Positions 1 through 64,000 of a DNA stretch of 64,000 nucleotides are shown here, piece after piece. Both the position numbers and the translations under genes were made by a program. Source of the DNA: Olsenella sp. KGMB02461 (GTDB lineage Bacteria; Actinomycetota; Coriobacteriia; Coriobacteriales; Atopobiaceae); NCBI RefSeq assembly GCF_012584445.1, contig NZ_JABAHI010000008.1, positions 372,001 to 436,000 of the forward strand. The letters are read 5' to 3'. Position 1 is the stretch's first letter. Each line of letters begins with the position of its first letter. The notes under the pieces were generated by a model. The model was not told the origin of the DNA. It did not search any database and saw only the letters and a program-made list of their open reading frames with translations.

Positions 1-926
1 TCCTCCTCAGAGGGAAGCTCCTTGGAGTCCATGAACAGGAACTCGGAGCGGAACAGGCCTACGCCCTCGGCGTCATGCTCGATGGCGGAAGTCGCATCAT
101 CGGGGTTGCCAATGTTGGCCACCAGCAGCACTTTGTCGCCGTCAGCAGTCTCGGTGGGCTTGCCGCGATAGGCGTTAAGGGCAGCCTTGGCCTCAGCAGC
201 GGCCTTGGCCTCTGCCTCGAAGCGGGCCAGATCCTCCTCGCTGGGGTTCACAAAGACCTCGCCGCGGGTGCCGTCTACCACCACGGTGTCGCCGGAGCGG
301 CAGATGGTGCAGGCATTGGGCACGGAGAGCACGGCGGGGATCTCCAGAGCGCGGGCGATAATGGCAGAGTGAGAAGTACGGCCACCGGTCTCGGTCACGA
401 TGCCGGCCACGTTCTCCTTGTCGATGTCAGCGGTCATCGAGGGAGTAAGGTCCTTTACCACCACAATGGAACCCGCGGGCAATACAGAGAGGTCGACGAC
501 CTCTTTACCCAGTAGGTTGGCCAGAAGGCCCACGCGGATGTCCTGGACGTCTGCAGCGCGCTCGCGCATGAGAGGATCGTCCATGCCGTCGAACATGCCA
601 TAGAACATGTCGCAAACCTCATCCACGGCCTGCTCGGCGCTCATGCCGTTGTTGATGCGGTTGGTGATCTCGTCGATCATGAAGGGGTCGCGGGCCATGT
701 TGATGTGGCCGATCATGATTTGCGACTCTTCCTCGCCCACGGTCACGGCCATGCGATCGGCCTGAGCCTGGGTGTGGTCGCAGAATGCGTCAAGAGCGCT
801 GTTGTAGCGCTCGCGCTCTGCTTCAGGGTTATTGTGGGCCGTGGGGGTATAGCTCAGGTCAGGCTCGATAGCAACCTGCGCCTGGCCGATACCAATGCCA
901 TCGGACCCGTTAATGCCCTGGAACAT
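1..926 (-). CDS. ptsI: PTS enzyme I (phosphoenolpyruvate-protein phosphotransferase), C-terminus cut by window edge
   Basis: Reading the minus strand from ATG at 926 gives an open frame of about 308 codons to the window edge. It starts MFQGINGSDGIGIGQAQV and contains GGRTSHSAIIARALEIPAV, the phosphohistidine swivel motif of enzyme I, followed by GVGLFRSEFLFM, the start of the PEP-binding barrel. The enzyme takes phosphate from PEP and passes it to HPr in the cytoplasm. A strong AGGAGG site precedes the start. It lies downstream of ptsH, with a terminator-like hairpin between them. The rest of the PEP-binding domain is outside the window. Confidence 0.95.
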   Translation of the reverse strand, partial: MFQGINGSDGIGIGQAQVAIEPDLSYTPTAHNNPEAERERYNSALDAFCDHTQAQADRMAVTVGEEESQIMIGHINMARDPFMIDEITNRINNGMSAEQAVDEVCDMFYGMFDGMDDPLMRERAADVQDIRVGLLANLLGKEVVDLSVLPAGSIVVVKDLTPSMTADIDKENVAGIVTETGGRTSHSAIIARALEIPAVLSVPNACTICRSGDTVVVDGTRGEVFVNPSEEDLARFEAEAKAAAEAKAALNAYRGKPTETADGDKVLLVANIGNPDDATSAIEHDAEGVGLFRSEFLFMDSKELPSEE

Positions 927-961
927 GTAAGCCTCCTCTTAAGAGGGAACCTTGCCCCTCT

Positions 962-1006
962 AAATAAAAAGGGCGCGCCCAGCCTTGGCTTTCTGCGCAC
1001 GCCCTT
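962..1006 (-). terminator. Intrinsic terminator between ptsH and ptsI
   Basis: On the minus strand a GC-rich stem (AAGGGCGTGCGC pairing with GCGCGCCCTT) is followed by TTTTTATTT. It lies about 50 bases after the ptsH stop and about 40 before the ptsI start. With no obvious second promoter in the gap, it may act as a partial terminator that keeps HPr more abundant than enzyme I. That role is inference. Confidence 0.7.
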
Positions 1007-1051
1007 ATGGTCATAAACTCTATTTATGGCACTAAAGAAACCAGGCGCCGT

Positions 1052-1315
1052 TTACTCGCCAAGACCAGACTCAACCAGGTCCACGGCGGCCTTCAGGGCC
1101 TCTTCCTCGTCAGCGCCGTCGCACACGATCTCGATCTCAGTGCCAGCACCAAGGCCACCGGCCATGATGGCCATGGGGGATTTGCCGTTGATCTCCTTGC
1201 CATTGCCCTTGATGGTGACGTTGGAGGAGAACTTGCCCATGGTAGAGGCAAAGAGCCCGGCGGGACGCATGTGCAGGCCGGTGGGGTTAATGATCGTAAC
1301 AGTCTGAGAAACCAT
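1052..1315 (-). CDS. ptsH: Phosphocarrier protein HPr
   Basis: This 87-residue protein begins MVSQTVTIINPTGLHMRPAG. The histidine in GLHMRPA is the site phosphorylated by enzyme I. NGKSPMAIMAGG contains the serine equivalent to Ser46, the HPr-kinase target of Gram-positive HPr. An upstream in-frame ATG at 1378 would add 21 unlike residues, whereas the ATG at 1315 has an AAGGAGA site in front and matches HPr length. It sits between the PfkB kinase and ptsI in one orientation, so all may share a transcript. HPr hands phosphate to the EIIA proteins, including possibly the stand-alone IIA at 2495-2944. Confidence 0.95.
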   Translation of the reverse strand: MVSQTVTIINPTGLHMRPAGLFASTMGKFSSNVTIKGNGKEINGKSPMAIMAGGLGAGTEIEIVCDGADEEEALKAAVDLVESGLGE

Positions 1316-1334
1316 AATCTTCTCCTTTGGGCGA

Positions 1335-1383
1335 GGGGCCTTGGGACAAGGCCCCGGTTTTCTATGCCTTGGGAGCAAGCTCC
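1335..1383. repeat. Two short perfect inverted repeats in the ptsH leader
   Basis: GGGGCCTTG and CAAGGCCCC flank three bases (1335-1355), and GGGAGC/GCTCCC flank two bases (1370-1383). They lie between the PfkB gene and the ptsH ribosome site. Neither has a U-tract on the minus strand, so they look like leader RNA structures or processing signals, not terminators. Confidence 0.4.
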
Positions 1384-1424
1384 CTAAAAGCCGTAATGAT
1401 TGTACCAGTTAGCTTACAGGTGAC

Positions 1425-2423
1425 TTAAGACTCCTGGTCGTCCTCATCGTTCTCATCGAGAGTCTCCACGACCTCGACAACTTCCTGACCCACCTTGGTC
1501 TTCTCGTCTGCCAGCAGGTGGTTGAGCGCGGCGTAGAAGCGCTCGATGGTAGATCGGTTGGCCAAGCCGTTGGAAGCGGCAGTGGCAGAGCCGCAGGCAG
1601 AGGCAAAGTTCAAAGCCTCCCCGTAGCTCATGCCGCGATCCAGAGCGGCCAAAAAGCCAGCAACCATTGAGTCGCCAGCACCGGTAGCATTGACCAGACG
1701 GCAAGGCGGGACCTTGGTGGTGTGCTCGTTGCCCTCAGCATCTACCAAAGCAGCGCCGTAACCGCCACAGGACACCAGCACGTTTTGAGCGCCCTGCTCG
1801 TGGAGCTTGCGAGCGTAGGGCAACACTTCTTCCGGAGTCTCGGGATTGGCGCCAAAAATGCGGCCCACCTCGTGGTTGTTGGGCTTGATGAAGAAGGGGT
1901 GCGCTGCCAGCGCGTTCATGAGCAGGTTGCCGGGAGCGTCCACCACGAAGCGGATGCCGCGGTTCTCGAAGCGGCTCATCATGATGTCGTACATATCCTC
2001 AGGCAGGCAGCTAGGGATGGAACCGGTGAGCACCAGGGTGCTCCCCTCTTGAATGCGGTCGATACGACGGAACAGCTCATCCACCTTGGAGATGGGGATA
2101 TTGGGACCCATGCCATTGATGATGGTCATGATGATGCCGTTGAGCTTCACGTTGATACGGGTATTGCCCTTGTCCAAGAACACAAAGTTGGTGTTGATGC
2201 CCTGAGACTGCAGAGTCTGCAGCACAAACTCACCGGTGAATCCGCCAAGGATGCCCATGGCCACGTTGTCGATGTCAAGCTCGGTAAGAATGGTAGACAC
2301 ATTGATGCCGTTGCCGCCAGCGTAGACTTCCTCGCTGGTAGAACGGTTGGTGTAGCCCATGTCCAAAGTAGACGGATGCATCACATAGTCCACGGACGGA
2401 TTGAAAGTGACGGTGTAGATCAA
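1425..2423 (-). CDS. fruK: PfkB-family hexose-phosphate kinase (1-phosphofructokinase type)
   Basis: A 332-residue cytoplasmic sugar kinase beginning with TTG at 2423 behind an AAGGGGAG site. It has the N-terminal PfkB signature GGNGINVS (about residues 37-44) and the C-terminal signature NATGAGDSMVAGF with the catalytic aspartate. The 1-phosphofructokinase/tagatose-6-phosphate kinase subfamily fits both the sequence and the PTS neighbours. Such enzymes phosphorylate fructose 1-phosphate to fructose 1,6-bisphosphate. An unusual acidic tail of about 20 residues (EVVETLDENDEDDQES) follows the fold. The exact sugar is not provable from sequence, so the symbol is tentative. Confidence 0.8.
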   Translation of the reverse strand: MIYTVTFNPSVDYVMHPSTLDMGYTNRSTSEEVYAGGNGINVSTILTELDIDNVAMGILGGFTGEFVLQTLQSQGINTNFVFLDKGNTRINVKLNGIIMTIINGMGPNIPISKVDELFRRIDRIQEGSTLVLTGSIPSCLPEDMYDIMMSRFENRGIRFVVDAPGNLLMNALAAHPFFIKPNNHEVGRIFGANPETPEEVLPYARKLHEQGAQNVLVSCGGYGAALVDAEGNEHTTKVPPCRLVNATGAGDSMVAGFLAALDRGMSYGEALNFASACGSATAASNGLANRSTIERFYAALNHLLADEKTKVGQEVVEVVETLDENDEDDQES

Positions 2424-2494
2424 CGGGCTCCCCTTTCCCTAGGGTGGCTCATACTGCAAGGGGCCTCAAGACCCCAGGATTCCTAATACAGCGA

Positions 2495-2944
2495 CTAAAG
2501 ACGTTCGTCGATGGTGTTTGCGATCTTCTCGGCATCATCGCCGGTGAGAAGCACCTCACAAAAGTCAGAGGACATGAGAGCCACCGCGAGCTTGGAGAGC
2601 AGGCGCAGATAAGGCTCTCCGGCGCTGGAGTCGGGGATGAGCAAAGCGATGGCACAGATGACCGGCTGCTTATCCATGGTCTCCCAGTCGATGGGGTGGG
2701 TAAAGCGGAGCACCATGACCAGCGGCTTCTGCACTACCGAAGACTTGGCATGAGGAATGGCGATGCCGCTCACCATGCCCGTGGAACCCTCGGCTTCGCG
2801 GGTGTTGAGCGCCTGCACAAGCAGCGGGGCATCGGTGGCATAGCCCAGCGAAACGGCCTCTCGAGCAATGAACTCCATAACCTCTTCCTGCGTGGTCGCA
2901 GGGTTATGAAGAAAGACGTGATCTGCCGTAATGAAGTCGCTCAT
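2495..2944 (-). CDS. Stand-alone PTS fructose-type EIIA protein
   Basis: A 149-residue protein of the PTS_EIIA_2 (fructose/mannitol/PtsN) family. GIAIPHAKS carries the active histidine that accepts phosphate from HPr. No IIB or IIC partner is encoded nearby, so it is either a shared component for a permease elsewhere or a regulator like PtsN. The ATG at 2944 is preferred: the AAGAAGGG site directly touches an alternative ATG at 2956, too close for that one to work well. It is first in the minus-strand PTS group, followed by the PfkB kinase. Confidence 0.8.
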   Translation of the reverse strand: MSDFITADHVFLHNPATTQEEVMEFIAREAVSLGYATDAPLLVQALNTREAEGSTGMVSGIAIPHAKSSVVQKPLVMVLRFTHPIDWETMDKQPVICAIALLIPDSSAGEPYLRLLSKLAVALMSSDFCEVLLTGDDAEKIANTIDERL

Positions 2945-2956
2945 GCCCGAATGCAT

Positions 2957-3282
2957 CCCTTCTTAGCGTGGCTCAAGAGGGAGCCACTCCAACTCACTCC
3001 TCCTATCCTACTCGCCACAAACTTTTAATCCGACCAAGATGGGACCCGCCAAGCCAAGCGGCGCAAATATCCCAAAATCTGTGAATAAATGGCCAGTAAT
3101 GCGTAGTCATGTTTGGAGATTGCGCCAATGCTCGCAGGGCCTTCTCAGTGCAACCCTGCTGCCGATAAAACCCACGCCTTCATGGAGGCAAGAGATCGCA
3201 GTCACCGGCCGCCCGATCTGGCTGTCGTCGCTCGTTGCGGGTCTTGGGGCATCACATGGCATCAGGAGGGGTGCTTATGCAT
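2957..3282. other. Intergenic stretch with nothing recognised
   Basis: About 330 bases between the IIA gene and the terminator of the tRNA-Lys unit. It presumably holds the promoter of the minus-strand PTS genes. No conserved protein, RNA fold or repeat was recognised; the open frames here look random. Confidence 0.5.
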
Positions 3283-3313
3283 AAAAAAGGTCACCCAGTT
3301 TAACTGGCTGACC
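3283..3313 (-). terminator. Intrinsic terminator of the tRNA-His/tRNA-Lys unit
   Basis: On the minus strand the stem GGTCAGCCAGTT/AACTGGGTGACC is followed by TTTTTT, twelve bases after the end of tRNA-Lys. Confidence 0.9.
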
Positions 3314-3324
3314 TCGAAGTTTCA

Positions 3325-3400
3325 TGGTGGACCGGCAGGGGTTCGAACCCTGGACCTTGGGATTAAGAGTCCCCTGCTCTACCAGCTGAGCTACCGGTCC
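3325..3400 (-). tRNA. tRNA-Lys (CTT)
   Basis: A full cloverleaf: acceptor GGACCGG pairs with CCGGTCC, the T arm has GGTTCGAACCC, and the anticodon loop CTCTTAA gives CTT. The 3' ACCA is encoded. It is co-oriented with tRNA-His 26 bases upstream. Confidence 0.97.
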
Positions 3401-3426
3401 GTGCTATGTCATGGCACCAAAAAGAA

Positions 3427-3503
3427 TGGGGTGGGCGAAGGGGCTCGAACCCTCGACCTACGGAGCCACAGTCCGTCGCTCTGCCAACTGAGCTACACCC
3501 ACC
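3427..3503 (-). tRNA. tRNA-His (GTG)
   Basis: The acceptor GTGGGTG pairs with CGCCCAC and the anticodon loop CTGTGGC gives GTG. The extra 5' G (at 3503) faces C73, the identity mark of histidine tRNAs. CCA is encoded. Confidence 0.97.
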
Positions 3504-3529
3504 GTCTCCCACCTCGCGGTGCGTTGAAT

Positions 3530-3558
3530 ATTGTGCAACGAGCGCCCCCGGGATGCAA
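3530..3558 (-). promoter_or_regulatory. Promoter of tRNA-His/tRNA-Lys
   Basis: On the minus strand TTGCAT (3558-3553), a 17-base spacer and CACAAT (3535-3530) stand about 27 bases before tRNA-His. The same -35 form recurs at the other tRNA promoters in this window. Confidence 0.65.
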
Positions 3559-3635
3559 GACCCAATTTTGGACAGGTTGTTTACAGGTATCCCAGAGAGG
3601 TCGTCGCACTATGCAAGGGGCGCTTGCACTTGGCT

Positions 3636-6353
3636 TCACTTGGCTTCGGCCCAAGTGTTGCCCCAAGAGACGTCGGCTACCAAAGGAACCCGCAGGTCAA
3701 CCACCGATTCCATAGTGGCTTTCACCAATGCCGCAACCTCCTTGAGCTCTGTCTCGGGCACCTGCAAATCCAGCTCGTCGTGGATTTGCATAATGAGTTC
3801 GCTTTGATAATTGCCCTGGTTAAGCGCCTGTTCCACGCGACTCATAGCTATTTTGATGATATCGGCGGCACTTCCCTGCATAGGATGGTTCATAGCAGTG
3901 CGTTCGGCGGCCGATCTCACCATGGCATTGCGCGCCCCAATGTCCGGCACCAGGCGCCTACGACCCCACATGGTGCTTACAAACCCCAGCTTACGAGCCT
4001 CTTCCACCGTTTCATCCAAATAAGCGCGAACCCCTGGGTAGGCACGGTAATAGGAGTCGATGATCTCCTGAGCTTCCTTCTGAGGAATGTGAAGGGTTTG
4101 TGCCAAGCCATAGCCCTGCTGCCCGTAGACAATGCCAAAGTTCACTGCTTTGGCCCTAGACCGCAGCGCAGGAGTCACCTCAGACACAGGCACGCCAAAG
4201 ACGCGAGCTGCAGTCTCTGCGTGGAAATCCTCCCCTTCCACAAAAGCCTTTATGAGATGCTCGTCGCCCGAGAGATGCGCCAGCAGACGCAGCTCGATTT
4301 GCGAGTAGTCCACCGCCAGGAACTTCCAGCCCTGAGGCACGGTGAAGGCGGACCGCACGCGTCGGCCCTCTTCAGACTTCACGGGAATGTTCTGCAAGTT
4401 GGGATCTGAGCTGGAGATGCGGCCTGTAGCAGTCACCGTCTGGTTGAAGGTGGTATGGATGCGTCCGTCAGCCCGAATCTCTTGGGGCAATGCCGCCAGA
4501 TACGTGCGTGCGATCTTGGATTTCTCGCGCCACTGGATGACCTGAGCCACCACCGGATAGGTTTGCGCCAGCTCCTCAAGCACTTTGGCATTGGTGGAAT
4601 AGTAACCGCGCTTGGTCTTCTTAAGCCCTGCCGTAGGCAGTCCCAGGCCATCAAACAAAACATTAGACAACTGCGAGGGAGAGCCGATGTTGAACTCTTG
4701 ACCCGCAGTCTCGTAAATCTGCTGAGCCAGGATTGATAGTTGGGCCTGCAGTTGTGCGTCCTGCTCGGCAAAGACGGAAGCGTCTGCGTGCATGCCCGTA
4801 CGCTCCATTTGTGCCAAGACGGGCAACAGAGGCATCTCGATCTCAAAGAAGCAGGGCTTGGATCCCGTTTTGTCCAAAGCCGCCGATAAGGGCTCCACGC
4901 AGCGCTGGGCCACCAATGCCGAGAAGGGCGCCTCCTTCACGTCCTGAGGGCGGGAGAGCTCCAGCCACTCTTGGGCGAGGTCGTCGGGGGTGTATTCGGT
5001 CTTGGTGGAGTCCAGCAGGTACGCAGCCACCCCGCAGTCGAAGATGGCATCGGGAGCCACCTGATCGATGTCTAGAGCGGCTGGCTGCGAGGAGTCCACA
5101 GGATAGACCTGGTGGATGAGATCTTTCAGGGCGCAGGAAGCCACCCGGTGGGAGCTCAGGGCATCCACCAGGCGATCGGCGGCCTCGGCGCCCTCGAAGC
5201 GCAACAGATGAGTGGGCGTAGCCACCCAGAGGCGCGAAGAAGGCTCAAAGAGACTCTGGGTCTCTGGCACTTCCAGCGCACAGCCCAACCAGGCGCCCTC
5301 AGCTATCGCCTTTTGCCACGCATCCTGGGCAGCCTCGCCCTCCAGGGTCTCAGGGACCTCCAAAGTCAGGGAGACCTCAGAGGTCTGCTCGCCGTCGGCC
5401 AAGCTCAGAAGGCGTGTGGCAATGGAGGTGAAGCCCAAGGCAGTCAGCGCTTCTTTGGCAGTAGGCACGTCGAAGGTAGGAAATCTTGTCTCTGCAAGAT
5501 CTACGTCCAGCGGGGCATCGGTACGGATGGTTGCCACCTTGCGCGAGAGCAACGCGTCCTCTTTGTGGGCTCTCAAGTTCTCGCCCATCTTGCCCTTGAC
5601 CTCGTCTGCATGAGCCAGAACCTCGTCAAGAGTGCCATAGGTGGCCAGCAGCTGCTGGGCCTTCTTGGGACCAATGCCGGGTACGCCCGGGATATTGTCT
5701 GAGCTGTCTCCCTTAAGGCCGTAGAAGTCAGGCACCAGCTCTGGTGTCACGCCACCGTACAAGTCTTCTACCGCGGCGGGAGTCATTATCTGCACGTCAC
5801 TCATGCCCTTGCGGGTGGAGACTATCTGCACGTGCTCATTGGAGAGCTGGTACATGTCGCGGTCGCCGGTGACCAGAAGCATGTCATAACCTTCGGCAGC
5901 CCCTTGGCGAGCCAGTGTGCCCAGAAGGTCGTCGCCCTCCCAGCCTTCCAGCTCGAAGACCGGCACGCTCAATGCGGCCAGCACATCTTTGATCTCGCCA
6001 AACTGAGGCGCCAGATCGGGGTCCATGGGCGGTCTCTGGGCTTTATAGCTGGGGAGCATCTCCATACGCACTTTGGGCTTGCCCTTGTCAAAGCACACCG
6101 CGACGCCCCAGGGTTTGAAGTCCTCCACCAGCTTGAGAAACATGGAGAGAAAGCCAAAGACGGCGTTGGTGGGCACCCCTTGAGGAGAAGTCATCTGGGC
6201 AGATATGGCGTGAAAGGCCCTATGCATAAGGGAGTTGCCGTCTACCACCGCCACTTTGGGGCGACCGTCTTGAGGAAGCGAAGAAGAGCCTGCAGGAGAT
6301 GCGTGGCTTGAAGTCTGAGTAGAGCTGGTGCTACCCGTGTTTGATCCAGTCAT
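3636..6353 (-). CDS. polA: DNA polymerase I
   Basis: A 905-residue family A polymerase. A Ser/Thr-rich N-terminal extension of about 30 residues leads into the 5' nuclease domain (VDGNSLMHRAF; GDSSDNIPGVPGIGPKKA). The middle domain lacks a clear DxE pair (the matching stretch reads LGCALEVPE), so the 3'-5' exonuclease is probably inactive, as in many Gram-positive bacteria. The polymerase domain has motif A DYSQIELRLLAHLSGD, motif B RSRAKAVNFGIVYG and motif C IMQIHDEL. It fills gaps in repair and removes Okazaki primers. It stands alone between the tRNA pair and glnA, transcribed away from glnA. Confidence 0.97.
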   Translation of the reverse strand: MTGSNTGSTSSTQTSSHASPAGSSSLPQDGRPKVAVVDGNSLMHRAFHAISAQMTSPQGVPTNAVFGFLSMFLKLVEDFKPWGVAVCFDKGKPKVRMEMLPSYKAQRPPMDPDLAPQFGEIKDVLAALSVPVFELEGWEGDDLLGTLARQGAAEGYDMLLVTGDRDMYQLSNEHVQIVSTRKGMSDVQIMTPAAVEDLYGGVTPELVPDFYGLKGDSSDNIPGVPGIGPKKAQQLLATYGTLDEVLAHADEVKGKMGENLRAHKEDALLSRKVATIRTDAPLDVDLAETRFPTFDVPTAKEALTALGFTSIATRLLSLADGEQTSEVSLTLEVPETLEGEAAQDAWQKAIAEGAWLGCALEVPETQSLFEPSSRLWVATPTHLLRFEGAEAADRLVDALSSHRVASCALKDLIHQVYPVDSSQPAALDIDQVAPDAIFDCGVAAYLLDSTKTEYTPDDLAQEWLELSRPQDVKEAPFSALVAQRCVEPLSAALDKTGSKPCFFEIEMPLLPVLAQMERTGMHADASVFAEQDAQLQAQLSILAQQIYETAGQEFNIGSPSQLSNVLFDGLGLPTAGLKKTKRGYYSTNAKVLEELAQTYPVVAQVIQWREKSKIARTYLAALPQEIRADGRIHTTFNQTVTATGRISSSDPNLQNIPVKSEEGRRVRSAFTVPQGWKFLAVDYSQIELRLLAHLSGDEHLIKAFVEGEDFHAETAARVFGVPVSEVTPALRSRAKAVNFGIVYGQQGYGLAQTLHIPQKEAQEIIDSYYRAYPGVRAYLDETVEEARKLGFVSTMWGRRRLVPDIGARNAMVRSAAERTAMNHPMQGSAADIIKIAMSRVEQALNQGNYQSELIMQIHDELDLQVPETELKEVAALVKATMESVVDLRVPLVADVSWGNTWAEAK

Positions 6354-6429
6354 CAGGGCACCTTTCTTGTGAGAAGGTGTGTAGGTGCAAGCTTCATGCT
6401 ATCAGGGCCTGCAAGAGTTTGGTGCTCTT

Positions 6430-6490
6430 TTGGCAAGCTATTGGTGTTAATTCGGCAAGCTTCCGTTGCCAATTTGGCAAGCTGTTGGTG
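6430..6490. repeat. Repeat cluster upstream of glutamine synthetase
   Basis: TTGGCAAGCTATTGGTG (6430-6446) and TTGGCAAGCTGTTGGTG (6474-6490) are near-identical direct repeats 44 bases apart, with a partial copy TTCGGCAAGC at 6451. TTGCCAA-T-TTGGCAA (6466-6480) is a perfect 7-1-7 dyad. The cluster is in the polA-glnA divergent gap, 120-180 bases before glnA. It looks like an operator array; the regulator is unknown. Confidence 0.6.
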
Positions 6491-6610
6491 CGTTTATGGC
6501 CCCAAAAACGTGCTCAGTTGGAAAACGAGGGGAAACAGAGGGTGCGTAGGCTTCTTAACTATGAGTTGTGCCTAACCCCTAAAACCTCCTAAGAGAAACG
6601 AGGGAATCCC

Positions 6611-8698
6611 ATGGCATCTAAGGTGAGTCAAGAATACGGGACCTTGGTGTTTAACGACGCCGTCATGCGCGAGCGTTTGCCCAGGCCTACGTATAAGGAA
6701 CTGGAGAAGGTAATCAAAGAGGGCCGTCGCCTCGATCTGGATATCGCCAACGAGGTGGCCCATGCCATGAAAGAGTGGGCTTTGGAGCAGGGTGCGACCC
6801 ACTATGCCCACTGGTTCCAACCCCTTACGGGCATCACCTCCGAGAAGCACGACTCCTTCCTGGCGCCCCAAAAAGACGGCACTGCGCTCATGACCTTCTC
6901 GGGCAAAGAGCTGGTCCAGGGCGAGCCTGATGCCTCCAGCTTCCCCAACGGCGGCCTACGCGCCACCTTCGAAGCCCGCGGCTACACCGCCTGGGACCCC
7001 ACAAGCCCTGCATTCATCAAAGACGAGGTTTTGTGCATCCCCACCGCCTTCATCGCCTACACCGGCGAGGCCTTGGACAAAAAGACCCCCTTCCTGCGCT
7101 CCACGGTGGCCTTGAACGACCAAGCCAAGCGCGTGTTGGCGCTCTTTGGCAAGCGCCCCAAGTCCGTCGAGTGCACCGTAGGCCCCGAGCAGGAGTACTT
7201 CCTCATTCAGGAGAAGGACTTCGCCTCTCGTCCCGACCTCATCATGTGCGGCCGCACGCTCTTTGGCTGCGAGCCGGTGAAGGGCCAGGAGCTCGAGGAG
7301 CACTACTTCGGCGCCATCCGCCCCACGGTCAATGAGTACATGAAAGAGCTGGATGACGAGCTCTGGAAGCTGGGCATCCCTGCCACCACCAAGCACAACG
7401 AGGTGGCTCCCTGCCAGCACGAGCTGGCACCGGTGTTCGAGCGTGCCTCCATGGCCATCGACCACAACCTTCTCACCATGGAGAAGATGAAGGTCATCGC
7501 CAGCCACCATGGCCTCACCTGCCTGCAGCATGAGAAGCCCTTCGACTACGTGAACGGCTCTGGCAAGCATGACAACTGGTCCATCGCCGCAGACGGCAAA
7601 AACCTGCTGGACCCCTCGGACACCCCTGAGGAAAACCTCCAGTTCCTGGTCTTTTTGACTGCCGTCATCGCTGCGGTGGACAAGCATCAAGACCTCATGC
7701 GCTGCTCGGTGGCTTCTGCGGGCAACGACCACCGTCTGGGCGCCAACGAGGCTCCTCCCGCCATCATCTCCATCTTCCTGGGCGACGATCTGGCCGGCGT
7801 GGTGAACGCCCTTATCAACGGCGAGTCCTACACCAGCCATGGCCATGAGATCTTTGATGTTGGCGTGCCGCAGCTGGCAGACGTGGTGCTCGACACCACC
7901 GACCGCAACCGCACCTCCCCCTTCGCCTTCACCGGCAACAAGTTCGAGTTCCGCATGTGCGGCTCCCAGCAAAACCTCTCCGACCCCAACATGGTGCTCA
8001 ACACCGCCGTGGCCGAGATGCTCGATGAGTTTGCCACCCTCATGGAGAAGGTGCCAGAGGAGGAGTTTGCCAGCAGCGCCTTGGCCTGGATCAAAGACAC
8101 CCTCACCGCCCACCAGCGCATCATCTTCAACGGCAACGGCTACTCTGAGGAATGGCCCCAGGAAGCCGAGAAACGCGGCCTCCTCAACCTGCGTACCACC
8201 GCTGACGCCCTGCCTGCCATCACCAAGCCTGAGAACCTGGCTTTCTTTAGCAAGTACGGCGTGCTCGACGAGGCAGAGTCCACAGCCCGCTATGTAGCCA
8301 AGGCCGAGCAGTATGCCAAGCTCTTGAACATCGAGGCAAACACCATGGTCTACATGGTGCGCCACTACTACCTGCCCGCTCTCTACGACTACTCCGGAGA
8401 CCTGGCTCAGACGGTGGCCACCAAGGAAGCCATTGGAATCCAATCCCCGGCAGAGCGCGAGCTTTTGGCTGAGCTTACCGATGGCATCACCCTCATCACC
8501 CAGCTTGCCGACAGCCTGGAAGTCAAGAACAAGGAGGCTCAGGCCATCAAGGATCCCGGCCTTCTGGACGACGCCTATCGCGACGTGGTGATTCCCGCCA
8601 TGGAAGCCCTGCGTGCTCCCGTGGACGCCATGGAGCAAGTGGTAGGTCATGAGTATTGGCCCTTCCCCAGCTACAACCGCATGCTCTTTTACGTCTAA
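6611..8698 (+). CDS. glnN: Glutamine synthetase type III (GSIII)
   Basis: A 695-residue protein. This length and the start, with [10 protein letters not shown] and [12 protein letters not shown], are typical of GSIII, not of the 450-residue GSI. EQEYFLI supplies metal-binding glutamates, and [12 protein letters not shown] and [16 protein letters not shown] match the family's substrate and ATP-binding segments. It makes glutamine from glutamate, ammonia and ATP in the cytoplasm. The start at 6611 follows GAGGGAA. It is a single-gene unit with a repeat cluster upstream and a terminator downstream. GSIII enzymes are not normally adenylylated, so control is likely transcriptional (inference). Confidence 0.96.
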
Positions 8699-8717
8699 GG
8701 TTTCTCGCATCCTGCAG

Positions 8718-8765
8718 TCCCTTCATTGGTTTATATGCCAAGGCCAATGAGGGGGCTTTTTCATT
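8718..8765 (+). terminator. Terminator after glutamine synthetase
   Basis: CCCTTCATTGG pairs imperfectly with CCAATGAGGGGG and is followed by CTTTTTC, 20 bases after the stop. Confidence 0.85.
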
Positions 8766-8897
8766 TATCCCTTAATTATCTTTTATTAAGGCGACGTGAC
8801 AGATGTAGCAATGTTGGCGGCAACCAGGCGTCGGTGCTGTAAAAAAACTGAATATGTATACGTTCCCTTTTCAAGGGACACACCATTAGGGGGACCT

Positions 8898-9884
8898 ATG
8901 AAACCCATCAAGACCCTTGGCGCCACCTTGGTGGCTGGCGTCTTGGCACTCACCTTGGGTGCCTGCGGCTCGCAGCCTGCCGCCACTCCTGAAGCAGAGG
9001 CTTCTCAAGCCCATAGCGGCTCTTACAAGATCGGTGTTATCCAGCTTACCGAGCACCCGGCGCTGGACGCCGCCAACGAGGGCTTTGTGGCTGCTCTTAA
9101 TGATTCTGGCTTGGACTACACCATCGACCAGCAAAATGCTCAGGGCGACCAGTCTGCCTGCCAGACTATCGCCTCCAAGCTGGTAAACGACCACGACGAT
9201 CTCATCCTGGCCATCGCCACCCCCGCTGCCCAGGCAGTGGCCGGCTCCACCACCGATATCCCCATCATAGGCACCGCCATTACCGACTTTGCCGAGGCGG
9301 GCCTGGTAGAGTCCAACGATGCCCCTGGCGGCAACCTCACCGGATCCAGCGATCTCAATCCTGTCGACGAGCAGATCGACTTGCTCAAACAGCTGGTCCC
9401 CGATACCAAGACCGTGGGCATCCTCTTCTGTTCTGCTGAGGCCAACTCCGAGATCCAGGCTCGCATGGCAGAGGAGGCCTGCAAGAAGGCCGGCCTGACC
9501 ACCGAGCGCTACACCGTCTCCAGCTCCAACGAGATCCAGCAGGTAGTGGAATCCATGGCGGGCAAGGTGGACGCCGTCTATGCCCCCACCGACAACGTCA
9601 TTGCCGCAGGCATCGCCACCGTCTCCATGGTGGCCAACGAGAACGACCTGCCGGTGATCTGCGGCGAGGAGAACATGGTGACCGGAGGCGGTCTGGCTAC
9701 CTACAGCCTCAACTACTACGACCTGGGCTACCGCGCCGGCGAGATGGCAGTGAAGATCCTCAAGGGCGAGGCCAAGCCGGCCGACATGCCTATCGAGTAC
9801 CTCTCCGGCGACGATCTCAAGCTGGTCGTGAATGAGGAGACCGCCAAGACCTTGGGCATCGACGTCTCTGGCCTTCAGAGCTAA
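8898..9884 (+). CDS. ABC transporter substrate-binding lipoprotein (ABC_sub_bind family)
   Basis: A 328-residue lipoprotein. MKPIKTLGATLVAGVLALTL leads to lipobox LGAC, so Cys at about residue 21 is lipidated and the protein is anchored outside the membrane. The mature part (YKIGVIQLTEHPALDAANEG) belongs to Pfam ABC_sub_bind (PF04392), whose studied members include streptococcal tryptophan-uptake proteins. The start at 8898 follows TAGGGGGA; an upstream frame from 8796 would bury the signal peptide. A permease and an ATPase follow, making a three-part importer. An aromatic amino acid substrate is suggested by family only. Confidence 0.88.
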   Translation: MKPIKTLGATLVAGVLALTLGACGSQPAATPEAEASQAHSGSYKIGVIQLTEHPALDAANEGFVAALNDSGLDYTIDQQNAQGDQSACQTIASKLVNDHDDLILAIATPAAQAVAGSTTDIPIIGTAITDFAEAGLVESNDAPGGNLTGSSDLNPVDEQIDLLKQLVPDTKTVGILFCSAEANSEIQARMAEEACKKAGLTTERYTVSSSNEIQQVVESMAGKVDAVYAPTDNVIAAGIATVSMVANENDLPVICGEENMVTGGGLATYSLNYYDLGYRAGEMAVKILKGEAKPADMPIEYLSGDDLKLVVNEETAKTLGIDVSGLQS

Positions 9885-9978
9885 AGGCCTAAAGGCCCAA
9901 GCGCGTTTCATTTTGACCGTAGTTTTGGGCGCCTTGACCTCTTGCGTCGAGGCGCCCATTTACCATGAAAGGGGCTCT

Positions 9979-10899
9979 ATGGCCGCCGCTCTTTTCAGCG
10001 CCATCAACCAGGGCGTACTCTGGGGCGTAATGGTGTTAGGTGTCTATATCACCTATAAGTTGTTAAACATCGCCGACCTCTCTGTTGACGGCACCTTCGC
10101 CCTAGGCGGCTGCGTCGCGGCAACAGCCATGGTGACCGGCGGCGTGGATCCCTGGTTGGCTGTGCTTTTGGCCTTTTTGGCAGGAGCCGTAGCCGGTGGC
10201 TGCACTGGCCTCATGCATGCGCTGCTCAACATCCCAGCTATCCTGGCGGGCATTCTCACCATGATTGGCCTTTGGTCTGTGAACCTGCGCATCATGGGCA
10301 AGTCCAACACTCCCCTGCTCAACACCCGCACAATCTATAGCGACGTGGCAGACCTCACCGGCCTTCCCCGCGACGTGGTGGTGCTCCTGGTGGCTTTGGC
10401 CATCGCCGCCGCTCTGGTAGGCCTTCTCTACTGGTTCTTTGGCACCGAGATTGGCAGCTCTCTGCGCGCGACCGGCGACAATCCCGACATGGCCAAAGCC
10501 CTCGGCGTGGACACCCGCTTCACCATCCTTTTGGCCCTCATGCTCTCCAATGGCCTGGTCTCCATGTCTGGCGCCCTGGTATGCCAGAGCCAAAAGTACG
10601 CAGACGTAGGCATGGGCACCGGCGCCATCGTCATTGGCCTTGCCGCCATTGTCATAGGCGAAGCCCTGGGGCGTCTCACCCCTGGCAAGCTGCGCTCCTT
10701 TGGCAGCCGCCTCATCGCGGCAGTGGTAGGCTCTGCCGCCTACTTCCTCATTCGCGCCATCGTGCTCCAGCTTGGCCTGGACGCCAACGACATGAAGCTG
10801 CTCACCGCCCTCATCGTGGTCATCGCCCTAGGAGTCCCTTATCTGGCTGGCCGAGTCAAGCAGCGCAGCTCCTACCAGCGGGAAGGAGTAGATGACTAA
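9979..10899 (+). CDS. ABC transporter permease (substrate-binding partner family)
   Basis: A 306-residue membrane protein with about eight hydrophobic segments, belonging to the LivH/branched-chain permease superfamily (NIADLSVDGTFALGG; GDNPDMAKALGVDT, a cytoplasmic coupling loop). The start at 9979 is behind GAAAGGGG; the longer frame from 9832 runs back into the binding-protein gene and is unlikely. Its stop TAA overlaps the ATG of the ATPase, implying translational coupling. It forms the membrane channel of the importer. Confidence 0.88.
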   Translation: MAAALFSAINQGVLWGVMVLGVYITYKLLNIADLSVDGTFALGGCVAATAMVTGGVDPWLAVLLAFLAGAVAGGCTGLMHALLNIPAILAGILTMIGLWSVNLRIMGKSNTPLLNTRTIYSDVADLTGLPRDVVVLLVALAIAAALVGLLYWFFGTEIGSSLRATGDNPDMAKALGVDTRFTILLALMLSNGLVSMSGALVCQSQKYADVGMGTGAIVIGLAAIVIGEALGRLTPGKLRSFGSRLIAAVVGSAAYFLIRAIVLQLGLDANDMKLLTALIVVIALGVPYLAGRVKQRSSYQREGVDD

Positions 10900-11714
10900 T
10901 GACCGCTCAAAACCAACCCATGCTTCAGCTCAAGAACGTCTCCAAGACCTTCAACCGCCATACGGTGACCGAGAAACGCGCCCTCCACAAATGCAACCTC
11001 ACCGTGGATCGCGGCGACTTCATCACCATCATCGGCGGCAACGGCGCCGGCAAGTCCACGCTCCTCAACATCATTGCCGGCATGTTCTTGCCCGACGGCG
11101 GCACCATCACGCTGGACGGCCAAGACGTCACCTTGCTCTCAGAGCCCCAACGCGCCAAGTACCTGGGTCGCGTCTTCCAAGACCCCATGCGCGGCACCGC
11201 AGCCGACATGCAGATCGCCGAGAACCTGGCCATGGCCTACCGCCGCGGCAAGCGCCGCACCCTGGCTTGGGGCGTCACCAAAAGCGAGCGCGCCCTCTTC
11301 CAGGAGCGCCTGGCCGGTTTGGGTCTGGGACTAGAGAGCCGCCTCAGCGACAAGGCGGGGCTCTTGTCGGGAGGCCAACGTCAGGCCTTGACCCTGCTTA
11401 TGGCCACTCTTCAGAAGCCTGACCTGTTGCTTCTCGACGAGCCCACCGCCGCTCTAGACCCCTCCACTGCCACCAAGGTGCTGGGGCTCATCCGTACCAT
11501 CGTGGACTCAGAGCAGCTCACCACCTTCATGGTGACCCACAACATGGCCGACGCCCTCTCTATGGGCAACCGCCTCATCATGATGTGGGAAGGCAGGATC
11601 ATCTACGACGTCAAAGGCGCCGAGAAGGACGCCCTCACCGTGGAGGATCTGCTCAAGAAGTTCGAAGAGGAATCCGGCAGCGCCTTGGACAACGACCGCA
11701 TGCTTTTGGGCTAG
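10899..11714 (+). CDS. ABC transporter ATP-binding protein
   Basis: A 271-residue ATPase with Walker A GGNGAGKST, signature LLSGGQRQAL, Walker B LLLLDEPTAALDP and a switch histidine in MVTHN. It powers the importer formed with the two preceding genes. Its ATG shares one base with the permease stop, and the ribosome site GGAAGGAG lies inside the permease gene. No terminator immediately follows the stop. Confidence 0.93.
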   Translation: MTAQNQPMLQLKNVSKTFNRHTVTEKRALHKCNLTVDRGDFITIIGGNGAGKSTLLNIIAGMFLPDGGTITLDGQDVTLLSEPQRAKYLGRVFQDPMRGTAADMQIAENLAMAYRRGKRRTLAWGVTKSERALFQERLAGLGLGLESRLSDKAGLLSGGQRQALTLLMATLQKPDLLLLDEPTAALDPSTATKVLGLIRTIVDSEQLTTFMVTHNMADALSMGNRLIMMWEGRIIYDVKGAEKDALTVEDLLKKFEEESGSALDNDRMLLG

Positions 11715-11875
11715 CGAAGCTTGAGGACCTATAGCACCCATCCCTAAAGCCGGCCCTCGATGAATTCCTGCAGCTATTCCATCAAGTATATAAGAGCTTA
11801 CGGGACCTCCGAGAGCCTCGACGCGGGCTTGCGCGTACTACAATTCCCTAGGCGAGCAGCGCGAATCATCATCAC

Positions 11876-11914
11876 AAGCACTCCAATGGCTTGCTGTCAT
11901 TGGAGTGCTTTTTT
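11876..11914 (+). terminator. Terminator-like hairpin directly in front of the lactate permease
   Basis: AAGCACTCCAATG and CATTGGAGTGCTT form a 13-bp perfect stem followed by TTTTTT. The T-tract ends only 24 bases before the permease start, leaving no room for a separate promoter. It may end the ABC operon, or work as a transcription attenuator for lactate uptake. A weak TACAAT -10-like box lies at about 11840, upstream of the hairpin. Confidence 0.85.
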
Positions 11915-11937
11915 GAGCTTCGCACCTACCTTGGGAG

Positions 11938-13500
11938 ATGGTTACGATTTTTGGAATGTTCCTTCTGGCGCTTCTGCCCATCATCGTGCTCATAGTGGCG
12001 CTCACTGCCCTTAAATGGGAGGCCTATGCCGCATCCTTGAGCGCGCTGGCCGTGACGATTGTAGAAGCGCTCTTCATCTGGCACATGCCGGCGCTTTATG
12101 CGGCCACCGCTGCTGCCGAAGGCTTTGCCATGGCCCTCTGGCCCATTTCCATCGTCATCATCGCGGCGGTGTGGGTCTACAACCTCACCGTGCATTCGGG
12201 CGCCATGGAAGTCATCAAGGCCCAGCTCATGGGCGTGTCTTCTGACAAGCGCGTGCTGGTGATCCTCATCGCCTGGTGCTTTGGCGGCTTCTTGGAGGGC
12301 ATGGCCGGCTTTGGCTCGGCAGTGGCTATTCCTGCATCCATGCTGGTGGCGCTGGGACTCAATCCTGTCACCGCCATCCTGGCCTGCTTGCTTTCCAATG
12401 GCGTGCCTACCATGTTTGGCTCTATTGGCATCCCCACCAATACCTTGGCTTCCATCACCGGGCTCGATGTGATTCAGCTCTCTCAAGTCCAGGTGATCCA
12501 GGTGGCGCCCTTTGTGATTCTCACCCCCTTCCTGGTGTGCATCGTAGCCGGTGGCGGCCCCAAAGCTCTCAAGGGGATGGTGCCTCTGCTGCTGGTGACC
12601 TCCCTCTCTTTCCTAGGCGCCGAGTTTGTCACCGCCTCTTTCATCGGCGCCGACTTAGCGGTAGTGGTGGGTGCGGTGGCTGCCCTTATCTGCACCATTG
12701 GCTATGCGCTCTCCCAAAAGAAGAAGCCTGTGCCTGAGGACTATGCTATCGACGCACTCCCCCAGGGAGACGATGGCGAGCCAATCGATGCCACCAGCGC
12801 CCTTATCGCCTGGTCTCCCTTTGTGCTGATCTTTGTGGTGCTGCTGCTCACCTCACCGCTCTTCCCGGGGATCTCGGCGCCTTTAAGCTCGCTATCCTCC
12901 ACTGTGAACATTTATGCAGGCGATCCGGAAGCCACCCTCACCTTCAAGTGGCTCAACACTCCCGGCGTCCTCATCTTCTTCTGCGGAATTGCAGGCGGCC
13001 TGATTCAAAAAGTAAGTTTCAAAGACATGATGGGCGTCCTTGGCGCCACCGCAAAGCAGATGAGCAAGACCGTGGTCACCATGCTCTCTGTGCTGGCAGT
13101 GGCAAAACTCATGGGTTATTCGGGCATGACCAGCGCCATCTCTGCCTTCTTTGTGGGCACGTTGGGCGGCCTCTATCCGCTCATCGCCCCTGTGCTGGGC
13201 GCCCTGGGCACCTTTGTCACCGGCTCCGGAACCAGCTCCTCCACGCTCTTTGGCAACGTGCAGCTGGAAGCCGCCCAAGCCATTGGCGCCAACCCCTATT
13301 GGCTGGCTGCCGCCAACTCCGTAGGCGTGTCTGCCGGCAAGATGCTCGCCCCGCAATCCATCGCCATTGGCTCTGCCGCCTGCGACTGCAACGGAGAAGA
13401 CTCCACTATCTTCTCCCGCATCCTTCCCTACTTTGTCCTCTACGTGGTGCTCATGATGGTCTGGTGCTATCTGGGATCGTTCCTGTTCCCTGCTGCCTAG
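11938..13500 (+). CDS. lldP: L-lactate permease
   Basis: A 520-residue membrane protein of the LctP family with about 12-14 hydrophobic helices. EGMAGFGSAVAIPASMLVALG and SNGVPTMFGSIGIPTN are family-typical stretches. It imports lactate with protons, or could export it in a fermenter. The start is uncertain: ATG 11938 directly touches GGGAG, while ATG 11956 (MFLLALLPI) follows TTTGGA. No lactate dehydrogenase or utilisation gene lies nearby. Confidence 0.92.
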   Translation: MVTIFGMFLLALLPIIVLIVALTALKWEAYAASLSALAVTIVEALFIWHMPALYAATAAAEGFAMALWPISIVIIAAVWVYNLTVHSGAMEVIKAQLMGVSSDKRVLVILIAWCFGGFLEGMAGFGSAVAIPASMLVALGLNPVTAILACLLSNGVPTMFGSIGIPTNTLASITGLDVIQLSQVQVIQVAPFVILTPFLVCIVAGGGPKALKGMVPLLLVTSLSFLGAEFVTASFIGADLAVVVGAVAALICTIGYALSQKKKPVPEDYAIDALPQGDDGEPIDATSALIAWSPFVLIFVVLLLTSPLFPGISAPLSSLSSTVNIYAGDPEATLTFKWLNTPGVLIFFCGIAGGLIQKVSFKDMMGVLGATAKQMSKTVVTMLSVLAVAKLMGYSGMTSAISAFFVGTLGGLYPLIAPVLGALGTFVTGSGTSSSTLFGNVQLEAAQAIGANPYWLAAANSVGVSAGKMLAPQSIAIGSAACDCNGEDSTIFSRILPYFVLYVVLMMVWCYLGSFLFPAA

Positions 13501-13525
13501 CGGCCCCACAGATACCCTGGCCTGC

Positions 13526-13570
13526 AAGCCCCAGCGCCTCCTTCATCGCCCACTTCGCTGGGGCTTTTTG
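13526..13570 (+). terminator. Terminator after lactate permease
   Basis: AAGCCCCAGCG and CGCTGGGGCTT form an 11-bp stem ending in TTTTT, about 26 bases after the stop. Confidence 0.92.
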
Positions 13571-13690
13571 CTGCCGAGAATACCGTGCCCCAAGGCTTCT
13601 AGCGTATACCTAGTGCCCGCGGGTAGCCGAGCCGGGAAACATAGGGAGCCAGGACTGGGGGACCCAGCTTCCTTGGGCAATTGCATCACA

Positions 13691-13734
13691 AAAGCGCCGG
13701 AGCTCCTCGTTTCTTAGAGGAGCTCCGGCGCTTT
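13691..13734 (-). terminator. Long perfect hairpin between convergent genes
   Basis: Eighteen-base arms (13691-13708 and 13717-13734) flank eight loop bases. On the minus strand the stem ends TTTTG, so it most likely terminates the HdeD-like gene; it can also fold on the other strand. Confidence 0.75.
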
Positions 13735-13799
13735 GCATTGACAAGGGCGCCTGCCGTCCTTTATGCCTGCCGCTCAGAACTTGCCGGTTGGAGGGGCAA

Positions 13800-13811
13800 G
13801 GGTTTCTCGGC
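13800..13811 (-). repeat. Copy of the GCCGAGAAACCC word
   Basis: The minus strand reads TTGCCGAGAAACCC just past the stop of the HdeD-like gene. Its flank CTTGCCG pairs with CGGCAAG 20 bases further on, so this copy lies in a possible hairpin. Confidence 0.6.
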
Positions 13812-13819
13812 AAGGAAGG

Positions 13820-14344
13820 TTAAAGGGCGATGCCCAGGCAGATCTCGGTGACGCCGTCGAAGATCAGGCAGATGCCGCCAACGAGCATGATGGCCTCGGC
13901 CATGGAGAACGGGGTGATGAAGGTGAGGATGCCGCAAAAGACGGTAAGGATGCCAAGCACCAGCCAGAGGCCCCAGCGAGAACCCTCGATGTGACGGATG
14001 CTGAAGGCGTCGAAGATGTCCCACACGCCGGTCATGAAGATGACGCAGCCCAGAAGGATGACCAGGTACATCATGGACCAGCCGGGCCAGACCATGATGA
14101 AGATGCCCAACACGATCTCGACCACGGCAAGGACGATGTTGGCAGCCCCGCGATCGGCCGGGTCATGACGGAAATAGCCCACAATGGTGCCGATGCCGGC
14201 GAAGATGAATGCCCACCCGCATACGTAGACGAGGAAGAGAGCCGAGGCGGCTGGAGCAATAAAGAAGCCCATGCCCAGCAGGGTAAGAGCTACGCCCAAA
14301 ATGATGATGGACGCTTTGGTGCGCTTGAAAAGCGACTGATTCAT
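13820..14344 (-). CDS. HdeD/DUF308-family membrane protein
   Basis: A 174-residue integral membrane protein with about six helices (ASIIILGVALTLLGMGFF at the start; IVLGIFIMVWPGWSMMYLVILL in the middle). This fits the DUF308 (HdeD-like) family, linked to acid stress in Escherichia coli but without a known reaction. ATG 14344 is chosen because GGGAGG precedes it by five bases; the longer frame from 14401 lacks such a site. Confidence 0.8.
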   Translation of the reverse strand: MNQSLFKRTKASIIILGVALTLLGMGFFIAPAASALFLVYVCGWAFIFAGIGTIVGYFRHDPADRGAANIVLAVVEIVLGIFIMVWPGWSMMYLVILLGCVIFMTGVWDIFDAFSIRHIEGSRWGLWLVLGILTVFCGILTFITPFSMAEAIMLVGGICLIFDGVTEICLGIAL

Positions 14345-14529
14345 GGTTACCTCCCATGGAATAAAGCCATTGATGTCTTCACTTGTGCCCATTAGGGACA
14401 TACATCAATACCCATAATTCATGACTGAGGTACCAGTGGCATCCAAACGCCCTTTTCGCGTTGTCCAGTCTCCTTGCCGATAAGCCCTGCCGCCTATTCT
14501 GCAAGCCGTCCTTAAGCTCGAGCCCCCCT

Positions 14530-15102
14530 CTAACCGGGGAAAAAGCAGGCCTTAAGGCCGATGCAAATAAGCACGATGCCGCCTAGGACCTCGGCCTTGT
14601 CGCCCATGGCAGAGCCTACGCGCTTGCCCAACGCAAGTCCAACGATGCACACGCCAAAGGTGGAGAAGGCAATGACCAGCGACGAGACCCAGATGTTGGC
14701 CCCCATGGCACGCAGCGACACACCCACTGCAAATGCGTCGATGGCGGTAGCCACCGCCTCGAAGAGCAGCTGGGTCACGCTCAAGTGCTCGGTGGCAGGC
14801 TTCGCCTGGTCGGGCTCGCCCCCTCTGAGGGCTGCGACCCCTTCGCGCACCATGTTGCCGCCGATGATGCCAAGGATGATGAGGGCCACAATGCCCGAGT
14901 AAGTCTCGATGAGATCGCTGCAGACGCCGCCCAAGAAGTAGCCCAGCAATGGCATGAGCCCCTGGAAGAGGCCAAAGAGCACGGGCATCATGAAGAGGCG
15001 CCGCCTAGATTCATTCGCAAAGGCGATGGAGTTGGAGATGGTCACCGCAAAGGCATCCATGGCAAGCGCGATGCCCAATACCAGCATGGCCGATACATTC
15101 AT
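14530..15102 (-). CDS. mntP: Manganese efflux pump MntP
   Basis: A 190-residue membrane protein with six helices in two repeats. Each repeat carries the family's acidic motif: ALAMDAFAVTISN near residue 15 and ATAIDAFAVGVSL near residue 118. It exports Mn2+. A charged loop (RGGEPDQAKPATEH) separates the repeats. A GGGGG site precedes ATG 15102. The leader lacks the yybP-ykoY manganese riboswitch, so control must differ or be absent. Confidence 0.93.
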   Translation of the reverse strand: MNVSAMLVLGIALAMDAFAVTISNSIAFANESRRRLFMMPVLFGLFQGLMPLLGYFLGGVCSDLIETYSGIVALIILGIIGGNMVREGVAALRGGEPDQAKPATEHLSVTQLLFEAVATAIDAFAVGVSLRAMGANIWVSSLVIAFSTFGVCIVGLALGKRVGSAMGDKAEVLGGIVLICIGLKACFFPG

Positions 15103-15158
15103 GCATTCCCCCTGCTCTCTACCTAAGTGCTCAATAACTCTGACTCACAACCGCAAAG

Positions 15159-15200
15159 CGCAACCCGCCTGGGCGCCCTCAGGCGTCAGGCAGGCTGCGC
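15159..15200 (-). terminator. Stem-loop after the MFS gene
   Basis: On the minus strand GCGCAGCCTGCCTG pairs imperfectly with CAGGCGGGTTGCGC and is followed by TTTGCGG. It is 28 bases past the MFS stop. The short T-tract makes it a weak terminator candidate. Confidence 0.5.
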
Positions 15201-15227
15201 AATGTCACAGTCCTATAAAGATAACCG

Positions 15228-16505
15228 CTATTGGCGAGCAGCAGTCACCGGGTGTTCAGGCTCGCCCTTGGGCATGATGAGAAGCATCACCAGGCCCACT
15301 ACCAGCAAGATGCCAATGGAAAGCACTCCCAAGTTGGCATTGCCGGTCATAGTGGTGATGACCGACACCAACAGGGTGCCCATTACGCTGGCATAGCGGC
15401 CAAATATGTCGTAGAAGCCAAAATACTCGTTCGAGCGGTCTTTGGGGATGATCTTTCCAAAATAGGAGCGAGAAAGCGCTTGGATTCCACCTTGGAAGAG
15501 GCCTACCAAAATGGCCAGGATCCAAAACTCGGTAGCGGTGCGAAGAGCTGCGGCCGCAAAGAGCACGATGCCGCAATAGGCCACCACCGCCACAATGATC
15601 ATGGTGAGGGTGCCAAAGCGGTCGGCCAGCTTGCCGTAGATGATGGCCGAGGGAAACGCCACAAACTGCGTCACCAGCAACGCCATGATGAGGTGCGTAT
15701 TGTCGATACCCAGGGCGCTGCCATAGCTCGTAGCCATGGAGATGACGGTATGCACGCCGTCGATGTAGAAGAAGAACGCCACCAAAAAGAAGAACAGGCG
15801 TCTATCGCGAACAATGTCTTTCAGGGTGCGACCCAGGTTGGTAAAGGTGGCAGCTATCTCGGCACGGGCGTCATGGGACTCCTTGTAGTACTTCTGCTTG
15901 TAGGAGCGCACCAAGGGGACAGTGAACGCCAGCCACCAGATGCCAGTGATCACGAAGGCGATCTGAGTGCAAAGGCCCGTAGGCAACCCCAAAAGCACAG
16001 GGCCGCCAAAGATCAGCGCAATGCAGGCGATGAAGGGAATGGTGGAGCCAATATATCCCCAAGCAAAACCTGCCGAGGACACGTCGTCCATCCGCGCGTC
16101 CTCGGTGACGTCGATAAGCATGGCGTCATAGAACGTCATCGACGAGTTAAGGCCTACCGTGGCCACCACATAGATGCCAAGAAACACCGCCGCCGACACC
16201 GGCAATGCCTGAGCGAAGCAGGCTACCAAACCAGTAAGGAAGAATCCCAAGAAGAACTTGATCTTGTTGCCCTTGAAGTCTGCCAGAGACCCCAAGATAG
16301 GCATGAGCAGCGCCACAATGAGCGAAGCGACGGTCTGAGCCATGCCCCATTGAGCCACCAGCCCTGCGGCATCGGTGGTCTCTGCTGCCAGCGCATTGAA
16401 ATAGATGGGCGTTACCGTGGTGCTCAGCAGGACCAAGGCCGAGTTTCCCACGTCGTACATGATCCAATCGCGTTCTTGCCGGGTATGGCCGCCGATGAGC
16501 TTCAC
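15228..16505 (-). CDS. MFS transporter, Atg22/UMF1-like
   Basis: A 425-residue membrane protein with 12 predicted helices. The start KLIGGHTRQERDWIMYDVGN, followed by SALVLLSTTVTPIYF, is typical of the bacterial UMF1/Atg22-like branch of the major facilitator superfamily. It is probably an efflux protein for small metabolites; the substrate is unknown. Translation starts at GTG 16505 behind AAAGGAG. It is divergent from the phospholipase-like gene. Confidence 0.85.
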   Translation of the reverse strand: MKLIGGHTRQERDWIMYDVGNSALVLLSTTVTPIYFNALAAETTDAAGLVAQWGMAQTVASLIVALLMPILGSLADFKGNKIKFFLGFFLTGLVACFAQALPVSAAVFLGIYVVATVGLNSSMTFYDAMLIDVTEDARMDDVSSAGFAWGYIGSTIPFIACIALIFGGPVLLGLPTGLCTQIAFVITGIWWLAFTVPLVRSYKQKYYKESHDARAEIAATFTNLGRTLKDIVRDRRLFFFLVAFFFYIDGVHTVISMATSYGSALGIDNTHLIMALLVTQFVAFPSAIIYGKLADRFGTLTMIIVAVVAYCGIVLFAAAALRTATEFWILAILVGLFQGGIQALSRSYFGKIIPKDRSNEYFGFYDIFGRYASVMGTLLVSVITTMTGNANLGVLSIGILLVVGLVMLLIMPKGEPEHPVTAARQ

Positions 16506-16812
16506 GCGGTCTCCTTTCGAGGAGGATAGCGAACATCAAGGTAGATGATGCTTCGTAAGATTGCTGACGATAACCTTAGAGCACCAAGCCACCAATATTT
16601 GTTCTATCTGTGAACCATCACCTAATTCCCCTATGACCACACATTCTTAAAAAGTTGTCCTTTATTTCTTACATGGATGAAAGGGGTAGGTACCTGCTGT
16701 TGTGCGCTACACTTTTATCTCACCGAGAAACCATTGCCATCGGTACTCGTCTATCTAATGTGACAGTTGAACCTCTTTGTTCGACGGGTCTTCTTCTAAA
16801 AAGGAGTCAGCC
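16506..16812. promoter_or_regulatory. Divergent promoter region
   Basis: This 307-base AT-richer gap separates the minus-strand MFS gene from the plus-strand phospholipase-like gene and must hold both promoters. A TACACT -10-like box lies near 16706. No convincing paired -35 or dyad was found. Confidence 0.4.
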
Positions 16813-17739
16813 ATGCCCGCTCTCATCACCCACCATTTGTTTGGGGAGAAATGCGTCTCTGAGCTCCCCGATTCCATTATCGAAGATCAAGAGCAGCTCT
16901 TGGCCTTTCTGCTGGGAAACCAGGGGCCCGATCCCTTCTTCTTCCGCTTCCGCGGCCTGCCTCAAGACCTCTCTGCCTGCCACGAGCTGGCCAAGCGCAT
17001 GCATGGCGAGCGTGTGGCGCTGGCCTTCAACTCTCTACGCGACTCTGTAGGCCGTCTGCCTTTGCCAGACCAAAAGGTAGGCCGCGCCTTTGCCCTAGGC
17101 ATGCTGGGCCATTACACGCTCGACCGCACTACGCACCCCTTCATCTTTGCCGAGCAAAAAGAGATCATCGCTCAGTCCCATGGCGAACTTGACGGCCTTG
17201 GCAGCCAGGTCCACGCCATCATCGAGGGCCGCCTGGACTCCTGGCTCCTCTGGCGCGAGCGTCACTCCACCGTCCTCGACTGCCCTCCCGCCTACGAGCT
17301 CTGCCGCACCCCCCGCATCGACCGCGTCGCCGGCGCCCTCTTCTCCCAGATCGCCTGGCAAATCTACGGCATCTCCCTTCCTGTTGAGGCCTACGGCGCC
17401 TGTGTCAACGACATGCAGACGGTCTACAAGCTCATCGAGCCCGCCGGCTCCCCCAAGGGCGAAGTCCTCGCCGTCATCGAGGAGTCCCTGCGCGGCACCA
17501 CCTCACAAATCCAGGCCATGGCCCACGAGGTGCTCCAGACAGACGACTGCCCCCTGGCCAACCCCAATCACCTGCCTTGGAAGAGTCCCGCCACCGGCAA
17601 AGAATCCACCGCGAGCTTCCTGGACCTCTTCAACCTGGCCATCACCGATTACGGCGTCCTTGCCCAGGCCTTCGTCAAGGGCGGCGACGACATGGAAGCC
17701 GCCATCGGCCGCCTCAACTACAGCGGAGAGACCTACTGA
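16813..17739 (+). CDS. Zinc-dependent phospholipase C-like protein
   Basis: A 308-residue protein whose start MPALITHHLFGEKCVSELPD, with GNQGPDPFFFRF and LGHYTLDRTTHPF (metal-binding histidines and aspartates), fits Pfam Zn_dep_PLPC (PF00882). No signal peptide is visible, so it is probably cytoplasmic. Family members act on phospholipids or related phosphoesters, but this actinobacterial branch is uncharacterised. AAGGAG precedes ATG 16813. Confidence 0.8.
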   Translation: MPALITHHLFGEKCVSELPDSIIEDQEQLLAFLLGNQGPDPFFFRFRGLPQDLSACHELAKRMHGERVALAFNSLRDSVGRLPLPDQKVGRAFALGMLGHYTLDRTTHPFIFAEQKEIIAQSHGELDGLGSQVHAIIEGRLDSWLLWRERHSTVLDCPPAYELCRTPRIDRVAGALFSQIAWQIYGISLPVEAYGACVNDMQTVYKLIEPAGSPKGEVLAVIEESLRGTTSQIQAMAHEVLQTDDCPLANPNHLPWKSPATGKESTASFLDLFNLAITDYGVLAQAFVKGGDDMEAAIGRLNYSGETY

Positions 17740-17796
17740 CCCTTCAACTCTCCCCACTCATTTCCTTGCCGAGAAGATCGCGCAACCAAAGGGCCC

Positions 17797-17832
17797 CGCA
17801 CATCCCTCATTGGGATATGTACGGGGTCCTCG
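17797..17832. terminator. Stem-loop between convergent genes
   Basis: CCCCGCACATCCC pairs with GGGATATGTACGGGG with two irregularities. It lies between the phospholipase-like gene and the 3' end of the DUF1287 pseudogene. No long T-tract follows on either strand. Confidence 0.5.
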
Positions 17833-17838
17833 CTTGTA

Positions 17839-18519
17839 TCACTGCATCCTGTAATGGCCTACCAGGTCAGAGCGCGCAGTAAGGATGTCTTCTTCAAATG
17901 CCCTTTGAAGAGGGCCTTCATGATGGATGAGGTAAGGCACTCCATCAGGGCGCCGCACATCCGAGATTACTGCCACATGATCTTTGAATACCGCTATGTC
18001 ACCTGCACGCCAGGCGGCCGCATCATGAGGATCCAGCGATAGCGAAGTGGCATGCCTCTCAAGGTACACCGCCACATTGCGCACCCGACGATAGTCGATA
18101 TTGGGATCTGGCACATCTACTTCATAAGCTTCTGGAGCGGCTTTAATATCCTCATCTATAAGGATTTGCAGATCCCACCCAGCTCCCTTAAGCGCAGCAG
18201 CAAGAAGATCAGTGCGCACTCCTCGACCATCTGTAGGCACGCCCCCCTTCATAGTAGGCACTCCCATAACGAGGGCGAGCAGCAGTATAAGCCCGAGCCG
18301 AAGCCACAATGTCCTGACCATCAGGGACACCATCTTCATCTTGATCAGGCATTGCCTCAGGAGGTTCTATAAATGCAGATTCCGGCAGCCCTTGAGCAGG
18401 GGAAGGATCTGGGCCGAAGATCAGGGGCCAAACAGCCAAACTGCCATCACAAGCACGTATGCGGCGGCAACTGCCACCGCAAGCACTCGCCTTTTATGGG
18501 TGTTTTGGGTCTCCCTCAT
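17839..18519 (-). pseudogene. DUF1287-family protein, interrupted by two frameshifts
   Basis: Three pieces make one DUF1287 protein. ATG 18519 (behind GAGG) gives MRETQNTHKRRVLAVAVAAAYVLV, a membrane anchor or signal peptide, but stops at a TGA after 32 codons. The next frame carries DIVASARAYTAARPRYGSAYY. The last, back in the first frame, carries GVPTDGRGVRTDLLAAALKG and PDPNIDYRRVRNVAVYLERH, typical of the family. The breaks map to a C4 run (plus 18424-18427) that looks one base short and a G6 run (plus 18242-18247) that looks one base long. This is gene decay, homopolymer slippage or sequencing error. Function of the family is unknown, probably in the cell envelope. Confidence 0.75.
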
Positions 18520-18745
18520 GACTACCTCGATTTCCTACATGCAAAAGATGAACTAACGCCTGCACGCCTCCTACTAAGGTTGCATTGTGCTTGATCTTTT
18601 AACTACTTCTCATAGATCTGAACCCTCCTTACCAAACTTCATTTTCATCGTAACAAGACGCCCAACGGTCTTTCATAGAGACACAATGGTCTCTAGAGTT
18701 ATGCGATTTAGAGTTTATTGGAATAGTAGAGACCAGGGATTAATA

Positions 18746-19474
18746 ATGAAACGTCTTGTAGTTGAAGATTCTTTTTGGGAGCTTTACCCCACTGCACAAA
18801 TAGCCTTTGCGGTTGGCTGCGACATGAAAACTGCCTCAGAAGTGTCCCCTGAAGATGCCGCGGAGATTGCCGCACTCCTTGAAGAGGCGAGTGCCTTGGC
18901 AAAGAACCGCTATCAAGATGAGATTTTTGCCACAATCCCTGAGATTGCCATCTGGAGGCAAGCCTTCAGCAAGTTCAAGCGCAAAAAAGGTGTCCGAAGC
19001 ACTGTGGAAAACCTTATCAAACGAGCAATCAAAGGAAACCCAGTCCCCTCTATCGAACCTCTAGTAGACATCTCTAACACTATTGGCATCAAGTACGCCA
19101 TGCCTGTGGGCGCTGAAGTCATTGACGCTATCGAGGGCGACCTGCACCTGGGCGTAGATTTGGAAGGCGGTAAAGAATATATAGGCATCGGATCAGACAA
19201 GAACGACCCCACCCTGCCTGGCGAGGTGTGCTATTGGGACGACTGTGGAGCAATTTCTCGCTGCTGGAACTGGCGCGATGCACAGCGGATCATGGTGGGA
19301 AGCGAGACGAGGGCCTCCACCCTATCTATTGAGAACCTTGATCCCACTCGCGCTAAAGAACTCGAGGCTGCCTTCCAGGAGTTTTGCTATCTGGCAGAGC
19401 GCTATCTAGACGCCAAGATCGTCTCCTGTGATATCGCCACCAAGGACCATCCAGTAATCCCATTGGGACGTTGA
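18746..19474 (+). CDS. B3/B4 domain protein (tRNA synthetase-like, stand-alone)
   Basis: A 242-residue cytoplasmic protein. ISNTIGIKYAMPVGAEVIDAIEGDLHL and the later acidic WDDCGAISRCWNW stretch fit the B3/B4 domain found in the phenylalanyl-tRNA synthetase beta chain and in free-standing proteins thought to edit mischarged tRNA. The aminoacyl-tRNA link is from family knowledge only. ATG 18746 follows AGGGA; the longer frame from 18587 is in AT-rich, unlikely coding sequence. It stands alone between the DUF1287 pseudogene and tRNA-Val. Confidence 0.75.
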   Translation: MKRLVVEDSFWELYPTAQIAFAVGCDMKTASEVSPEDAAEIAALLEEASALAKNRYQDEIFATIPEIAIWRQAFSKFKRKKGVRSTVENLIKRAIKGNPVPSIEPLVDISNTIGIKYAMPVGAEVIDAIEGDLHLGVDLEGGKEYIGIGSDKNDPTLPGEVCYWDDCGAISRCWNWRDAQRIMVGSETRASTLSIENLDPTRAKELEAAFQEFCYLAERYLDAKIVSCDIATKDHPVIPLGR

Positions 19475-19562
19475 TGTTATTATAAATTGCGCGGATGAGG
19501 GTACCTGTGCAAGAATAGCCAATTTGCACGTTATTTATTTGCACACAGCCAGCACACATAAG

Positions 19563-19594
19563 AAAAAAAGGTCAACCAGAAATTCTGATTGACC
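19563..19594 (-). terminator. Terminator of tRNA-Val
   Basis: On the minus strand GGTCAATCAGAA/TTCTGGTTGACC is followed by TTTTTTT, eleven bases after the tRNA end. Confidence 0.95.
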
Positions 19595-19604
19595 TCGTCA
19601 TATG

Positions 19605-19679
19605 TGGTGGGCGTTACAAGATTTGAACTTGTGACCTCTTCCGTGTCAGGGAAGCGCTCTCCCCCTGAGCTAAACGCCC
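19605..19679 (-). tRNA. tRNA-Val (GAC)
   Basis: Acceptor GGGCGTT pairs with AACGCCC, the T loop is TTCAAAT, and the anticodon loop CTGACAC gives GAC. ACCA is encoded. Confidence 0.97.
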
Positions 19680-19713
19680 ATAGGCTGCTCGGTTGCCCGT
19701 GCAACGAAGAATT

Positions 19714-19742
19714 ACTATAGCGGTGAGTTGGGCTAGATGCAA
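19714..19742 (-). promoter_or_regulatory. Promoter of tRNA-Val
   Basis: On the minus strand TTGCAT (19742-19737), 17 bases and TATAGT (19719-19714). The short 5' leader contains GTTGC/GCAAC arms that could form a small hairpin before the tRNA. Confidence 0.85.
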
Positions 19743-20090
19743 GGGTTGCGACCAATCTCATTTGCTCCACCGGTCCTCCACGAGTTCATGGCCGCCAAAG
19801 GCAACCCTATGTGCTAATAGCAAGCACCAAAGCCCCAGCTACTCAGCTACAATCGTCCTGAAATAGGTATCTACCTGCATCTATTTCCACCAGGATTCTC
19901 AGCGGTGATCGATGGGTATCTCGCTGGTTTTGCTCTGGTGTCAAAGACGCAAATAGATGAGAACGGCTTTTCTCGCTCCCCGCTCAGAAGGACACACTGG
20001 CTTTAGTGACCACGCGACCCGGGATGCAAGGGTTTCTCGGCAAGGAGAGAGATTGTTGCAGCTGGGGATAGGGATCAAGGAGTAGCGTCT
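19743..20090. other. Intergenic stretch upstream of the aminotransferase
   Basis: About 350 bases between the tRNA-Val promoter and the aminotransferase. It contains one copy of the GCCGAGAAACCC word at 20030-20041 and the AAGGAG ribosome site at about 20076. Nothing else was recognised. Confidence 0.5.
20030..20041 (-). repeat. Copy of the GCCGAGAAACCC word
   Basis: The minus strand reads CTCCTTGCCGAGAAACCC and then TTGCATCCC, 50 bases before the aminotransferase start. Its flanks resemble those of the copy at 55976. Confidence 0.6.
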
Positions 20091-21305
20091 ATGGCTTCTG
20101 AGATGAGCTTTGTGGCAGAGCGCAATATGCTTGATGACGAATTGGCAGAGATGATTGCGGCAGGAGATGCTCAGAAGCCGGCGGATACCATCGATTTGGC
20201 CATCGGGGATCCGGATTTGGCGACCGATCAGCGCATCATTGACGCCGCCTTTGCCGATGCCAGCTGCGGGTTCACGCATTATGCGAGTCCCTATGGGGAT
20301 TCGGAGCTTCTGGCTGCCATCAGGCGCGTGTGGCAAGAAGATTATGACGTTGAAGTGGCTCGGGATGAAGTGATGGTTACTGCCAGTGCCACCCATGCTA
20401 TGTATCTGCTGCTAGACACTGTGGTGGATCCTGGTGACGAGGTGGTGCTCTTCTCCCCTTACTTCACGCCTTATAAAGCACAGGTAGAACATGCGGGCGG
20501 TGTTCCGGTGGTCATTGATTGCGATCCTGATGCGGGCTTTAGGCCCAGTGCTCAAGCGTTGGAGGCAGCGGTGACTTCTCGCACCAAGGCGGTCATTGTG
20601 AATACGCCCAACAATCCTACCGGAGTATGCCTGAGCTTGGAGGAGCTGCAGGGCTTGGTGGATGTATGCAGGGCCCATCATCTGCTGCTTATCGCCGACG
20701 AGATCTACACCTCCTTCTCGTTCATGCGACCCTTTGCTCCCGCGCTTTGGTGTGAGGGAGCACAGGAAGTATGCGCGACCATCCGATCCTTCTCCAAAAA
20801 CTACTGCATGAGCGGCTGGCGGCTGGGCTACGTCATCGCTCCAGCCGACGTCATCGAAGCCATGCGCTGCATCAACGAGTCGCAAGTCTATACGGCCCCC
20901 ACCCTGTCGCAGCGAGCAGCCATCAGGGCTCTGGAGCTGCGCCAAGACATCCGAGAGCGCGTCCATGAGATCTACGGCGACAGGCTGCGCTTTGGCATGA
21001 GGCGGGCCTGTCAACTGCCAGGCGTGAGCGTGCCCACCACCCAAGGAAGCCTCTACCTGTTCTTGGACGTGCGCGGCACCGGTATGGACGGCGCCCAGTT
21101 CTGCCAGCTCATGCACGAAGAAGCCCATGTGCTCATGCTCTCGGGAGCCAGCTTTGGCGCGGCAGGCGCGGGTTTTGTGCGCCTGGCGCTGCGTGTGGAA
21201 ATACCGCAGCTGACCGAGGCCTTCGACCGCATGAAACGCGTCCTCGATGCCCACAACGCCGCACCCGTGGTGATGTTTAACGAGGCCCAAAGCATTTCTG
21301 CCTAG
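20091..21305 (+). CDS. Class I/II pyridoxal-phosphate aminotransferase
   Basis: A 404-residue fold-type I PLP enzyme of the aspartate aminotransferase group. NTPNNPTGVCLS, ADEIYTSF and RSFSKNYCMSGWRLGY (the lysine that binds PLP) are all present. It transfers an amino group between an amino acid and a 2-oxoacid; the substrate cannot be named from sequence. AAGGAG lies nine bases before ATG 20091. It is monocistronic and convergent with the phosphatase. Confidence 0.92.
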   Translation: MASEMSFVAERNMLDDELAEMIAAGDAQKPADTIDLAIGDPDLATDQRIIDAAFADASCGFTHYASPYGDSELLAAIRRVWQEDYDVEVARDEVMVTASATHAMYLLLDTVVDPGDEVVLFSPYFTPYKAQVEHAGGVPVVIDCDPDAGFRPSAQALEAAVTSRTKAVIVNTPNNPTGVCLSLEELQGLVDVCRAHHLLLIADEIYTSFSFMRPFAPALWCEGAQEVCATIRSFSKNYCMSGWRLGYVIAPADVIEAMRCINESQVYTAPTLSQRAAIRALELRQDIRERVHEIYGDRLRFGMRRACQLPGVSVPTTQGSLYLFLDVRGTGMDGAQFCQLMHEEAHVLMLSGASFGAAGAGFVRLALRVEIPQLTEAFDRMKRVLDAHNAAPVVMFNEAQSISA

Positions 21306-21355
21306 GATCGCCTGGACAGCCTCAGCCGCCAAATCCAATGAGACTCCCCCTGCCT

Positions 21356-21378
21356 GCCCCGCGAAGCGCTCGCGGGGC
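21356..21378. terminator. Perfect stem-loop between convergent genes
   Basis: GCCCCGCGA and TCGCGGGGC flank five bases, nine bases past the phosphatase stop. There is no T-tract, so termination strength is doubtful. Confidence 0.5.
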
Positions 21379-21386
21379 GGACGCAT

Positions 21387-22400
21387 TTAGGGACGCACCA
21401 GATAGGCGGCCCGCAGTTGCGCGATCTTCTCGGCATCGAGATCGAGCTCCTGCTCGCAGTAGGCGTAAAACGAGCCCCACTCCTGCTCGATGGCATCGAA
21501 AGCGGCCACGATGCTCTGCTCCTCCACGGTATAGAGCAGATGCAGCAAATTGTAGGGGGCCGAGGGAAGCATCCCGTTGCGGCCCAACGCCAAAAGCGCC
21601 TTGGACCAGCCTGGTTGGATATAGCGGTTGGACGCCAGATAGTCCTCCAACACCAACGCTGGCGACACTCCTAACGCCAGCTCCAAGAAGGCCGCCGCGA
21701 TGCCCGTGCGGTCCTTCCCTGCCGAGCAGTGCCACAGCACGCATCCTGGACGCTTCTGTGGCTCCTGGGGCACTTGAGCCGCCTGGGCCGATGCTCCTTG
21801 CGCCAGGGCTCCAGCGGGCTCCTGGATGAACAGCGGCACGAAGGTCTTGGGATTGGTGGCCTGCTCCAGCAGGATCTCAAAGAAGCGGCGATAGCCCTGG
21901 CGGCCCAGCTCGCTGGTGACGATGGTGGCATAGAGGCCGGAGATCTTGTCCTCGCCGCCCAGGTCGTAGGACTTGGCCTCGGCGATGAGGGAGCGCAGCG
22001 ACTTGTCCTGGGTGATGCCCGCAGTAGACTGGCGAATCACCGGCACGAACTCCATGGAGGCCTCGGGCAAAAGGTGCATGGGCTCTGGCGACCTAGCCCG
22101 CTCAGACTGGGTGCGAAAATCCACTACTACCGATAAACCCATTCCTCGCAAGCGCGCCGCATCGGTCGCAGTGGCCTTTCCCAACTGACCTGTGCGCAGC
22201 AGCACCCCGTGGCGGATGATATGGCCGTCCTGAGTAGGCATGCCGCCCAGATCGCGAGCGTTGCGGACACCAGAGAGCCCCATAAAGCCATAGCCTGACT
22301 CAATGAAGGCATTCTCCAGCTGAGCCACCTGAGGTGACACCGGACGATCCTTTACGCGGGGATCTTTTCGAAGTGCTGCTTCACGTGCATCTTGGGTCAT
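21387..22400 (-). CDS. Tyrosine/dual-specificity protein phosphatase
   Basis: A 337-residue protein of the Y_phosphatase3 family (PF13350). The N-terminal part has GVRNARDLGGMPT and the active-site loop is HCSAGKDRTGIAAAFLEL, with nucleophilic Cys and the Arg of the CX5R motif. A low-complexity Gln/Pro/Ala insert just before the loop is unusual. No signal peptide is visible. Substrates may be phosphotyrosine proteins or phosphoinositides. Start ATG 22400 follows AAGGA. Confidence 0.88.
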   Translation of the reverse strand: MTQDAREAALRKDPRVKDRPVSPQVAQLENAFIESGYGFMGLSGVRNARDLGGMPTQDGHIIRHGVLLRTGQLGKATATDAARLRGMGLSVVVDFRTQSERARSPEPMHLLPEASMEFVPVIRQSTAGITQDKSLRSLIAEAKSYDLGGEDKISGLYATIVTSELGRQGYRRFFEILLEQATNPKTFVPLFIQEPAGALAQGASAQAAQVPQEPQKRPGCVLWHCSAGKDRTGIAAAFLELALGVSPALVLEDYLASNRYIQPGWSKALLALGRNGMLPSAPYNLLHLLYTVEEQSIVAAFDAIEQEWGSFYAYCEQELDLDAEKIAQLRAAYLVRP

Positions 22401-22491
22401 AGAGACGATTCCTTAGAAGTCGAAGTGTCTTGCTCGAGCGGCGTCGTCTGCGGGCGATGGCCGCAGCCTGCTCTCACGGCGCTGCGCCTCG

Positions 22492-23529
22492 CTAGGCGTT
22501 TGGCGCCAGCTGGCTTCCTACCACCAGGTTTTGGAACCTGTCTTGGATAAAGTCGTTGCTAAAGTGAGAGTCCACGTAGACATCCACCGCGTTTTGGGGT
22601 GGTATGCCCAAAGCACGCTGCTCCATGCGGTAGAAGCAGTAGGCTGTGGCCAATAAATCTATAGTAATAAATGCCACAAGCACACCAACCAGAACCGCTT
22701 GAGTTTTGCTGGACGGCTCCCCTATGAACCATACGAACTCCGGTAGCACCACCTTAGTGAAGATCACGCCCAGCACCGCCCAAAGGACGATGGAGCGCCA
22801 GCACACCCACTGAGTGATGGCATCCGGAAGACCCAAGTACGTCCAGCTCTGCGCATGCCAGAAGAACTCCATGCACATGCCGGTAGCCTGCTCGATAGCC
22901 GCTCCCGCTCCCATGGACACCAGCAAGATCTCGTACCACTTGCTATCGCGGAAGTTCCACAGCACGATAGCGAACATGAGCCCGCCAAACCCATAGAGCG
23001 GCGAGAATGGGCCCCACACCACGCCCACTCGACTTTGGGTAAGTCCCTGCGAATGCCACATCCAGATCTCTTCGCCCACAAGGCCCAGCAGGCTGCAGAC
23101 CAAAAAGATCGTGATGTAATGGGTGATCCCCAAGCTCGCCTGCTCCAAATACTGATGCTTCGCCATGCGCTCCGCTTTAATCGTCGCCTTGCGCTGCTCT
23201 TTGGATATGGGACGCCCTGTGCGAGTTCTCAGCTCATAGTAAGCCGGATCATGCCGAGAAACCCCCACCCTCTTGCGAAAGCGCTCCTGTCGCTGAGACT
23301 CCTTGCGCGCCAAGCGGGAAGCGATCCGCGCCTTTAGGCTGTCAGAGCTTGAAGTCTTATAACTAAGCGTCGATGCATCCACTACATCGTCTGCCTCGAA
23401 GCGCTCCTGGCCCATGGCCTCTGAGTAACTTCTGCCGCTCATGAAGCGCCAGCTCACCTCTGAGATGGCCCAGGAGGTAAGCAGGCACACAAACACGAAG
23501 AGCAAGATGAGAAGCAAGGTGTTGATCAA
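22492..23529 (-). CDS. Putative ABC-transporter type IV membrane protein (PF06541)
   Basis: A 345-residue membrane protein: one N-terminal helix (TLLLILLFVFVCLLTSWAI), a basic cytoplasmic region of about 110 residues, then five or six helices. WGPFSPLYGFGGLMFAI, EQATGMCMEFFWH and the tryptophan-rich loops are typical of PF06541, common in Coriobacteria and Firmicutes. Despite the family name, no ATPase is adjacent. Function unknown. Confidence 0.75.
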   Translation of the reverse strand: MINTLLLILLFVFVCLLTSWAISEVSWRFMSGRSYSEAMGQERFEADDVVDASTLSYKTSSSDSLKARIASRLARKESQRQERFRKRVGVSRHDPAYYELRTRTGRPISKEQRKATIKAERMAKHQYLEQASLGITHYITIFLVCSLLGLVGEEIWMWHSQGLTQSRVGVVWGPFSPLYGFGGLMFAIVLWNFRDSKWYEILLVSMGAGAAIEQATGMCMEFFWHAQSWTYLGLPDAITQWVCWRSIVLWAVLGVIFTKVVLPEFVWFIGEPSSKTQAVLVGVLVAFITIDLLATAYCFYRMEQRALGIPPQNAVDVYVDSHFSNDFIQDRFQNLVVGSQLAPNA

Positions 23530-24063
23530 GAGAAACCTCAGGATGTGCGAGAGGGCTTATAAGACAAGGGGCAGTGCAAAGTCTTTGCTGCAAGCTTGCG
23601 GTGCTGCGCCCGAGCGCACCGCAGCCTATTGTCGCCTGCACAGGAATACCCTATGAACTGCATAGACTACCACCTATTTACCCTACTCCAGGGATACATG
23701 CCCTTTGAGCTGGAAATCATGAGTTGAGGTAGCGAGGATCGACAGCTTCTGCCGACTAGAGCCTAAGAGCAGATATAAAGGGATAGCATGTAGGTGTAGC
23801 TACAAAGGACATGAATACGGCACGCAAGAAAGTACGAGTAAGAATATAGGGTATTTCTGCCCTCTATTTTTATACTGCATTAGCAACATTAGAGTGTAGC
23901 TAATGCAAATGTGTGTAGATATCTACTTAGGAAGCTAGATCATGCTGTAGCTATCGTAGATCATTTTTAGAGTGCCGCAGCTCCAACATTCCAGATGCCA
24001 CACAACTGTCCTAATGTTCCTATCTTTTTATATTTTGTACATTCGCTCTTCCTCATCGATATG
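23530..24063. other. AT-rich non-coding stretch with palindromes
   Basis: About 530 bases, AT-rich from about 23700 on. It has TGCATTAGC/GCTAATGCA (23876-23907), a perfect 9-bp stem with a 14-base loop, the palindrome GTAGATATCTAC (23915-23926), repeated TGTAGCTA words, and a terminator-like ATAGGG...CCCTCTATTTTT at 23846-23870. No protein of more than about 40 codons is convincing. It abuts a tRNA cluster and could be a small RNA gene or an old insertion scar. Confidence 0.45.
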
Positions 24064-24090
24064 AAAAAAGCCACCCATAAAGAGTGGCTT
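24064..24090 (-). terminator. Terminator of first tRNA-Gly
   Basis: On the minus strand AAGCCACTC/GGGTGGCTT with a short loop is followed by TTTTTT, ten bases after the tRNA. Confidence 0.92.
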
Positions 24091-24099
24091 GAAAAGTTC

Positions 24100-24175
24100 T
24101 GGAGCGGACAACGGGATTCGAACCCGCGACCCTCACCTTGGCAAGGTGATGCTCTACCAACTGAGCCATGTCCGC
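24100..24175 (-). tRNA. tRNA-Gly (GCC), copy 1
   Basis: Acceptor GCGGACA pairs with TGTCCGC; the anticodon loop TTGCCAA gives GCC. CCA is encoded. It is identical to the copy at 24518-24593. Confidence 0.97.
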
Positions 24176-24188
24176 GTCAACGGAGAAT

Positions 24189-24217
24189 ACTATACCCAGA
24201 GCCTCTTGTTGACGCAA
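24189..24217 (-). promoter_or_regulatory. Promoter of tRNA-Gly copy 1
   Basis: On the minus strand TTGCGT (24217-24212), 17 bases and TATAGT (24194-24189), 13 bases before the tRNA. Confidence 0.85.
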
Positions 24218-24362
24218 GGGGTTATTTTCGAAGCCCGATAGTTTTGAATGCCTGATGAATCCAAGGGACACATCAAAATGGGGCACCCCATGTCACCTGG
24301 GACTCGATCTCCACAGCTGCCGCTCGCACTTTCATATCCCCCACCTGCATCTCAGCCCAAAC

Positions 24363-24391
24363 AAAAAGCCGGCTCCTAAAGGAGCCGGCTT
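24363..24391 (-). terminator. Terminator of tRNA-Cys
   Basis: On the minus strand AAGCCGGCTCC/GGAGCCGGCTT forms a perfect stem followed by TTTTTG, nine bases after the tRNA. Confidence 0.95.
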
Positions 24392-24399
24392 GAATGGGC

Positions 24400-24473
24400 T
24401 GGAGGCGACGCCCAGATTCGAACTGGGGGTAAAGGCTTTGCAGGCCTCTGCCTTACCACTTGGCCACGTCGCC
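24400..24473 (-). tRNA. tRNA-Cys (GCA)
   Basis: Acceptor GGCGACG pairs with CGTCGCC; the anticodon loop CTGCAAA gives GCA. CCA is encoded. No promoter fits in the 44 bases upstream, so it is probably co-transcribed with tRNA-Gly copy 2 through the weak hairpin between them. Confidence 0.97.
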
Positions 24474-24481
24474 AGTAATTG

Positions 24482-24507
24482 AAAAGGCCGGTATGGGGCC
24501 GGCCTTT
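24482..24507 (-). terminator. Weak terminator between tRNA-Gly copy 2 and tRNA-Cys
   Basis: On the minus strand AAAGGCCGG/CCGGCCTTTTC. The short T-tract would allow readthrough into tRNA-Cys. Confidence 0.6.
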
Positions 24508-24517
24508 GGAAAATCGC

Positions 24518-24593
24518 TGGAGCGGACAACGGGATTCGAACCCGCGACCCTCACCTTGGCAAGGTGATGCTCTACCAACTGAGCCATGTCCGC
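24518..24593 (-). tRNA. tRNA-Gly (GCC), copy 2
   Basis: Same cloverleaf as copy 1 (acceptor GCGGACA, anticodon GCC, encoded CCA). The identity extends a few bases past both ends of the gene. Confidence 0.97.
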
Positions 24594-24604
24594 GTGCGGT
24601 AGCT

Positions 24605-24658
24605 ACTATAAACCAGCGAGCAACTGGGTGCAAGTCTCAATTTTTGAGACTTGCACCC
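24605..24658 (-). promoter_or_regulatory. Promoter of tRNA-Gly/tRNA-Cys fused to a long hairpin
   Basis: TTGCAC (24633-24628), 17 bases and TATAGT (24610-24605) on the minus strand. The -35 box lies in one arm of a 15-bp perfect inverted repeat (24626-24640 with 24644-24658) that follows the uracil permease gene. The repeat can form a stem in the permease mRNA but lacks a U-tract. Confidence 0.8.
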
Positions 24659-24693
24659 CTTGAGGGCCGCGAGCCCAAAGACGGTGGCAAGCC

Positions 24694-25980
24694 TTAACGC
24701 TCCTCGATGTAGACCGCGGGCTTCTCGTCATCCTTAGGATGGCCAGGAGCCGCAGGAAGCACCAGGTTCATGATGATGCCCACAATAGCCGAGAGAGCCA
24801 TACCGGGGATGGTGTAGTCGCCCAGAGGCAGCGAGAAGCCGCCGCACTCCATGCCTACCCCCAAGATGATGACCACGGCGGCAATCATAAGGTTGCGATT
24901 CTCGCCAAAGTCGATGTTGTTGGTCACCAGCATGCGTAGGCCGTTGGAAGCGATAAGACCAAAGAGCAGCAGACTTACGCCGCCCATCACAGGAGTGGGG
25001 ATGCTCATGATGAGCGCCTCGAGCTTGGGGCAGAAGCCGCCTACGATGAAGGCGAAGCCGGCGGCATACCAGAATACCTGGGTGGAATAGACGCGGGTCA
25101 CGCTCATGACGCCGATGTTCTCGGCATAGGTGGTGGCAGGAGGGCTACCCAAAAAGCCGGCGATGCAAGTGGCGATGCCGTCGCCTGCCAGCGAGCGCGG
25201 CAGCATGGGGACGAAATCCTCGCCTACCACCTCAGAGACCACCAGCAGGTGGCCGATGTGCTCGATGACCACTACCAGTGCCACAGGAGCGATGAGTGCG
25301 ATGGCCACAGGGTCGAACTCTGGGAACTGCAGGTGTGGCAAACCGATCCAAGCAGCCTCGGCCACAGGGGCAAGATCCACCAGTCCGCAGAAAGCCGCGA
25401 CGATATAACCCACAATAATGGCCAAGAGCACAGGTATAGTGCCGATAAGGCCCTTCATCGAGGAGAAGATCACTGCCGCGAACAGAGTGATGCCCGCAAC
25501 CAGAGTCGCAATGCCGTTGAATTCTCCCGTTGAGCCCGTGAGCGCCATGTTTACTGCAGTAGCAGAAAGGCCCACACCAATGACGATAATGATGGAGGCG
25601 ATGAGCACCGGAGGCAGAATGCGATCGATCCAGCCGGTACCAATGAGCTTGATGATGCCAGCTACTGCCAGAAAGACCAGTCCGGCCACTACCACGCCGG
25701 AGAGCGCCGCTGCAGTGCCCTGTGTAGCACCGACCGCAATGATGGGGCTGATAAAGGCGAACGAGCTTCCCAGATAGCTAGGAATCTTGTTCTTGGTCAT
25801 AAGCAGGTAGCACACCGTGCCGATACCTGAACACATGATGGCAGCGCTGGGGTGCAAACCCGTGAGCATGGGCACCAGAACGGTGGACCCAAACATCGAC
25901 ATCATGTGCTGGATGCCAAGAGGGATCGCTTTGCCCACCGACACGCGGTCGGAAACTCCAATCACTTCTCTTTCTGCCAT
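24694..25980 (-). CDS. uraA: Uracil/xanthine permease (NCS2 family)
   Basis: A 428-residue membrane protein with about 14 helices. GIQHMMSMFGSTVLVPMLTG and SSFAFISPIIAVG near the start, and APVALVVVIEHIGHLL with the substrate-binding glutamate, match the UraA group of proton-coupled nucleobase importers. Uracil is most likely; xanthine is possible. AAGGAG precedes ATG 25980. It follows another nucleobase permease on the same strand. Confidence 0.9.
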   Translation of the reverse strand: MAEREVIGVSDRVSVGKAIPLGIQHMMSMFGSTVLVPMLTGLHPSAAIMCSGIGTVCYLLMTKNKIPSYLGSSFAFISPIIAVGATQGTAAALSGVVVAGLVFLAVAGIIKLIGTGWIDRILPPVLIASIIIVIGVGLSATAVNMALTGSTGEFNGIATLVAGITLFAAVIFSSMKGLIGTIPVLLAIIVGYIVAAFCGLVDLAPVAEAAWIGLPHLQFPEFDPVAIALIAPVALVVVIEHIGHLLVVSEVVGEDFVPMLPRSLAGDGIATCIAGFLGSPPATTYAENIGVMSVTRVYSTQVFWYAAGFAFIVGGFCPKLEALIMSIPTPVMGGVSLLLFGLIASNGLRMLVTNNIDFGENRNLMIAAVVIILGVGMECGGFSLPLGDYTIPGMALSAIVGIIMNLVLPAAPGHPKDDEKPAVYIEER

Positions 25981-25994
25981 GAAACTCCTTTCTC

Positions 25995-26032
25995 AAAAAT
26001 GCAGGCCCTCGCCCTCTGGTGGCGGGACCTGC
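25995..26032 (-). terminator. Terminator between the two nucleobase permeases
   Basis: On the minus strand GCAGGTCCCGCC pairs with GGCGAGGGCCTGC and is followed by ATTTTTG, immediately before the uraA ribosome site. It may attenuate uraA expression from the upstream promoter. Confidence 0.8.
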
Positions 26033-26081
26033 ATCATTAACAACAAAGCTGGTGAAAAGAGGGTGCAGCCCTTATCGGTAG

Positions 26082-27422
26082 TTATGAGATGAGGAAAGAC
26101 ACCAAGAAGGCGACTGCAGCCACCCACATGAGGAGCTTGACCTTTTTCGCATTGCCGGTGGCGCAGGCAACCACCACGTAAGTGATGAAGCCTAGGCCAA
26201 TGCCGGTGGAGATGGAATAGGTCAAGGGGATGCCGGCCAGAGTGATGAAGGCGGGCAGGCCATCGAGCTTGGAGTTCCAGTCGATGTCTTGGACCTGGTC
26301 CATCATGAGGAAGCCCACAAGCACCAGGGCGCCGGTGGTGGCAGGAGAGCTCACCACAGCGATGAGAGGTGCGAAGAAGGCGGCCAGGACGAACAGCACG
26401 CCGGTGGTGATGGAAGTGAGGCCGGTGCGGCCGCCGTCGGCTGCGCCGGAAGCAGACTCCACGAAGGTGGTGATGGAGGAAGCGCCCACCAGACCGCCTA
26501 CGGCAGCTGCGCAGGAGTCGACGATGAGGATGGGGCGGATGTCTTCCACTTTGCCGTCGGCGGTGAGGAAGTCGCCCTGCTTGGCCACTGCAAAGGCGGT
26601 GCCCATGGTGTCGAAGAAGTCAGACATCATGAGGGAGAACACGAACATGAGAAGGACGGGGCTCACCACAACCTTGGCGATACCCATGACACCGGATTCG
26701 TCGGTGAGGAAGGGGGCGCCAAAGGTGGAGAAGTCCAGCGAGGACACGATGCCGGTGGGAGTAGCGGTGACACCCAGAGGAATGCCCACGATCACGGCGA
26801 TGACAATGCCGATGAGGATCTCGCCGGGCACATTCATGCAGTAGAGCACAAAGGTGGAGAAGATGGCGATCATGGCCACGATGTAGTTGGGGTCGCTCAG
26901 TGCGCCCATGGTGATGAGGGTAGAGTCATCGTTCACCACAATGGAACCATTGATGAGGCCGATGAGGCAGATGAACAGACCCAGACCAGCAGCGATGGCG
27001 TGGCGCTGAGATGCGGGGATGGCATCCATGATAGCCTCGCGCAATCCGCACAGCACAAGAATAAGAATGGCAATACCTTCAATGAAGATAACTGCCATGG
27101 CGGCGTGCCAGTCGCCGTCGCACAAGCCGGTGAGGGTGAACGCCACCACCGCGTTGATGCCCATGCCCGAGGCGCATGCCAGAGGGCGGTTGGCAAAGAT
27201 GCCCATAAGGATGGTCATGATGCCGGCGCCTATACAAGTGGCGGTCACTGCTGCCCCCGAAGGAATGCCCGCAGCCTCCAGCAGGGACGGGTTGACGGCG
27301 ATGATGTAGGCCATCGCCAGGAATGTTGTGAGACCAGCACGTATCTCCTGGCCCACAGACGATCCACGGGCGCTCATATGGAAGAAGTTTTCCAGCGCGC
27401 CTCCTTGGGCTTGATTTGCCAT
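26082..27422 (-). CDS. NCS2 adenine/guanine/hypoxanthine permease (AzgA-like)
   Basis: A 446-residue membrane protein. EIRAGLTTFLAMAYIIAVNPSLL and GMGINAVVAFTL are typical of the AzgA/PbuG/GhxP branch, which imports purine bases with protons. Start ATG 27422 follows AGAGGAA; the frame from 27494 adds unlike residues. The leader does not contain a purine riboswitch. Together with uraA it suggests reliance on salvaged nucleobases. Confidence 0.9.
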   Translation of the reverse strand: MANQAQGGALENFFHMSARGSSVGQEIRAGLTTFLAMAYIIAVNPSLLEAAGIPSGAAVTATCIGAGIMTILMGIFANRPLACASGMGINAVVAFTLTGLCDGDWHAAMAVIFIEGIAILILVLCGLREAIMDAIPASQRHAIAAGLGLFICLIGLINGSIVVNDDSTLITMGALSDPNYIVAMIAIFSTFVLYCMNVPGEILIGIVIAVIVGIPLGVTATPTGIVSSLDFSTFGAPFLTDESGVMGIAKVVVSPVLLMFVFSLMMSDFFDTMGTAFAVAKQGDFLTADGKVEDIRPILIVDSCAAAVGGLVGASSITTFVESASGAADGGRTGLTSITTGVLFVLAAFFAPLIAVVSSPATTGALVLVGFLMMDQVQDIDWNSKLDGLPAFITLAGIPLTYSISTGIGLGFITYVVVACATGNAKKVKLLMWVAAVAFLVSFLIS

Positions 27423-27454
27423 AGACAAATTCCTCTCATGTATTCTCTCGCTTT

Positions 27455-27471
27455 GGGAGGGTGACCCTCCC
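27455..27471. promoter_or_regulatory. Dyad upstream of the purine permease
   Basis: GGGAGGGT-G-ACCCTCCC is a perfect 8-1-8 dyad just before the ribosome site. The one-base centre suits a protein-binding operator more than a hairpin. No regulator is identified. Confidence 0.45.
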
Positions 27472-27528
27472 CCACTCCGACGCGCCAGTCTCACCTACAA
27501 GACGACTCGCACGTCTATCCCAGGCATT

Positions 27529-27975
27529 CTAAGAAACGCCGCTGGAACCAAATCCCCCTGTGCCGCGATCGGTCTCATCCAGTTGGTCCACCTCTAGGAG
27601 AGTCACCTGAGGAACTGGAAGAATAACCAGCTGGGCGATGCGGTCACCCCGGGTAATGGTGATGGGCTTCTCGTCATCCAGATTGATGGCGCAGACTTTG
27701 AGCTCGCCACGATAATGGGAGTCCACAAGGCCGGGCGTATTGGCCATTGAGAGCCCTTGTTTGAGCGCCATGCCGCTGCGTGGCTGGACAAAACCGGCGT
27801 AACCCTCAGGTATAGCGATGGCCAACCCAGTGGAAATCAGGCGGCGTTCATGAGGAGCCAATACCACGTCTTCTGCCGAGCGAAGATCCAACCCCGCATC
27901 ACCCAGATAGGCATAGGAGGGAAGCTCCACTGCAGGATCTAACCGCTGAATGGGAAGGGTAACGCCGTTATTCAT
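27529..27975 (-). CDS. dut: Deoxyuridine 5'-triphosphate nucleotidohydrolase
   Basis: A 148-residue dUTPase with all the family motifs in order: DAGLDLRS, PRSGMALK, GLVDSHYRGE, RIAQLVILP and the C-terminal DRGTGGFGSSG. It hydrolyses dUTP to dUMP as a trimer, keeping uracil out of DNA. Start ATG 27975 overlaps the end of nrdR by eight bases; the longer frame from 28062 lies within nrdR and is rejected. The pair forms a small nucleotide-control operon. Confidence 0.96.
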   Translation of the reverse strand: MNNGVTLPIQRLDPAVELPSYAYLGDAGLDLRSAEDVVLAPHERRLISTGLAIAIPEGYAGFVQPRSGMALKQGLSMANTPGLVDSHYRGELKVCAINLDDEKPITITRGDRIAQLVILPVPQVTLLEVDQLDETDRGTGGFGSSGVS

Positions 27976-28420
27976 TGGCAAGCCTCCGGAGCTCTTCAGA
28001 AAACTCATCAAGGTTTTTAAACTCGCGATAGACTGAAGCAAACCGCACATAGGCCACGTCATCTATGTCGCGCAGATGTAAAAGGACCATCTCGCCCAGA
28101 CGTTTGCTGGGAACTTCTGTGACGCCGCCGTCGCGAAGCTCGTTTTCTACCGAGTCGATGAGAGCGTCCAGTTGAGCCACATCCAAGTCGCGCTTGACAG
28201 TAGCAGCCACGAGACCGCGCATGATCTTTTGCCGATCGAAAGGCTCGCGGCGGCCGTCGCTCTTAACGACTACCAGGGGCAGCTCTTCTCGGCGTTCATA
28301 GGTGGTAAAACGGCAACCGCAGGCAGTGCACACGCGCCTGCGACGGATAGCTTCGTGGGATTCAGAAGGCCTGGAATCAATGACCTTGGAATCGTCACAC
28401 CCACAATTGGGACAGCGCAT
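27968..28420 (-). CDS. nrdR: Transcriptional regulator NrdR
   Basis: A 150-residue repressor of ribonucleotide reductase genes. The zinc ribbon uses CPNCGCDDSKVIDSRP and RRRVCTACGCRFTTYER, followed by the ATP-cone domain (LVVVKSDGRREPFDRQKIMRGL). It senses ATP/dATP. GGAGAG precedes ATG 28420. It is divergent from lexA and overlaps dut. Confidence 0.97.
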   Translation of the reverse strand: MRCPNCGCDDSKVIDSRPSESHEAIRRRRVCTACGCRFTTYERREELPLVVVKSDGRREPFDRQKIMRGLVAATVKRDLDVAQLDALIDSVENELRDGGVTEVPSKRLGEMVLLHLRDIDDVAYVRFASVYREFKNLDEFSEELRRLANE

Positions 28421-28669
28421 CGACCAATCTCTCCTGTCGCTAGGATTTATAGAGCTTCAGAGTCCTATGCAAAAGACGTCGCGGATTTACCGGATACGTA
28501 GGGCGTCGAACCTTGAGACAGGCTAATGCCCAACGCCATGGATGCCAACCGGTCAAGCCAAAAAAGCTGCCGATCAACCTGTGCGGCGCTACATTACCAC
28601 AGATTCTTCCAAAGTGTTTCACATAGTCTCCACTATTTCGCTTATCGGAAACAACTTGCCTATTTTCTG

Positions 28670-28701
28670 CGAACATCTGTTTGCGCCCGAACGTTCGTTT
28701 G
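28670..28701. promoter_or_regulatory. Two LexA boxes in front of lexA
   Basis: CGAAC-ATCT-GTTTG (28670-28683) and CGAAC-GTTC-GTTTG (28688-28701) each match the Gram-positive/actinobacterial LexA box CGAACnnnnGTTCG with one mismatch. They lie 46-77 bases before lexA, so LexA should repress itself. Confidence 0.88.
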
Positions 28702-28746
28702 GCTATGATAGGGACACAGGAGCAAGACCTACTGGCAGGAGTGCCC

Positions 28747-29421
28747 ATGTCACGGCCACAACTGAGTCATCGCGTTCAACAGATCTATGACTTTCTGGTT
28801 ACCTATAGCCAAGAGCATGGGTATCCGCCCTCTGTGCGCGAGATTGGCGCTGCGGTAGGCCTCAAATCTCCAAGCACCGTGCATATGCACCTGCAAACCT
28901 TGGAAGATCTCAACCTCATTAGGCGCACCGCCAATAAATCCAGGACTATCGAGATCATCAACGGTGCCGAGAAGAGCGCACCTCAACCGGTTGCACCTCA
29001 TTCTTCCCATGCACAGGTAACGGTGGAACACGATCCCAATGATGGAGTCATTAGACTTCCAGTGGTGGGTCGTGTAGCCGCAGGCATGCCCATCCTGGCT
29101 GAGCAAAACGTCGAGGACGTGCTGCAGCTTCCCACCAGCGTAGTGGGCGATTCCAGCTCCTTTGTGCTGCGTGTGCGCGGAGAGTCCATGATCAATGCCG
29201 GCATCTTTGACGGCGACTATCTGGTGGTCTCTGAGGCGCATGACGCAGTGAACGGCGAGATCGTTGTGGCTCTTATCGATGATGGCGCTACCGTAAAGAC
29301 GTTCTATCGCGAGAAGGACCGCTGTCGCCTGCAACCTGAGAACGACTCTATGGATCCCATCTATGTGCGCGAGCCCCATATCATTGGCCGTGTCACGGCT
29401 CTCATGCGCTCCATTGTCTAA
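28747..29421 (+). CDS. lexA: LexA repressor
   Basis: A 224-residue SOS repressor. The N-terminal winged helix contains YPPSVREIGAAVGLKSPSTV; the self-cleavage site is the Ala-Gly in GRVAAGMP; the serine is in RVRGESMINAGIFDGD and the lysine in IDDGATVKTF. On DNA damage, RecA filaments trigger its cleavage. Start ATG 28747 follows GGCAGGAG. The last base of its stop is the first base of the next gene. Confidence 0.97.
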   Translation: MSRPQLSHRVQQIYDFLVTYSQEHGYPPSVREIGAAVGLKSPSTVHMHLQTLEDLNLIRRTANKSRTIEIINGAEKSAPQPVAPHSSHAQVTVEHDPNDGVIRLPVVGRVAAGMPILAEQNVEDVLQLPTSVVGDSSSFVLRVRGESMINAGIFDGDYLVVSEAHDAVNGEIVVALIDDGATVKTFYREKDRCRLQPENDSMDPIYVREPHIIGRVTALMRSIV

Positions 29422-30242
29422 TGGCCCCTCAGGATCATGCCTTAAAAACAAAGAAAGCTCTAAACCTAACACCTTCATCTAGCCCTACCCATGAAGGCTG
29501 GTCACACCCCTCTAGCCGTGTTGGCCTCTTTGACGCGGTGAGGGGTTTTTCTGTGGCCTCCATGGTGCTCTTTCACCTTTGCTATGACTTGGTAGTGCTT
29601 ACCTCGGTCTCCTTGCTCTGGTTCAAGCCGCCCTTTGAAGATATTTGGCGCTCCTCTATCAGCTGGACCTTCCTTTTGGTCTCTGGATGGATGTGCTCTT
29701 TTTCCAAGAACAATCTCACTCGCTCGCTGCGATACCTGGCGGTAGCAGCTGTCATCTTTACAGTGACTTCTCTGGCTGCAGTAGATGACCCCATCAACTT
29801 TGGCATCATCTTCTGCATAGGTGGAGCTACCTTGGTAGACGCACTGTTAGAACGGTTAGACCTAGAGCCTTCTGGGCCTCTAGCTGCCATCCTGCTATTT
29901 GCGCTCTTCCTTGCTTGCCTCCATGTGCCTCAGGGTAGCCTTGGACTCCTTGGCTTCACAGTAGAGCTTCCCGCAAGTCTTTATGCCACCCCTTGGTTTT
30001 CTTGGGCAGGGTTTCCGGGTCCTGGCTTTATCTCTGGCGATTACTATCCGCTTATCCCTTATGCCTTGATCTATGGCGCAGGCATTGCGTTGGGTCGCAC
30101 ATTCTTGCGCACAGGATATCCAGCATGGTTCTTACGAGCACAATGCCGCCCTCTCCAATGGATTGGACGGCATGCGCTCGCTATCTATGTAGCGCACCAG
30201 CCACTTATTCTAGGGTGCCTTATGCTCGCGGGACTGTTGTAG
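29421..30242 (+). CDS. HGSNAT/DUF1624-like membrane acyltransferase
   Basis: A 273-residue membrane protein with about seven helices. RVGLFDAVRGFSVASMVLFHLCYDLV near residue 33 is characteristic of the DUF1624 / heparan-alpha-glucosaminide N-acetyltransferase catalytic family, and RHALAIYVAHQPLI ends the domain. It probably acylates a sugar or lipid at the membrane; the substrate is unknown. ATG overlaps the lexA stop (TAATG), implying co-translation. It is convergent with hflX, four bases away. Confidence 0.75.
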   Translation: MAPQDHALKTKKALNLTPSSSPTHEGWSHPSSRVGLFDAVRGFSVASMVLFHLCYDLVVLTSVSLLWFKPPFEDIWRSSISWTFLLVSGWMCSFSKNNLTRSLRYLAVAAVIFTVTSLAAVDDPINFGIIFCIGGATLVDALLERLDLEPSGPLAAILLFALFLACLHVPQGSLGLLGFTVELPASLYATPWFSWAGFPGPGFISGDYYPLIPYALIYGAGIALGRTFLRTGYPAWFLRAQCRPLQWIGRHALAIYVAHQPLILGCLMLAGLL

Positions 30243-30246
30243 CTCC

Positions 30247-31602
30247 CTAGACAACGGGGGACTCTGAAGATGACACTGATCCAGGGTTTTCTCCAAGCTC
30301 TGAATCATCACCATCTATGCGATAGGGCGCCAACGTGCCTGCAAGGCGTACGGGCACCTTCGCGGTGATAAGCAATCCCCCATCCTCATAGGTTTCACGA
30401 AGTACTTGCCCTCGCTCATGAACCATCTTCATGAGCAAACCCTTTTCGTAAGGGATGCGCGCAGTTACCGTGCAGTCATTCTCAGAGGCAATTGTCGCAA
30501 TCTCATGGAGTAGCCCTGGGAGTCCTTGGCCGGTAAGTGCAGAAACCTGCAGTGCTTGAGGGTGCATGATGCGAAGGGTGTCCTTCTCGGCAGCAGACAA
30601 CTCGTCGATCTTATTAAGGCACAGAAGGCTTGTGATGGATCCTGCATCGATTTGCTCGAGAGTATCGCGCACAGAAGCCACCTGGGCAGGCCAATGGGGA
30701 TCAGAGGCATCGGCGACAATGACGATGAGGTCTGCAGCAGCCACTTCGGCAAGTGTGGACTTAAAGGCTTCTACCAGCGTGGTAGGAAGCTTTTGGATGA
30801 ACCCAACTGTGTCAGTGATGGTGATCTTGCGACCTTCTGCCAGATCGAGGGCTCGTGTGGTGGGATCAAGGGTGGCGAATAACTCGTCTTTGGCGTAGAC
30901 ATCCGAGTCTGTGAGAGCATTGAGCAGCGTTGATTTACCCGCATTGGTGTAGCCAGCAAGGGCCACTCGATAGATGCCAGAGTCCCAACGTGCTTTGGAT
31001 TGCACTTCTCGGCGCTGAGCCAAGCGCTTGAGCTCCTCGCGCAGTTTTGAGATGCGATCGCGCACCAGTCGGCGGTCTACCTCTAGCTGGGATTCGCCTT
31101 GGCCAAATCGGCTTCCGATGCCGCCGCGGGTTTGCTCCCCCATCAAGTGGCTCCACATACCGCGAAGACGCGGCAGTACATACTGGAGCTGGGCCAATTG
31201 CACCTGCAGGCGTCCTTCACGGGTTTTGGCGTGATTGCCAAAAATATCTAGGATGAGGGCCGTGCGATCAATGACCTTGACGGGCTCGCCCACCGCTTTT
31301 TCGATATTGGACTGCTGCGAAGGCGTGAGCTCGTCATCAAAGATGACCACGTCTACGTCCAATGCGTGGACTAGGTCGACCAACTCCTGGGTTTTGCCCG
31401 ACCCAATGAAGGTCTTTGGCACTGGCTTATCCAAACGCTGGGTGAGCTCGCCCACTACCTGGGCTCCGTCGGTGTGCGCCAGTCGCGCAAGCTCTGCCAT
31501 GGAGTCTGCCATGGCCCAATGGTTGGCGCCTGTCAGATCGACTCCAACGAGAAGCGCTCTTTCTTGGGGAAGAGCCGTAGGTTGAGGCGTTTTACGTGCC
31601 AT
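30247..31602 (-). CDS. hflX: GTPase HflX
   Basis: A 451-residue ribosome-associated GTPase that splits stalled ribosomes. The N-terminal domain has PKTFIGSGKTQELVDL and the linker GGIGSRFGQGESQLEVDRR. The G domain has G1 GYTNAGKSTLLNAL, G3 DTVGFIQKLP and G4 NKID. ATG 31602 behind AAGGAAGCAGG is preferred over the longer frame from 31671. It follows miaB and miaA, a common grouping. Confidence 0.95.
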   Translation of the reverse strand: MARKTPQPTALPQERALLVGVDLTGANHWAMADSMAELARLAHTDGAQVVGELTQRLDKPVPKTFIGSGKTQELVDLVHALDVDVVIFDDELTPSQQSNIEKAVGEPVKVIDRTALILDIFGNHAKTREGRLQVQLAQLQYVLPRLRGMWSHLMGEQTRGGIGSRFGQGESQLEVDRRLVRDRISKLREELKRLAQRREVQSKARWDSGIYRVALAGYTNAGKSTLLNALTDSDVYAKDELFATLDPTTRALDLAEGRKITITDTVGFIQKLPTTLVEAFKSTLAEVAAADLIVIVADASDPHWPAQVASVRDTLEQIDAGSITSLLCLNKIDELSAAEKDTLRIMHPQALQVSALTGQGLPGLLHEIATIASENDCTVTARIPYEKGLLMKMVHERGQVLRETYEDGGLLITAKVPVRLAGTLAPYRIDGDDSELGENPGSVSSSESPVV

Positions 31603-31657
31603 GAAAACCTGCTTCCTTAAGCTCTGATATGTATGACGTACTGAGTAGTGCGAGACC

Positions 31658-32626
31658 TTAGGAAGTCTCATTCACATTATGATAGGTTGCCAATATTAAG
31701 TCACGTGCCTGGGGAATAGAAAGTTGCTCGAGATCGAGTGTTGCGGCTCGCCCATCTCGCCTGAGCCAGGAGAGTTGACGCTTGGCATACCTGCGGGTAT
31801 TGCGCTTGATGAGGTCTCTGGCCTCATCCATGGTGATTTGACCCTCTAGTGCGGAGAGCACCTCTTTGTAACCTATAGCCTGTCGCGCAGTGAGGTTTTG
31901 CTGGATTCCTTGAGTTTTAAGGGTCTGTACCTCGTCTACCAGACCTTGGTCAAACATCTGATCCACACGGGTGTCTATGCGCGAGTAGAGCGTTTCTCGG
32001 TCGCGGACTACGGCATAGATGCGACACTGATAGTGTGGGTCGCGATGTCTGAGATGCTGCGTGCGCTCCCCATAGCTCTCCCCCTTTTCGTGGAGCTCCA
32101 GCGCACGGATGACCCGTCGCGTGTTGTGAGGGTGAATGAGCTGGGCACTTTTGGGGTCGACAGCATTCAAGAGATTCCAGAGGTGGTCTTCGCCGCTTTG
32201 AGCCAGAAGGGCCTCGTATTTTTGGCGCTCAGAAGAGACCGAGCCCCCCTCAGGAAAGTCCATCTCGTCGATTACGGCATCCAGATAGAGTCCGGTGCCC
32301 CCACAGAGCACCGGGGTAAGGCCAGCAGCCAATTGCCGATCTATCTCACACCGGGCATCCTTTTGGAAGAGTGCCACCGAATATTCCTCATAGGGCTCCA
32401 CCACGTCTACCATCTTGAGGGGCACTTTGCGCTCTACTTCAGGAGTTTTGGCAGTGCCTATGTCCATCCCTCGATAGACCTGCATGGCATCGATGGAAGT
32501 GACGCAAGTGTCGAGAACCTGCGCCACCTCATCGGCTAGCGCCGACTTTCCCGAAGCCGTAGGCCCCACGATGGCAATCATTGGCTGCGAGGTTACAGGG
32601 GCTTGTGGCAAGATGGCACTATCCAT
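31658..32626 (-). CDS. miaA: tRNA dimethylallyltransferase MiaA
   Basis: A 322-residue enzyme that adds the dimethylallyl group to A37 of tRNAs reading UNN codons. The P-loop is GPTASGKSAL, followed by DAMQVYRGMDIGTAK and GGTGLYLDAVID. Its ATG overlaps the miaB stop, so translation is coupled. MiaB, which modifies the same base next, is the upstream gene. Confidence 0.96.
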   Translation of the reverse strand: MDSAILPQAPVTSQPMIAIVGPTASGKSALADEVAQVLDTCVTSIDAMQVYRGMDIGTAKTPEVERKVPLKMVDVVEPYEEYSVALFQKDARCEIDRQLAAGLTPVLCGGTGLYLDAVIDEMDFPEGGSVSSERQKYEALLAQSGEDHLWNLLNAVDPKSAQLIHPHNTRRVIRALELHEKGESYGERTQHLRHRDPHYQCRIYAVVRDRETLYSRIDTRVDQMFDQGLVDEVQTLKTQGIQQNLTARQAIGYKEVLSALEGQITMDEARDLIKRNTRRYAKRQLSWLRRDGRAATLDLEQLSIPQARDLILATYHNVNETS

Positions 32627-33993
32627 CAGCGAGGCTCGCTGGCCACAGTGCCGCGCAAATACCAGGTGCGCGCATCGTCTACATGGACGTCCACAATGGA
32701 GCCGATGTAGTCGCTGGCACTACGCCCTTGAGGAATGGGGAAATGCACCGTGACGTTTTCTGGGCTATGGCCCACCAGTACGTCCGCCGACTTCTTAGAG
32801 GGACCTTCTACGAGCACCGCCACATCGCGACCTGCTTGCGCCTGGTTATACTGCCAGCTCATCTCTTGCACCAGCTTGGCCAGCCGGTCGAAGCGCTCCT
32901 GAATCACCTCGCGAGGCGTAGGATCATCAATCTTTGCAGCCGGCGTGCCTGGACGTTTGGAGTAGATGAAGGTATAGGCGCTAGAGAACCCTGCCTCACG
33001 CACAAGCGAGAGGGTATCCTCAAAATCCTGGTCGGTCTCCAGAGGAAATCCCACGATGAGATCTGTGGAGAGGGCGATATCTGGCATAGCCTTCTTGATG
33101 CGGCCCACCAAGCCGAGAAACTCTTCCCTCGTATACTTGCGATTCATACGCCGCAGCACGTCAGTGGATCCCGATTGAGCAGCAAGATGAAGCTGAGGCA
33201 TCACTGCGGGGGTTTCAGCCATGGCGGCAATAGTTTCGTCGGTAAGGTCTTTAGGATGGGAGCTTGTGAAGCGGATGCGATCGATGCCGGTCTTGCCCAC
33301 TGCCCTTAATAGCTCTGCAAAGCGAGGCTCGCCGTAGAGATCACGCCCGTAGGAGTTGACGTTTTGACCCAACAAAGTCACTTCGCGCACGCCATCGGCT
33401 ACCAGAGAACGTATCTCGTCCACTACTTCCTCAAAAGCGCGACTGCGCTCTCGTCCGCGCACATAAGGCACGATGCAGTAGCTACAAAAGTTGTTGCAGC
33501 CAGTCATGATGGGCACCCAGGCATGGAACTTCTGTGCGCGATGGCTGGGAAGATCAGTAGAGAAAGACTCATAGGGCTCTTCGACGTCCACCTCGAGGTG
33601 TTCGCCTTTCTCGGCACGTGAAGCCTCGATGAGGCGAGGAAGCTCAGAGACTGCTTGGGTTCCAAAAACCACGTCTGCATTGGGGGCAAACGACCTCATG
33701 GCTTCGCCCTCGCGCTGAGCGATGCATCCACCTACGCACACCGTACGTAAACCCGAGGGAGGCACCGGAGCGCTCACCATAGAAGAGATTTGCCCCTGAA
33801 GGTGGGTATCGGCTTTTTCACGCACACAGCAGGTCATGTAGACCACAATATCTGCATCCTCAGGCTCAGAAACCTCCAAGCAGCCGCAGGAATCCAAAAG
33901 ACCTGAGACGCGCTCGGAATCATGGAAGTTCATCTGGCAGCCAAAAGTGCGCACATGATAGGTAAGGCCGGACAGCGAGCGGTCTAGCAACAA
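32626..33993 (-). CDS. miaB: tRNA-2-methylthio-N6-dimethylallyladenosine synthase MiaB
   Basis: A 455-residue radical-SAM methylthiotransferase. The N-terminal cluster cysteines are in FGCQMNFHDSERV, TCCVREKAD and GGCIAQREGE; the radical-SAM cysteines are in CNNFCSYCIVP; a TRAM domain ends the protein. It adds the 2-methylthio group to i6A37. Translation starts at TTG 33993, eight bases after GGGAGG. It overlaps miaA. Confidence 0.96.
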   Translation of the reverse strand: MLLDRSLSGLTYHVRTFGCQMNFHDSERVSGLLDSCGCLEVSEPEDADIVVYMTCCVREKADTHLQGQISSMVSAPVPPSGLRTVCVGGCIAQREGEAMRSFAPNADVVFGTQAVSELPRLIEASRAEKGEHLEVDVEEPYESFSTDLPSHRAQKFHAWVPIMTGCNNFCSYCIVPYVRGRERSRAFEEVVDEIRSLVADGVREVTLLGQNVNSYGRDLYGEPRFAELLRAVGKTGIDRIRFTSSHPKDLTDETIAAMAETPAVMPQLHLAAQSGSTDVLRRMNRKYTREEFLGLVGRIKKAMPDIALSTDLIVGFPLETDQDFEDTLSLVREAGFSSAYTFIYSKRPGTPAAKIDDPTPREVIQERFDRLAKLVQEMSWQYNQAQAGRDVAVLVEGPSKKSADVLVGHSPENVTVHFPIPQGRSASDYIGSIVDVHVDDARTWYLRGTVASEPR

Positions 33994-34007
33994 ACTAAAT
34001 GCCTCCC

Positions 34008-34325
34008 TTAGGCGTTGAGGATGCTCACGCCGGGCTCTGAGAGAGGAGTTTCTTCGGCAGAGATCCTGTGGACAAAGACAGCGATGCGAATAGCAGTGCG
34101 CGAGTCTCCGTTGATTTGAATGTCGGAAAACGAGGGAGCAATGGAGATATCGAGGCCTACTGGAATGAGAAACCCTCGTGCGATGGCCACTGCCTTGATG
34201 GCCTGATTGACCGCGCCTGCACCTACTGCCTGCAGGTTTACAGGTACGCCGTCCTTGACCATACCGGCGATGGCGCCGGCCACCGAGGCCGGGGAAGATT
34301 TACTGGAGACCTTGAGAAAATCCAT
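34008..34325 (-). CDS. spoVS: Stage V sporulation protein S homologue (SpoVS)
   Basis: A 105-residue Alba-like protein. MDFLKVSSKSSPASVAGAI and QAVGAGAVNQAIKAVAIARG are nearly diagnostic of SpoVS. In Bacillus it affects sporulation; here it is most likely a nucleic-acid-binding regulator. ATG 34325 follows AGGAG; the frame from 34409 is a random extension. It is third after rny and a GHKL ATPase, and the terminal segment (HRISAEETPLSEPGVSILNA) is longer than usual. Confidence 0.93.
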   Translation of the reverse strand: MDFLKVSSKSSPASVAGAIAGMVKDGVPVNLQAVGAGAVNQAIKAVAIARGFLIPVGLDISIAPSFSDIQINGDSRTAIRIAVFVHRISAEETPLSEPGVSILNA

Positions 34326-34470
34326 GTCGATGGCTCCTGGATGTTGTAGTGCGGATGTCGTTCGTTGGTCGTGTGAACCGTATCTCTTAAGCATGGTACC
34401 CGAGCGCAAGACCCAAAGGAGACAGTCCTGGCAGCTCCCGTCAAATATACGCAGGAGCCAGAGGACGCGC

Positions 34471-35547
34471 TTATCCCTCGTCCTCTTTTGCGATATGGAA
34501 GGTGACTGTAATCCTATCCTTGCCGCATCGCACTGTAGGCTCGTCTTCCAGAGCTACATAGTAGCGATCAGAGATAAACGAGAAAGCCCTCTCCATACGC
34601 CGCGAGAACTCTTTGGAATCCCCTTCGTCGAGCTTGAGTCCCCGATGATCCTTGGAGAGGTCCACCGGAGAGGAAGCTTGGCCCTTGTCAGTGCCATGAG
34701 TGAGCCTTGCCATCACAGAGCGTACGGGGCGAATGGCTCCAGAAAGAATGCGATGGGCAGTACGCTCTGAGAGCTCCAGGCCGAGAGTGGATGCAACCTC
34801 CACCAGCTCTTTTGCGTCCACTGCTGCATAGAGACGCTCCAGCAGCGGAAGTGAGTCGATGCTGTCAAGGAAGAGCAGCGAGGCATCATCCATGGCGCTG
34901 GCCATACGGCTCCGAATAGTTGCCACGACCTCTGCAGGAGAACCTAGGAACACCGTGACACGATGACGCTCTTCGAAGGCAAACTCGCAGCAGGTACGAG
35001 GGACGTTATGAGGTCCCCGAGCTACAGTGGTCTCATCGTCCTCTGTGGTAGAAAGCGTTGGCCACGTAGACTGATCTGCTCGTTCAGGAAGTTCTGGGCC
35101 TGTGATCACCTCGATTGAAGTACCCATGCGCTCGCCGGAAGCCCTTACACGGGCGATACGGGCATTCTGCCGAATGGAGAAAAGCGCCATGCCGCGACCG
35201 TGCACACCCCATCGATCCTCGTGAATCGAGTCTAGCTTGGAGGTCACACGAGCTTCAAAGATGCGTTCCTGCATAGACAAGGGCACACCGGAACCGTCAT
35301 CGATCATAGTGAGATGGCGCTCGTCACCTTGCTTAGTGGTGGCGAGATAGATCTGGGTGGCGCCAGCATCACGGGCGTTGCGCAGAAGCTCCACTACCAC
35401 GTCTTCCACACAGCGGATATCATGACGTGCTTGACGACGCTCGGCCTCGTCTACTACCAGGCGCACGTAGCCCGCACCAAAGTTTTCTTCGACGCGGGCT
35501 ACAGACTCCCCTGTGACGTCTGCGATGAAATCGCTGAGATCTCCCAT
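34471..35547 (-). CDS. GHKL (Hsp90/MutL/HSP-like) ATPase of unknown role
   Basis: A 358-residue protein with an N-terminal HATPase domain: N box VVELLRNARDAGA (residues 51-63), G1 IDDGSGVPL (82-90) and G2 GVHGRGMALFSIR (114-126). The C-terminal half is not recognised. There is no kinase dimerisation helix or transmembrane segment, so it resembles MutL/Hsp90-type machines more than sensor kinases. It is three bases after rny and before spoVS. In Bacillus that slot holds the phosphodiesterase YmdB. A role linked to RNase Y or RNA decay is inferred from position only. Confidence 0.7.
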   Translation of the reverse strand: MGDLSDFIADVTGESVARVEENFGAGYVRLVVDEAERRQARHDIRCVEDVVVELLRNARDAGATQIYLATTKQGDERHLTMIDDGSGVPLSMQERIFEARVTSKLDSIHEDRWGVHGRGMALFSIRQNARIARVRASGERMGTSIEVITGPELPERADQSTWPTLSTTEDDETTVARGPHNVPRTCCEFAFEERHRVTVFLGSPAEVVATIRSRMASAMDDASLLFLDSIDSLPLLERLYAAVDAKELVEVASTLGLELSERTAHRILSGAIRPVRSVMARLTHGTDKGQASSPVDLSKDHRGLKLDEGDSKEFSRRMERAFSFISDRYYVALEDEPTVRCGKDRITVTFHIAKEDEG

Positions 35548-35550
35548 GGG

Positions 35551-37113
35551 CTACTTGGCAACGTCGATTGCGCGAGATTCGCGGATGACGACCACGCGCA
35601 CCTGGCCGGGATACTCCATCTCGTCCTCGATCTGCTTGGCGATGTCATGGGCAAGCACTACTGCCTCGGCATCGGAGATCTTCTCAGGCTCAACCATGAC
35701 GTGAAGCTCACGGCCTGCCTGCATGGCGTAAGTGCGCTCAACGCCCTCGTGGGCATTGGAGATTTCCTCGAGCTTCTCAAGGCGCTTGATATAGGCCTCG
35801 GCAGATTCGCGCCGCGCGCCAGGACGAGCAGCACTGATGGCATCTGCAGCCTGCACCAACACATCCAGCACGGTCTCAGGCTCAATATCTGCATGGTGAG
35901 CCTCGATAGCATGGACGATCTCAGGCTTCTCGCCATATTTGCGCGCAAGGTCAGCGCCAATTACGGCATGAGGGCCTTCCACTTCACGATCGATGGCCTT
36001 GCCGATGTCATGAAGCAGACCAGCACGCTTCGCCATTGCAGGATCGCTGCCAAGCTCGGCTGCCATAAGCGAGCAGAGCTCAGCCACCTGCTTGGAGTGC
36101 TGAAGCACGTTCTGCCCATAGGAAGTGCGATAGCGCAAAGCACCCAAGGTACGAACAAGCTCAGGATGGAGATCATGGATACCTAGGTCGAAAGCAGCTT
36201 GCTCGCCGGCGTCCAAGACACGCTGGTTTACCAGCTTCTCCGCCTTGGCATACATCTCCTCGATGCGCGCAGGATGAATGCGGCCATCTGCTACCAGGTT
36301 TTCCAGCGCCACACGGGCAGTTTCGCGACGCACGGGATCATAGCTAGAAAGGCCAACGCTCTCTGGAGTGTCATCGATGACCAGCGTTACGCCAGAGATC
36401 TGCTCAAAGGAGCGGATGTTGCGGCCTTCGCGGCCAATGATGCGACCTTTGAGATCATCGGAAGGAATGTGCACCGTGGTCACGGTGATCTCAGAGGCTT
36501 GATCTGCTGCACAGCGTTGAATGGCTGTAGAGATGATCTCTCGAGCAGTTTTTTCTGCGGTAGCACGAGTGCGCTGCTCGCTCTCACGAAGGATTTGCGC
36601 CTCTTCACGCACTGTATCCTTGCGAACGCGCTCCAGAAGCTCATCATGCGCCTCGTCTTTGGTGAGGGCAGCAATGCGCTCGAGCTCAGTGGACTGCTGG
36701 GCTACCAGTTTTTCCACGTCATTGCGGCGACGATCCAGCTGGCTCTGACTCTCAGAAAGCTGATGCTCTTTGCGATCCAATGCATCGTTTCTGCGGTCCA
36801 GCGACTCCTCACGCTGCATAATGCGAGATTCGAGGTCACGAAGCTCGCCTTTGCGTGCGCGATTCTCAGCCTCTTGGGCCTGCTTTAATTTGAGAATCTC
36901 TTCTTTTGCAGAGAGAATGGACTCTTTCTTTTGGGTCTCTGCATTTCGGGATGCCTCGGCTTCAATTTGAGTAGCACGACTCTCTGCATCGCGCACTTTT
37001 TGATTAGCCTCGATCACCTTGGCATTGGTCTTGCCATTAGCAAGATTCCAGGCCACCAGGGCGCCTACAACGATCCCGACGATGCAGAGTACCACGGTGA
37101 GTACGATGTCCAT
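35551..37113 (-). CDS. rny: Ribonuclease Y
   Basis: A 520-residue membrane-anchored endoribonuclease that starts mRNA decay. Order: one N-terminal helix (VLTVVLCIVGIVVGALVAW), a long charged coiled coil (about 30-200), a KH domain (IPSDDLKGRIIGREGRNIR) and an HD domain (LLHDIGKAIDREVEGPHAVIG) with the metal-binding His-Asp. It leads the rny, GHKL ATPase, spoVS unit. Confidence 0.97.
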   Translation of the reverse strand: MDIVLTVVLCIVGIVVGALVAWNLANGKTNAKVIEANQKVRDAESRATQIEAEASRNAETQKKESILSAKEEILKLKQAQEAENRARKGELRDLESRIMQREESLDRRNDALDRKEHQLSESQSQLDRRRNDVEKLVAQQSTELERIAALTKDEAHDELLERVRKDTVREEAQILRESEQRTRATAEKTAREIISTAIQRCAADQASEITVTTVHIPSDDLKGRIIGREGRNIRSFEQISGVTLVIDDTPESVGLSSYDPVRRETARVALENLVADGRIHPARIEEMYAKAEKLVNQRVLDAGEQAAFDLGIHDLHPELVRTLGALRYRTSYGQNVLQHSKQVAELCSLMAAELGSDPAMAKRAGLLHDIGKAIDREVEGPHAVIGADLARKYGEKPEIVHAIEAHHADIEPETVLDVLVQAADAISAARPGARRESAEAYIKRLEKLEEISNAHEGVERTYAMQAGRELHVMVEPEKISDAEAVVLAHDIAKQIEDEMEYPGQVRVVVIRESRAIDVAK

Positions 37114-37421
37114 GGTATCTTCCTCGTCTTCTCTAATCAGTGCTCTTATCGTTTGATAGCTGCCACCTAAATTTCAGGTGGCCACCGTAAGAGCGACCGT
37201 GTGCCCCCAAGGGGGTCCTCGGAAGCAAGGAGGGTCATGACCTCGATAAATAGCGACATAACCTGAGTTTGAGGTTGGGTCGTAGGTGGTCTATGAAAAC
37301 CTAGGGCAAAAGCCTAGGGGGGACGCTCTGCGGCTCTTGCATTTTAGTTTATGTAGGCTGACTCGTAAAGCTAAGGAGCGCGCCTTGATGCATCAATCAG
37401 AGGAATCTTTGAGATGGCTGA
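37114..37421. other. recX-rny intergenic stretch
   Basis: A gap of 308 bases. It holds the inverted repeat at the recX end (37395-37435), the short terminator at 37296-37318 and presumably the rny promoter. Nothing else was recognised. Confidence 0.5.
37296..37318 (-). terminator. Short terminator after recX
   Basis: On the minus strand CCTAGG, seven bases and CCTAGG, followed by TTTTC, about 105 bases past the recX stop. Short, so moderate confidence. Confidence 0.5.
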
Positions 37422-37435
37422 CTATTCCTCTGATT
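37395..37435. repeat. 12-bp inverted repeat spanning the recX stop
   Basis: AATCAGAGGAAT (37395-37406) and ATTCCTCTGATT (37424-37435) are perfect complements; the second arm encodes the last residues of RecX. There is no U-tract, so it may protect the transcript 3' end. Confidence 0.6.
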
Positions 37436-38162
37436 CTTCTTCCACGCGACGAGAGGCGCACTGGCGAGCGATTCCATAATCAAATCCTCGAGAGACTAAG
37501 AATCTCACAAGCTTTTGATAGCCGTTCTTCTCTGAGACAGGCTTTCTAGCCACCAATTCCCAGGCCCGCTCAAGCTCTTCCCCTTGAGCAAAGTACTCTT
37601 CTGGCCACCCCGAAACAGACTCTGCTGAGATGCCTCGACGGGCAAGCTCGCGCTTGATGCGCCCCCGGCCCCAACCGATAGAGATCTTGGTGCGAATGAA
37701 GGTCTCTGCAAAACGATCGTCATCTAGCAGACGACCCCGTGTGGCACGCTCCACTACATCTTCTATGGCAGAAGCAGAATACCCTGCTCTTTGGAGTCGC
37801 TCCTGAGCTTCTTTTGTTGCGTAATCGCGACGGTTCACAAGATCTGTGAGCCGTTTAGCCGCACAGGAGATCTGGAGGCCCTCAAGGACTGTCTCCATGG
37901 CATGAGGACCAGTAGGGACCCCATCTTCCTTCACTTGCTTGAGAAGAGCCTTGGCTACATCCTTAGGCACGTTAAAACGGCATGTACTCTGAGTGCCTTC
38001 TACATCCTCCCCCACCACAGAGACAAGCGGGGCCCTAGAAAAGCTCACGGCCTCTTTGGGGGGAAAGTATAGGGTCCAGCTGGCCCCAGAGCTCGAGAGA
38101 CGCTCGATTCTCTCTGCTTTCGCGGTCTCTGCGCTCTGGGAGCTCCCTGTGCCATAACGCAT
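37422..38162 (-). CDS. recX: Regulatory protein RecX
   Basis: A 246-residue RecX, which modulates RecA filaments. The core has VNRRDYATKEAQERLQRAGY, LLDDDRFAETFIRTKISIGWGRGRIKRELARRGI and a third tandem helical repeat. An N-terminal extension of about 100 residues is longer than in most RecX proteins. It starts four bases after recA, so both are made from the same LexA-controlled message. Confidence 0.93.
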   Translation of the reverse strand: MRYGTGSSQSAETAKAERIERLSSSGASWTLYFPPKEAVSFSRAPLVSVVGEDVEGTQSTCRFNVPKDVAKALLKQVKEDGVPTGPHAMETVLEGLQISCAAKRLTDLVNRRDYATKEAQERLQRAGYSASAIEDVVERATRGRLLDDDRFAETFIRTKISIGWGRGRIKRELARRGISAESVSGWPEEYFAQGEELERAWELVARKPVSEKNGYQKLVRFLVSRGFDYGIARQCASRRVEEESEE

Positions 38163-38165
38163 GGA

Positions 38166-39269
38166 TTACTCGTCTGCCTTTGCTTGGGCATCCTTGGAAT
38201 CAGAAGCCGCAGGAGCCTCTTCGTCATCAAACTCCAGGTCACAAGCTATACGGACCTTGTGATCGATCTCATCGAACAGATCCGGGTTAGTGCGCAGGAA
38301 CTCCTTGGCTGCCTCGCGACCTTGACCCAGACGCTCACCTTCATAGGTGTACCAGGCACCGGATTTGTTGACCACATCATAGTCAACTGCCATGTCCAGA
38401 GTGGAGCCTTCTTTGGAGATGCCGGTGCCATACATGATGTCAAATTCGGCAGTTTGGAAGGGAGGAGCCACCTTGTTCTTGACTACCTTGACGCGCACGC
38501 GATTGCCCACTACCTCGCCATCTTTTTTGATGGAGTCGATCTTGCGGATGTCCATGCGCACCGAGGAGAAGAACTTGAGCGCACGACCACCGGTGGTGGT
38601 CTCAGGGTTGCCAAACATCACGCCGATCTTCTCGCGCAGCTGGTTGATGAAGATGCAAGTGGTGTTGGACTTGCTTAGAGAGCCGGCGAGCTTGCGTAAA
38701 GCCTGGCTCATAAGTCGAGCCTGAAGGCCCACCGTAGTCTCGCCAATCTCGCCCTCGATCTCTGCGCGAGGCACCAGGGCTGCCACAGAGTCGATGACGA
38801 TGACATCCACAGCGCTAGAGCGTACCAGCATGTCGCAGATCTCCAATGCCTGCTCGCCGGTATCTGGCTGAGAAATGAGCACTTCATCGATATCCACGCC
38901 AATGCGAGCGGCATACCCGGGATCCAACGCATGCTCAGCATCGATAAAGGCCACTACGCCGCCTTGGGCTTGGGCCTCTGCCAGAATCTCCAGCGACAGG
39001 GTGGTCTTACCGGAGGACTCCGGACCATAAATCTCTACGATACGGCCACGGGGAACACCGCCAATACCCAGAGCGGCATCCAGAGCGATGCAGCCGGTAG
39101 GAATAGCCTCTACCTCTAAATCATTGCCTGAATCGCCAAATTTCATGATGGCGCCGGCGCCAAAGCGCTTGCGGATCTCAGCCGTAGTAGCCTCAATAGC
39201 GTGATCGCGCTCTTCGCCCGTAGTACGCTCTGCCACTGTCTTGCTGAGAGCGGTTTTGTTTTTAGCCAT
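38166..39269 (-). CDS. recA: Recombinase RecA
   Basis: A 367-residue recombinase. Walker A is [13 protein letters not shown], the L1/L2 region has [14 protein letters not shown], and the C-terminus is acidic ([12 protein letters not shown]). It pairs homologous DNA and triggers LexA cleavage. AAGGAG precedes ATG 39269. A perfect LexA box lies 42 bases upstream, with phased A-tracts further up. Confidence 0.98.
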
Positions 39270-39310
39270 GAGGCTCCTTCCCTGGTGTTCTTATCGTCGA
39301 ACATACTACG

Positions 39311-39324
39311 CGAACACCTGTTCG
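39311..39324. promoter_or_regulatory. LexA box of recA
   Basis: CGAAC-ACCT-GTTCG is a perfect match to the consensus, 42-55 bases before recA. Confidence 0.92.
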
Positions 39325-39366
39325 TAGTCAATACTCACGACCTATAAAACCACCGGGGTCTGACCG

Positions 39367-39432
39367 TTTTCTGTCACGTTTTTGGCACTTTTCTGTCAAT
39401 TGGTTCGACTATTTTTGTCACTTTTCTATACT
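39367..39432. repeat. Six 11-bp phased repeats upstream of recA
   Basis: Read on the plus strand in 11-base steps: TTTTCTGTCAC, GTTTTTGGCAC, TTTTCTGTCAA, TTGGTTCGACT, ATTTTTGTCAC, TTTTCTATACT. The consensus is TTTTTTGTCAC. One unit per helical turn puts the A/T tracts on one face, which should bend the DNA, or offers aligned protein sites. Confidence 0.75.
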
Positions 39433-39606
39433 GCCAGCTTCTGACGTTAAGAGCTATGAAGGAGTCTCCATAGAAGCTCTTGCATGCCTCTCAGCCTCAC
39501 AGCTTCTTCAAACAAGGGCAGCCTCAGTCTCTAAACGCCACCGCTGTCCTTAGAAGAACCCTTTAAGACAGGCGCTGGAGCGTGAGTGATGGAGCATCCT
39601 TGCCAG

Positions 39607-40182
39607 CTAGAGACAGGCCTTTGTCAAAAGCGCCAGAGCCGTGGCTACCGACTTTGTGCGCACCTGGGCCCGATCGCCAGAGAAGTGCCGAACAAGCGAC
39701 CTGCACTGAGGATCAGATTCTCCCGCGGTGTTGCAGGCGCAAAACCATACAGTGCCTACGGGTTTGCCAGGAACGGCGCCTCCAGGGCCGGCAATGCCAG
39801 AGATGGCCACAGAAACATCGCATCCCAACACGCGGCAGGCTCCCAGCGACATGGCGATGACACAGGGCTCGGAAACAGCCCCCACCGTATCCAAAATGGC
39901 AGAGTCGACGCCTAGCACATGCTCCTTTACCGAGCAGGCATAGCTCGTCACCCCTCCCATGACCACGTCTGAGGATCCGGGCACTTCTGTGAGTGCCCCA
40001 GACACCAAGCCTCCCGTGCACGATTCTGCGGTTCCCAAGCTATGGCGGGTGCGCCTGGCCACCTCAAGAGCGTCAGCTGCAAAAGCGTAGATCTTCTCGG
40101 CAGAAGGGGTAGGACCTGTCTCAAAAGAAGGATCCAACACCTGGTCGCACCAGGACACCAAAGGCTCAAGATCCTTATCCAT
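39607..40182 (-). CDS. CinA C-terminal domain protein (nicotinamide-nucleotide amidase type)
   Basis: A 191-residue protein with only the CinA C-terminal domain: LGTAESCTGGLVSGALTEVPG and GGVTSYACSVKEHVLGV. Such PncC-like proteins deamidate nicotinamide mononucleotide. The N-terminal molybdopterin-binding domain of full CinA is absent. AGGAG precedes ATG 40182. It lies between pgsA and recA, the usual cinA position. Confidence 0.9.
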   Translation of the reverse strand: MDKDLEPLVSWCDQVLDPSFETGPTPSAEKIYAFAADALEVARRTRHSLGTAESCTGGLVSGALTEVPGSSDVVMGGVTSYACSVKEHVLGVDSAILDTVGAVSEPCVIAMSLGACRVLGCDVSVAISGIAGPGGAVPGKPVGTVWFCACNTAGESDPQCRSLVRHFSGDRAQVRTKSVATALALLTKACL

Positions 40183-40191
40183 GTGCGTCTC

Positions 40192-40806
40192 CTAGCGAAT
40201 ATAGGCCCAGCATTTCATGAAGTAATCGGCTCCAGACCAAAGAGTGAGCACGACAGCGGCGGCCATGGCGATCCAAGAAGCTCCGTAGAGAAGCGAGGCG
40301 AACGGGCCTGCAGGCAGCGCCATAGCCACCAGATAGCCGGCGATGGCGCCCATAGTAGTGGCCGTCTTCCATTTGCCCAGCCGGCTTGCAGCCACCACTA
40401 CGCCTTTAGAGGCCACCACCATACGCAAGCCGGACACCAAAAACTCTCGGGCCACAATGACCACGATGACCCACAAAGACACCAGCGAAGCATCCATAAG
40501 GTAGAGAAGGGCAGCCACTACCACCAGCTTGTCGGCTATGGGGTCCAAGAACTTGCCAAAGTCGGTGACCTCGTTGCGGGAGCGAGCCAGATAGCCGTCC
40601 AGAGAATCGGTGCCGGCAATGAGTCCGTAGAAGGCAGCCAGGCCCAGATGCGCCCAGGAGACCTCAGTGGTTGCCGCAGGGCCGCATAGACCTGCGAGGA
40701 GCAGCCATACAAAGATGCAGGCTACACGCACTAAGGTCACAATGTTGGCCGCAGTCATGAGCGTGGAGGGCTTTTGCGGCCCAGGCTGCCGAGAAGATGC
40801 CGCCAT
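40192..40806 (-). CDS. pgsA: CDP-diacylglycerol-glycerol-3-phosphate 3-phosphatidyltransferase
   Basis: A 204-residue membrane enzyme that makes phosphatidylglycerol phosphate. The CDP-alcohol phosphotransferase motif is complete in DSLDGYLARSRNEVTDFG and FLDPIADK. A short polar extension precedes MTAANIVTLVRV; ATG 40806 (two bases from rimO) or 40758 could be the start. Confidence 0.95.
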   Translation of the reverse strand: MAASSRQPGPQKPSTLMTAANIVTLVRVACIFVWLLLAGLCGPAATTEVSWAHLGLAAFYGLIAGTDSLDGYLARSRNEVTDFGKFLDPIADKLVVVAALLYLMDASLVSLWVIVVIVAREFLVSGLRMVVASKGVVVAASRLGKWKTATTMGAIAGYLVAMALPAGPFASLLYGASWIAMAAAVVLTLWSGADYFMKCWAYIR

Positions 40807-40808
40807 AG

Positions 40809-42284
40809 CTACCGGCTCTCTTTGGGGCGGTCTAGGGGCTCTCCCACCAGCTCATAGCAGAAGGCGTCAACCAGCTTCACGGGCACGACGTCGCCAATGG
40901 CATACTCGCCCTCGGGGATGTGCACGGCGCCGTCGCTGTCGGGTGCTTGGAACCAGGCGTGGCCAATGAACTCAGCCATGTCGCCCTCTTCCTCGATGCC
41001 GTCGATGATGACGTCCACCGTCTCGCCCACATGGGCTGCAGTGGCGGCAAAGCCTAGGTCTTCTGCCGTATCCACCAGGCGTTGAGTGCGCTCCAGCTTG
41101 GTGTTGGTGGTGATTTGGTCATCCATCTTGGCGGCTAGCGTGCCTTCTTCGGGCGAATAGGCAAAGACGGACACATAGTCGAAGCCCACTTCGCGCAAGA
41201 ACTCATCCAGCTCGTCGAATTGCTCGTCGGTCTCTCCAGGAAAACCCACAAGCCCCGTGGTCCTAAGCACCATATTGGGGATCTCCTGGCGCAGGCGGCC
41301 AAAGAGCTCTCGCAGCTCCTGAGCGTTGCCCTGACGCCTCATGGCCTTGAGCACCGGCTCGGAGACATGCTGGATAGGGATGTCGATATAGGGCAACACT
41401 GAAGGGTTGTCGCGAATGGCAGCCACCAGCTCGTCTGTCATGCCCTCCGGCTGCAGATAGAGCACACGAAGCCAGGCGCCCTTCTTGGCAACGACGGGAT
41501 CCAGCTCGTTCAGAAGGTCTGCCAGCGTGGAGGGTTTGTCGAAGTCTGAGCCCCAGACGCCCGTGTCCTGGCCGATAAGCACGATCTCCTTGACCCCGCC
41601 GTCGAGAAGCCCCTGGATCTCTTGTTTGATCTCTGCGGCAGGCCGTGAGGCATAACGACCGCGAATATTGGGGATGGCGCAGAAGGAGCAGTAGCGGTCG
41701 CAGCCGTCGGAGATCTTCACATAGGCGCTGGCAGACTCCACCGTGCGAAGCACCTGGCCAGCCTCCTCCATCTGAGCAGCCTCTGGCACAGGGGAAACAT
41801 CCTGTCTGCCCAGCACCTCGTCTACCACCTCGACGATGCGGTCTTCCTCGTCGGTGCGCACAAAGGCGGCCACCTCCGGAAGCTCGGTGGGGAGTCCGTC
41901 GCCGTAGCGGGAAGGCACGCAGCCGCACATGATGATGGGCAGATCCAGCGATGCCTGCTCGCGTTCTTCGGCCAGCTCCAAGGTGGCCTCGATGGACTCC
42001 GAGGTGGCGCTAGCCAAAAAAGAGCAGGTGTTGATGAGGGCCACATCCGCCTCTGCGACCTCTGCCGCCTCCCTGTAACCCGCACGCTCCAGAAGGGACT
42101 TCATCCGATTGGTGTCCACCTCGTTTTTGGCGCACCCCAAGGTGATGTAAAGCACAGCAGGGGCTTGAGTATCAAGAGCTTTTGCAACCGTGTCTTGCTC
42201 TTCGCTTGCCATCGGGAAATCGTCGAGTGAGGCTCGCTCATCTTGAGACTGAGACATATCTACTGCTTTCAAATTAGCGGCCAT
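40809..42284 (-). CDS. rimO: Ribosomal protein S12 methylthiotransferase RimO
   Basis: A 491-residue radical-SAM enzyme that methylthiolates an aspartate of ribosomal protein S12. It has TLGCAKNEVDTNRM, NTCSFLASATSES, MCGCVPSRYGD, the radical-SAM motif CDRYCSFCAIPNIRGRYASR and a TRAM domain. ATG 42284 lies three bases from the yajQ stop but lacks a clear ribosome site; ATG 42257 (MSQSQDE) is the alternative. Confidence 0.95.
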   Translation of the reverse strand: MAANLKAVDMSQSQDERASLDDFPMASEEQDTVAKALDTQAPAVLYITLGCAKNEVDTNRMKSLLERAGYREAAEVAEADVALINTCSFLASATSESIEATLELAEEREQASLDLPIIMCGCVPSRYGDGLPTELPEVAAFVRTDEEDRIVEVVDEVLGRQDVSPVPEAAQMEEAGQVLRTVESASAYVKISDGCDRYCSFCAIPNIRGRYASRPAAEIKQEIQGLLDGGVKEIVLIGQDTGVWGSDFDKPSTLADLLNELDPVVAKKGAWLRVLYLQPEGMTDELVAAIRDNPSVLPYIDIPIQHVSEPVLKAMRRQGNAQELRELFGRLRQEIPNMVLRTTGLVGFPGETDEQFDELDEFLREVGFDYVSVFAYSPEEGTLAAKMDDQITTNTKLERTQRLVDTAEDLGFAATAAHVGETVDVIIDGIEEEGDMAEFIGHAWFQAPDSDGAVHIPEGEYAIGDVVPVKLVDAFCYELVGEPLDRPKESR

Positions 42285-42287
42285 AGA

Positions 42288-42785
42288 TTAGCGATAGTTG
42301 GTGAACTGCAGCGGCACACCGTAATCTGCGTCGCGCATCATGCCGATGACCTGCTGCAACACGTCTTTGGAAGGACTGGAGACACGCACCTTGTCGTCTT
42401 CCACCGCGGCCTTGCATTTGAGCTTGGCGTCGCGGATGTCCTTGGCAATGCGCTTGGCGGTCTCTTTGTCTATGCCGGTCACAATGCGGCCCACGACGCG
42501 CACCGAGCCGCCGCTGGCGGCTTGGGGAGCATCCCACTGCACTGCCTTGAGGTCGATGCCGCGCTTGACCAAGCGGCCACCCAACACATCGATCACCTGA
42601 CGGGCCACGAAGTCTGCCGGAGCCACGATGGTAACGGTGCCCTCGCTTTTGGCAAGATCGATAGTGGCGCCGGAATTCTTGAGGTCGTAGCGCTGAGTCA
42701 GCTCGCGGGCAGTCTGCTGGTAAGCATTGTCTACCTCTTGCATGTCCACCTGGGACACGATGTCAAACGATGAGTCCTTAGCCAT
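42288..42785 (-). CDS. yajQ: YajQ-family nucleotide-binding protein
   Basis: A 165-residue protein with the UPF0234 pattern DSSFDIVSQVDMQEVDNAYQ at the start and KRIAKDIRDAKLKCKAAVED later. Relatives bind cyclic di-GMP or RNA. AAGGAG precedes ATG 42785. It is embedded between the RodZ-like gene and rimO. Confidence 0.94.
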   Translation of the reverse strand: MAKDSSFDIVSQVDMQEVDNAYQQTARELTQRYDLKNSGATIDLAKSEGTVTIVAPADFVARQVIDVLGGRLVKRGIDLKAVQWDAPQAASGGSVRVVGRIVTGIDKETAKRIAKDIRDAKLKCKAAVEDDKVRVSSPSKDVLQQVIGMMRDADYGVPLQFTNYR

Positions 42786-42802
42786 GATGCTCCTTACAAA
42801 AT

Positions 42803-44404
42803 CTAGTTGGTGGTGCCAGTGGAGGTGCCGGTGGACGCAGCAGAAGAGCCTGATCCTGCGCTTCCAGCGCCAGAGGCGGTGCCACCAGAACCCGCGCTGC
42901 TCGAACCGTCATTACCCGCAGCGGCAGTGCCGCTATCAGAAGTTGAGCCCTCCCCGCTCTGGGCCGTGCCCTGAGAAGCAGATTCGTCCACTTTGGGACC
43001 GTCGATGGTGGCAGTGCCCACGCCTGCAGCGGAGGTGTTGAAGGGCACCGTTTGCCCATTGGCCGTGACGGTCACCTGGGCAGGATCTGCAGTGCGAACC
43101 ACCAGCTGGCCGTTGGACACCACATTGAACGTCTTGGTCCAAGGGCCGGTGACGGTTTGTGCCACCTCGTTGGTATCGCCGTTCTTGACCTCCACCCACA
43201 CGGCAGCGCCGTCAGGCACCGAGACCTCCACCACCACCGGTTCCGCGGCTTTTTGGGCGGCTGCGGCTGCCGCTGCTGCCGCAGCATCGGCAGAGCTGTC
43301 GTTGGCAGGGGCGCCAGAAGCATCATTGGTGGAAGCGTCTGAAGAACTGTCAGAACCGCTGTTGGCAGCAGTTTGGGTCTGCTGCGTCTCAGAAGTCTTG
43401 GGGGCAGGGTCTGCAGTGCAGCTCCTCACACCAATGACGATGATGACGATGAGGGCGATGGCGACCGCCACAAAGATGGTGGCCATGGTGCGTCGCTGGT
43501 CAGAGAACCAGGCGCGAATGACGTCTCCTATGCTGGCGCTTCCTTGGCTCTGGCCGCGAGAGCGAAGATTGGCCTGGGCTTGGCTGGAAGGGCGCCTGCG
43601 CACGTTGGGGCGCTGCGCCGCGCTTCCCATAGAGCGTGCCGCCTGGCGCACCTCGCTGGACGTGGCTTGCCGATAGCTGTCAGAAGCCAGCCCATAGCGT
43701 AGGTCGTCCTCATAGGCATCCTGAGACACCCTGCGCGTTTGGATGGCGCCTTCCCCTACATACCTGCGAGCATCGCTTGCAGCTCGAGAGCTTCTTTGCT
43801 GCCGAGAAGCTCGAGGCGCCGGCAACGCAGCTCGTGTGCTGTTGGAGCGGGGCGCACGGGCAGTGTAGGGGCGCCCCTGGGGGTAGCCCTCTTGGGTGTT
43901 TTGCAAGTCGCCGGTGTATTGGCGCAGGTAGCGCTCAGAGTACCCGGCGTTGCGCCCGTTGGTGATGGCCTCGGAGCGTCGAGTGGAACCATTTCGCAAG
44001 CTATGTCCTAATGCTGTGCCTGTAAGAATCGATCCAGCTGGGCCGGCAGAGCCATAGAGGTCGATGTCTGCGCCCTGGCCCCTGCGAGAGCGTCCATGGG
44101 CGGGAGCAGCTCCTGCCTCGTAGGGCGCGGTTTTATCGGCAGGAGACACATGCCCATGGGTGTAGGCGTCCAGGTCGTCCTGGAACATGTCGATGACCTC
44201 TCGGGGATTGAGCCCCAGATAGCGCGCATAGCTGGAGAGCATGCCCAGCGCGTAGCCCGAGCGGGGGATGCGCTGCCAGTCGCCCTCCTCAAAGGCCACA
44301 ATGACCTGCTCTTTGAGTCTCAGGACTCGGGCAGCCTGAGGGACGGTGAGGTTGAGCTGGCGCCTACGCTGGGCCAGATACTCGCTAAAACGCGGCTTTG
44401 CCAC
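42803..44404 (-). CDS. RodZ-like helix-turn-helix membrane protein with low-complexity regions
   Basis: A 533-residue protein. Residues 1-70 form a helix-turn-helix (LNLTVPQAARVLRLKEQVIVAFEEGDWQRI). A long disordered Arg/Ser/Ala segment follows, then one helix (TMATIFVAVAIALIVIIVIGV) and a periplasmic part with a DUF4115-like domain (VEVSVPDGAAVWVEV) ending in Ser/Gly/Thr repeats. RodZ proteins link MreB or the divisome to the wall. Start is GTG 44404 behind GGGAGG, three bases after ftsK. Confidence 0.8.
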   Translation of the reverse strand: MAKPRFSEYLAQRRRQLNLTVPQAARVLRLKEQVIVAFEEGDWQRIPRSGYALGMLSSYARYLGLNPREVIDMFQDDLDAYTHGHVSPADKTAPYEAGAAPAHGRSRRGQGADIDLYGSAGPAGSILTGTALGHSLRNGSTRRSEAITNGRNAGYSERYLRQYTGDLQNTQEGYPQGRPYTARAPRSNSTRAALPAPRASRQQRSSRAASDARRYVGEGAIQTRRVSQDAYEDDLRYGLASDSYRQATSSEVRQAARSMGSAAQRPNVRRRPSSQAQANLRSRGQSQGSASIGDVIRAWFSDQRRTMATIFVAVAIALIVIIVIGVRSCTADPAPKTSETQQTQTAANSGSDSSSDASTNDASGAPANDSSADAAAAAAAAAAQKAAEPVVVEVSVPDGAAVWVEVKNGDTNEVAQTVTGPWTKTFNVVSNGQLVVRTADPAQVTVTANGQTVPFNTSAAGVGTATIDGPKVDESASQGTAQSGEGSTSDSGTAAAGNDGSSSAGSGGTASGAGSAGSGSSAASTGTSTGTTN

Positions 44405-44407
44405 CTG

Positions 44408-47122
44408 CTATACCTCCCTGTAAAGAGCTTCGGCCTGACGGAGCTCCTCCAGCCCCTCCGGCTGAAGCAGCACGTCACGAGGCTTGGAGCCATTGGGGGG
44501 ACCCACAATGCCCTTGTGCTCGAGCATGTCCATGATGCGGCCAGCTCTAGCGTAGCCCACCTTGAGGCGCCTCTGGAGGGTGGAGGTGGAACCTAGCTGG
44601 GAATCCACGACGATCTGAGCCGCCTCCCATACCAAAGGATCGTCCTCCTCGTCTAGGTCGCTGGCTTCAGAGGAGCCTTCTAGCTCGGCGGGAGCCACGG
44701 CAGAGAGCACTTCCTCGTGGTAATCGGGCTCGCCCTGGTCTGCCCAGTAGCTCACCACATTCTCCACCTCGTCGTCAGAAACGTAGCAGCCCAGGATGCG
44801 GCGGGGCTTTAAGCCGCCAGACTTGAAGAGCATGTCGCCGTTGCCCAAAAGGCGGTCGGCGCCCTTCTCGTCCAGGATGATGCGTGAGTCGTTCTTTTGA
44901 GCCACCGTGAGGGCGATACGGCTCTCGATGTTGGCCTTGATGAGGCCGGTGACCACATCGGTGGTGGGGCGCTGGGTGGCCAGCACCAGATGGATGCCAG
45001 CGGCACGGGCCAGCTGGGCAATGCGCACAATGGAGGCCTCCACCTCCTTGCCCGAGACCATCATGAGGTCGGAGAGCTCGTCCACCACCACTACCAAATA
45101 AGGCATGGGATCTGGCGAGGCACCCTCGTCATCGCCCAAGGCCCCCGATTTCACCTTCTTGTTGTAGCCGGCGATGTTGCGCACGCCCGCCTTGGCGAAG
45201 ATCTTGAGTCGCCGCTCCATCTCGGTGGTGGCCCATTGAAGCGCGCTCGCGGCCTGCTTGGGCTCGGTGACCACCGGCACATAGAGGTGAGGCAAGCCTT
45301 CGTAGAAAGTGAATTCCACGCGCTTGGGGTCCACCATGATGAGGCGCAGCTGGTCGGGGGTCGCGCGCATGAGCATGGACATGATGATGGTGTTGATCAT
45401 GACGGACTTACCGGAGCCCGTGGTACCGGCGATAAGCAGGTGGGGCATCTTGGCCAGGTCTGCCACCACAGGCTTGCCCTCGGAGTCGCGGCCAATGGCA
45501 AACTCCAGCGCGCCCCCTTTGGCAAAGGGCACCACATCGCCCAGATAGACATTGCGGCGCTTGCTGTTGGGAATCTCGATGCCCAGGTAGGTAGAGCCTG
45601 GAATCACGAAGATACGCACCGACTTTGCGGCCAGCGACAAAGCGATGTCGTCCTCCAGATTCATGATCTTGCTTACGCGCTCGCCCTCGCCCATCTGGAT
45701 CTTGAAGGTGGTGACGATGGGGCCAGCCACCCAGCCCACCACCTGGCTGGTAGAGCCAAACTCGATGAGCTTGGCTTGCAGGCGGTCAGCCGTGGCTTGG
45801 AGCTCTTCCTCTGAACTTGCCGTGACCGAGTTGTCCTTGGAAGTATCCAAGAGCGAAAGGGGAGGCAACTCGTATTGCGCGGAATCCTCCCCCGGACGCT
45901 TGGGTTTGGCAGGGGCTTTGGCCATGGCGGCCTTGGAGATGCCCCCGGAAGGAGCGGTGGGTTTCTCGGCAGCAGAAGCCTTGGCGTCCTTGGCGCCCTT
46001 GGGCTTCGGAGCGGCAGGCGCCTCTTCCCAGGGGGCTGAGAGATCCAGCTGGGGAGTGTCAGGGCCGTCCCACTGGTCGACGTCGCGGGCATCTGCAGCC
46101 TCCTCGTTGCCGAGAAGATCTCCATCCTCTACCAGCGCGTCTTGAGCCTCTTGGGACTTTGTGCGACGGCGGCGCTGCGGACGCTTCTTGTCGTGGGATG
46201 CCGGAGTCACCGGCAGCGGCGCGGTGACTGTCTGACCCTCCAGATCCTCCACGGTGTCATGGAGGGCGCCGGGAGCCTCATCGGCAGCCATACGGGGATG
46301 ATGGTAGGGCTTCTGGGCTTTGTCGCCTCGACGCAGCACCGAGGTCTTGCGATTGCCCAGGAAGGTGGTGGCAGGCTCGCCGGACTTGGAGCGGCCGCGG
46401 CGAGGCAGAGCGGTAGTGGGGTTTGCGGCCAAGACAGCGGTCCCCTCCCCTGCCGCAGCCCTGGCGGCCCGTGCCTGGGCACGGCTGGTAGCGCGCTCGC
46501 TCGCGCGCTCGGCCAGGTGCTCATGGGCAGCGCTGGAGGCGTTGCGGATCTTTGCCACCAGGCCCGAGATGGAGAAGCCGCAAATCACAATGCCGGCGAT
46601 CATAAGGCCCACCAACACGATGAGCGATATGGTGCGGCCCAAAAGGGTGAGCAGCACCCAGGCCACAGCTCCGCCTAGCCATCCGCCGGATATCTGGGCA
46701 ATGGCATCGGCAAAGACCATATCCGCATTGGCAGAGGCCAGGCCATCTGGGGTGGCCAGCACAGAGAGCATTGCCAAAAGAGCCGCCACAATGAGCGTGA
46801 GCCCCAAGGCGATGCGCAGGGAGAAGGGGCCGTCTTGTGGCACAAAGTAAGTGATGGCATAAAGCAACAGGGCACAGGGAACCAGCGGGGCGCCCGCTCC
46901 AAAGCCCATCACCAGACCAGTGCGAAAGGCCTGGGCCACCAGGGCGTCGCTAGGGCTCATCAACGCCACCAGCAGCGCCACTGCCAGCACGATCAACGCC
47001 ACTCCGGCGATGTCGTGCCAGGCAGAGGGAGCCACCACCGCCTGATGGGCGGCGGGCTTTTGGTTGTGGGTGTTTGTCGGTGCCTTGCGCTTGGGTGCGT
47101 TGGATTTGCGTTGCGACGGCAT
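44408..47122 (-). CDS. ftsK: DNA translocase FtsK/SpoIIIE
   Basis: A 904-residue septal DNA pump. Four N-terminal helices (residues 30-180) are followed by a disordered linker of about 230 residues rich in Ala/Pro/Lys. The motor has Walker A GTTGSGKSVMIN and Walker B YLVVVVDELSDLMM, and the C-terminal winged helix (QIVVDSQLGSTSTLQRRLKVGYARAGRIMD) reads KOPS-like sites. One copy of the GCCGAGAAACCC word lies in the linker coding region. Confidence 0.97.
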   Translation of the reverse strand: MPSQRKSNAPKRKAPTNTHNQKPAAHQAVVAPSAWHDIAGVALIVLAVALLVALMSPSDALVAQAFRTGLVMGFGAGAPLVPCALLLYAITYFVPQDGPFSLRIALGLTLIVAALLAMLSVLATPDGLASANADMVFADAIAQISGGWLGGAVAWVLLTLLGRTISLIVLVGLMIAGIVICGFSISGLVAKIRNASSAAHEHLAERASERATSRAQARAARAAAGEGTAVLAANPTTALPRRGRSKSGEPATTFLGNRKTSVLRRGDKAQKPYHHPRMAADEAPGALHDTVEDLEGQTVTAPLPVTPASHDKKRPQRRRRTKSQEAQDALVEDGDLLGNEEAADARDVDQWDGPDTPQLDLSAPWEEAPAAPKPKGAKDAKASAAEKPTAPSGGISKAAMAKAPAKPKRPGEDSAQYELPPLSLLDTSKDNSVTASSEEELQATADRLQAKLIEFGSTSQVVGWVAGPIVTTFKIQMGEGERVSKIMNLEDDIALSLAAKSVRIFVIPGSTYLGIEIPNSKRRNVYLGDVVPFAKGGALEFAIGRDSEGKPVVADLAKMPHLLIAGTTGSGKSVMINTIIMSMLMRATPDQLRLIMVDPKRVEFTFYEGLPHLYVPVVTEPKQAASALQWATTEMERRLKIFAKAGVRNIAGYNKKVKSGALGDDEGASPDPMPYLVVVVDELSDLMMVSGKEVEASIVRIAQLARAAGIHLVLATQRPTTDVVTGLIKANIESRIALTVAQKNDSRIILDEKGADRLLGNGDMLFKSGGLKPRRILGCYVSDDEVENVVSYWADQGEPDYHEEVLSAVAPAELEGSSEASDLDEEDDPLVWEAAQIVVDSQLGSTSTLQRRLKVGYARAGRIMDMLEHKGIVGPPNGSKPRDVLLQPEGLEELRQAEALYREV

Positions 47123-47126
47123 CGAG

Positions 47127-48791
<1,665 letters not shown>

Positions 48792-48939
48792 GGAATCAAT
48801 AGTTCCTTTCTTAATCGCAACCAATGCGATTCTATAAATACGGCCTCTAGGGCCGTTACGTCACAAATCAATAGCTTCTTATGATAGCCGGGGCCTATGG
48901 ATTCTCTGTTAACGCCAAAAGCCCCTCGCACAGATACAC

Positions 48940-48978
48940 AAAAACAGACACCCGCCTGCGCCGGGCAGGCAGGTGTCT
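48940..48978 (-). terminator. Terminator after pnp
   Basis: On the minus strand AGACACCTGCCTG/CAGGCGGGTGTCT forms a long stem followed by GTTTTTG, about 77 bases after the pnp stop. Confidence 0.93.
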
Positions 48979-49015
48979 TGTCTATGCAGCTTGAAGCCTC
49001 GGCGCCCTAAAGGCT

Positions 49016-49027
49016 GCCGAGAAACCC
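49016..49027 (+). repeat. Copy of the GCCGAGAAACCC word
   Basis: The plus strand reads CTGCCGAGAAACCCTCGCCC, 20 bases shared exactly with the copy at 58834. It lies 28 bases past the pnp stop. AACCCTC here can pair with GAGGGTT just beyond, forming a small hairpin. Confidence 0.65.
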
Positions 49028-49054
49028 TCGCCCTCGAGGGTTGCACCTGTGAGG

Positions 49055-51298
49055 CTAGCCCTCGTGATGGCGGCGGAGCTTGCGGGCCGGAGCCTCGTCT
49101 TGCCCCTTGGCGCCGTGATCGCCAGGCTTGCGGGTGCGGGGCTTGGGCTTGGAGTCGCCCTTGCGGCCGGCGTGGTCAGGCCCCTTGTGTCCGTTGCCTG
49201 CCGGCGCCTCGGGCTTGTCCAGACGATCCAGGGAGATCTTGCCCTTCTCGTCCACCTCGAGCACCTTGACCTTGACTTCGTCGCCCACGTTGAGGACATC
49301 TTCCACCTTGTCCACGCGGCCCTGGGCCACACGGGAGATGTGCAGCAGGCCGTCCTTGCCAGGCAGCAGCTCCACGAAGGCGCCAAAGGGCTGGATGCCC
49401 ACTACGCGGCCCACGTACTCCTCGCCTACCTCGGGAACCTTGACGATGGCCCGGATGCGATCGGCGGCCTCTTCACCGGCAGCGCCTACGCCGGCGATGA
49501 AGACAGTGCCGTCTTCCTGGATGTCGATGGTGGCGCCGGTGTCGTCTTGAATGCCGCGGATGACCTTGCCGCCAGAGCCAATGACGTCGCGGATCTTATC
49601 GGGAGCGATGTTGAGGGTGATGATGTGAGGAGCGTTGTCCTTCACCTCTTCACGGGGCTGAGGGATAGCCTCGAGCATAGCGGCCAAGATGTGGGCACGG
49701 CCCTCTTTGGCCTGATGTAGAGCCTGCTCCAGGATCGCAGGGGTAAGGCCGGTGGCCTTGTTGTCCATCTGCATGGCAGTGATGCCGCGCTCGGTGCCGG
49801 TGACCTTGAAGTCCATGTCGCCTAAGAAGTCCTCGAGGCCCTGGATGTCAGAGAGCACCACGGTCTTGCCGTTCTCCTGGATAAGGCCCATGGCGATGCC
49901 GGAAACCGGGCGCTTGAGAGGCACGCCGGCATCCATAAGGGCCAAGGTGGAGCCGCAGGTAGACGCCATAGAGCTAGAGCCGTTGGATTCCATGACCTCA
50001 GAGACCACGCGAATGGTGTAGGGGAACTCTTCCTCAGAAGGGATCACAGGAAGAAGGGCGCGCTCGGCCAGGTTGCCATGGCCAATCTCGCGGCGCTTGG
50101 GAGCGCCCATGCGACCGGTCTCGCCGGTGCAGAAGGGCGGGAAGTTGTAGTGGTGGATGTAGCGCTTGCCATCCACGGGCTCGATGGTATCCAGGCGCTG
50201 CCACTCGTTGAGCATGCCCAGGGTGCACACCGAGAGCACCTGGGTCTGGCCACGCTGGAAGAGGCCGGAGCCATGCACCAGCGGCAGATAGTCGCCCTTG
50301 ACCATCAGGGGGCGAATCTGAGTGGCAGTGCGGCCGTCCACACGCTCGCCGGTCTCTACCACCATCTCGCGCATGGCATGCTTCTCGAGGCTCTTGAGCT
50401 CGACGGCGATGGAGCGATGCTCGCTCTCGCGCTCCTCCTCGCTAAACTCGGAGACGATGAGGTCCTTGAGCTCTGCCACCTTGGCCATACGGGACTGCTT
50501 GTCCGGGTCTTTGAGGGCTGCGGACATCTCGTTGAAATGAGCGAAGACCTTCTCGTGCACAGCGGCGTTAGGCTCGTCCAGCACATACTCTTTAGGCTGG
50601 ATGGGGCCGTTGACCTCGACCCACTTGGCGATGAAGGCCTCTTGCTCCGCGCAGAAGGCGGCAATGGCGTCCTGGCCAAAGGCCATGGCTTCCAGCATGT
50701 CTGCCTCGCTCACCTCGTCGCCGGAAGCCTCCAGCATAGAGATGAAGGTGGAGGTGCCGGCAAGCTCCAGGTCGAGGTCGGAGTTGTCGCGCTCCTCATA
50801 GGTGGGGTTCACCAGGTACTCGCCGGTGTCGCGGTCGCGACCCACGCGCACGCACGCCAAAGGCCCCTCGAAGGGCACGCCGCCGATGGTAAGGGCGGCG
50901 CTGGCTGCCATGACGCAGATGGTGTCCACAGGATCTACCTGGTCTGCGACGAGAGGCATGGCCACTACCTGGACCTCGTTGCGGAAGCCGTCAGGGAAGC
51001 TGGGGCGCAAAGGACGGTCGATCATGCGGGCGGTGAGGGTGGCCTTCTCGGAAGGGCGAGCCTCGCGCTTGAGGTATCCGCCGGGAATGCGGCCCACGGC
51101 GTACATCTTCTCGATGTAATCCACCGTAAGGGGGAAGAAATCAAAATCTTTGCGCTCCTTGGACACCACGGCGGTCACGAGGACCTCAGAATCGCCTTGA
51201 CGCACAATGCACGCACCGGTGGCCTGCTTGGCGAGCTCGCCGGACTCCAGCGCATAGTGTTTGCCATAGAGGTCAAACTCGTGGGTGACTTTGGTCAT
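49055..51298 (-). CDS. pnp: Polynucleotide phosphorylase
   Basis: A 747-residue phosphorolytic 3'-5' exoribonuclease. Two RNase PH-like halves (GSGLFQRGQTQVLSVCTLG; SMASTCGSTLALMDAGVPL) flank a helical region, followed by KH (IRDVIGSGGKVIRGIQDDTGA) and S1 (GEEYVGRVVGIQPFGAFVEL) domains and a basic Gly/Lys/Arg tail. GAGAGG precedes ATG 51298. It follows rpsO, the classical order. Confidence 0.97.
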   Translation of the reverse strand: MTKVTHEFDLYGKHYALESGELAKQATGACIVRQGDSEVLVTAVVSKERKDFDFFPLTVDYIEKMYAVGRIPGGYLKREARPSEKATLTARMIDRPLRPSFPDGFRNEVQVVAMPLVADQVDPVDTICVMAASAALTIGGVPFEGPLACVRVGRDRDTGEYLVNPTYEERDNSDLDLELAGTSTFISMLEASGDEVSEADMLEAMAFGQDAIAAFCAEQEAFIAKWVEVNGPIQPKEYVLDEPNAAVHEKVFAHFNEMSAALKDPDKQSRMAKVAELKDLIVSEFSEEERESEHRSIAVELKSLEKHAMREMVVETGERVDGRTATQIRPLMVKGDYLPLVHGSGLFQRGQTQVLSVCTLGMLNEWQRLDTIEPVDGKRYIHHYNFPPFCTGETGRMGAPKRREIGHGNLAERALLPVIPSEEEFPYTIRVVSEVMESNGSSSMASTCGSTLALMDAGVPLKRPVSGIAMGLIQENGKTVVLSDIQGLEDFLGDMDFKVTGTERGITAMQMDNKATGLTPAILEQALHQAKEGRAHILAAMLEAIPQPREEVKDNAPHIITLNIAPDKIRDVIGSGGKVIRGIQDDTGATIDIQEDGTVFIAGVGAAGEEAADRIRAIVKVPEVGEEYVGRVVGIQPFGAFVELLPGKDGLLHISRVAQGRVDKVEDVLNVGDEVKVKVLEVDEKGKISLDRLDKPEAPAGNGHKGPDHAGRKGDSKPKPRTRKPGDHGAKGQDEAPARKLRRHHEG

Positions 51299-51395
51299 GT
51301 ACTACCTCTCGATCTCCGCCTGCCCCTTGCAGGCGGTTCCGCTTTGGCCGCTCGCAGGCGGCTCAGGACACTTGTATGCAAGTACCCTTCCATAT

Positions 51396-51422
51396 AAAAA
51401 GGAGCGCCTTGAAAGCGCCCCT
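51396..51422 (-). terminator. Terminator between rpsO and pnp
   Basis: On the minus strand AAGGGGCGC/GCGCTCCTT is followed by TTTTTAT, 14 bases past the rpsO stop. Readthrough or a second promoter must supply pnp. Confidence 0.85.
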
Positions 51423-51435
51423 TGATTCCCGCTTC

Positions 51436-51714
51436 TTACTGGATATTGTCGCGAATACCCAGGCGACCAATAAGCTCACGGTACTCGTCGATGTTGTTGC
51501 TCTTGATGTAAGAGAGCAGACGACGACGCTTACCAACGAGCATCAGCAGGCCACGACGAGTGTGGAAGTCCTTCTTGTGGGACTTCATGTGCTCGGTGAG
51601 CTCGCGGATGCGGTCGGTCATGATGGCGACCTGCACGGGAGCAGAGCCGGAGTCCTGGTCGTTCTTGCCAAACTCACGGATGAGCTCTGCTTTGCGCTCC
51701 TTAGAGATGGTCAT
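51436..51714 (-). CDS. rpsO: Ribosomal protein S15
   Basis: A 92-residue small-subunit protein: [36 protein letters not shown] and [13 protein letters not shown] are typical. ATG 51714 follows AAAGGTG; the frame from 51939 is a random extension. Confidence 0.97.
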
Positions 51715-51953
51715 AGGAATCACCTTTCTTGAGAAAGATTCGCCTCGAACTGGGACGCTCGCCGGTGACGCGAAGCGCCAAGTAGGAGGTAGGGACCCAA
51801 AGAGAGTACCACGTTTAGTGCCGCGCATCTCGCAGCGGCTAAATCCCCACATCCTCTGGGAGTTAACTGAAGTACTGGGGAGAGGCGGCAGCAAAAGGTC
51901 GACAGCACGCAAGAACGTTGCCGACCGTCTCGCGCGCACCTTCTAGGCCGCGC

Positions 51954-52724
51954 CTAGACTCCCCGCAAAAACTCGAAGGCCTTGAGGCGAGCGTCCAGAT
52001 GGGTAGCAGCCCAAAGATGCGCCTGCTCCAGCAGCAGACACGCGGTGTCCAAGCTGGCCGGCTGAGCCAAAAGATCGTCGAACGTGAGGCTCACCAGCGC
52101 CTCGATCCAGCCCAAAAGCGCAGGGTCTGCCACTTGGGCTCCGGCCACGTCGCGTGCACACGGCTCGCAGAGGGCGCCTCCGGCGGCTACCGAGAAACGC
52201 GTCACCTGCTCGTCGCCGCATTCGATGCAGTTGGAAGTCTCCGGTCGCCATCCCTCATGGGAGAGCGCCTTGAAGGTGTAGGCAGCCACCACCTCGAACA
52301 AGAGCGCCTGCCGCTCCCCCTCCCCTTCCAGCTCTTGAATCTGAGCAAGCGCCAGCAGGCTCCGCACAAAGAGGCCATAGAGATAAGGGTCTGGCGACTC
52401 CTCGAAACTCACCAGGCGCGCAACCGAGCAAATTGCCGCAGCTGCCTCCGAGGCATCCGGGTCATAGGCGATCTTTGCCCGGGCATCGGTAAGGGAGGCC
52501 TCGCACACCACATCCAGCGTGCGCCCCTTGGCGATGAGGTACTTTCCTTCCGAGAAAAGCTGCGTGCGGCCTGCCAGCTTTCCCGTGGGCTTGCGCGCCC
52601 CCTTGGCTACGGCGCGCACCAGGGAGCCGTCCGAGGAAAGCAGCGTCAGGATAAGGTCTGCCTCCCCGAGCTTCACTCGGCCGATGACGGTGGCCACCAC
52701 CGGATAGGTGCGTGCCCTCGCCAC
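51954..52724 (-). CDS. recO: DNA repair protein RecO
   Basis: A 256-residue recombination mediator that loads RecA. The OB fold includes RVKLGEADLILTLLSSDGSL and GARKPTGKLAGRTQ; the zinc finger uses CIECGDEQ and LCEPCARD. It starts at GTG 52724 immediately after the era stop, with GGAGG inside era. Confidence 0.94.
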   Translation of the reverse strand: MARARTYPVVATVIGRVKLGEADLILTLLSSDGSLVRAVAKGARKPTGKLAGRTQLFSEGKYLIAKGRTLDVVCEASLTDARAKIAYDPDASEAAAAICSVARLVSFEESPDPYLYGLFVRSLLALAQIQELEGEGERQALLFEVVAAYTFKALSHEGWRPETSNCIECGDEQVTRFSVAAGGALCEPCARDVAGAQVADPALLGWIEALVSLTFDDLLAQPASLDTACLLLEQAHLWAATHLDARLKAFEFLRGV

Positions 52725-53855
52725 CTAGGCCTCCGCGTTGTAGCCAAAGCGGCGGATGGCTTCCTCGTCTTTGCGCCAGGAGGGCTTCACCCGCACCTCC
52801 AGGTCCAAAAAGACCTGGGCGCCCAGCCATTGCTCGATCTGTTTGCGGGCTTGGGTGCCTATGCGCTTGATCATGGAACCGCCTTTGCCCACCAAGATTC
52901 CCTTTTGGCTGTCGCGTTCCACAAAGATGGTGGCTTTGATGGAGGCATGGCCCTCGTCTCGCCACTGGATGGAGTCGCAGAGCACGCCTACCGCATGGGG
53001 CACTTCCTGGCGGCAGTTGAGCAGCACCTTTTCGCGCACGAACTCAGACACCTGCTCGGAGTCTGTGGCGTCCACCGGCATATCCTCCGGAAACCAGCGT
53101 GGCCCGTAGGGCAGATGCTCGATGACCAGCTGGATGAACGCTTCGGTATTGAAGCCCTCGCGCGCCGAGGTCACCAACACATCGTCAAAGGCAGCCATGG
53201 CTTGCGCAGCCTCGATTTGAGCCTGCACTTGTTCCGGCGTGGCGAGATCTGCCTTGGTGATCACCAGTAAGCGTACCGCCGAGCTGGCATTCACATGGGA
53301 GGCTACCCACCCATCTCCGGTGCCGGCAGGTTTGGTGGCATCCAAAAGCATGGCCACCACGTCCACATCTGCCAGCTCCCCCAAGGCGGACTTGTTGAGC
53401 TCCTCGCCCAAGGCATCCTTGGGCTTATGCAGGCCGGGGGTATCCACGATGACCACTTGGGCGCCTGGCCTGTTGACGACCGCCCTCATGCGCCGGCGCG
53501 TGGTTTGAGCCACCGGGCTTGTGATGGCAGCGTGCGCCCCCAGGCAGGCATTGAGCAGCGTGGATTTGCCTGCATTGGGACGACCCACCAGGGCCACGAA
53601 GCCGCTGCGAAAATCATCAGGCACGCTCGCCGTGGGAGCCGGAGCCCCAAACTGCTGCATCAGCAGCAGCTCTTCCTCGTCCAGATCCAGGTCTTCGTCA
53701 GCCTCTAGCTCCACATCGTCTAAGGAGGCGGCATCGTCTGTGCCAGCCTCCAAGCCCTGCTCAATGGCCCTGGCGGCTGCAGCCACCTGAGGGCCGTCCT
53801 TCTCGGCAGCGGCAGTTTCTAAATCAAAATCTTTTGAGGACGAGGGAGCTGTCAC
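52725..53855 (-). CDS. era: GTPase Era with an acidic N-terminal extension
   Basis: A 376-residue ribosome-assembly GTPase. The G domain has GRPNAGKSTLLNACLG, DTPGLHKPKDALGEEL and TKAD; the KH domain (IFVERDSQKGILVGKGGSMIKRIG) binds 16S rRNA. About 85 extra residues precede it, Glu/Asp-rich (LEADEDLDLDEEELLLMQQF); standard Era is about 300. Start GTG 53855 follows AAAGGAG. Confidence 0.95.
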   Translation of the reverse strand: MTAPSSSKDFDLETAAAEKDGPQVAAAARAIEQGLEAGTDDAASLDDVELEADEDLDLDEEELLLMQQFGAPAPTASVPDDFRSGFVALVGRPNAGKSTLLNACLGAHAAITSPVAQTTRRRMRAVVNRPGAQVVIVDTPGLHKPKDALGEELNKSALGELADVDVVAMLLDATKPAGTGDGWVASHVNASSAVRLLVITKADLATPEQVQAQIEAAQAMAAFDDVLVTSAREGFNTEAFIQLVIEHLPYGPRWFPEDMPVDATDSEQVSEFVREKVLLNCRQEVPHAVGVLCDSIQWRDEGHASIKATIFVERDSQKGILVGKGGSMIKRIGTQARKQIEQWLGAQVFLDLEVRVKPSWRKDEEAIRRFGYNAEA

Positions 53856-53947
53856 CGCGTCGCTCCTTTCTGCGAGATGGATGGGGGTAAAGCCGGGCTC
53901 ATGCTAAGAAACCCGGCCATGGGCGGCTGCCATAGCTGTCTTGTGCC

Positions 53948-54331
53948 CTACCCAAAGAGGCGCAGGGCGGCGTTTACAAAAATCACGACTCCCATGATGC
54001 CCACCAGGGTGCTCAGGATGTAGACGGCTGCAGCTGCCACGTCCTTGGCGTGGCCGGCCAGGGTGTTGTACTCAGGGGACACCAGGTCGACGATGGTCTC
54101 GATGGCGGTATTCATGAGCTCGGCAGAGAGCACGGCGCCGCAGCCCAAAAGCAGGCAGCCCCATTCGCCGGGAGTGCATTGGAGCACAAAGCCCATGACC
54201 ACGCAGAAGGCAAAGCCGCCCACCATGATTTTGATGTTGCGCTCGGTGGTGAAGGCGAAGACGAAGCCCTGGATCGCAAAGGCGAAGCTTTTGAACAGCG
54301 TGGGGTGGTTCTTGTCTGAGCCGGGAATCAT
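53948..54331 (-). CDS. dgkA: Diacylglycerol/undecaprenol kinase
   Basis: A 127-residue protein with three helices. TTERNIKIMVGGF and SAELMNTAIETIVDLVSPEYN form the DagK active site. It phosphorylates undecaprenol or diacylglycerol at the membrane. Its ATG overlaps the ybeY stop (ATGA). Confidence 0.93.
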   Translation of the reverse strand: MIPGSDKNHPTLFKSFAFAIQGFVFAFTTERNIKIMVGGFAFCVVMGFVLQCTPGEWGCLLLGCGAVLSAELMNTAIETIVDLVSPEYNTLAGHAKDVAAAAVYILSTLVGIMGVVIFVNAALRLFG

Positions 54332-54891
54332 GGGGAGACCCTCCCCTCCTGGAATGGGGCGCCCTGAGGCTCTGGGCCTGCCGCCACCTGCGGGTCATGG
54401 CGATGGCGCGTAGTGGGGGCAGAGATCGCCGGCTGCCCCGACACCTGTGCCAGCAGGGCGTCTTCCAAAGGCTCCATGACGGCAGCGCCTTCATCGGTCA
54501 CATGGTCGTAACCCAAAAGATGCAAAAGGCCGTGGATAAGCAGAAGACGGGTCTCCTGAGCTGGACTGTTGTTGAAATGAGGCGCCTGTGCGGCGATGAA
54601 AGCCGGCGCCAGCGCGATGTCTCCCAAAGAGCATGGCTCGTCGGGGGCCAGGTCTGGATCGTCAGGGCGCTCGCACTCTACCGAGATGACGTCCGTGGGT
54701 CCTTCGACCCCGCGCCACTGGGCGTTGAGGTCTGCCATGGCATCGTCGCCTGCCACGGTCACGTCCACCAAACACAGGCGTTCCACCTGCTCATGAGCAA
54801 GCACCGCCTCGAAGATAGAAGCGACTTCATCCCAGCTCACCGCCAAAGGCGCTGCATCGGGCAGCTGGTTGACAGAGATCTCCACAGCCAT
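54328..54891 (-). CDS. ybeY: Endoribonuclease YbeY
   Basis: A 187-residue rRNA maturation factor. HGLLHLLGYDHVTDEG gives the zinc-binding histidines. The C-terminal 35 or so residues after the fold are extra and proline-rich. ATG 54891 (MAVEISVNQLP) is chosen over the frame from 55026, which overlaps phoH. Confidence 0.94.
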   Translation of the reverse strand: MAVEISVNQLPDAAPLAVSWDEVASIFEAVLAHEQVERLCLVDVTVAGDDAMADLNAQWRGVEGPTDVISVECERPDDPDLAPDEPCSLGDIALAPAFIAAQAPHFNNSPAQETRLLLIHGLLHLLGYDHVTDEGAAVMEPLEDALLAQVSGQPAISAPTTRHRHDPQVAAGPEPQGAPFQEGRVSP

Positions 54892-54898
54892 TGCGGCT

Positions 54899-55843
54899 TC
54901 ACGCTCCCTGACGTTCGTAGGCATCCACGATGCGGCCCACCAGGCTATGGCGCACCACGTCGGTGCGATCGAGATCGCAAAAGGCGATGCCCTCGATGCC
55001 TTCGAGCACGCGGCGCGCACTCTCAAGACCGCTTTTACCCAAGAGGTCCCGCTGGGTCGAGTCTCCGGTGATCACAAAGGTGGACCCAAAGCCCAGTCGG
55101 GTGAGAAACATCTTCATCTGCTCGGGCGTGGTGTTTTGTGCCTCGTCCAAGATGACGAAGGCGTCGTTTAGGGTGCGCCCGCGCATGAAGGCTAAAGGAG
55201 CAATCTCCACTACCCCTTGCTCGATGAGGGTGTGGCTCTTCTCGGCATCCAACATATCAAAGAGCGCATCATAGAGCGGGCGCACATAAGGGTCGAGCTT
55301 CTCCTCCAGCGTGCCCGGCAGATAGCCCAACGACTCGCCGGCCTCCACCACCGGGCGGGTGAGCACGATATGGGAGACCTCGCGACGCTTGAGCGCTGCC
55401 ACGGCACAGGCCATGGCCAGGTAGGTCTTTCCTGTACCCGCAGGACCCTGCACAAAAGTGATGGTATGGGAGAGCAGCGCGTCCACATAGCTCTGCTGGC
55501 CTGCGGTTTTGGGGCGCACAGGCTTGCCGCGCTGGGTGGTGAGGATGTCGTTTGCCCCGGCGCGCGGCGCAGGCGTTCCCAAAGACGCCTGGTCCAAGAT
55601 GATGTCAACGTCGGAAATGTCTGGCGTCTCGCCCGAGAGCACGGCGTCTATCAAGCGCGTGAACACACGCACCATGGCGTCCACCTCGTCGGGCTCGCCC
55701 ACCAGGGTGATATGGTTGCCCCGCACCGCCACCGAGGCGCTGGTCTTCTCTTCGATATGTCGCAGCAGGCTGTCAGCCGGCCCCATGAGCCGGCACACAT
55801 CCACCGATTCCGGAATGCTCAAACGCAGCGTAGTGGGCTCCAC
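54899..55843 (-). CDS. PhoH-family ATPase
   Basis: A 314-residue protein with a Walker A motif QGPAGTGKTYLAM, TRPVVEAGESLGYLPGTLEEK and Walker B FVILDEAQNTTPEQMKMFL. PhoH-like proteins are ATPases linked to RNA metabolism and usually precede ybeY, as here. GTG 55843 with GGGGAGG in front gives the family's usual N-terminus; ATG 55927 would add 28 residues. Confidence 0.9.
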   Translation of the reverse strand: MEPTTLRLSIPESVDVCRLMGPADSLLRHIEEKTSASVAVRGNHITLVGEPDEVDAMVRVFTRLIDAVLSGETPDISDVDIILDQASLGTPAPRAGANDILTTQRGKPVRPKTAGQQSYVDALLSHTITFVQGPAGTGKTYLAMACAVAALKRREVSHIVLTRPVVEAGESLGYLPGTLEEKLDPYVRPLYDALFDMLDAEKSHTLIEQGVVEIAPLAFMRGRTLNDAFVILDEAQNTTPEQMKMFLTRLGFGSTFVITGDSTQRDLLGKSGLESARRVLEGIEGIAFCDLDRTDVVRHSLVGRIVDAYERQGA

Positions 55844-55975
55844 GTTCCTCCCCTGAATGCGCAGATGCGCAATGGCTACAAATATCGGACGCTCAAGGGC
55901 GCCCTTGGGGCTTCTATGGTAGGTCAAAGCGGCCTTAAGCGCTTGCGCTGTCTTTGTAGGCCCCAGGCCCTCCTT

Positions 55976-55987
55976 GCCGAGAAACCC
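55976..55987 (+). repeat. Copy of the GCCGAGAAACCC word
   Basis: The plus strand reads CTCCTTGCCGAGAAACCC, sharing 18 bases with the copy at 20030. It lies 58 bases past the mtaB stop. Confidence 0.65.
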
Positions 55988-56045
55988 ATGCCTCAGAAGC
56001 TGTCTTTGCCGGCTTTTGCCCCAGCATCGGCCGAGCTAGAGGCTT

Positions 56046-57446
56046 CTAGGCTGTGGCGCTGCGGCCGTCCAGCTGACCTGAGGGCAGAAGGCTGTGGGGC
56101 GCCACCTTCACAAAGGAACCAGGGGCAAAGCCTGCGCCTGAATCCACCAGCACCTCTGCAAGGCCGCCAGTGATGGCGCGGCCCGGACGCTCGATAAACG
56201 CCAGCTCCTGCCGGCCAATGCGGCTCGTGAGGTAGGCGGTGCGGCTTTGGCGGGCCATCTGGCGCATGAGGCGCGAGCGCTCATGGGCCACCTGAGGATC
56301 CACTTGATCTGGGGCAGCGGCGGCGGGAGTTCCCGGTCGTTTGGAATAGCGGAAGACATGCATGTTGGCATAGTCCATGGAACGGCAAAACTCCAGGCTT
56401 TGGTTGAACTCCTGGGCCGTCTCCCCAGGGAAGCCCACGATAAGGTCGCAGGCCAAGGCAAGGTCTGGCACCAGCTCGCGCGCCCGCTCAACGATGGCGC
56501 GATAGCGAGCCGTGTCGTAAGGCCTGCCCATGCGAGCCAATGTGGCGTCGCAACCAGACTGCAGGGGCAGATGCAAGAAGGGCGCCACGCGCCCGCTGGA
56601 GTCGCCCATAAGGCGCAACAGGTCGTCAGAGAGCTCCACCGGCTCCACGGAGGAGAGGCGGATGCGTCCTACCTGGGTTTTAACAAGCAGCTGATCTAGC
56701 AGGCCCGCAAGGCCAATGCCCCCGTCGTAACGGCCAAGATCGATGCCGGTGAGCACCACCTCGCCGGCGCCTTGCTCCACAGCCCGACTCACCGCAGCCA
56801 CCGCCTCCTGCGGCGACAGCGAGCGCGCAGGCCCGCGCGCTTTCCATACGATGCAATAGGTGCACCGATTGTCGCAGCCATCTTGGATTTTGATGCCCGG
56901 CCGCATGCGGCCGGTAGGCGTCACCGTGCCCTGAGCTTCTGGGGCCACCGGGAGCAACGAGCTGTCCACGGCGATTTGAGAAGCGCTGGCAGGAGGTGCA
57001 GATTCGTGCACCTCCAAGCTGCTCCCAGGCGTACCCTGCGAACCCTTTCCTGCCCCTGCAACGGCATTAGCCAGACCCAAACGTCCTGCCTCTGCCAAGA
57101 CACAGGGTGCCACCTGCGTCTTGAGAACCTCGACTTGCACCTTGTCTCCCAAAGATGCCACTTCGTCTGCAAAGAGCGTGGCCATGCAGCCGGTAGCCAC
57201 CACGCTCTGCACCTGAGGCAGCGACGCATAGTGGCGTAGAGACTTGCGGGCCTTGGCCTCGGCCTCGCCGGTGACCGCGCAAGTGTTCACTACCACGATG
57301 GAGGCTTCGTCCTCGCCCGCCAGCTCGCAGCCTGCCTGCTCCAGAGAGGCAGCGATGGCATCGAGCTCCGCGCGGTTCACCCGGCAGCCCAGGTTTTTGA
57401 GGGCTACCTTGAGCGGAGCTGCTCCGCTCTCGCGCGCCGCCGTCAC
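56046..57446 (-). CDS. mtaB: tRNA t6A37 methylthiotransferase MtaB
   Basis: A 466-residue radical-SAM methylthiotransferase. It has NLGCRVNRAELDAIA, NTCAVTGEAEAKARKSLRH, ATGCMATLF and the radical-SAM motif CDNRCTYCIVWKARGPARS. An Ala/Ser-rich insert of about 60 residues lies before that motif. It converts t6A37 to ms2t6A37. It starts at GTG 57446 overlapping the dnaJ stop (GTGA). Confidence 0.93.
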   Translation of the reverse strand: MTAARESGAAPLKVALKNLGCRVNRAELDAIAASLEQAGCELAGEDEASIVVVNTCAVTGEAEAKARKSLRHYASLPQVQSVVATGCMATLFADEVASLGDKVQVEVLKTQVAPCVLAEAGRLGLANAVAGAGKGSQGTPGSSLEVHESAPPASASQIAVDSSLLPVAPEAQGTVTPTGRMRPGIKIQDGCDNRCTYCIVWKARGPARSLSPQEAVAAVSRAVEQGAGEVVLTGIDLGRYDGGIGLAGLLDQLLVKTQVGRIRLSSVEPVELSDDLLRLMGDSSGRVAPFLHLPLQSGCDATLARMGRPYDTARYRAIVERARELVPDLALACDLIVGFPGETAQEFNQSLEFCRSMDYANMHVFRYSKRPGTPAAAAPDQVDPQVAHERSRLMRQMARQSRTAYLTSRIGRQELAFIERPGRAITGGLAEVLVDSGAGFAPGSFVKVAPHSLLPSGQLDGRSATA

Positions 57447-58771
57447 GAGCGCTTCTTCTTACGCTTGCCAAAGGGCTTGGGGCGCGGCTTCTTGCGAGGC
57501 TTTTTGCGGCCAGAGGCGCCATCTCCCCCAAAGAGCGAACCCTGTTCCTCATCGCCAAAGAACGACGAGGGCTCAGAATCTGCCTGATGGGAAGGCCGGG
57601 GCTTCTCGGCAGCAGGGGCAGTAGAAGCACCTGTAGCCTGCTGATCTTGGGCGAAAGTCTCGTCCAGCAGCGACTGGGCGGTGTCGCTGGTGGAAAGGCG
57701 GCTGCCGCGCTCCAGGGCCACAGCCTCCAGCTGCTGGGTTTGCGCAGGCGTGAGGTCCTTTGGCACCGTGAGGTTCACGATGCACACCAGGCTTCCGCGC
57801 TGCGAGGGATTGTAGAGGTTGGGCATGCCATAGCCAGGCACCCGCACGTGGTCTCCGGGCTGAGTGCCTGCGGGTATGTTGACCTCCACTTGCTCGTGGG
57901 GCATGATGCCCTCCATAGTGAAGGTGGCGCCCAACATGGCCTCGAAGCAATCGATGCCAACTGCGCAGATAAGGTCGTCGCCTTGGCGCACCAGGTCTGG
58001 CTGCTGGGCCACCTCGATGCGCACGATGAGGTCGCCCGCCCTGTCGCCGCGCACGCCAGCCTCGCCGGCGCCTTCGATGGAGAGCTGCATACCGGAGGAC
58101 ACGCCCGCCGGAATATGCACCGTCACCTTTTCATGGGACGGCGTGCGGCCCTGGCCGTCGCAAGTCTCGCAGGGATGCTCGATGACCTGGCCGGTGCCGT
58201 GGCACTCCGGGCAGGTGGACTGGGTTTGCATGCGACCCAAAATGGTGTGCTGCCAGCTGGTGACCACGCCGGTGCCTCCGCATTCGGGACAGGCGATGGG
58301 GGCAGAGCCGTCGGCAGAGCCGGTGCCGCCGCAGTCCTCGCAAGGCGCCAGCCGATCGTAGGTAATGGTGCGGTCTAGGCCGGTGGCCGCCTCTTGCAGC
58401 GTGATGGTAAGCGTCACCGACATATCGCGGCCTCGCGTGCGCACCCGCCCGGCTCCCGCAGCTCCTCCCCCAAAGAACTGGGAGAACAGGTCGCTCATGT
58501 CGAAGCCGCCGCCAAAGAAGTCATCCATGCCGCCAAAGCCCGCCGGGCCGTCGGCAGTGCCATAACGATCGTAGTTGGCGCGCTTGGTCTCATCGGACAG
58601 CACCGAGTAGGCCTCATTGAGCTCTTTGAACTTCGCCTCGGCATCGGGATCATCCGACACGTCCGGATGCAGCACGCGCGCCTTCTTCAAAAACGCCCGC
58701 TTGATAGTCTTGGCATCGGCATCGCGCTCGACGCCGAGCACCTCGTAGAAATCCCTTTGCGACTCTGCCAC
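57443..58771 (-). CDS. dnaJ: Chaperone DnaJ
   Basis: A 442-residue type I DnaJ: J domain with HPD (ARVLHPDVSDD), Gly/Phe region (FFGGGFDMSDLFSQFFGG), four CxxCxGxG repeats (CEDCGGTG, CPECGGTG, CPECHGTG, CETCDGQG) and the substrate-binding domains. A disordered region ends in a very basic tail (KKPRKKPRPKPFGKRKKKRS). GTG 58771 behind GAGG is preferred to ATG 58792, which touches its ribosome site. Confidence 0.95.
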   Translation of the reverse strand: MAESQRDFYEVLGVERDADAKTIKRAFLKKARVLHPDVSDDPDAEAKFKELNEAYSVLSDETKRANYDRYGTADGPAGFGGMDDFFGGGFDMSDLFSQFFGGGAAGAGRVRTRGRDMSVTLTITLQEAATGLDRTITYDRLAPCEDCGGTGSADGSAPIACPECGGTGVVTSWQHTILGRMQTQSTCPECHGTGQVIEHPCETCDGQGRTPSHEKVTVHIPAGVSSGMQLSIEGAGEAGVRGDRAGDLIVRIEVAQQPDLVRQGDDLICAVGIDCFEAMLGATFTMEGIMPHEQVEVNIPAGTQPGDHVRVPGYGMPNLYNPSQRGSLVCIVNLTVPKDLTPAQTQQLEAVALERGSRLSTSDTAQSLLDETFAQDQQATGASTAPAAEKPRPSHQADSEPSSFFGDEEQGSLFGGDGASGRKKPRKKPRPKPFGKRKKKRS

Positions 58772-58833
58772 GGTAGACCTCAGACCTTTCATCCCTCGAG
58801 GTAAACCCTACATTGTTGGCAGCCATTCCCGCT

Positions 58834-58845
58834 GCCGAGAAACCC
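58834..58845 (+). repeat. Copy of the GCCGAGAAACCC word
   Basis: The plus strand reads CTGCCGAGAAACCCTCGCCC, 70 bases past the stop of the DnaJ-like membrane gene. CGCCCCAGG next to it pairs with CCTGGGGCG about 40 bases on, so on the minus strand the word follows a hairpin. Confidence 0.65.
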
Positions 58846-58914
58846 TCGCCCCAGGCGCTTGACCCCTTTGGGCAGGATGCAAGCGAACCTGGGGCGAAAG
58901 GCGTGCGTTACGTG

Positions 58915-60027
58915 CTAGAAGCGCATGGCCGCCCGGCCCGCGCCTTGGGCGCAGCTGATCATGAGCGTCATGAAGAGCGCCAGCATGAAGCCGTTGGAAA
59001 GGCCGGCCACCACATGATTGCCGGCGTTCTTCCACCAGACGGAGTTGTGCTTGGTAAGGCCTCCGCGGGCCACCATGAAGAGACCCATGACAAGTGGCAC
59101 AGCGATGATGAGGCTCACTGCGCCCAGCACCTGGAAGAAGAGTCCCATGGCGATGAAGGGCAGCGCAAAGCCGATGAGCTGGAAGCCCATGGCACTCTCT
59201 GGCGCCAGGCGCTCTGCGGGAATGCCTACACGCACCAACAGATCGCCTGTCTTGCCGCCATTGGTGCCTGCATTGCCCATGCCGGGCACGCGGATCATGT
59301 CGCCATCGTGGGAGTCGGCAGGAATGTCTACCACGGCCTCGCTGGCAGAAAGGATGCGGCCGGTGCCCTTGCATCGATGGCAAGGATCCGCCACCACTTT
59401 GCCGGTGCCCTCGCACTCAGGGCATTGCACGCGCATGGCGCCAAAGCCCATGCCGCCAAAGACTGCCGAGAGATCGACGTCGATAGAGCCCTTGCCATGG
59501 CAGGTGGGGCACACCTTGGCGTGCTCTGACTCTTCCGAGCCGGTGCCATGGCAGACGTCGCAGACTACGTAGCGGTCGTAGGTGATGCCGCGGCGAGTGC
59601 CCGTAGCAGCAGTTTTGCTGTCCAGCTCGATGTCATAGACGACGTCTGCGCCAGAGCGGGGGTTATAGGCAGTGGCCCTGCCGCGCTGGGCGCCAAAGCC
59701 GCCAAACCCGCCGAAGCCGCCAAAGGGCATGCCGCCATAGCCGCCAAAGCCCCCGCCAAAAGGAGACTGAGGAGCACCGGATGTCGAAGAGCCCATGAAA
59801 GGCGCGCCCGATCGCATGGCATCGTAGCGGCGCCGCTTGTCCTCGTCTGAAAGCACTGCGTAGGCCTCGGAGACTTCTTTGAACTTCTCCTCTGCACCCG
59901 GCGCCTTGTTCACGTCTGGATGGAGGGTGCGGGCCTTCTTTTGAAATGCTTTACGAATCTCCTCTGTTGTGGCATCTGAGGAGACGCCAAGGATTTCGTA
60001 GTAGTTCTTATCGGTCATCGCAGACAT
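58915..60027 (-). CDS. DnaJ-like co-chaperone with a C-terminal membrane domain
   Basis: A 370-residue protein. Residues 5-70 are a J domain with HPD at 36-38; 80-113 are Gly/Phe-rich; 156-223 carry four CxxCxGxG-type zinc motifs (CDVCHGTG, CPTCHGKG, CPECEGTG, CHRCKGTG). The first part of the substrate domain follows (VVDIPADSHDGDMIRVPGMG), but the second is missing. Instead there are about three helices: around 281-303, 304-321 and 345-362. It therefore probably recruits DnaK to the membrane. ATG 60027 follows AGGAG by ten bases. It lies directly upstream of dnaJ, where many genomes have hrcA. Confidence 0.85.
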   Translation of the reverse strand: MSAMTDKNYYEILGVSSDATTEEIRKAFQKKARTLHPDVNKAPGAEEKFKEVSEAYAVLSDEDKRRRYDAMRSGAPFMGSSTSGAPQSPFGGGFGGYGGMPFGGFGGFGGFGAQRGRATAYNPRSGADVVYDIELDSKTAATGTRRGITYDRYVVCDVCHGTGSEESEHAKVCPTCHGKGSIDVDLSAVFGGMGFGAMRVQCPECEGTGKVVADPCHRCKGTGRILSASEAVVDIPADSHDGDMIRVPGMGNAGTNGGKTGDLLVRVGIPAERLAPESAMGFQLIGFALPFIAMGLFFQVLGAVSLIIAVPLVMGLFMVARGGLTKHNSVWWKNAGNHVVAGLSNGFMLALFMTLMISCAQGAGRAAMRF

Positions 60028-60055
60028 GCGGTGAGAACTCCTGTCGTCGAGTCAA

Positions 60056-60111
60056 GCCACGGTATTATTCCGTGGCACAAACGTTCGCAATCTCATATCT
60101 TAGCGCGAACG
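60056..60111. promoter_or_regulatory. Two inverted repeats in front of the DnaJ-like gene
   Basis: GCCACGG/CCGTGGC (60056-60076, 7-7-7) is just upstream of the ribosome site. CGTTCGC/GCGAACG (60082-60088 and 60105-60111) flank a likely promoter. Neither matches CIRCE or HAIR heat-shock operators. Confidence 0.5.
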
Positions 60112-60153
60112 ACGCAGATTTCTCTGGGCATCATGGTATGTGCGCAAACGTGA

Positions 60154-60184
60154 AGCGCCCGAGCTCCAAGGAGCCCGAGCGCCA
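60154..60184 (-). terminator. Hairpin after glutathione peroxidase
   Basis: On the minus strand GCGCTCGGGCTCC pairs with GGAGCTCGGGCGC allowing G-U pairs, with a two-base loop; TTCACG follows. A strong stem but poor T-tract. Confidence 0.55.
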
Positions 60185-60209
60185 AGAGATGCATTAGCAG
60201 CTGTCGATG

Positions 60210-60755
60210 TTAGAGAGCTTCTTTGACTGCCTCTTCTACCAGCGCCATGTCAACCGTGGGCTCGAAGCGGGCCACCACGTTGCCGTCGCGATCTACGAGG
60301 AACTTGGTGAAGTTCCACTTGATGTCGTCGTTGTCTGCGTAGTTGGGGTCGACGTTCTCCTTGAGGTAGTTGTCCATGAAGTCGGCCTTCTCGCCAGTGA
60401 AGCCCTCGAAGCCCTTCTGCTCTTTGAGGAAGGCATAGAGGGGGAGCTGGTTGTCCCCGTTGACCTCGGACTTCTTGTACTGCTGGTAGGGCGTGCCAAA
60501 GGTCATGGTGCAGAACTCGTGGATCTCGTCGTCCGAGCCGGGCGCCTGGTGGCCAAACTGATCGCAAGGGATGTCGATGATCTCGAGACCCTGCTCGTGA
60601 TAGTTGTTGTAAAGGTTTTTGAGGTCCTCGTACTGCGGGGTGAAGCCGCAGCCCGTAGCGGAGTTGACGATAAGCATAGGCTTGCCCTCTAACTCGGACA
60701 GACTTACTTGAGTGCCATCCGGCTTCTCAAGAGTGAAATCATAAACGGTAGGCAT
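60210..60755 (-). CDS. Glutathione peroxidase-like thiol peroxidase
   Basis: A 181-residue protein. NSATGCGFTPQYEDL holds the peroxidatic cysteine (codon TGC, not selenocysteine), GQ-type residues become IPCDQFGHQAPGSD, and KWNFTKFLVDRDGNVV is the family tail. Bacterial forms usually use thioredoxin. ATG 60755 follows AAAGGAG; it is monocistronic and protects against peroxides. Confidence 0.93.
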   Translation of the reverse strand: MPTVYDFTLEKPDGTQVSLSELEGKPMLIVNSATGCGFTPQYEDLKNLYNNYHEQGLEIIDIPCDQFGHQAPGSDDEIHEFCTMTFGTPYQQYKKSEVNGDNQLPLYAFLKEQKGFEGFTGEKADFMDNYLKENVDPNYADNDDIKWNFTKFLVDRDGNVVARFEPTVDMALVEEAVKEAL

Positions 60756-60950
60756 AGGTTGCTCCTTTGTCGGAGTGTCTTGTAGTCTGCGCCTATTCCT
60801 ACCCATGCAGTGGGAATTTAGCCTCGAGATCCTGCATACGTGGTACTGGTGTGATGGGAAGTACGGAACCTTTGACTGACCAGAAACATCTGGAACCCGC
60901 GATTGCGAACGCGCGGCTTACCCGGCTCGGTGAGCCCTCGATGCGTGGCC

Positions 60951-61847
60951 TCAAAGCCAAGGAGTTATGTCGAGCTCCTCAGCTACGCGTCGATATTCAA
61001 CAATACTTGAGCTATTTGTTTTAATTCCAATCTCATCAAACACGCCAACGAATCTGTAGGCTTTGCGCCCCAACTCGTCAAGGCCTTGAGCGAACGTGAT
61101 GCGTGCTATGTCATCACCCGCGCTACTTAATTCATACTCATATTGAGAATACAGCGTCTTTCCATCCTGCGAAATAACATTTGTAATTCCGAACGCTGCG
61201 GAGGAAAAGGATCCATCGGACATCTCGATGCCCAGCTTCGGACACCAAAGGTAATAGTTGTTATGGTGAAGCGAGAAAAAGCACTTCTGCATACGTTTCG
61301 TGTCATGACCAAAGCAGCGATAGACATCAGAGATCGTGCGGAAGGCTAAACCATCTGAGATTCTAATAGCACCTCGTTCCCTGCACTTCTCCCAAGGAGG
61401 AATACCTGGCATCCAAGGTTCGGGTTGCAGTTTTTTCATACGCTGGCGAATGAGCCTCACTGCTCGGTCGATGTCGTGCTCCATTTGCTCGTAGGAGCCA
61501 AATGCTCTGATGTGTACAGCTTCATACCCTGCATCCTCGCTCACAGCATTGAGACAGGCCGCAATATCCCTCTCCCGCGTCCTATCACTGAGTTGTTGGG
61601 CCTTGTTGAGATGGTAGGCTTCGTCGCACTCAATGCCCACATTCACGGCAGGAAAGTATAGGTCGATAAGCGCATAGCCGTTGTCGCGCCGCACGTAGCG
61701 TTGCGTTTCCGGCTGCAAGGTAGGTTCTGCCAGCCGTTGCCATACAGCATTGATAACATAGTTCTCATAATCCTTGCGCTTAGTACGAGATAAAACATGT
61801 ACTAAATAATCCCGCCTCTCATCAACTACATAAGCTCTTCTGTTCAT
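60951..61847 (-). CDS. PvuRts1I/AbaSI-like modification-dependent restriction endonuclease
   Basis: A 298-residue protein. Residues 28-80 (YVINAVWQRL, ETQRYVRRDNGYALIDLYF, PAVNVGIECDEAYH) match the Vsr-like nuclease domain of PvuRts1I-type enzymes; D62, E73, D75 and H79 are likely catalytic. The C-terminal half (about 150-275; YYLWCPKLGIEM, LGRKAYRFVGVFDEIG) fits the SRA-like domain that senses hydroxymethylated or glucosylated cytosine. It would cut phage DNA carrying such bases and needs no methylase. Ribosome site AGAAAG is weak. It begins the accessory end of the window. Confidence 0.75.
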   Translation of the reverse strand: MNRRAYVVDERRDYLVHVLSRTKRKDYENYVINAVWQRLAEPTLQPETQRYVRRDNGYALIDLYFPAVNVGIECDEAYHLNKAQQLSDRTRERDIAACLNAVSEDAGYEAVHIRAFGSYEQMEHDIDRAVRLIRQRMKKLQPEPWMPGIPPWEKCRERGAIRISDGLAFRTISDVYRCFGHDTKRMQKCFFSLHHNNYYLWCPKLGIEMSDGSFSSAAFGITNVISQDGKTLYSQYEYELSSAGDDIARITFAQGLDELGRKAYRFVGVFDEIGIKTNSSSIVEYRRVAEELDITPWL

Positions 61848-61899
61848 ATATATTCTTTCTAATAGTGGATAAAAACATAAGGGTAAACCGTTCTTTGAC

Positions 61900-62262
61900 T
61901 CAGGCTACTTCCGCAGAAGTGACAATTAGCGTGTGCTTCCCCTTCAATACATCAATCTCCTCGCCGTATACAATGCCCTTTTCAAATAGACGTTGAGCAA
62001 TGCGGTTGTGCAACTCCCAATTCTGCAGGAGCATTGAGCGCACTTCACCGATCTCCCGATTAATTCTGTCCACTGCTGCAGTTTCACGGCGAGCCACATT
62101 TTCAGAAGACGGCACAAAACGCCTATACCTCCCCCCTATGACATTTAGATACAGCAAACCTCCAATGCCATAGATAAGCTACTCATGGACAATCTTGGTA
62201 ACACGGCCTAGGCCACCACCAGAACGCATGGACCATTTAACAGAGGCGATTTTTTCAGCCAC
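61900..62262 (-). pseudogene. Remnant of an FtsH-type (M41) protease C-terminus
   Basis: One minus-strand frame from GTG 62262 is broken by TAG at 62179-62181 and resumes to 61900. Before the stop it reads VKWSMRSGGGLGRVTKIVHE; after it, PSSENVARRETAAVDRINRE and LLQNWELHNRIAQRLFEKGI followed by VYGEEIDVL. This aligns with the last 100 or so residues of FtsH (LGPV, SEEVA, EENR..L..LA..LLEKE..GEE). No AAA module or HExxH site lies upstream, so it is a decayed fragment. Confidence 0.6.
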
Positions 62263-62280
62263 AAGGACACCTAATGTATT

Positions 62281-62764
62281 TTTTCAATTATAGATCTTCT
62301 GGAGTAGCACCTAGGACAAAGGGCTATGGTCCCTGCGACTCATGGAAATACCCTGGACTCGATGAGTTCCGGAATCCAATAAAGCCGCAATATTGCACTG
62401 CCTGGATCCAAGAGCTCTATCACTGAAAGATGCCCTGCTTCATGACAAGCGCTATGAGCGCAACGTATGTAGTCCCACGCACATGCGCTCTCTCGCTAAT
62501 CTATTACCTTTTCGCAAGCAGACCAAGTTGTTCCTTCAGCATGATCCTGGAGCGTCTTCAAGAGTTCCTCGGTAGTAGTGAGCTTGTGTCATTGAAGCGG
62601 CTACAGGTGAACCACCGGCTACACAGCAGAGACATCAGGAGCAAATCATCGTGATTCAACCCTCGATATCATGCCGATTTGCTCCAAGGTTGCTCTTCTA
62701 GAGGACGTTTTGTCTGAGCCAATACCTTGAATAGGAAACAACAGAATCTAGAAGGAGGTTGGCA
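62281..62764. other. Intergenic stretch upstream of the recombinase
   Basis: About 480 bases between the FtsH remnant and the recombinase. Short frames exist on both strands (for example a 24-codon run near 62500-62580 on the minus strand ending DHAEGTTWSACEKVID), suggesting eroded genes. Nothing was identified. AAGGAGG at 62752-62758 is the recombinase ribosome site. Confidence 0.4.
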
Positions 62765-63382
62765 ATGGATAGTACAACATATGGTTATGCTCGCGTTTCG
62801 GCTAAAGATCAGTATCTCGACAGGCAGATCATCGCCCTCGAGGAATTTCCGGTGCGAAAGGACAAGATATACGCCGATAAGGCAAGCGGCAAGAATTTCG
62901 ATCGCCCGGCATATAAGCAGCTGGTCTCCAAGATCAATCCAGGGGATGTGATTGTTGTTAAGAGCATTGACAGACTCGGGAGAAACTACAACGAGATACT
63001 CGAGGAGTGGCGCTTTATCACAAAGGAGAAGCAGTGCGCGATAGTGATCATCGACATGCCTCTTCTCGACACACGGGTGATATCAGGCGGATTGACCGGG
63101 GTTTTCATAGCCGACCTCGTCCTTCAGATACTCAGCTACGTTGCGCAGGTCGAACGTGATAACACCAAACAAAGGCAAGCCGAAGGCATAGCAGCGGCAA
63201 AGGCTCGAGGGGTCCGTTTCGGTAGACCCCCTAAGAAGCGGCCAAAGAATTACATGGAAGTCAAGAAAGCCTTTCTTACGGGAGTATTAACGCGAAAAGA
63301 GGCGGCGGCCAAGTTGCAGGTCGGAACAACAACGCTTTCAAAGTGGATCAAAGAAGACGGAAACCAACATGTTTACCGATAG
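62765..63382 (+). CDS. Serine recombinase, resolvase/DNA-invertase type
   Basis: A 205-residue recombinase. YARVSAKDQYLDRQIIAL holds the catalytic serine, SIDRLGRNYNEILEEWRFI the arginine segment, and GRPPKKRPKNYMEV begins a short DNA-binding helix-turn-helix (RKEAAAKLQVGTTTLSKWI). The size matches Hin-like invertases and Tn3-like resolvases, not large phage integrases. ATG 62765 lies six bases after AAGGAGG. A transposase is not visible, so DNA inversion or resolution at nearby sites is plausible. Confidence 0.9.
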   Translation: MDSTTYGYARVSAKDQYLDRQIIALEEFPVRKDKIYADKASGKNFDRPAYKQLVSKINPGDVIVVKSIDRLGRNYNEILEEWRFITKEKQCAIVIIDMPLLDTRVISGGLTGVFIADLVLQILSYVAQVERDNTKQRQAEGIAAAKARGVRFGRPPKKRPKNYMEVKKAFLTGVLTRKEAAAKLQVGTTTLSKWIKEDGNQHVYR

Positions 63383-63397
63383 TCAACTTGTTGGTTT
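63361..63397 (+). terminator. Stem-loop over the recombinase stop codon
   Basis: AAACCAACA (63361-63369) pairs with TGTTGGTTT (63389-63397); the stop lies in the loop. The T-tract is short. Confidence 0.5.
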
Positions 63398-63607
63398 CTG
63401 TCGTTCCACCGATAAGGCATTATGCTCTATCCGATAAGTCAAACTCCCATGGGCAATCGATGCCATTCTCTACATACATAGACCCAGGTCGAGCGGCGTT
63501 GGTTGGGATGCAGATGCGACGGCTCCCGAAGCGATATTGTCCTGCTTTTGTGCGGCGATTCGGTAATAACTACACGTGTGCCTAGCTTTCAGAAGATTCT
63601 CGGCAAA
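63398..63607. other. Non-coding stretch with CCGATA repeats
   Basis: CCGATAGTC (just before, at about 63376), CCGATAAGG (about 63410) and CCGATAAGTC (about 63430) are spaced direct repeats. A 41-codon frame at 63460-63585 has no recognisable match. CAAACG-type AT-rich sequence follows. Confidence 0.4.
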
Positions 63608-63739
63608 CGTAAAAGTAGACATTTTCGTCTATCCGAAATAAAACGGAAATGGTTAACGATCGATCTAAAAACTCTAGTTAAGGATTGTAGCAGATAATTA
63701 AGGTACTCCCTTCCGCAAATGTCTACCTTTACGGAAGGG
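63608..63739 (+). promoter_or_regulatory. Leader with paired repeats and a hairpin covering the ribosome site
   Basis: CGTAAAAGTAGACATTT (63608-63624) and AAATGTCTACCTTTACG (63717-63733) are complementary at 16 of 17 positions. A second pairing, CCCTTCCG (63708-63715) with CGGAAGGG (63732-63739), would bury the GGAAGGGG ribosome site of the next gene and put the second repeat in its loop. The first repeat can also fold alone (TAGAC/GTCTA, 63616-63631). Confidence 0.65.
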
Positions 63740-63748
63740 GTGAGAAGA

Positions 63749-64000
63749 GTGACTACACCATACAAAGTTTCTAAATATATCATTAGCCAGCCGCTCGATG
63801 AACATTCTATGCTGGTCTACAGCACACTCACCTCATCCCTTGTGTTATTGGAAAATGATCTGTACACAACCTATTTCGAAAACGCCTCTTTTGAAGACGA
63901 ATCCCTATGCCGACAGCTTGAAGAGATGGGCTTTTTGGCCGATGCTCAGCAGCCATCTCAGCTGTCTCAGCTATTGGACATAAGGAAGAGCGTCGTTGAG
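63749..64000 (+). CDS. Probable radical-SAM peptide maturase, N-terminus only
   Basis: From GTG 63749 the frame stays open for 84 codons to the window edge: TTPYKVSKYIISQPLDEHS, LVYSTLTSSLVLLENDLY and LCRQLEEMGFLADA. This pattern (a short 'sticky' domain with YNTLSG-like and GFL elements) is the usual N-terminal peptide-binding domain of SPASM radical-SAM enzymes that modify ribosomal peptides. The iron-sulfur motif itself lies outside the window. A GTG nine bases upstream is an alternative start. Confidence 0.6.
   Translation, partial: MTTPYKVSKYIISQPLDEHSMLVYSTLTSSLVLLENDLYTTYFENASFEDESLCRQLEEMGFLADAQQPSQLSQLLDIRKSVVE

Follow-up and report, generated by a model that had tools for sequence, protein, structure and literature searches.

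What does an ATPase do between the genes for RNase Y and SpoVS? In many bacteria RNase Y initiates the decay of mRNA; its known partners are, to our knowledge, from Bacillota. In the window (the whole 64 000-nucleotide stretch of Olsenella sp. KGMB02461 DNA analysed here), a reverse-strand gene at 34471..35547 starts with ATG, runs without an internal stop and encodes a putative GHL-type ATPase of 358 aa. Upstream of it on the same strand lie rny (35551..37113; RNase Y, 520 aa, 697 bits against TIGR03319 and above the cut-off), recX (37422..38162) and recA (38166..39269); downstream on that strand lie spoVS (34008..34409; PF04232, 2.5e-33) and miaB (32626..33993). Exactly 3 bases separate the rny stop codon from the ATPase ATG, and the conserved part of spoVS begins at about 34325, so that the gap on that side is ∼145 bp. 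An earlier note on this DNA had described a GHKL ATPase between RNase Y and SpoVS, three bases from rny, with complete ATP-binding boxes and an unfamiliar C-terminal half; the open reading frame and its family matches bear out each of these points.

The protein belongs to the GHKL superfamily. HATPase_c (3.1e-8) and HATPase_c_3 (2.6e-8) score above the Pfam cut-offs on residues 46–147 only, and they matched 37/37 family members at E ≤ 0.1. The ATP-binding domain (residues 46–150) follows a conserved N-terminal stretch (residues 1–45; EExxGxGxVRL..EAERRQA.HDI) and has a complete N box (E53..R56-N57-A-R-D60-A61), G1 box (D83-D-G85-x-G87) and G2 box (G114-V-H-G-R-G119). Among 75 aligned sequences from the phylum, E53, N57, D60, D83, G85, G87, T102, G117 and G119 are each conserved in at least 97% (E at position 53 in 97%), and R56, R59, A61, H116 and L122 each in at least 96%. 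GHL enzymes, the subgroup of the GyrB, Hsp90 and MutL type, use a glutamate at the position of E53 as their general base. Here it stands four residues ahead of the N-box asparagine, N57, as in GHL proteins, and aligns to the E of the MutL motif “..vvkELvenslDA”, where the histidine kinase AdeS has A; this MutL-type residue in the catalytic position marks the ATP site as GHL-type rather than that of a histidine kinase. Hydrolysis and ATP-driven dimerization are predicted from the sequence. Strong homologues in 243/246 genomes of the class, 40–68% identity to 36 other diverse members and a dN/dS of ∼0.05 relative to another genome of its genus (purifying selection) together mean that the gene is not a chance reading frame. 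It is single in its own genome, where its sole match is itself. The form in a 1.5-Mb genome (G240; L092:6585-7820) has 411 aa with an insertion ahead of the GPHN motif; RNase Y and RecA of that genome are likewise unusually diverged.

Behind the ATP domain come a linker (residues 151–190) and a family-specific C-terminal part (residues 190–358) that contains S260-x-R262-xxx-R266. E155, Q159 and N181 of the linker, together with S260 and R266, are identical in 75/75 aligned sequences, and R262 is present in 99%. The C-terminal ∼200 aa have no accepted family match in Pfam or NCBIfam, and the ATPase as a whole is without a family of its own in the copies of these libraries that were searched. 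GHL proteins of the GyrB, Hsp90 and MutL type carry a second, transducer domain that is S5-like and has a lysine touching ATP; sequence searches of the stretch that follows the ATP domain found neither an S5-type nor a MutL C-terminal region. Comparison of the C-terminal part with solved chains gave nothing convincing (best E 0.2). AlphaFold2 models were of low confidence for the whole protein (10 sequences, mean pLDDT 44, pTM 0.35) and for its C-terminal half (pLDDT 49, pTM 0.31), too poor for a fold search.

The gene is core to Coriobacteriia, which are common gut bacteria, with a strong homologue in 243/246 genomes; a raw tally of 245 includes weak matches to other ATPases in G162 and G125 (22 and 19 bits). 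These two genomes and G041 make up the exceptions. G125 and G041 are 74% and 59% complete, and rny was not found in them either. G162, by contrast with them a single 1.4-Mb contig that is 99% complete, has rny and has lost the ATPase: 211 bp separate rny from spoVS, and no trace of the ATPase was seen there (L115, G162:C1:1012000-1031000). It offers a natural deletion for comparison; recX was not matched there at the threshold used. In the phylum Actinomycetota, a profile search (E ≤ 1e-10) found the ATPase in 160/396 genomes, including all 38 Coriobacteriia of the sample, the remaining positives belonging to other classes; among the positives, 35 genomes of one family (f35) carry a diverged and shorter form. 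RNase Y is found in 263/396 genomes (TIGR03319, E ≤ 1e-50) and, by comparison of the two tables, in 157 of the 160 with the ATPase. The other three (G468, G564 and G579) are 67–79% complete, and in each the contig breaks off on that side of the ATPase where rny would lie.

About 106 genomes (263 minus 157) have rny and no ATPase. A wider profile found no homologue in the slot at 20 such loci (best E 0.74; one locus ends right after rny). The gene next to rny is then miaB, spoVS, one for a PHP-domain protein or an unknown one. Three of the genomes with rny and no ATPase have, between rny and miaB, members of an unnamed family of 309–332 aa that has no accepted Pfam family (L174:4128-5126, L175:3817-4746 and L176:4738-5667); the L175 protein is 32% identical to that of L176 (1e-39) and 27% to that of L174 (2e-21). 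Presence and absence of the ATPase follow whole families, so the independent events may be few. Carriage on mobile elements was considered and rejected: IMG/VR had no relative of the ATPase among 21 pattern matches, phages gave a single weak match to query residues 14–131, and the one plasmid hit is a 900-kb Collinsella record with the usual chromosomal block and a MutL, the 14 other rny-bearing plasmid records having no match. These plasmids are the one informative sample from beyond Actinomycetota. No literature on this ATPase was found, as judged by titles and the starts of abstracts, and a text search of a paper on bacterial MORC/MutL homologues (PMC2292703) gave no match.

Where its place could be read, the ATPase sits behind rny on the same strand almost without exception. 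Among the matches listed, there are 124 ATPase places (f35 and G572 left out), 117 of them with a listed rny place; 115 of these 117 pairs are adjacent on the same strand with rny first, at a median match-to-match gap of 24 bp and a largest of 648, and the two others (G485 and G594) are both at contig ends, the G485 ATPase contig still carrying the tail of rny (L163). Small frames in the larger gaps may be genes. Outside Coriobacteriia, the nearest of the tested genes upstream is rny in 38/38 loci of 8.6–16 kb, 11 of them from f35. Within the class, the ATPase is present in 40/40 loci (L070–L109), and rny directly precedes it among the tested genes in 39 of them; in the exception (G103, L100), ∼760 bp without rny lie between the ATPase and the contig end, and the rny match of that genome stops 8 bp short of the end of another contig, so the pair is split. 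A set of 70 short Coriobacteriia loci, in which some genomes occur twice and that of the window is counted, has 67 adjacent pairs; the other three are two weak matches to other proteins and one contig edge (G017), where the ATPase is truncated at the contig start and rny was not found in the genome. The split in G103 aside, the conserved adjacency to rny expected of an RNase Y-associated factor was thus observed, across several actinobacterial classes. We conclude that the gene is real, unnamed in the libraries searched and linked to rny; its function we infer.

The linkage is to rny and not to SpoVS or RecA. The earlier note had asked whether the order rny-ATPase-spoVS is conserved, and the first half of it holds while the second does not hold throughout: SpoVS is missing from 11/11 genomes of f35, f44, f6 and f8 that keep rny and the ATPase, genomes that were picked because their locus lacks it and of which three are only 82–85% complete. 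SpoVS was found in the three others searched (the genome of the window, G197 and G162). RecA occurs in 372/396 genomes of the phylum, as against 160 for the ATPase. Two findings could have spoken against the note's proposal: loss of linkage to rny, which is instead conserved in 115 of the 117 listed pairs, and a close homologue with an unrelated function, of which none was found, MutL sharing the ATPase domain only.

The reading that we prefer, at a probability of about one half, is that this stand-alone GHL-type ATPase is a putative partner that works together with RNase Y. In proteins of the GHL fold, the dimer of N-terminal domains closes on ATP binding and reopens on hydrolysis, and from the fold we would expect the same cycle here. 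The C-terminal part, in the region of S260, R262 and R266, might couple this cycle to RNase Y itself, its RNA or one of its specificity factors, for instance the RicT-like PSP1, and ATP would thereby set where, or with which partner, the membrane-bound endonuclease cuts. The tight spacing behind rny may keep ATPase and RNase Y in step. The ∼106 genomes with rny and no ATPase and the loss in G162 speak against an obligate partnership. As a factor that might put RNA decay under energy-driven control, the ATPase is a concrete candidate.

The main rival is an old but unrelated neighbour, a DNA-related, MutL-like ATPase of repair or recombination. Its gene would have entered a stable block, passed on by vertical descent, at some time in the past and come to lie between rny and spoVS without any functional tie to RNase Y; we consider this unlikely, though more plausible than any of the other alternatives. 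The gene order is indeed old. Collinsella aerofaciens has cinA-recA-recX-rny-ATPase-spoVS-miaB-miaA-hflX in RefSeq, where the ATPase is named “ATP-binding protein” and nothing more, and recA, miaB, miaA and hflX largely travel together with the locus, so that the adjacency of rny and ATPase partly reflects slow rearrangement. (Between lexA and hflX, several Coriobacteriia loci have a membrane acyltransferase-like protein, at 29421-30242 in the window; RefSeq names the Collinsella gene in its place heparan-alpha-glucosaminide N-acetyltransferase.) The best solved relatives of the ATPase are MutL N-terminal domains (7.1e-8), recA and recX lie close upstream, and lexA lies past hflX. Rates of change do not single out rny: over 69 loci, the partial correlation of pairwise distances is 0.286 for ATPase and rny, as compared to 0.245 for recA and 0.235 for miaB, values too similar to indicate special coupling. 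Substitutions at invariant positions of RNase Y in G162, which lacks the ATPase, gave nothing specific either; that RNase Y is unusually diverged, but so is its RecA, and rate coupling was abandoned because RecA shows as much divergence in the genomes concerned. Against an unrelated neighbour stand the disparity between recA and ATPase counts given above, the presence of rny in 157 of the 160 ATPase genomes with the rest cut off at contig ends, and G459, in which recA is more than 6 kb from rny and yet the ATPase is still behind rny; the lack of a detectable MutL C-terminal or S5-type region also fits poorly with it.

A nucleic-acid-binding regulator seems improbable. Here the C-terminal motif LGLxxSxRTxxRxLxGE would form a helix-turn-helix (HTH), and the protein would exert ATP-dependent control of transcription, perhaps of its own operon, or bind RNA. 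Weak matches to HTH models in Pfam point this way, HTH_32 in 3/40 members (best 0.0067) and two Tc3 models, HTH_17, LacI and an Xre-like model in one member of 40 each (0.03–0.2), and the low-confidence structure models place helices at residues 245–254 and 261–268. However, these matches are weak and single, the pLDDT values of 44 and 49 are too low to lean on, and the turn exceeds that of a typical HTH by two residues; such matches are insufficient to assign a fold to the C-terminal part. A role as an ATP-driven regulator alongside SpoVS, in cell division or developmental control, is very unlikely, and we reject it: spoVS does come next in most Coriobacteriia loci, and 63 of the 67 adjacent short loci have it within 1.5 kb, but at L105 it is ∼1.9 kb off, G162 retains it despite the loss of the ATPase, and the 11 genomes without SpoVS that keep rny and the ATPase largely refute the idea. 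A degenerate histidine kinase or anti-sigma-type kinase, to which the HATPase_c match and weak NCBIfam histidine kinase matches might point, is hardly credible given E53, the nearby H42 that is variable (Q in several members) and the absence of HisKA, receiver and sensor domains from the Pfam matches.

The protein can finally be set against known systems. The MutL/Mlh N-terminal ATPase shares the N, G1 and G2 boxes, the catalytic-type glutamate and a MutL-like lid, and it is the best PDB and NCBIfam match of our protein; unlike MutL, the latter has its fixed place behind rny, the similarity stops at about residue 150, and on the full-length MutL model TIGR00585 it scores 40.8 bits, below the curated cut-off of 180. 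With MORC and related GHKL ATPases the resemblance is weak (0.013) and confined to the ATP site, and our protein has no S5 domain match. None of the defence families fits well, the best in PADLOC being TmtA (2.3e-4, 16.9 bits, residues 50–236).

The earlier note had also placed the gene in the slot of the YmdB phosphodiesterase of Bacillus, and this is true of the one Bacilli record examined, Cytobacillus spongiae, with the order recA-rny-TIGR00282-spoVS. YmdB (TIGR00282) of Bacillota is nevertheless a different protein family, absent from the 25 NCBIfam families listed for the ATPase, and TIGR00282 had no match in the genome of the window at E ≤ 1e-30. The hint that one protein replaces the other is weak: the slot is shared, but the two are not mutually exclusive. 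YmdB-like genes occur in 87/396 genomes of the phylum (0/38 Coriobacteriia) and, by table comparison, coexist with the ATPase in 43 of its 160 genomes (f28 and f35, the f35 matches falling below the curated cut-off), on another contig or far off. Replacement as a strict rule is accordingly rejected.

RicA-RicF-RicT, the Y-complex of RNase Y specificity factors in Bacillota, has no sequence relation to the ATPase that we could see. In B. subtilis, RicA and RicF are required for a stable RicT–RNase Y complex (PMC10470536). In 34 genomes hand-picked for diversity, not at random, PSP1 (RicT-like) was found in 24/25 with the ATPase and 4/9 with rny and no ATPase, and Com_YlbF (the RicA/RicF family) in 0/25 and 1/9. 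PSP1 without Com_YlbF also occurs in controls such as Thermotoga, so the absence of RicA/RicF is not special to genomes with the ATPase; RicT may act without RicA/RicF in Actinomycetota that have it. It is a long shot, but in many Actinomycetota the rny-linked ATPase might hand PSP1 (or RNA) to RNase Y, as RicA-RicF do in Bacillus, and so make site-specific mRNA cleavage ATP-gated. The Y-complex would be the functional analogue of the ATPase, should the latter prove to be a factor of RNase Y.

Follow-up and report, generated by a model that had tools for sequence, protein, structure and literature searches.

A probable invertible promoter upstream of a radical-SAM/SPASM operon in Olsenella sp. 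KGMB02461, with a predicted OFF-state hairpin over the ribosome site

The leader of a radical-SAM/SPASM gene at the end of the analysed window (64,000 nucleotides of Olsenella sp. KGMB02461, contig NZ_JABAHI010000008.1, positions 372,001 to 436,000) very probably belongs to a phase-variation inverton, located upstream of a radical-SAM/SPASM and E2/JAB/E1/EccC-like operon and predicted to form, in its OFF state, a hairpin over the Shine-Dalgarno (SD) sequence. Paired sites, a recombinase gene, spacings at helical turns and flipped orthologous segments together point to an invertible promoter. Sequence comparison establishes that the sites are paired and lie next to an invertase gene, that the family inverts, and how its promoter is arranged.

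Recombinase and paired sites

The putative switch consists of the following elements, in window coordinates:

62765-63382, + strand: serine recombinase (DNA invertase) gene, ~205 aa, with full-length catalytic domain and C-terminal HTH-like region
63608-63627, + strand: left recombination site CGTAAAAGTAGACATTTTCG, crossover dinucleotide AG at 63617-63618, family motif AAA.GTnnAC.TTT
63714-63733, - strand: right recombination site, reverse complement CGTAAAGGTAGACATTTGCG, crossover CT at 63723-63724
63619-63722, unstranded: invertible segment between the crossover points, ~104 bp; centre-to-centre distance 106 bp, ~10 helical turns; homologous segments are flipped in orthologous loci

The recombinase possesses a Resolvase domain (Pfam, 1.4e-30) and has Sin, gamma-delta resolvase and a DNA invertase as relatives in the PDB. 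Its best NCBIfam model is the Mpi-family master DNA invertase (NF009949), aligned over positions 5-199 of 204 with 57.6 bits, below the family cut-off of 272 bits. The gene lies directly upstream of the site pair, which follows 230 bp downstream of it. At the gene end, a 21-nt inverted repeat (63356-63402, 86% complementary) without a T run may serve as a terminator or insulate the switch from the invertase gene. A second invertase homologue of the same genome (L197, G000:C12:114300-114881) is 53% identical; the matching stretch is interrupted by an in-frame TAA, and a search beside it found no paired sites. Near the switch, the reverse strand (60951-61847) encodes a protein with a PvuRts1I-like N-terminal part and an SRA domain, i.e. 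a restriction enzyme of the modified-cytosine type.

The two arms are inverted copies of a 20 bp site (18/20 identical) separated by 86 bp, and the site itself is a dyad (CGnAAAnGTAGACnTTTnCG) with the asymmetric centre AG. No second pair of such sites was found in the genome.

Inversion is seen directly in orthologous loci. The segments of L144 and L146 are 92% identical when one is flipped, as against 56% unflipped; those of L186/L189 and L181/L200 are 93% and 96% identical when flipped. In all three cases the flanks are co-oriented and the arms are split: the outer halves keep their place beside the flanks and the inner halves travel with the segment, locating the crossover at the core of the site. 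The segments of L050/L173, L049/L051 and L163/L164 are also found in opposite orientation, and L106 is flipped relative to L055/L056 ahead of orthologous HTH and surface-protein genes. Judged by these comparisons, which concern orthologous loci and not the Olsenella copy, the family inverts in nature; the copy at 63608-63733 presumably does so today.

Homologous invertase loci

A strict pair was defined as inverted AAA.GTnnAC.TTT sites with a matching non-palindromic centre, and 140 distinct loci with recombinase homologues were searched. Such pairs are present in 56 of them, always downstream of the gene (shuffled flanks: 0/700), and the remaining 84 possess none under the strict motif. A smaller earlier test had returned pairs at 17 of 53 loci and at 0 of 71 control stretches. 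Centre-to-centre spacings peak at 104-107, 114-118, 125-128, 136-141 and 148-150 bp and are nearly absent from the gaps, a pattern of whole helical turns that fits a need for the sites to meet on one face of the helix. The periodicity at 10.5 bp per turn (Rayleigh R = 0.81) has p ~1e-16, or p ~6e-5 with each spacing counted once; these and the other p-values of the survey overstate independence because the loci are phylogenetically related.

Targets in the relatives, named by sequence inspection, are mostly surface proteins and NusG/UpxY/LoaP-like genes, a kind that heads polysaccharide loci and in these relatives probably heads exopolysaccharide loci. DNA methyltransferase or restriction-type genes are found as well, as are a few ATPases of conflict type. 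In the loci of the closest invertase relatives (L132 and L134, 69-72%), this switch type precedes DNA methyltransferase-like genes, which suggests phase-variable modification systems. Collinsella genomes (L108-L130) contain a conserved 107 bp element in 3-5 copies per genome, bounded by GTAGACTTTT (GTAGAC) inverted repeats. It was considered as a multi-copy inverton and rejected, as it always has one orientation relative to its flanks; three of these elements were compared with Rfam without a match.

Promoter and sequenced orientation

Segments with AC-type sites (GTACAC) carry an outward -10 element, TATAAT in nearly all of them, located 22-23 nt from the site in 18 of 23. For AG-type sites (GTAGAC), the type of the Olsenella switch, no outward -10 peak is present and the outward-promoter model was rejected. 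Their -10-like hexamer points inward, and 16 of 32 segments have it at a distance of exactly 17 bp from TAGACN, against a background of 0.93 per offset; without near-duplicates the peak holds 11 of 27, the maximum at any offset in 500 shuffles being 6. This distance implies that the recombination site itself supplies the -35 box. The corresponding elements of the Olsenella segment are predicted as follows:

63720-63725, - strand: -35 element TAGACA, contained in the right recombination site and directed leftward, into the segment
63697-63702, - strand: -10 element CTTAAT, homologous to TTTAAT, TTAAAT and TTCAAT in relatives, weak by consensus

A generic sigma-70 scan of this leader detected no promoter at threshold, and the promoter was resolved with the family profile only. 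Aligned in register with five relatives, the right end (TAGACA-N17-CTTAAT) scores 59 matches and the left end 34, and 59 was reached in 0 of 20,000 shuffles; by this alignment the right end is the promoter end. A promoter that lies within the segment and reverses with it is supported by the -10 profiles of the family, and for the Olsenella copy by homology. It would read away from the radical-SAM gene, so that the sequenced state is probably OFF. Since CTTAAT fits the consensus poorly and GATAAT at 63693-63698 points the other way, this call rests on homology.

In the proposed mechanism, the serine invertase (62765-63382) would recombine the inverted sites 63608-63627 and 63714-63733 and thereby flip ~104 bp. 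In the ON state, a promoter with its -35 in the recombination site and its -10 17 bp inside would read across the segment into the operon. In the OFF state, as sequenced, the promoter would read away from the operon and CCCTTCC, from the C-rich strand of the promoter spacer, would adjoin the SD. Read-through transcripts of the OFF state would then fold into the SD hairpin and the ribosome site would be closed.

Ribosome-site hairpin and alternative readings

63708-63714, + strand: anti-SD patch CCCTTCC, whose other strand is part of the promoter spacer; it adjoins the SD only in the sequenced orientation
63733-63740, + strand: SD GGAAGGGG, abutting the right recombination site, 8 nt 5' of the GTG at 63749

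The initial annotation had described a hairpin between the ribosome site and a patch 16 bases upstream. Its pairing is borne out, CCCTTCC being complementary to GGAAGGG of the ribosome site, although 18 nt separate the stem arms. With this hairpin the local fold amounts to -16.1 kcal/mol, versus -8.9 +/- 2.0 kcal/mol in shuffled patches (fraction at or below the observed value 0.003). The RNA folding recommended there gives z = -3.0 for 63608-64000, with the local hairpin beating nearly all shuffles, and the suggested two-state layout, in which the hairpin should close the ribosome site, gains support. The hairpin is plausible as an RNA element whose occurrence is set by DNA orientation, not by ligand or temperature.

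The energy of SD opening was computed in both orientations for 39 loci with assignable promoter end and start codon. Opening costs more OFF than ON in 38 of the 39, with a mean difference of 5.5 kcal/mol as against 3.2 kcal/mol for shuffled segments (Wilcoxon p = 3e-4). In this test the Olsenella SD requires 12.0 kcal/mol OFF and 9.2 kcal/mol ON, and in a separate calculation 12.2 and 8.2 kcal/mol, a modest difference of ~3-4 kcal/mol. Shuffled segments still yield 3.2 kcal/mol because the ON strand is G-rich; its G-skew is present at every tested locus and accounts for more than half of the asymmetry, so the lock may in part be a by-product, and the translational step is one that we infer. 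The inverton might accordingly act on transcription only, the SD hairpin being a passive result of dyad symmetry and base composition; we lean against this possibility but give it considerable weight. It agrees with the asymmetry of the shuffled segments and with the little or no effect at loci with a distant SD, such as L183 and L170. Against it stand the excess over the shuffles, the rarity of the Olsenella hairpin among shuffled patches, and the near-SD loci L105, L106, L195, L042 and L047, which rank at the extreme of theirs. In the preferred reading, the hairpin created by inversion would be a second, translational lock on OFF-state read-through transcripts and would lower translation in the cell. 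By extension, Coriobacteriia may possess a class of switches with two gates per flip, in which a site-borne -35 and an OFF-state anti-SD strand form a transcription-plus-translation lock, here on a RiPP/ubiquitin-like/EccC operon; we hold this proposal tentatively, its chances falling just short of even.

Three further readings were weighed. The sequenced orientation could be ON, with GATAAT as the -10 and the hairpin attenuating a short 5' leader when the operon is expressed. At 18 nt from the core of the right site, GATAAT has a position similar to that of TATAAT in AC-type segments, but the AG-type shows its sharp peak inward at 17 bp and none outward, the right end resembles the inward promoter ends of relatives, and an ON leader that buries its own SD would be self-defeating, which makes this reading improbable. 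A stand-alone riboswitch or RNA thermometer, the likeness drawn in the initial annotation, is very improbable. An SD hairpin and a competing pairing do exist, and the complementarity noticed between the hairpin loop and a segment about 100 bases upstream is real (18/20 complementary arms, the match lying 106 bp upstream). The competing segment, however, is the partner recombination site, the same complementarity is common to dozens of loci with otherwise different flanks and leaders, and the leader matches no Rfam covariance model even at E <= 1. The long-range pairing is explained by the inverted DNA sites and not by a ligand-sensing RNA; the dyad nature of both segments and the upstream serine recombinase gene had been overlooked. 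Least credible of all is that the sites form a resolvase res site or a regulator operator instead of an inversion substrate: the recombinase is indeed related to Sin and gamma-delta resolvases, but the sites are inverted and agree in their asymmetric dinucleotides, and orthologous loci contain the segment flipped, with exchanged arm halves.

Target operon

63749-64000, + strand: radical-SAM/SPASM maturase gene, start GTG, continuing past the window to G000:C12:437140 (L002:7140), 463 aa

The call of a radical-SAM peptide maturase, previously made from the N-terminal domain, gains support from the sequence past 64000. The protein matches Radical_SAM (Pfam, 1.2e-16). Peptide-maturase models of NCBIfam match it with values down to 3e-38, but none reaches its cut-off (best TIGR04334, 131 bits versus 600), so that it is not assigned to a named family. 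It possesses CNARCYYC (CxxxCxxC) and C-terminal SPASM-type cysteines (CADCPIFPICQGGC), and a 37-aa Cys ORF (MRIISKVTKENALKELKTRAMACSPHSMCPKCLRGRG, with CSPHSMCPKC, L002:7124-7237) overlaps the end of the gene. With CxxxCxxC, SPASM-type cysteines and a short Cys peptide beside the gene as candidate precursor, the locus has the features expected of a radical-SAM/SPASM RiPP maturase.

The maturase gene is followed by the 37-aa Cys peptide, a 63-aa ORF, E2-like, JAB-domain and ThiF/E1-like proteins and, further downstream, an EccC/FtsK-type ATPase, a weak WXG100-like protein and Sel1-repeat proteins. This operon (L002:7124-18000) looks like a system for ubiquitin-like conjugation that is linked to an ATPase of the secretion type. 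Among 379 genomes of the order, only 8 possess strong E1 orthologues, Olsenella sp. KGMB02461 included, and two more give weak matches. One genome (G165, L227, G165:C1:893000-905000) contains an orthologous E2/JAB/E1/EccC operon (E2 87%, E1 64% identical) that lacks the radical-SAM gene and has an AC-like inverton of its own ahead of it (reverse strand 5454-5599, spacing 126 bp, OFF by the direction of its TATAAT). Phase variation of the E2/JAB/E1/EccC part thus recurs with a different site type. Only an invertase-like fragment is found near that inverton. No inverton was found ahead of the more distant E1 orthologues (L228-L233).

Significance and comparison with known systems

A testable DNA switch replaces a puzzling RNA reading, and the invertase-inverton family to which it belongs is widespread in Coriobacteriia, with switches of the same design in numerous other gut bacteria of this relationship. 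The family provides a promoter whose -35 is common to the recombination site, as well as natural helical-phase data on synapsis over very short segments. The candidate double lock would account for silence in the OFF state even when transcripts read through. The comparison also indicates phase variation, in two families, of a ubiquitin-like E1/E2/JAB operon with an EccC-like ATPase, which hints that such an operon may be costly or conflict-related. Neither invertons in Coriobacteriia nor SD sequestration set by inversion were reported in the searchable literature, outside of which a key 2019 survey lies.

Salmonella Hin and phage Gin, like the invertase described here, belong to the serine recombinases and use dyad sites whose core is asymmetric. 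They invert large segments and need a Fis-bound enhancer, whereas the present segments comprise ~105-180 bp and show helical phasing. RecV, the recombinase of the Clostridioides difficile flagellar switch, belongs to the tyrosine family.

The flagellar switch resembles the present one in an orientation-specific leader acting after transcription initiation, but works through Rho termination (PMC7446863). In the cwpV switch of C. difficile, inversion likewise alters the leader RNA and the OFF transcript forms an inhibitory hairpin (PMC2784873). In cwpV, however, the promoter lies outside the segment and the hairpin has been proposed to terminate transcription (PMC2784873). In the Olsenella switch the promoter is predicted inside the segment and the hairpin covers the SD. 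The Mpi-type invertible promoters of Bacteroides fragilis capsule loci are the closest known kind, combining a serine invertase, short inverted sites and a promoter in the flipped segment (PMC4747536), and the prevalence of NusG/UpxY/LoaP-like and surface-protein targets among the relatives is a further likeness. In contrast to the 13 scattered segments of Mpi (PMC4747536), one local segment was found per invertase here, with a different site motif, an AG-type -35 built into the site, and a radical-SAM/E2-JAB-E1/EccC target.
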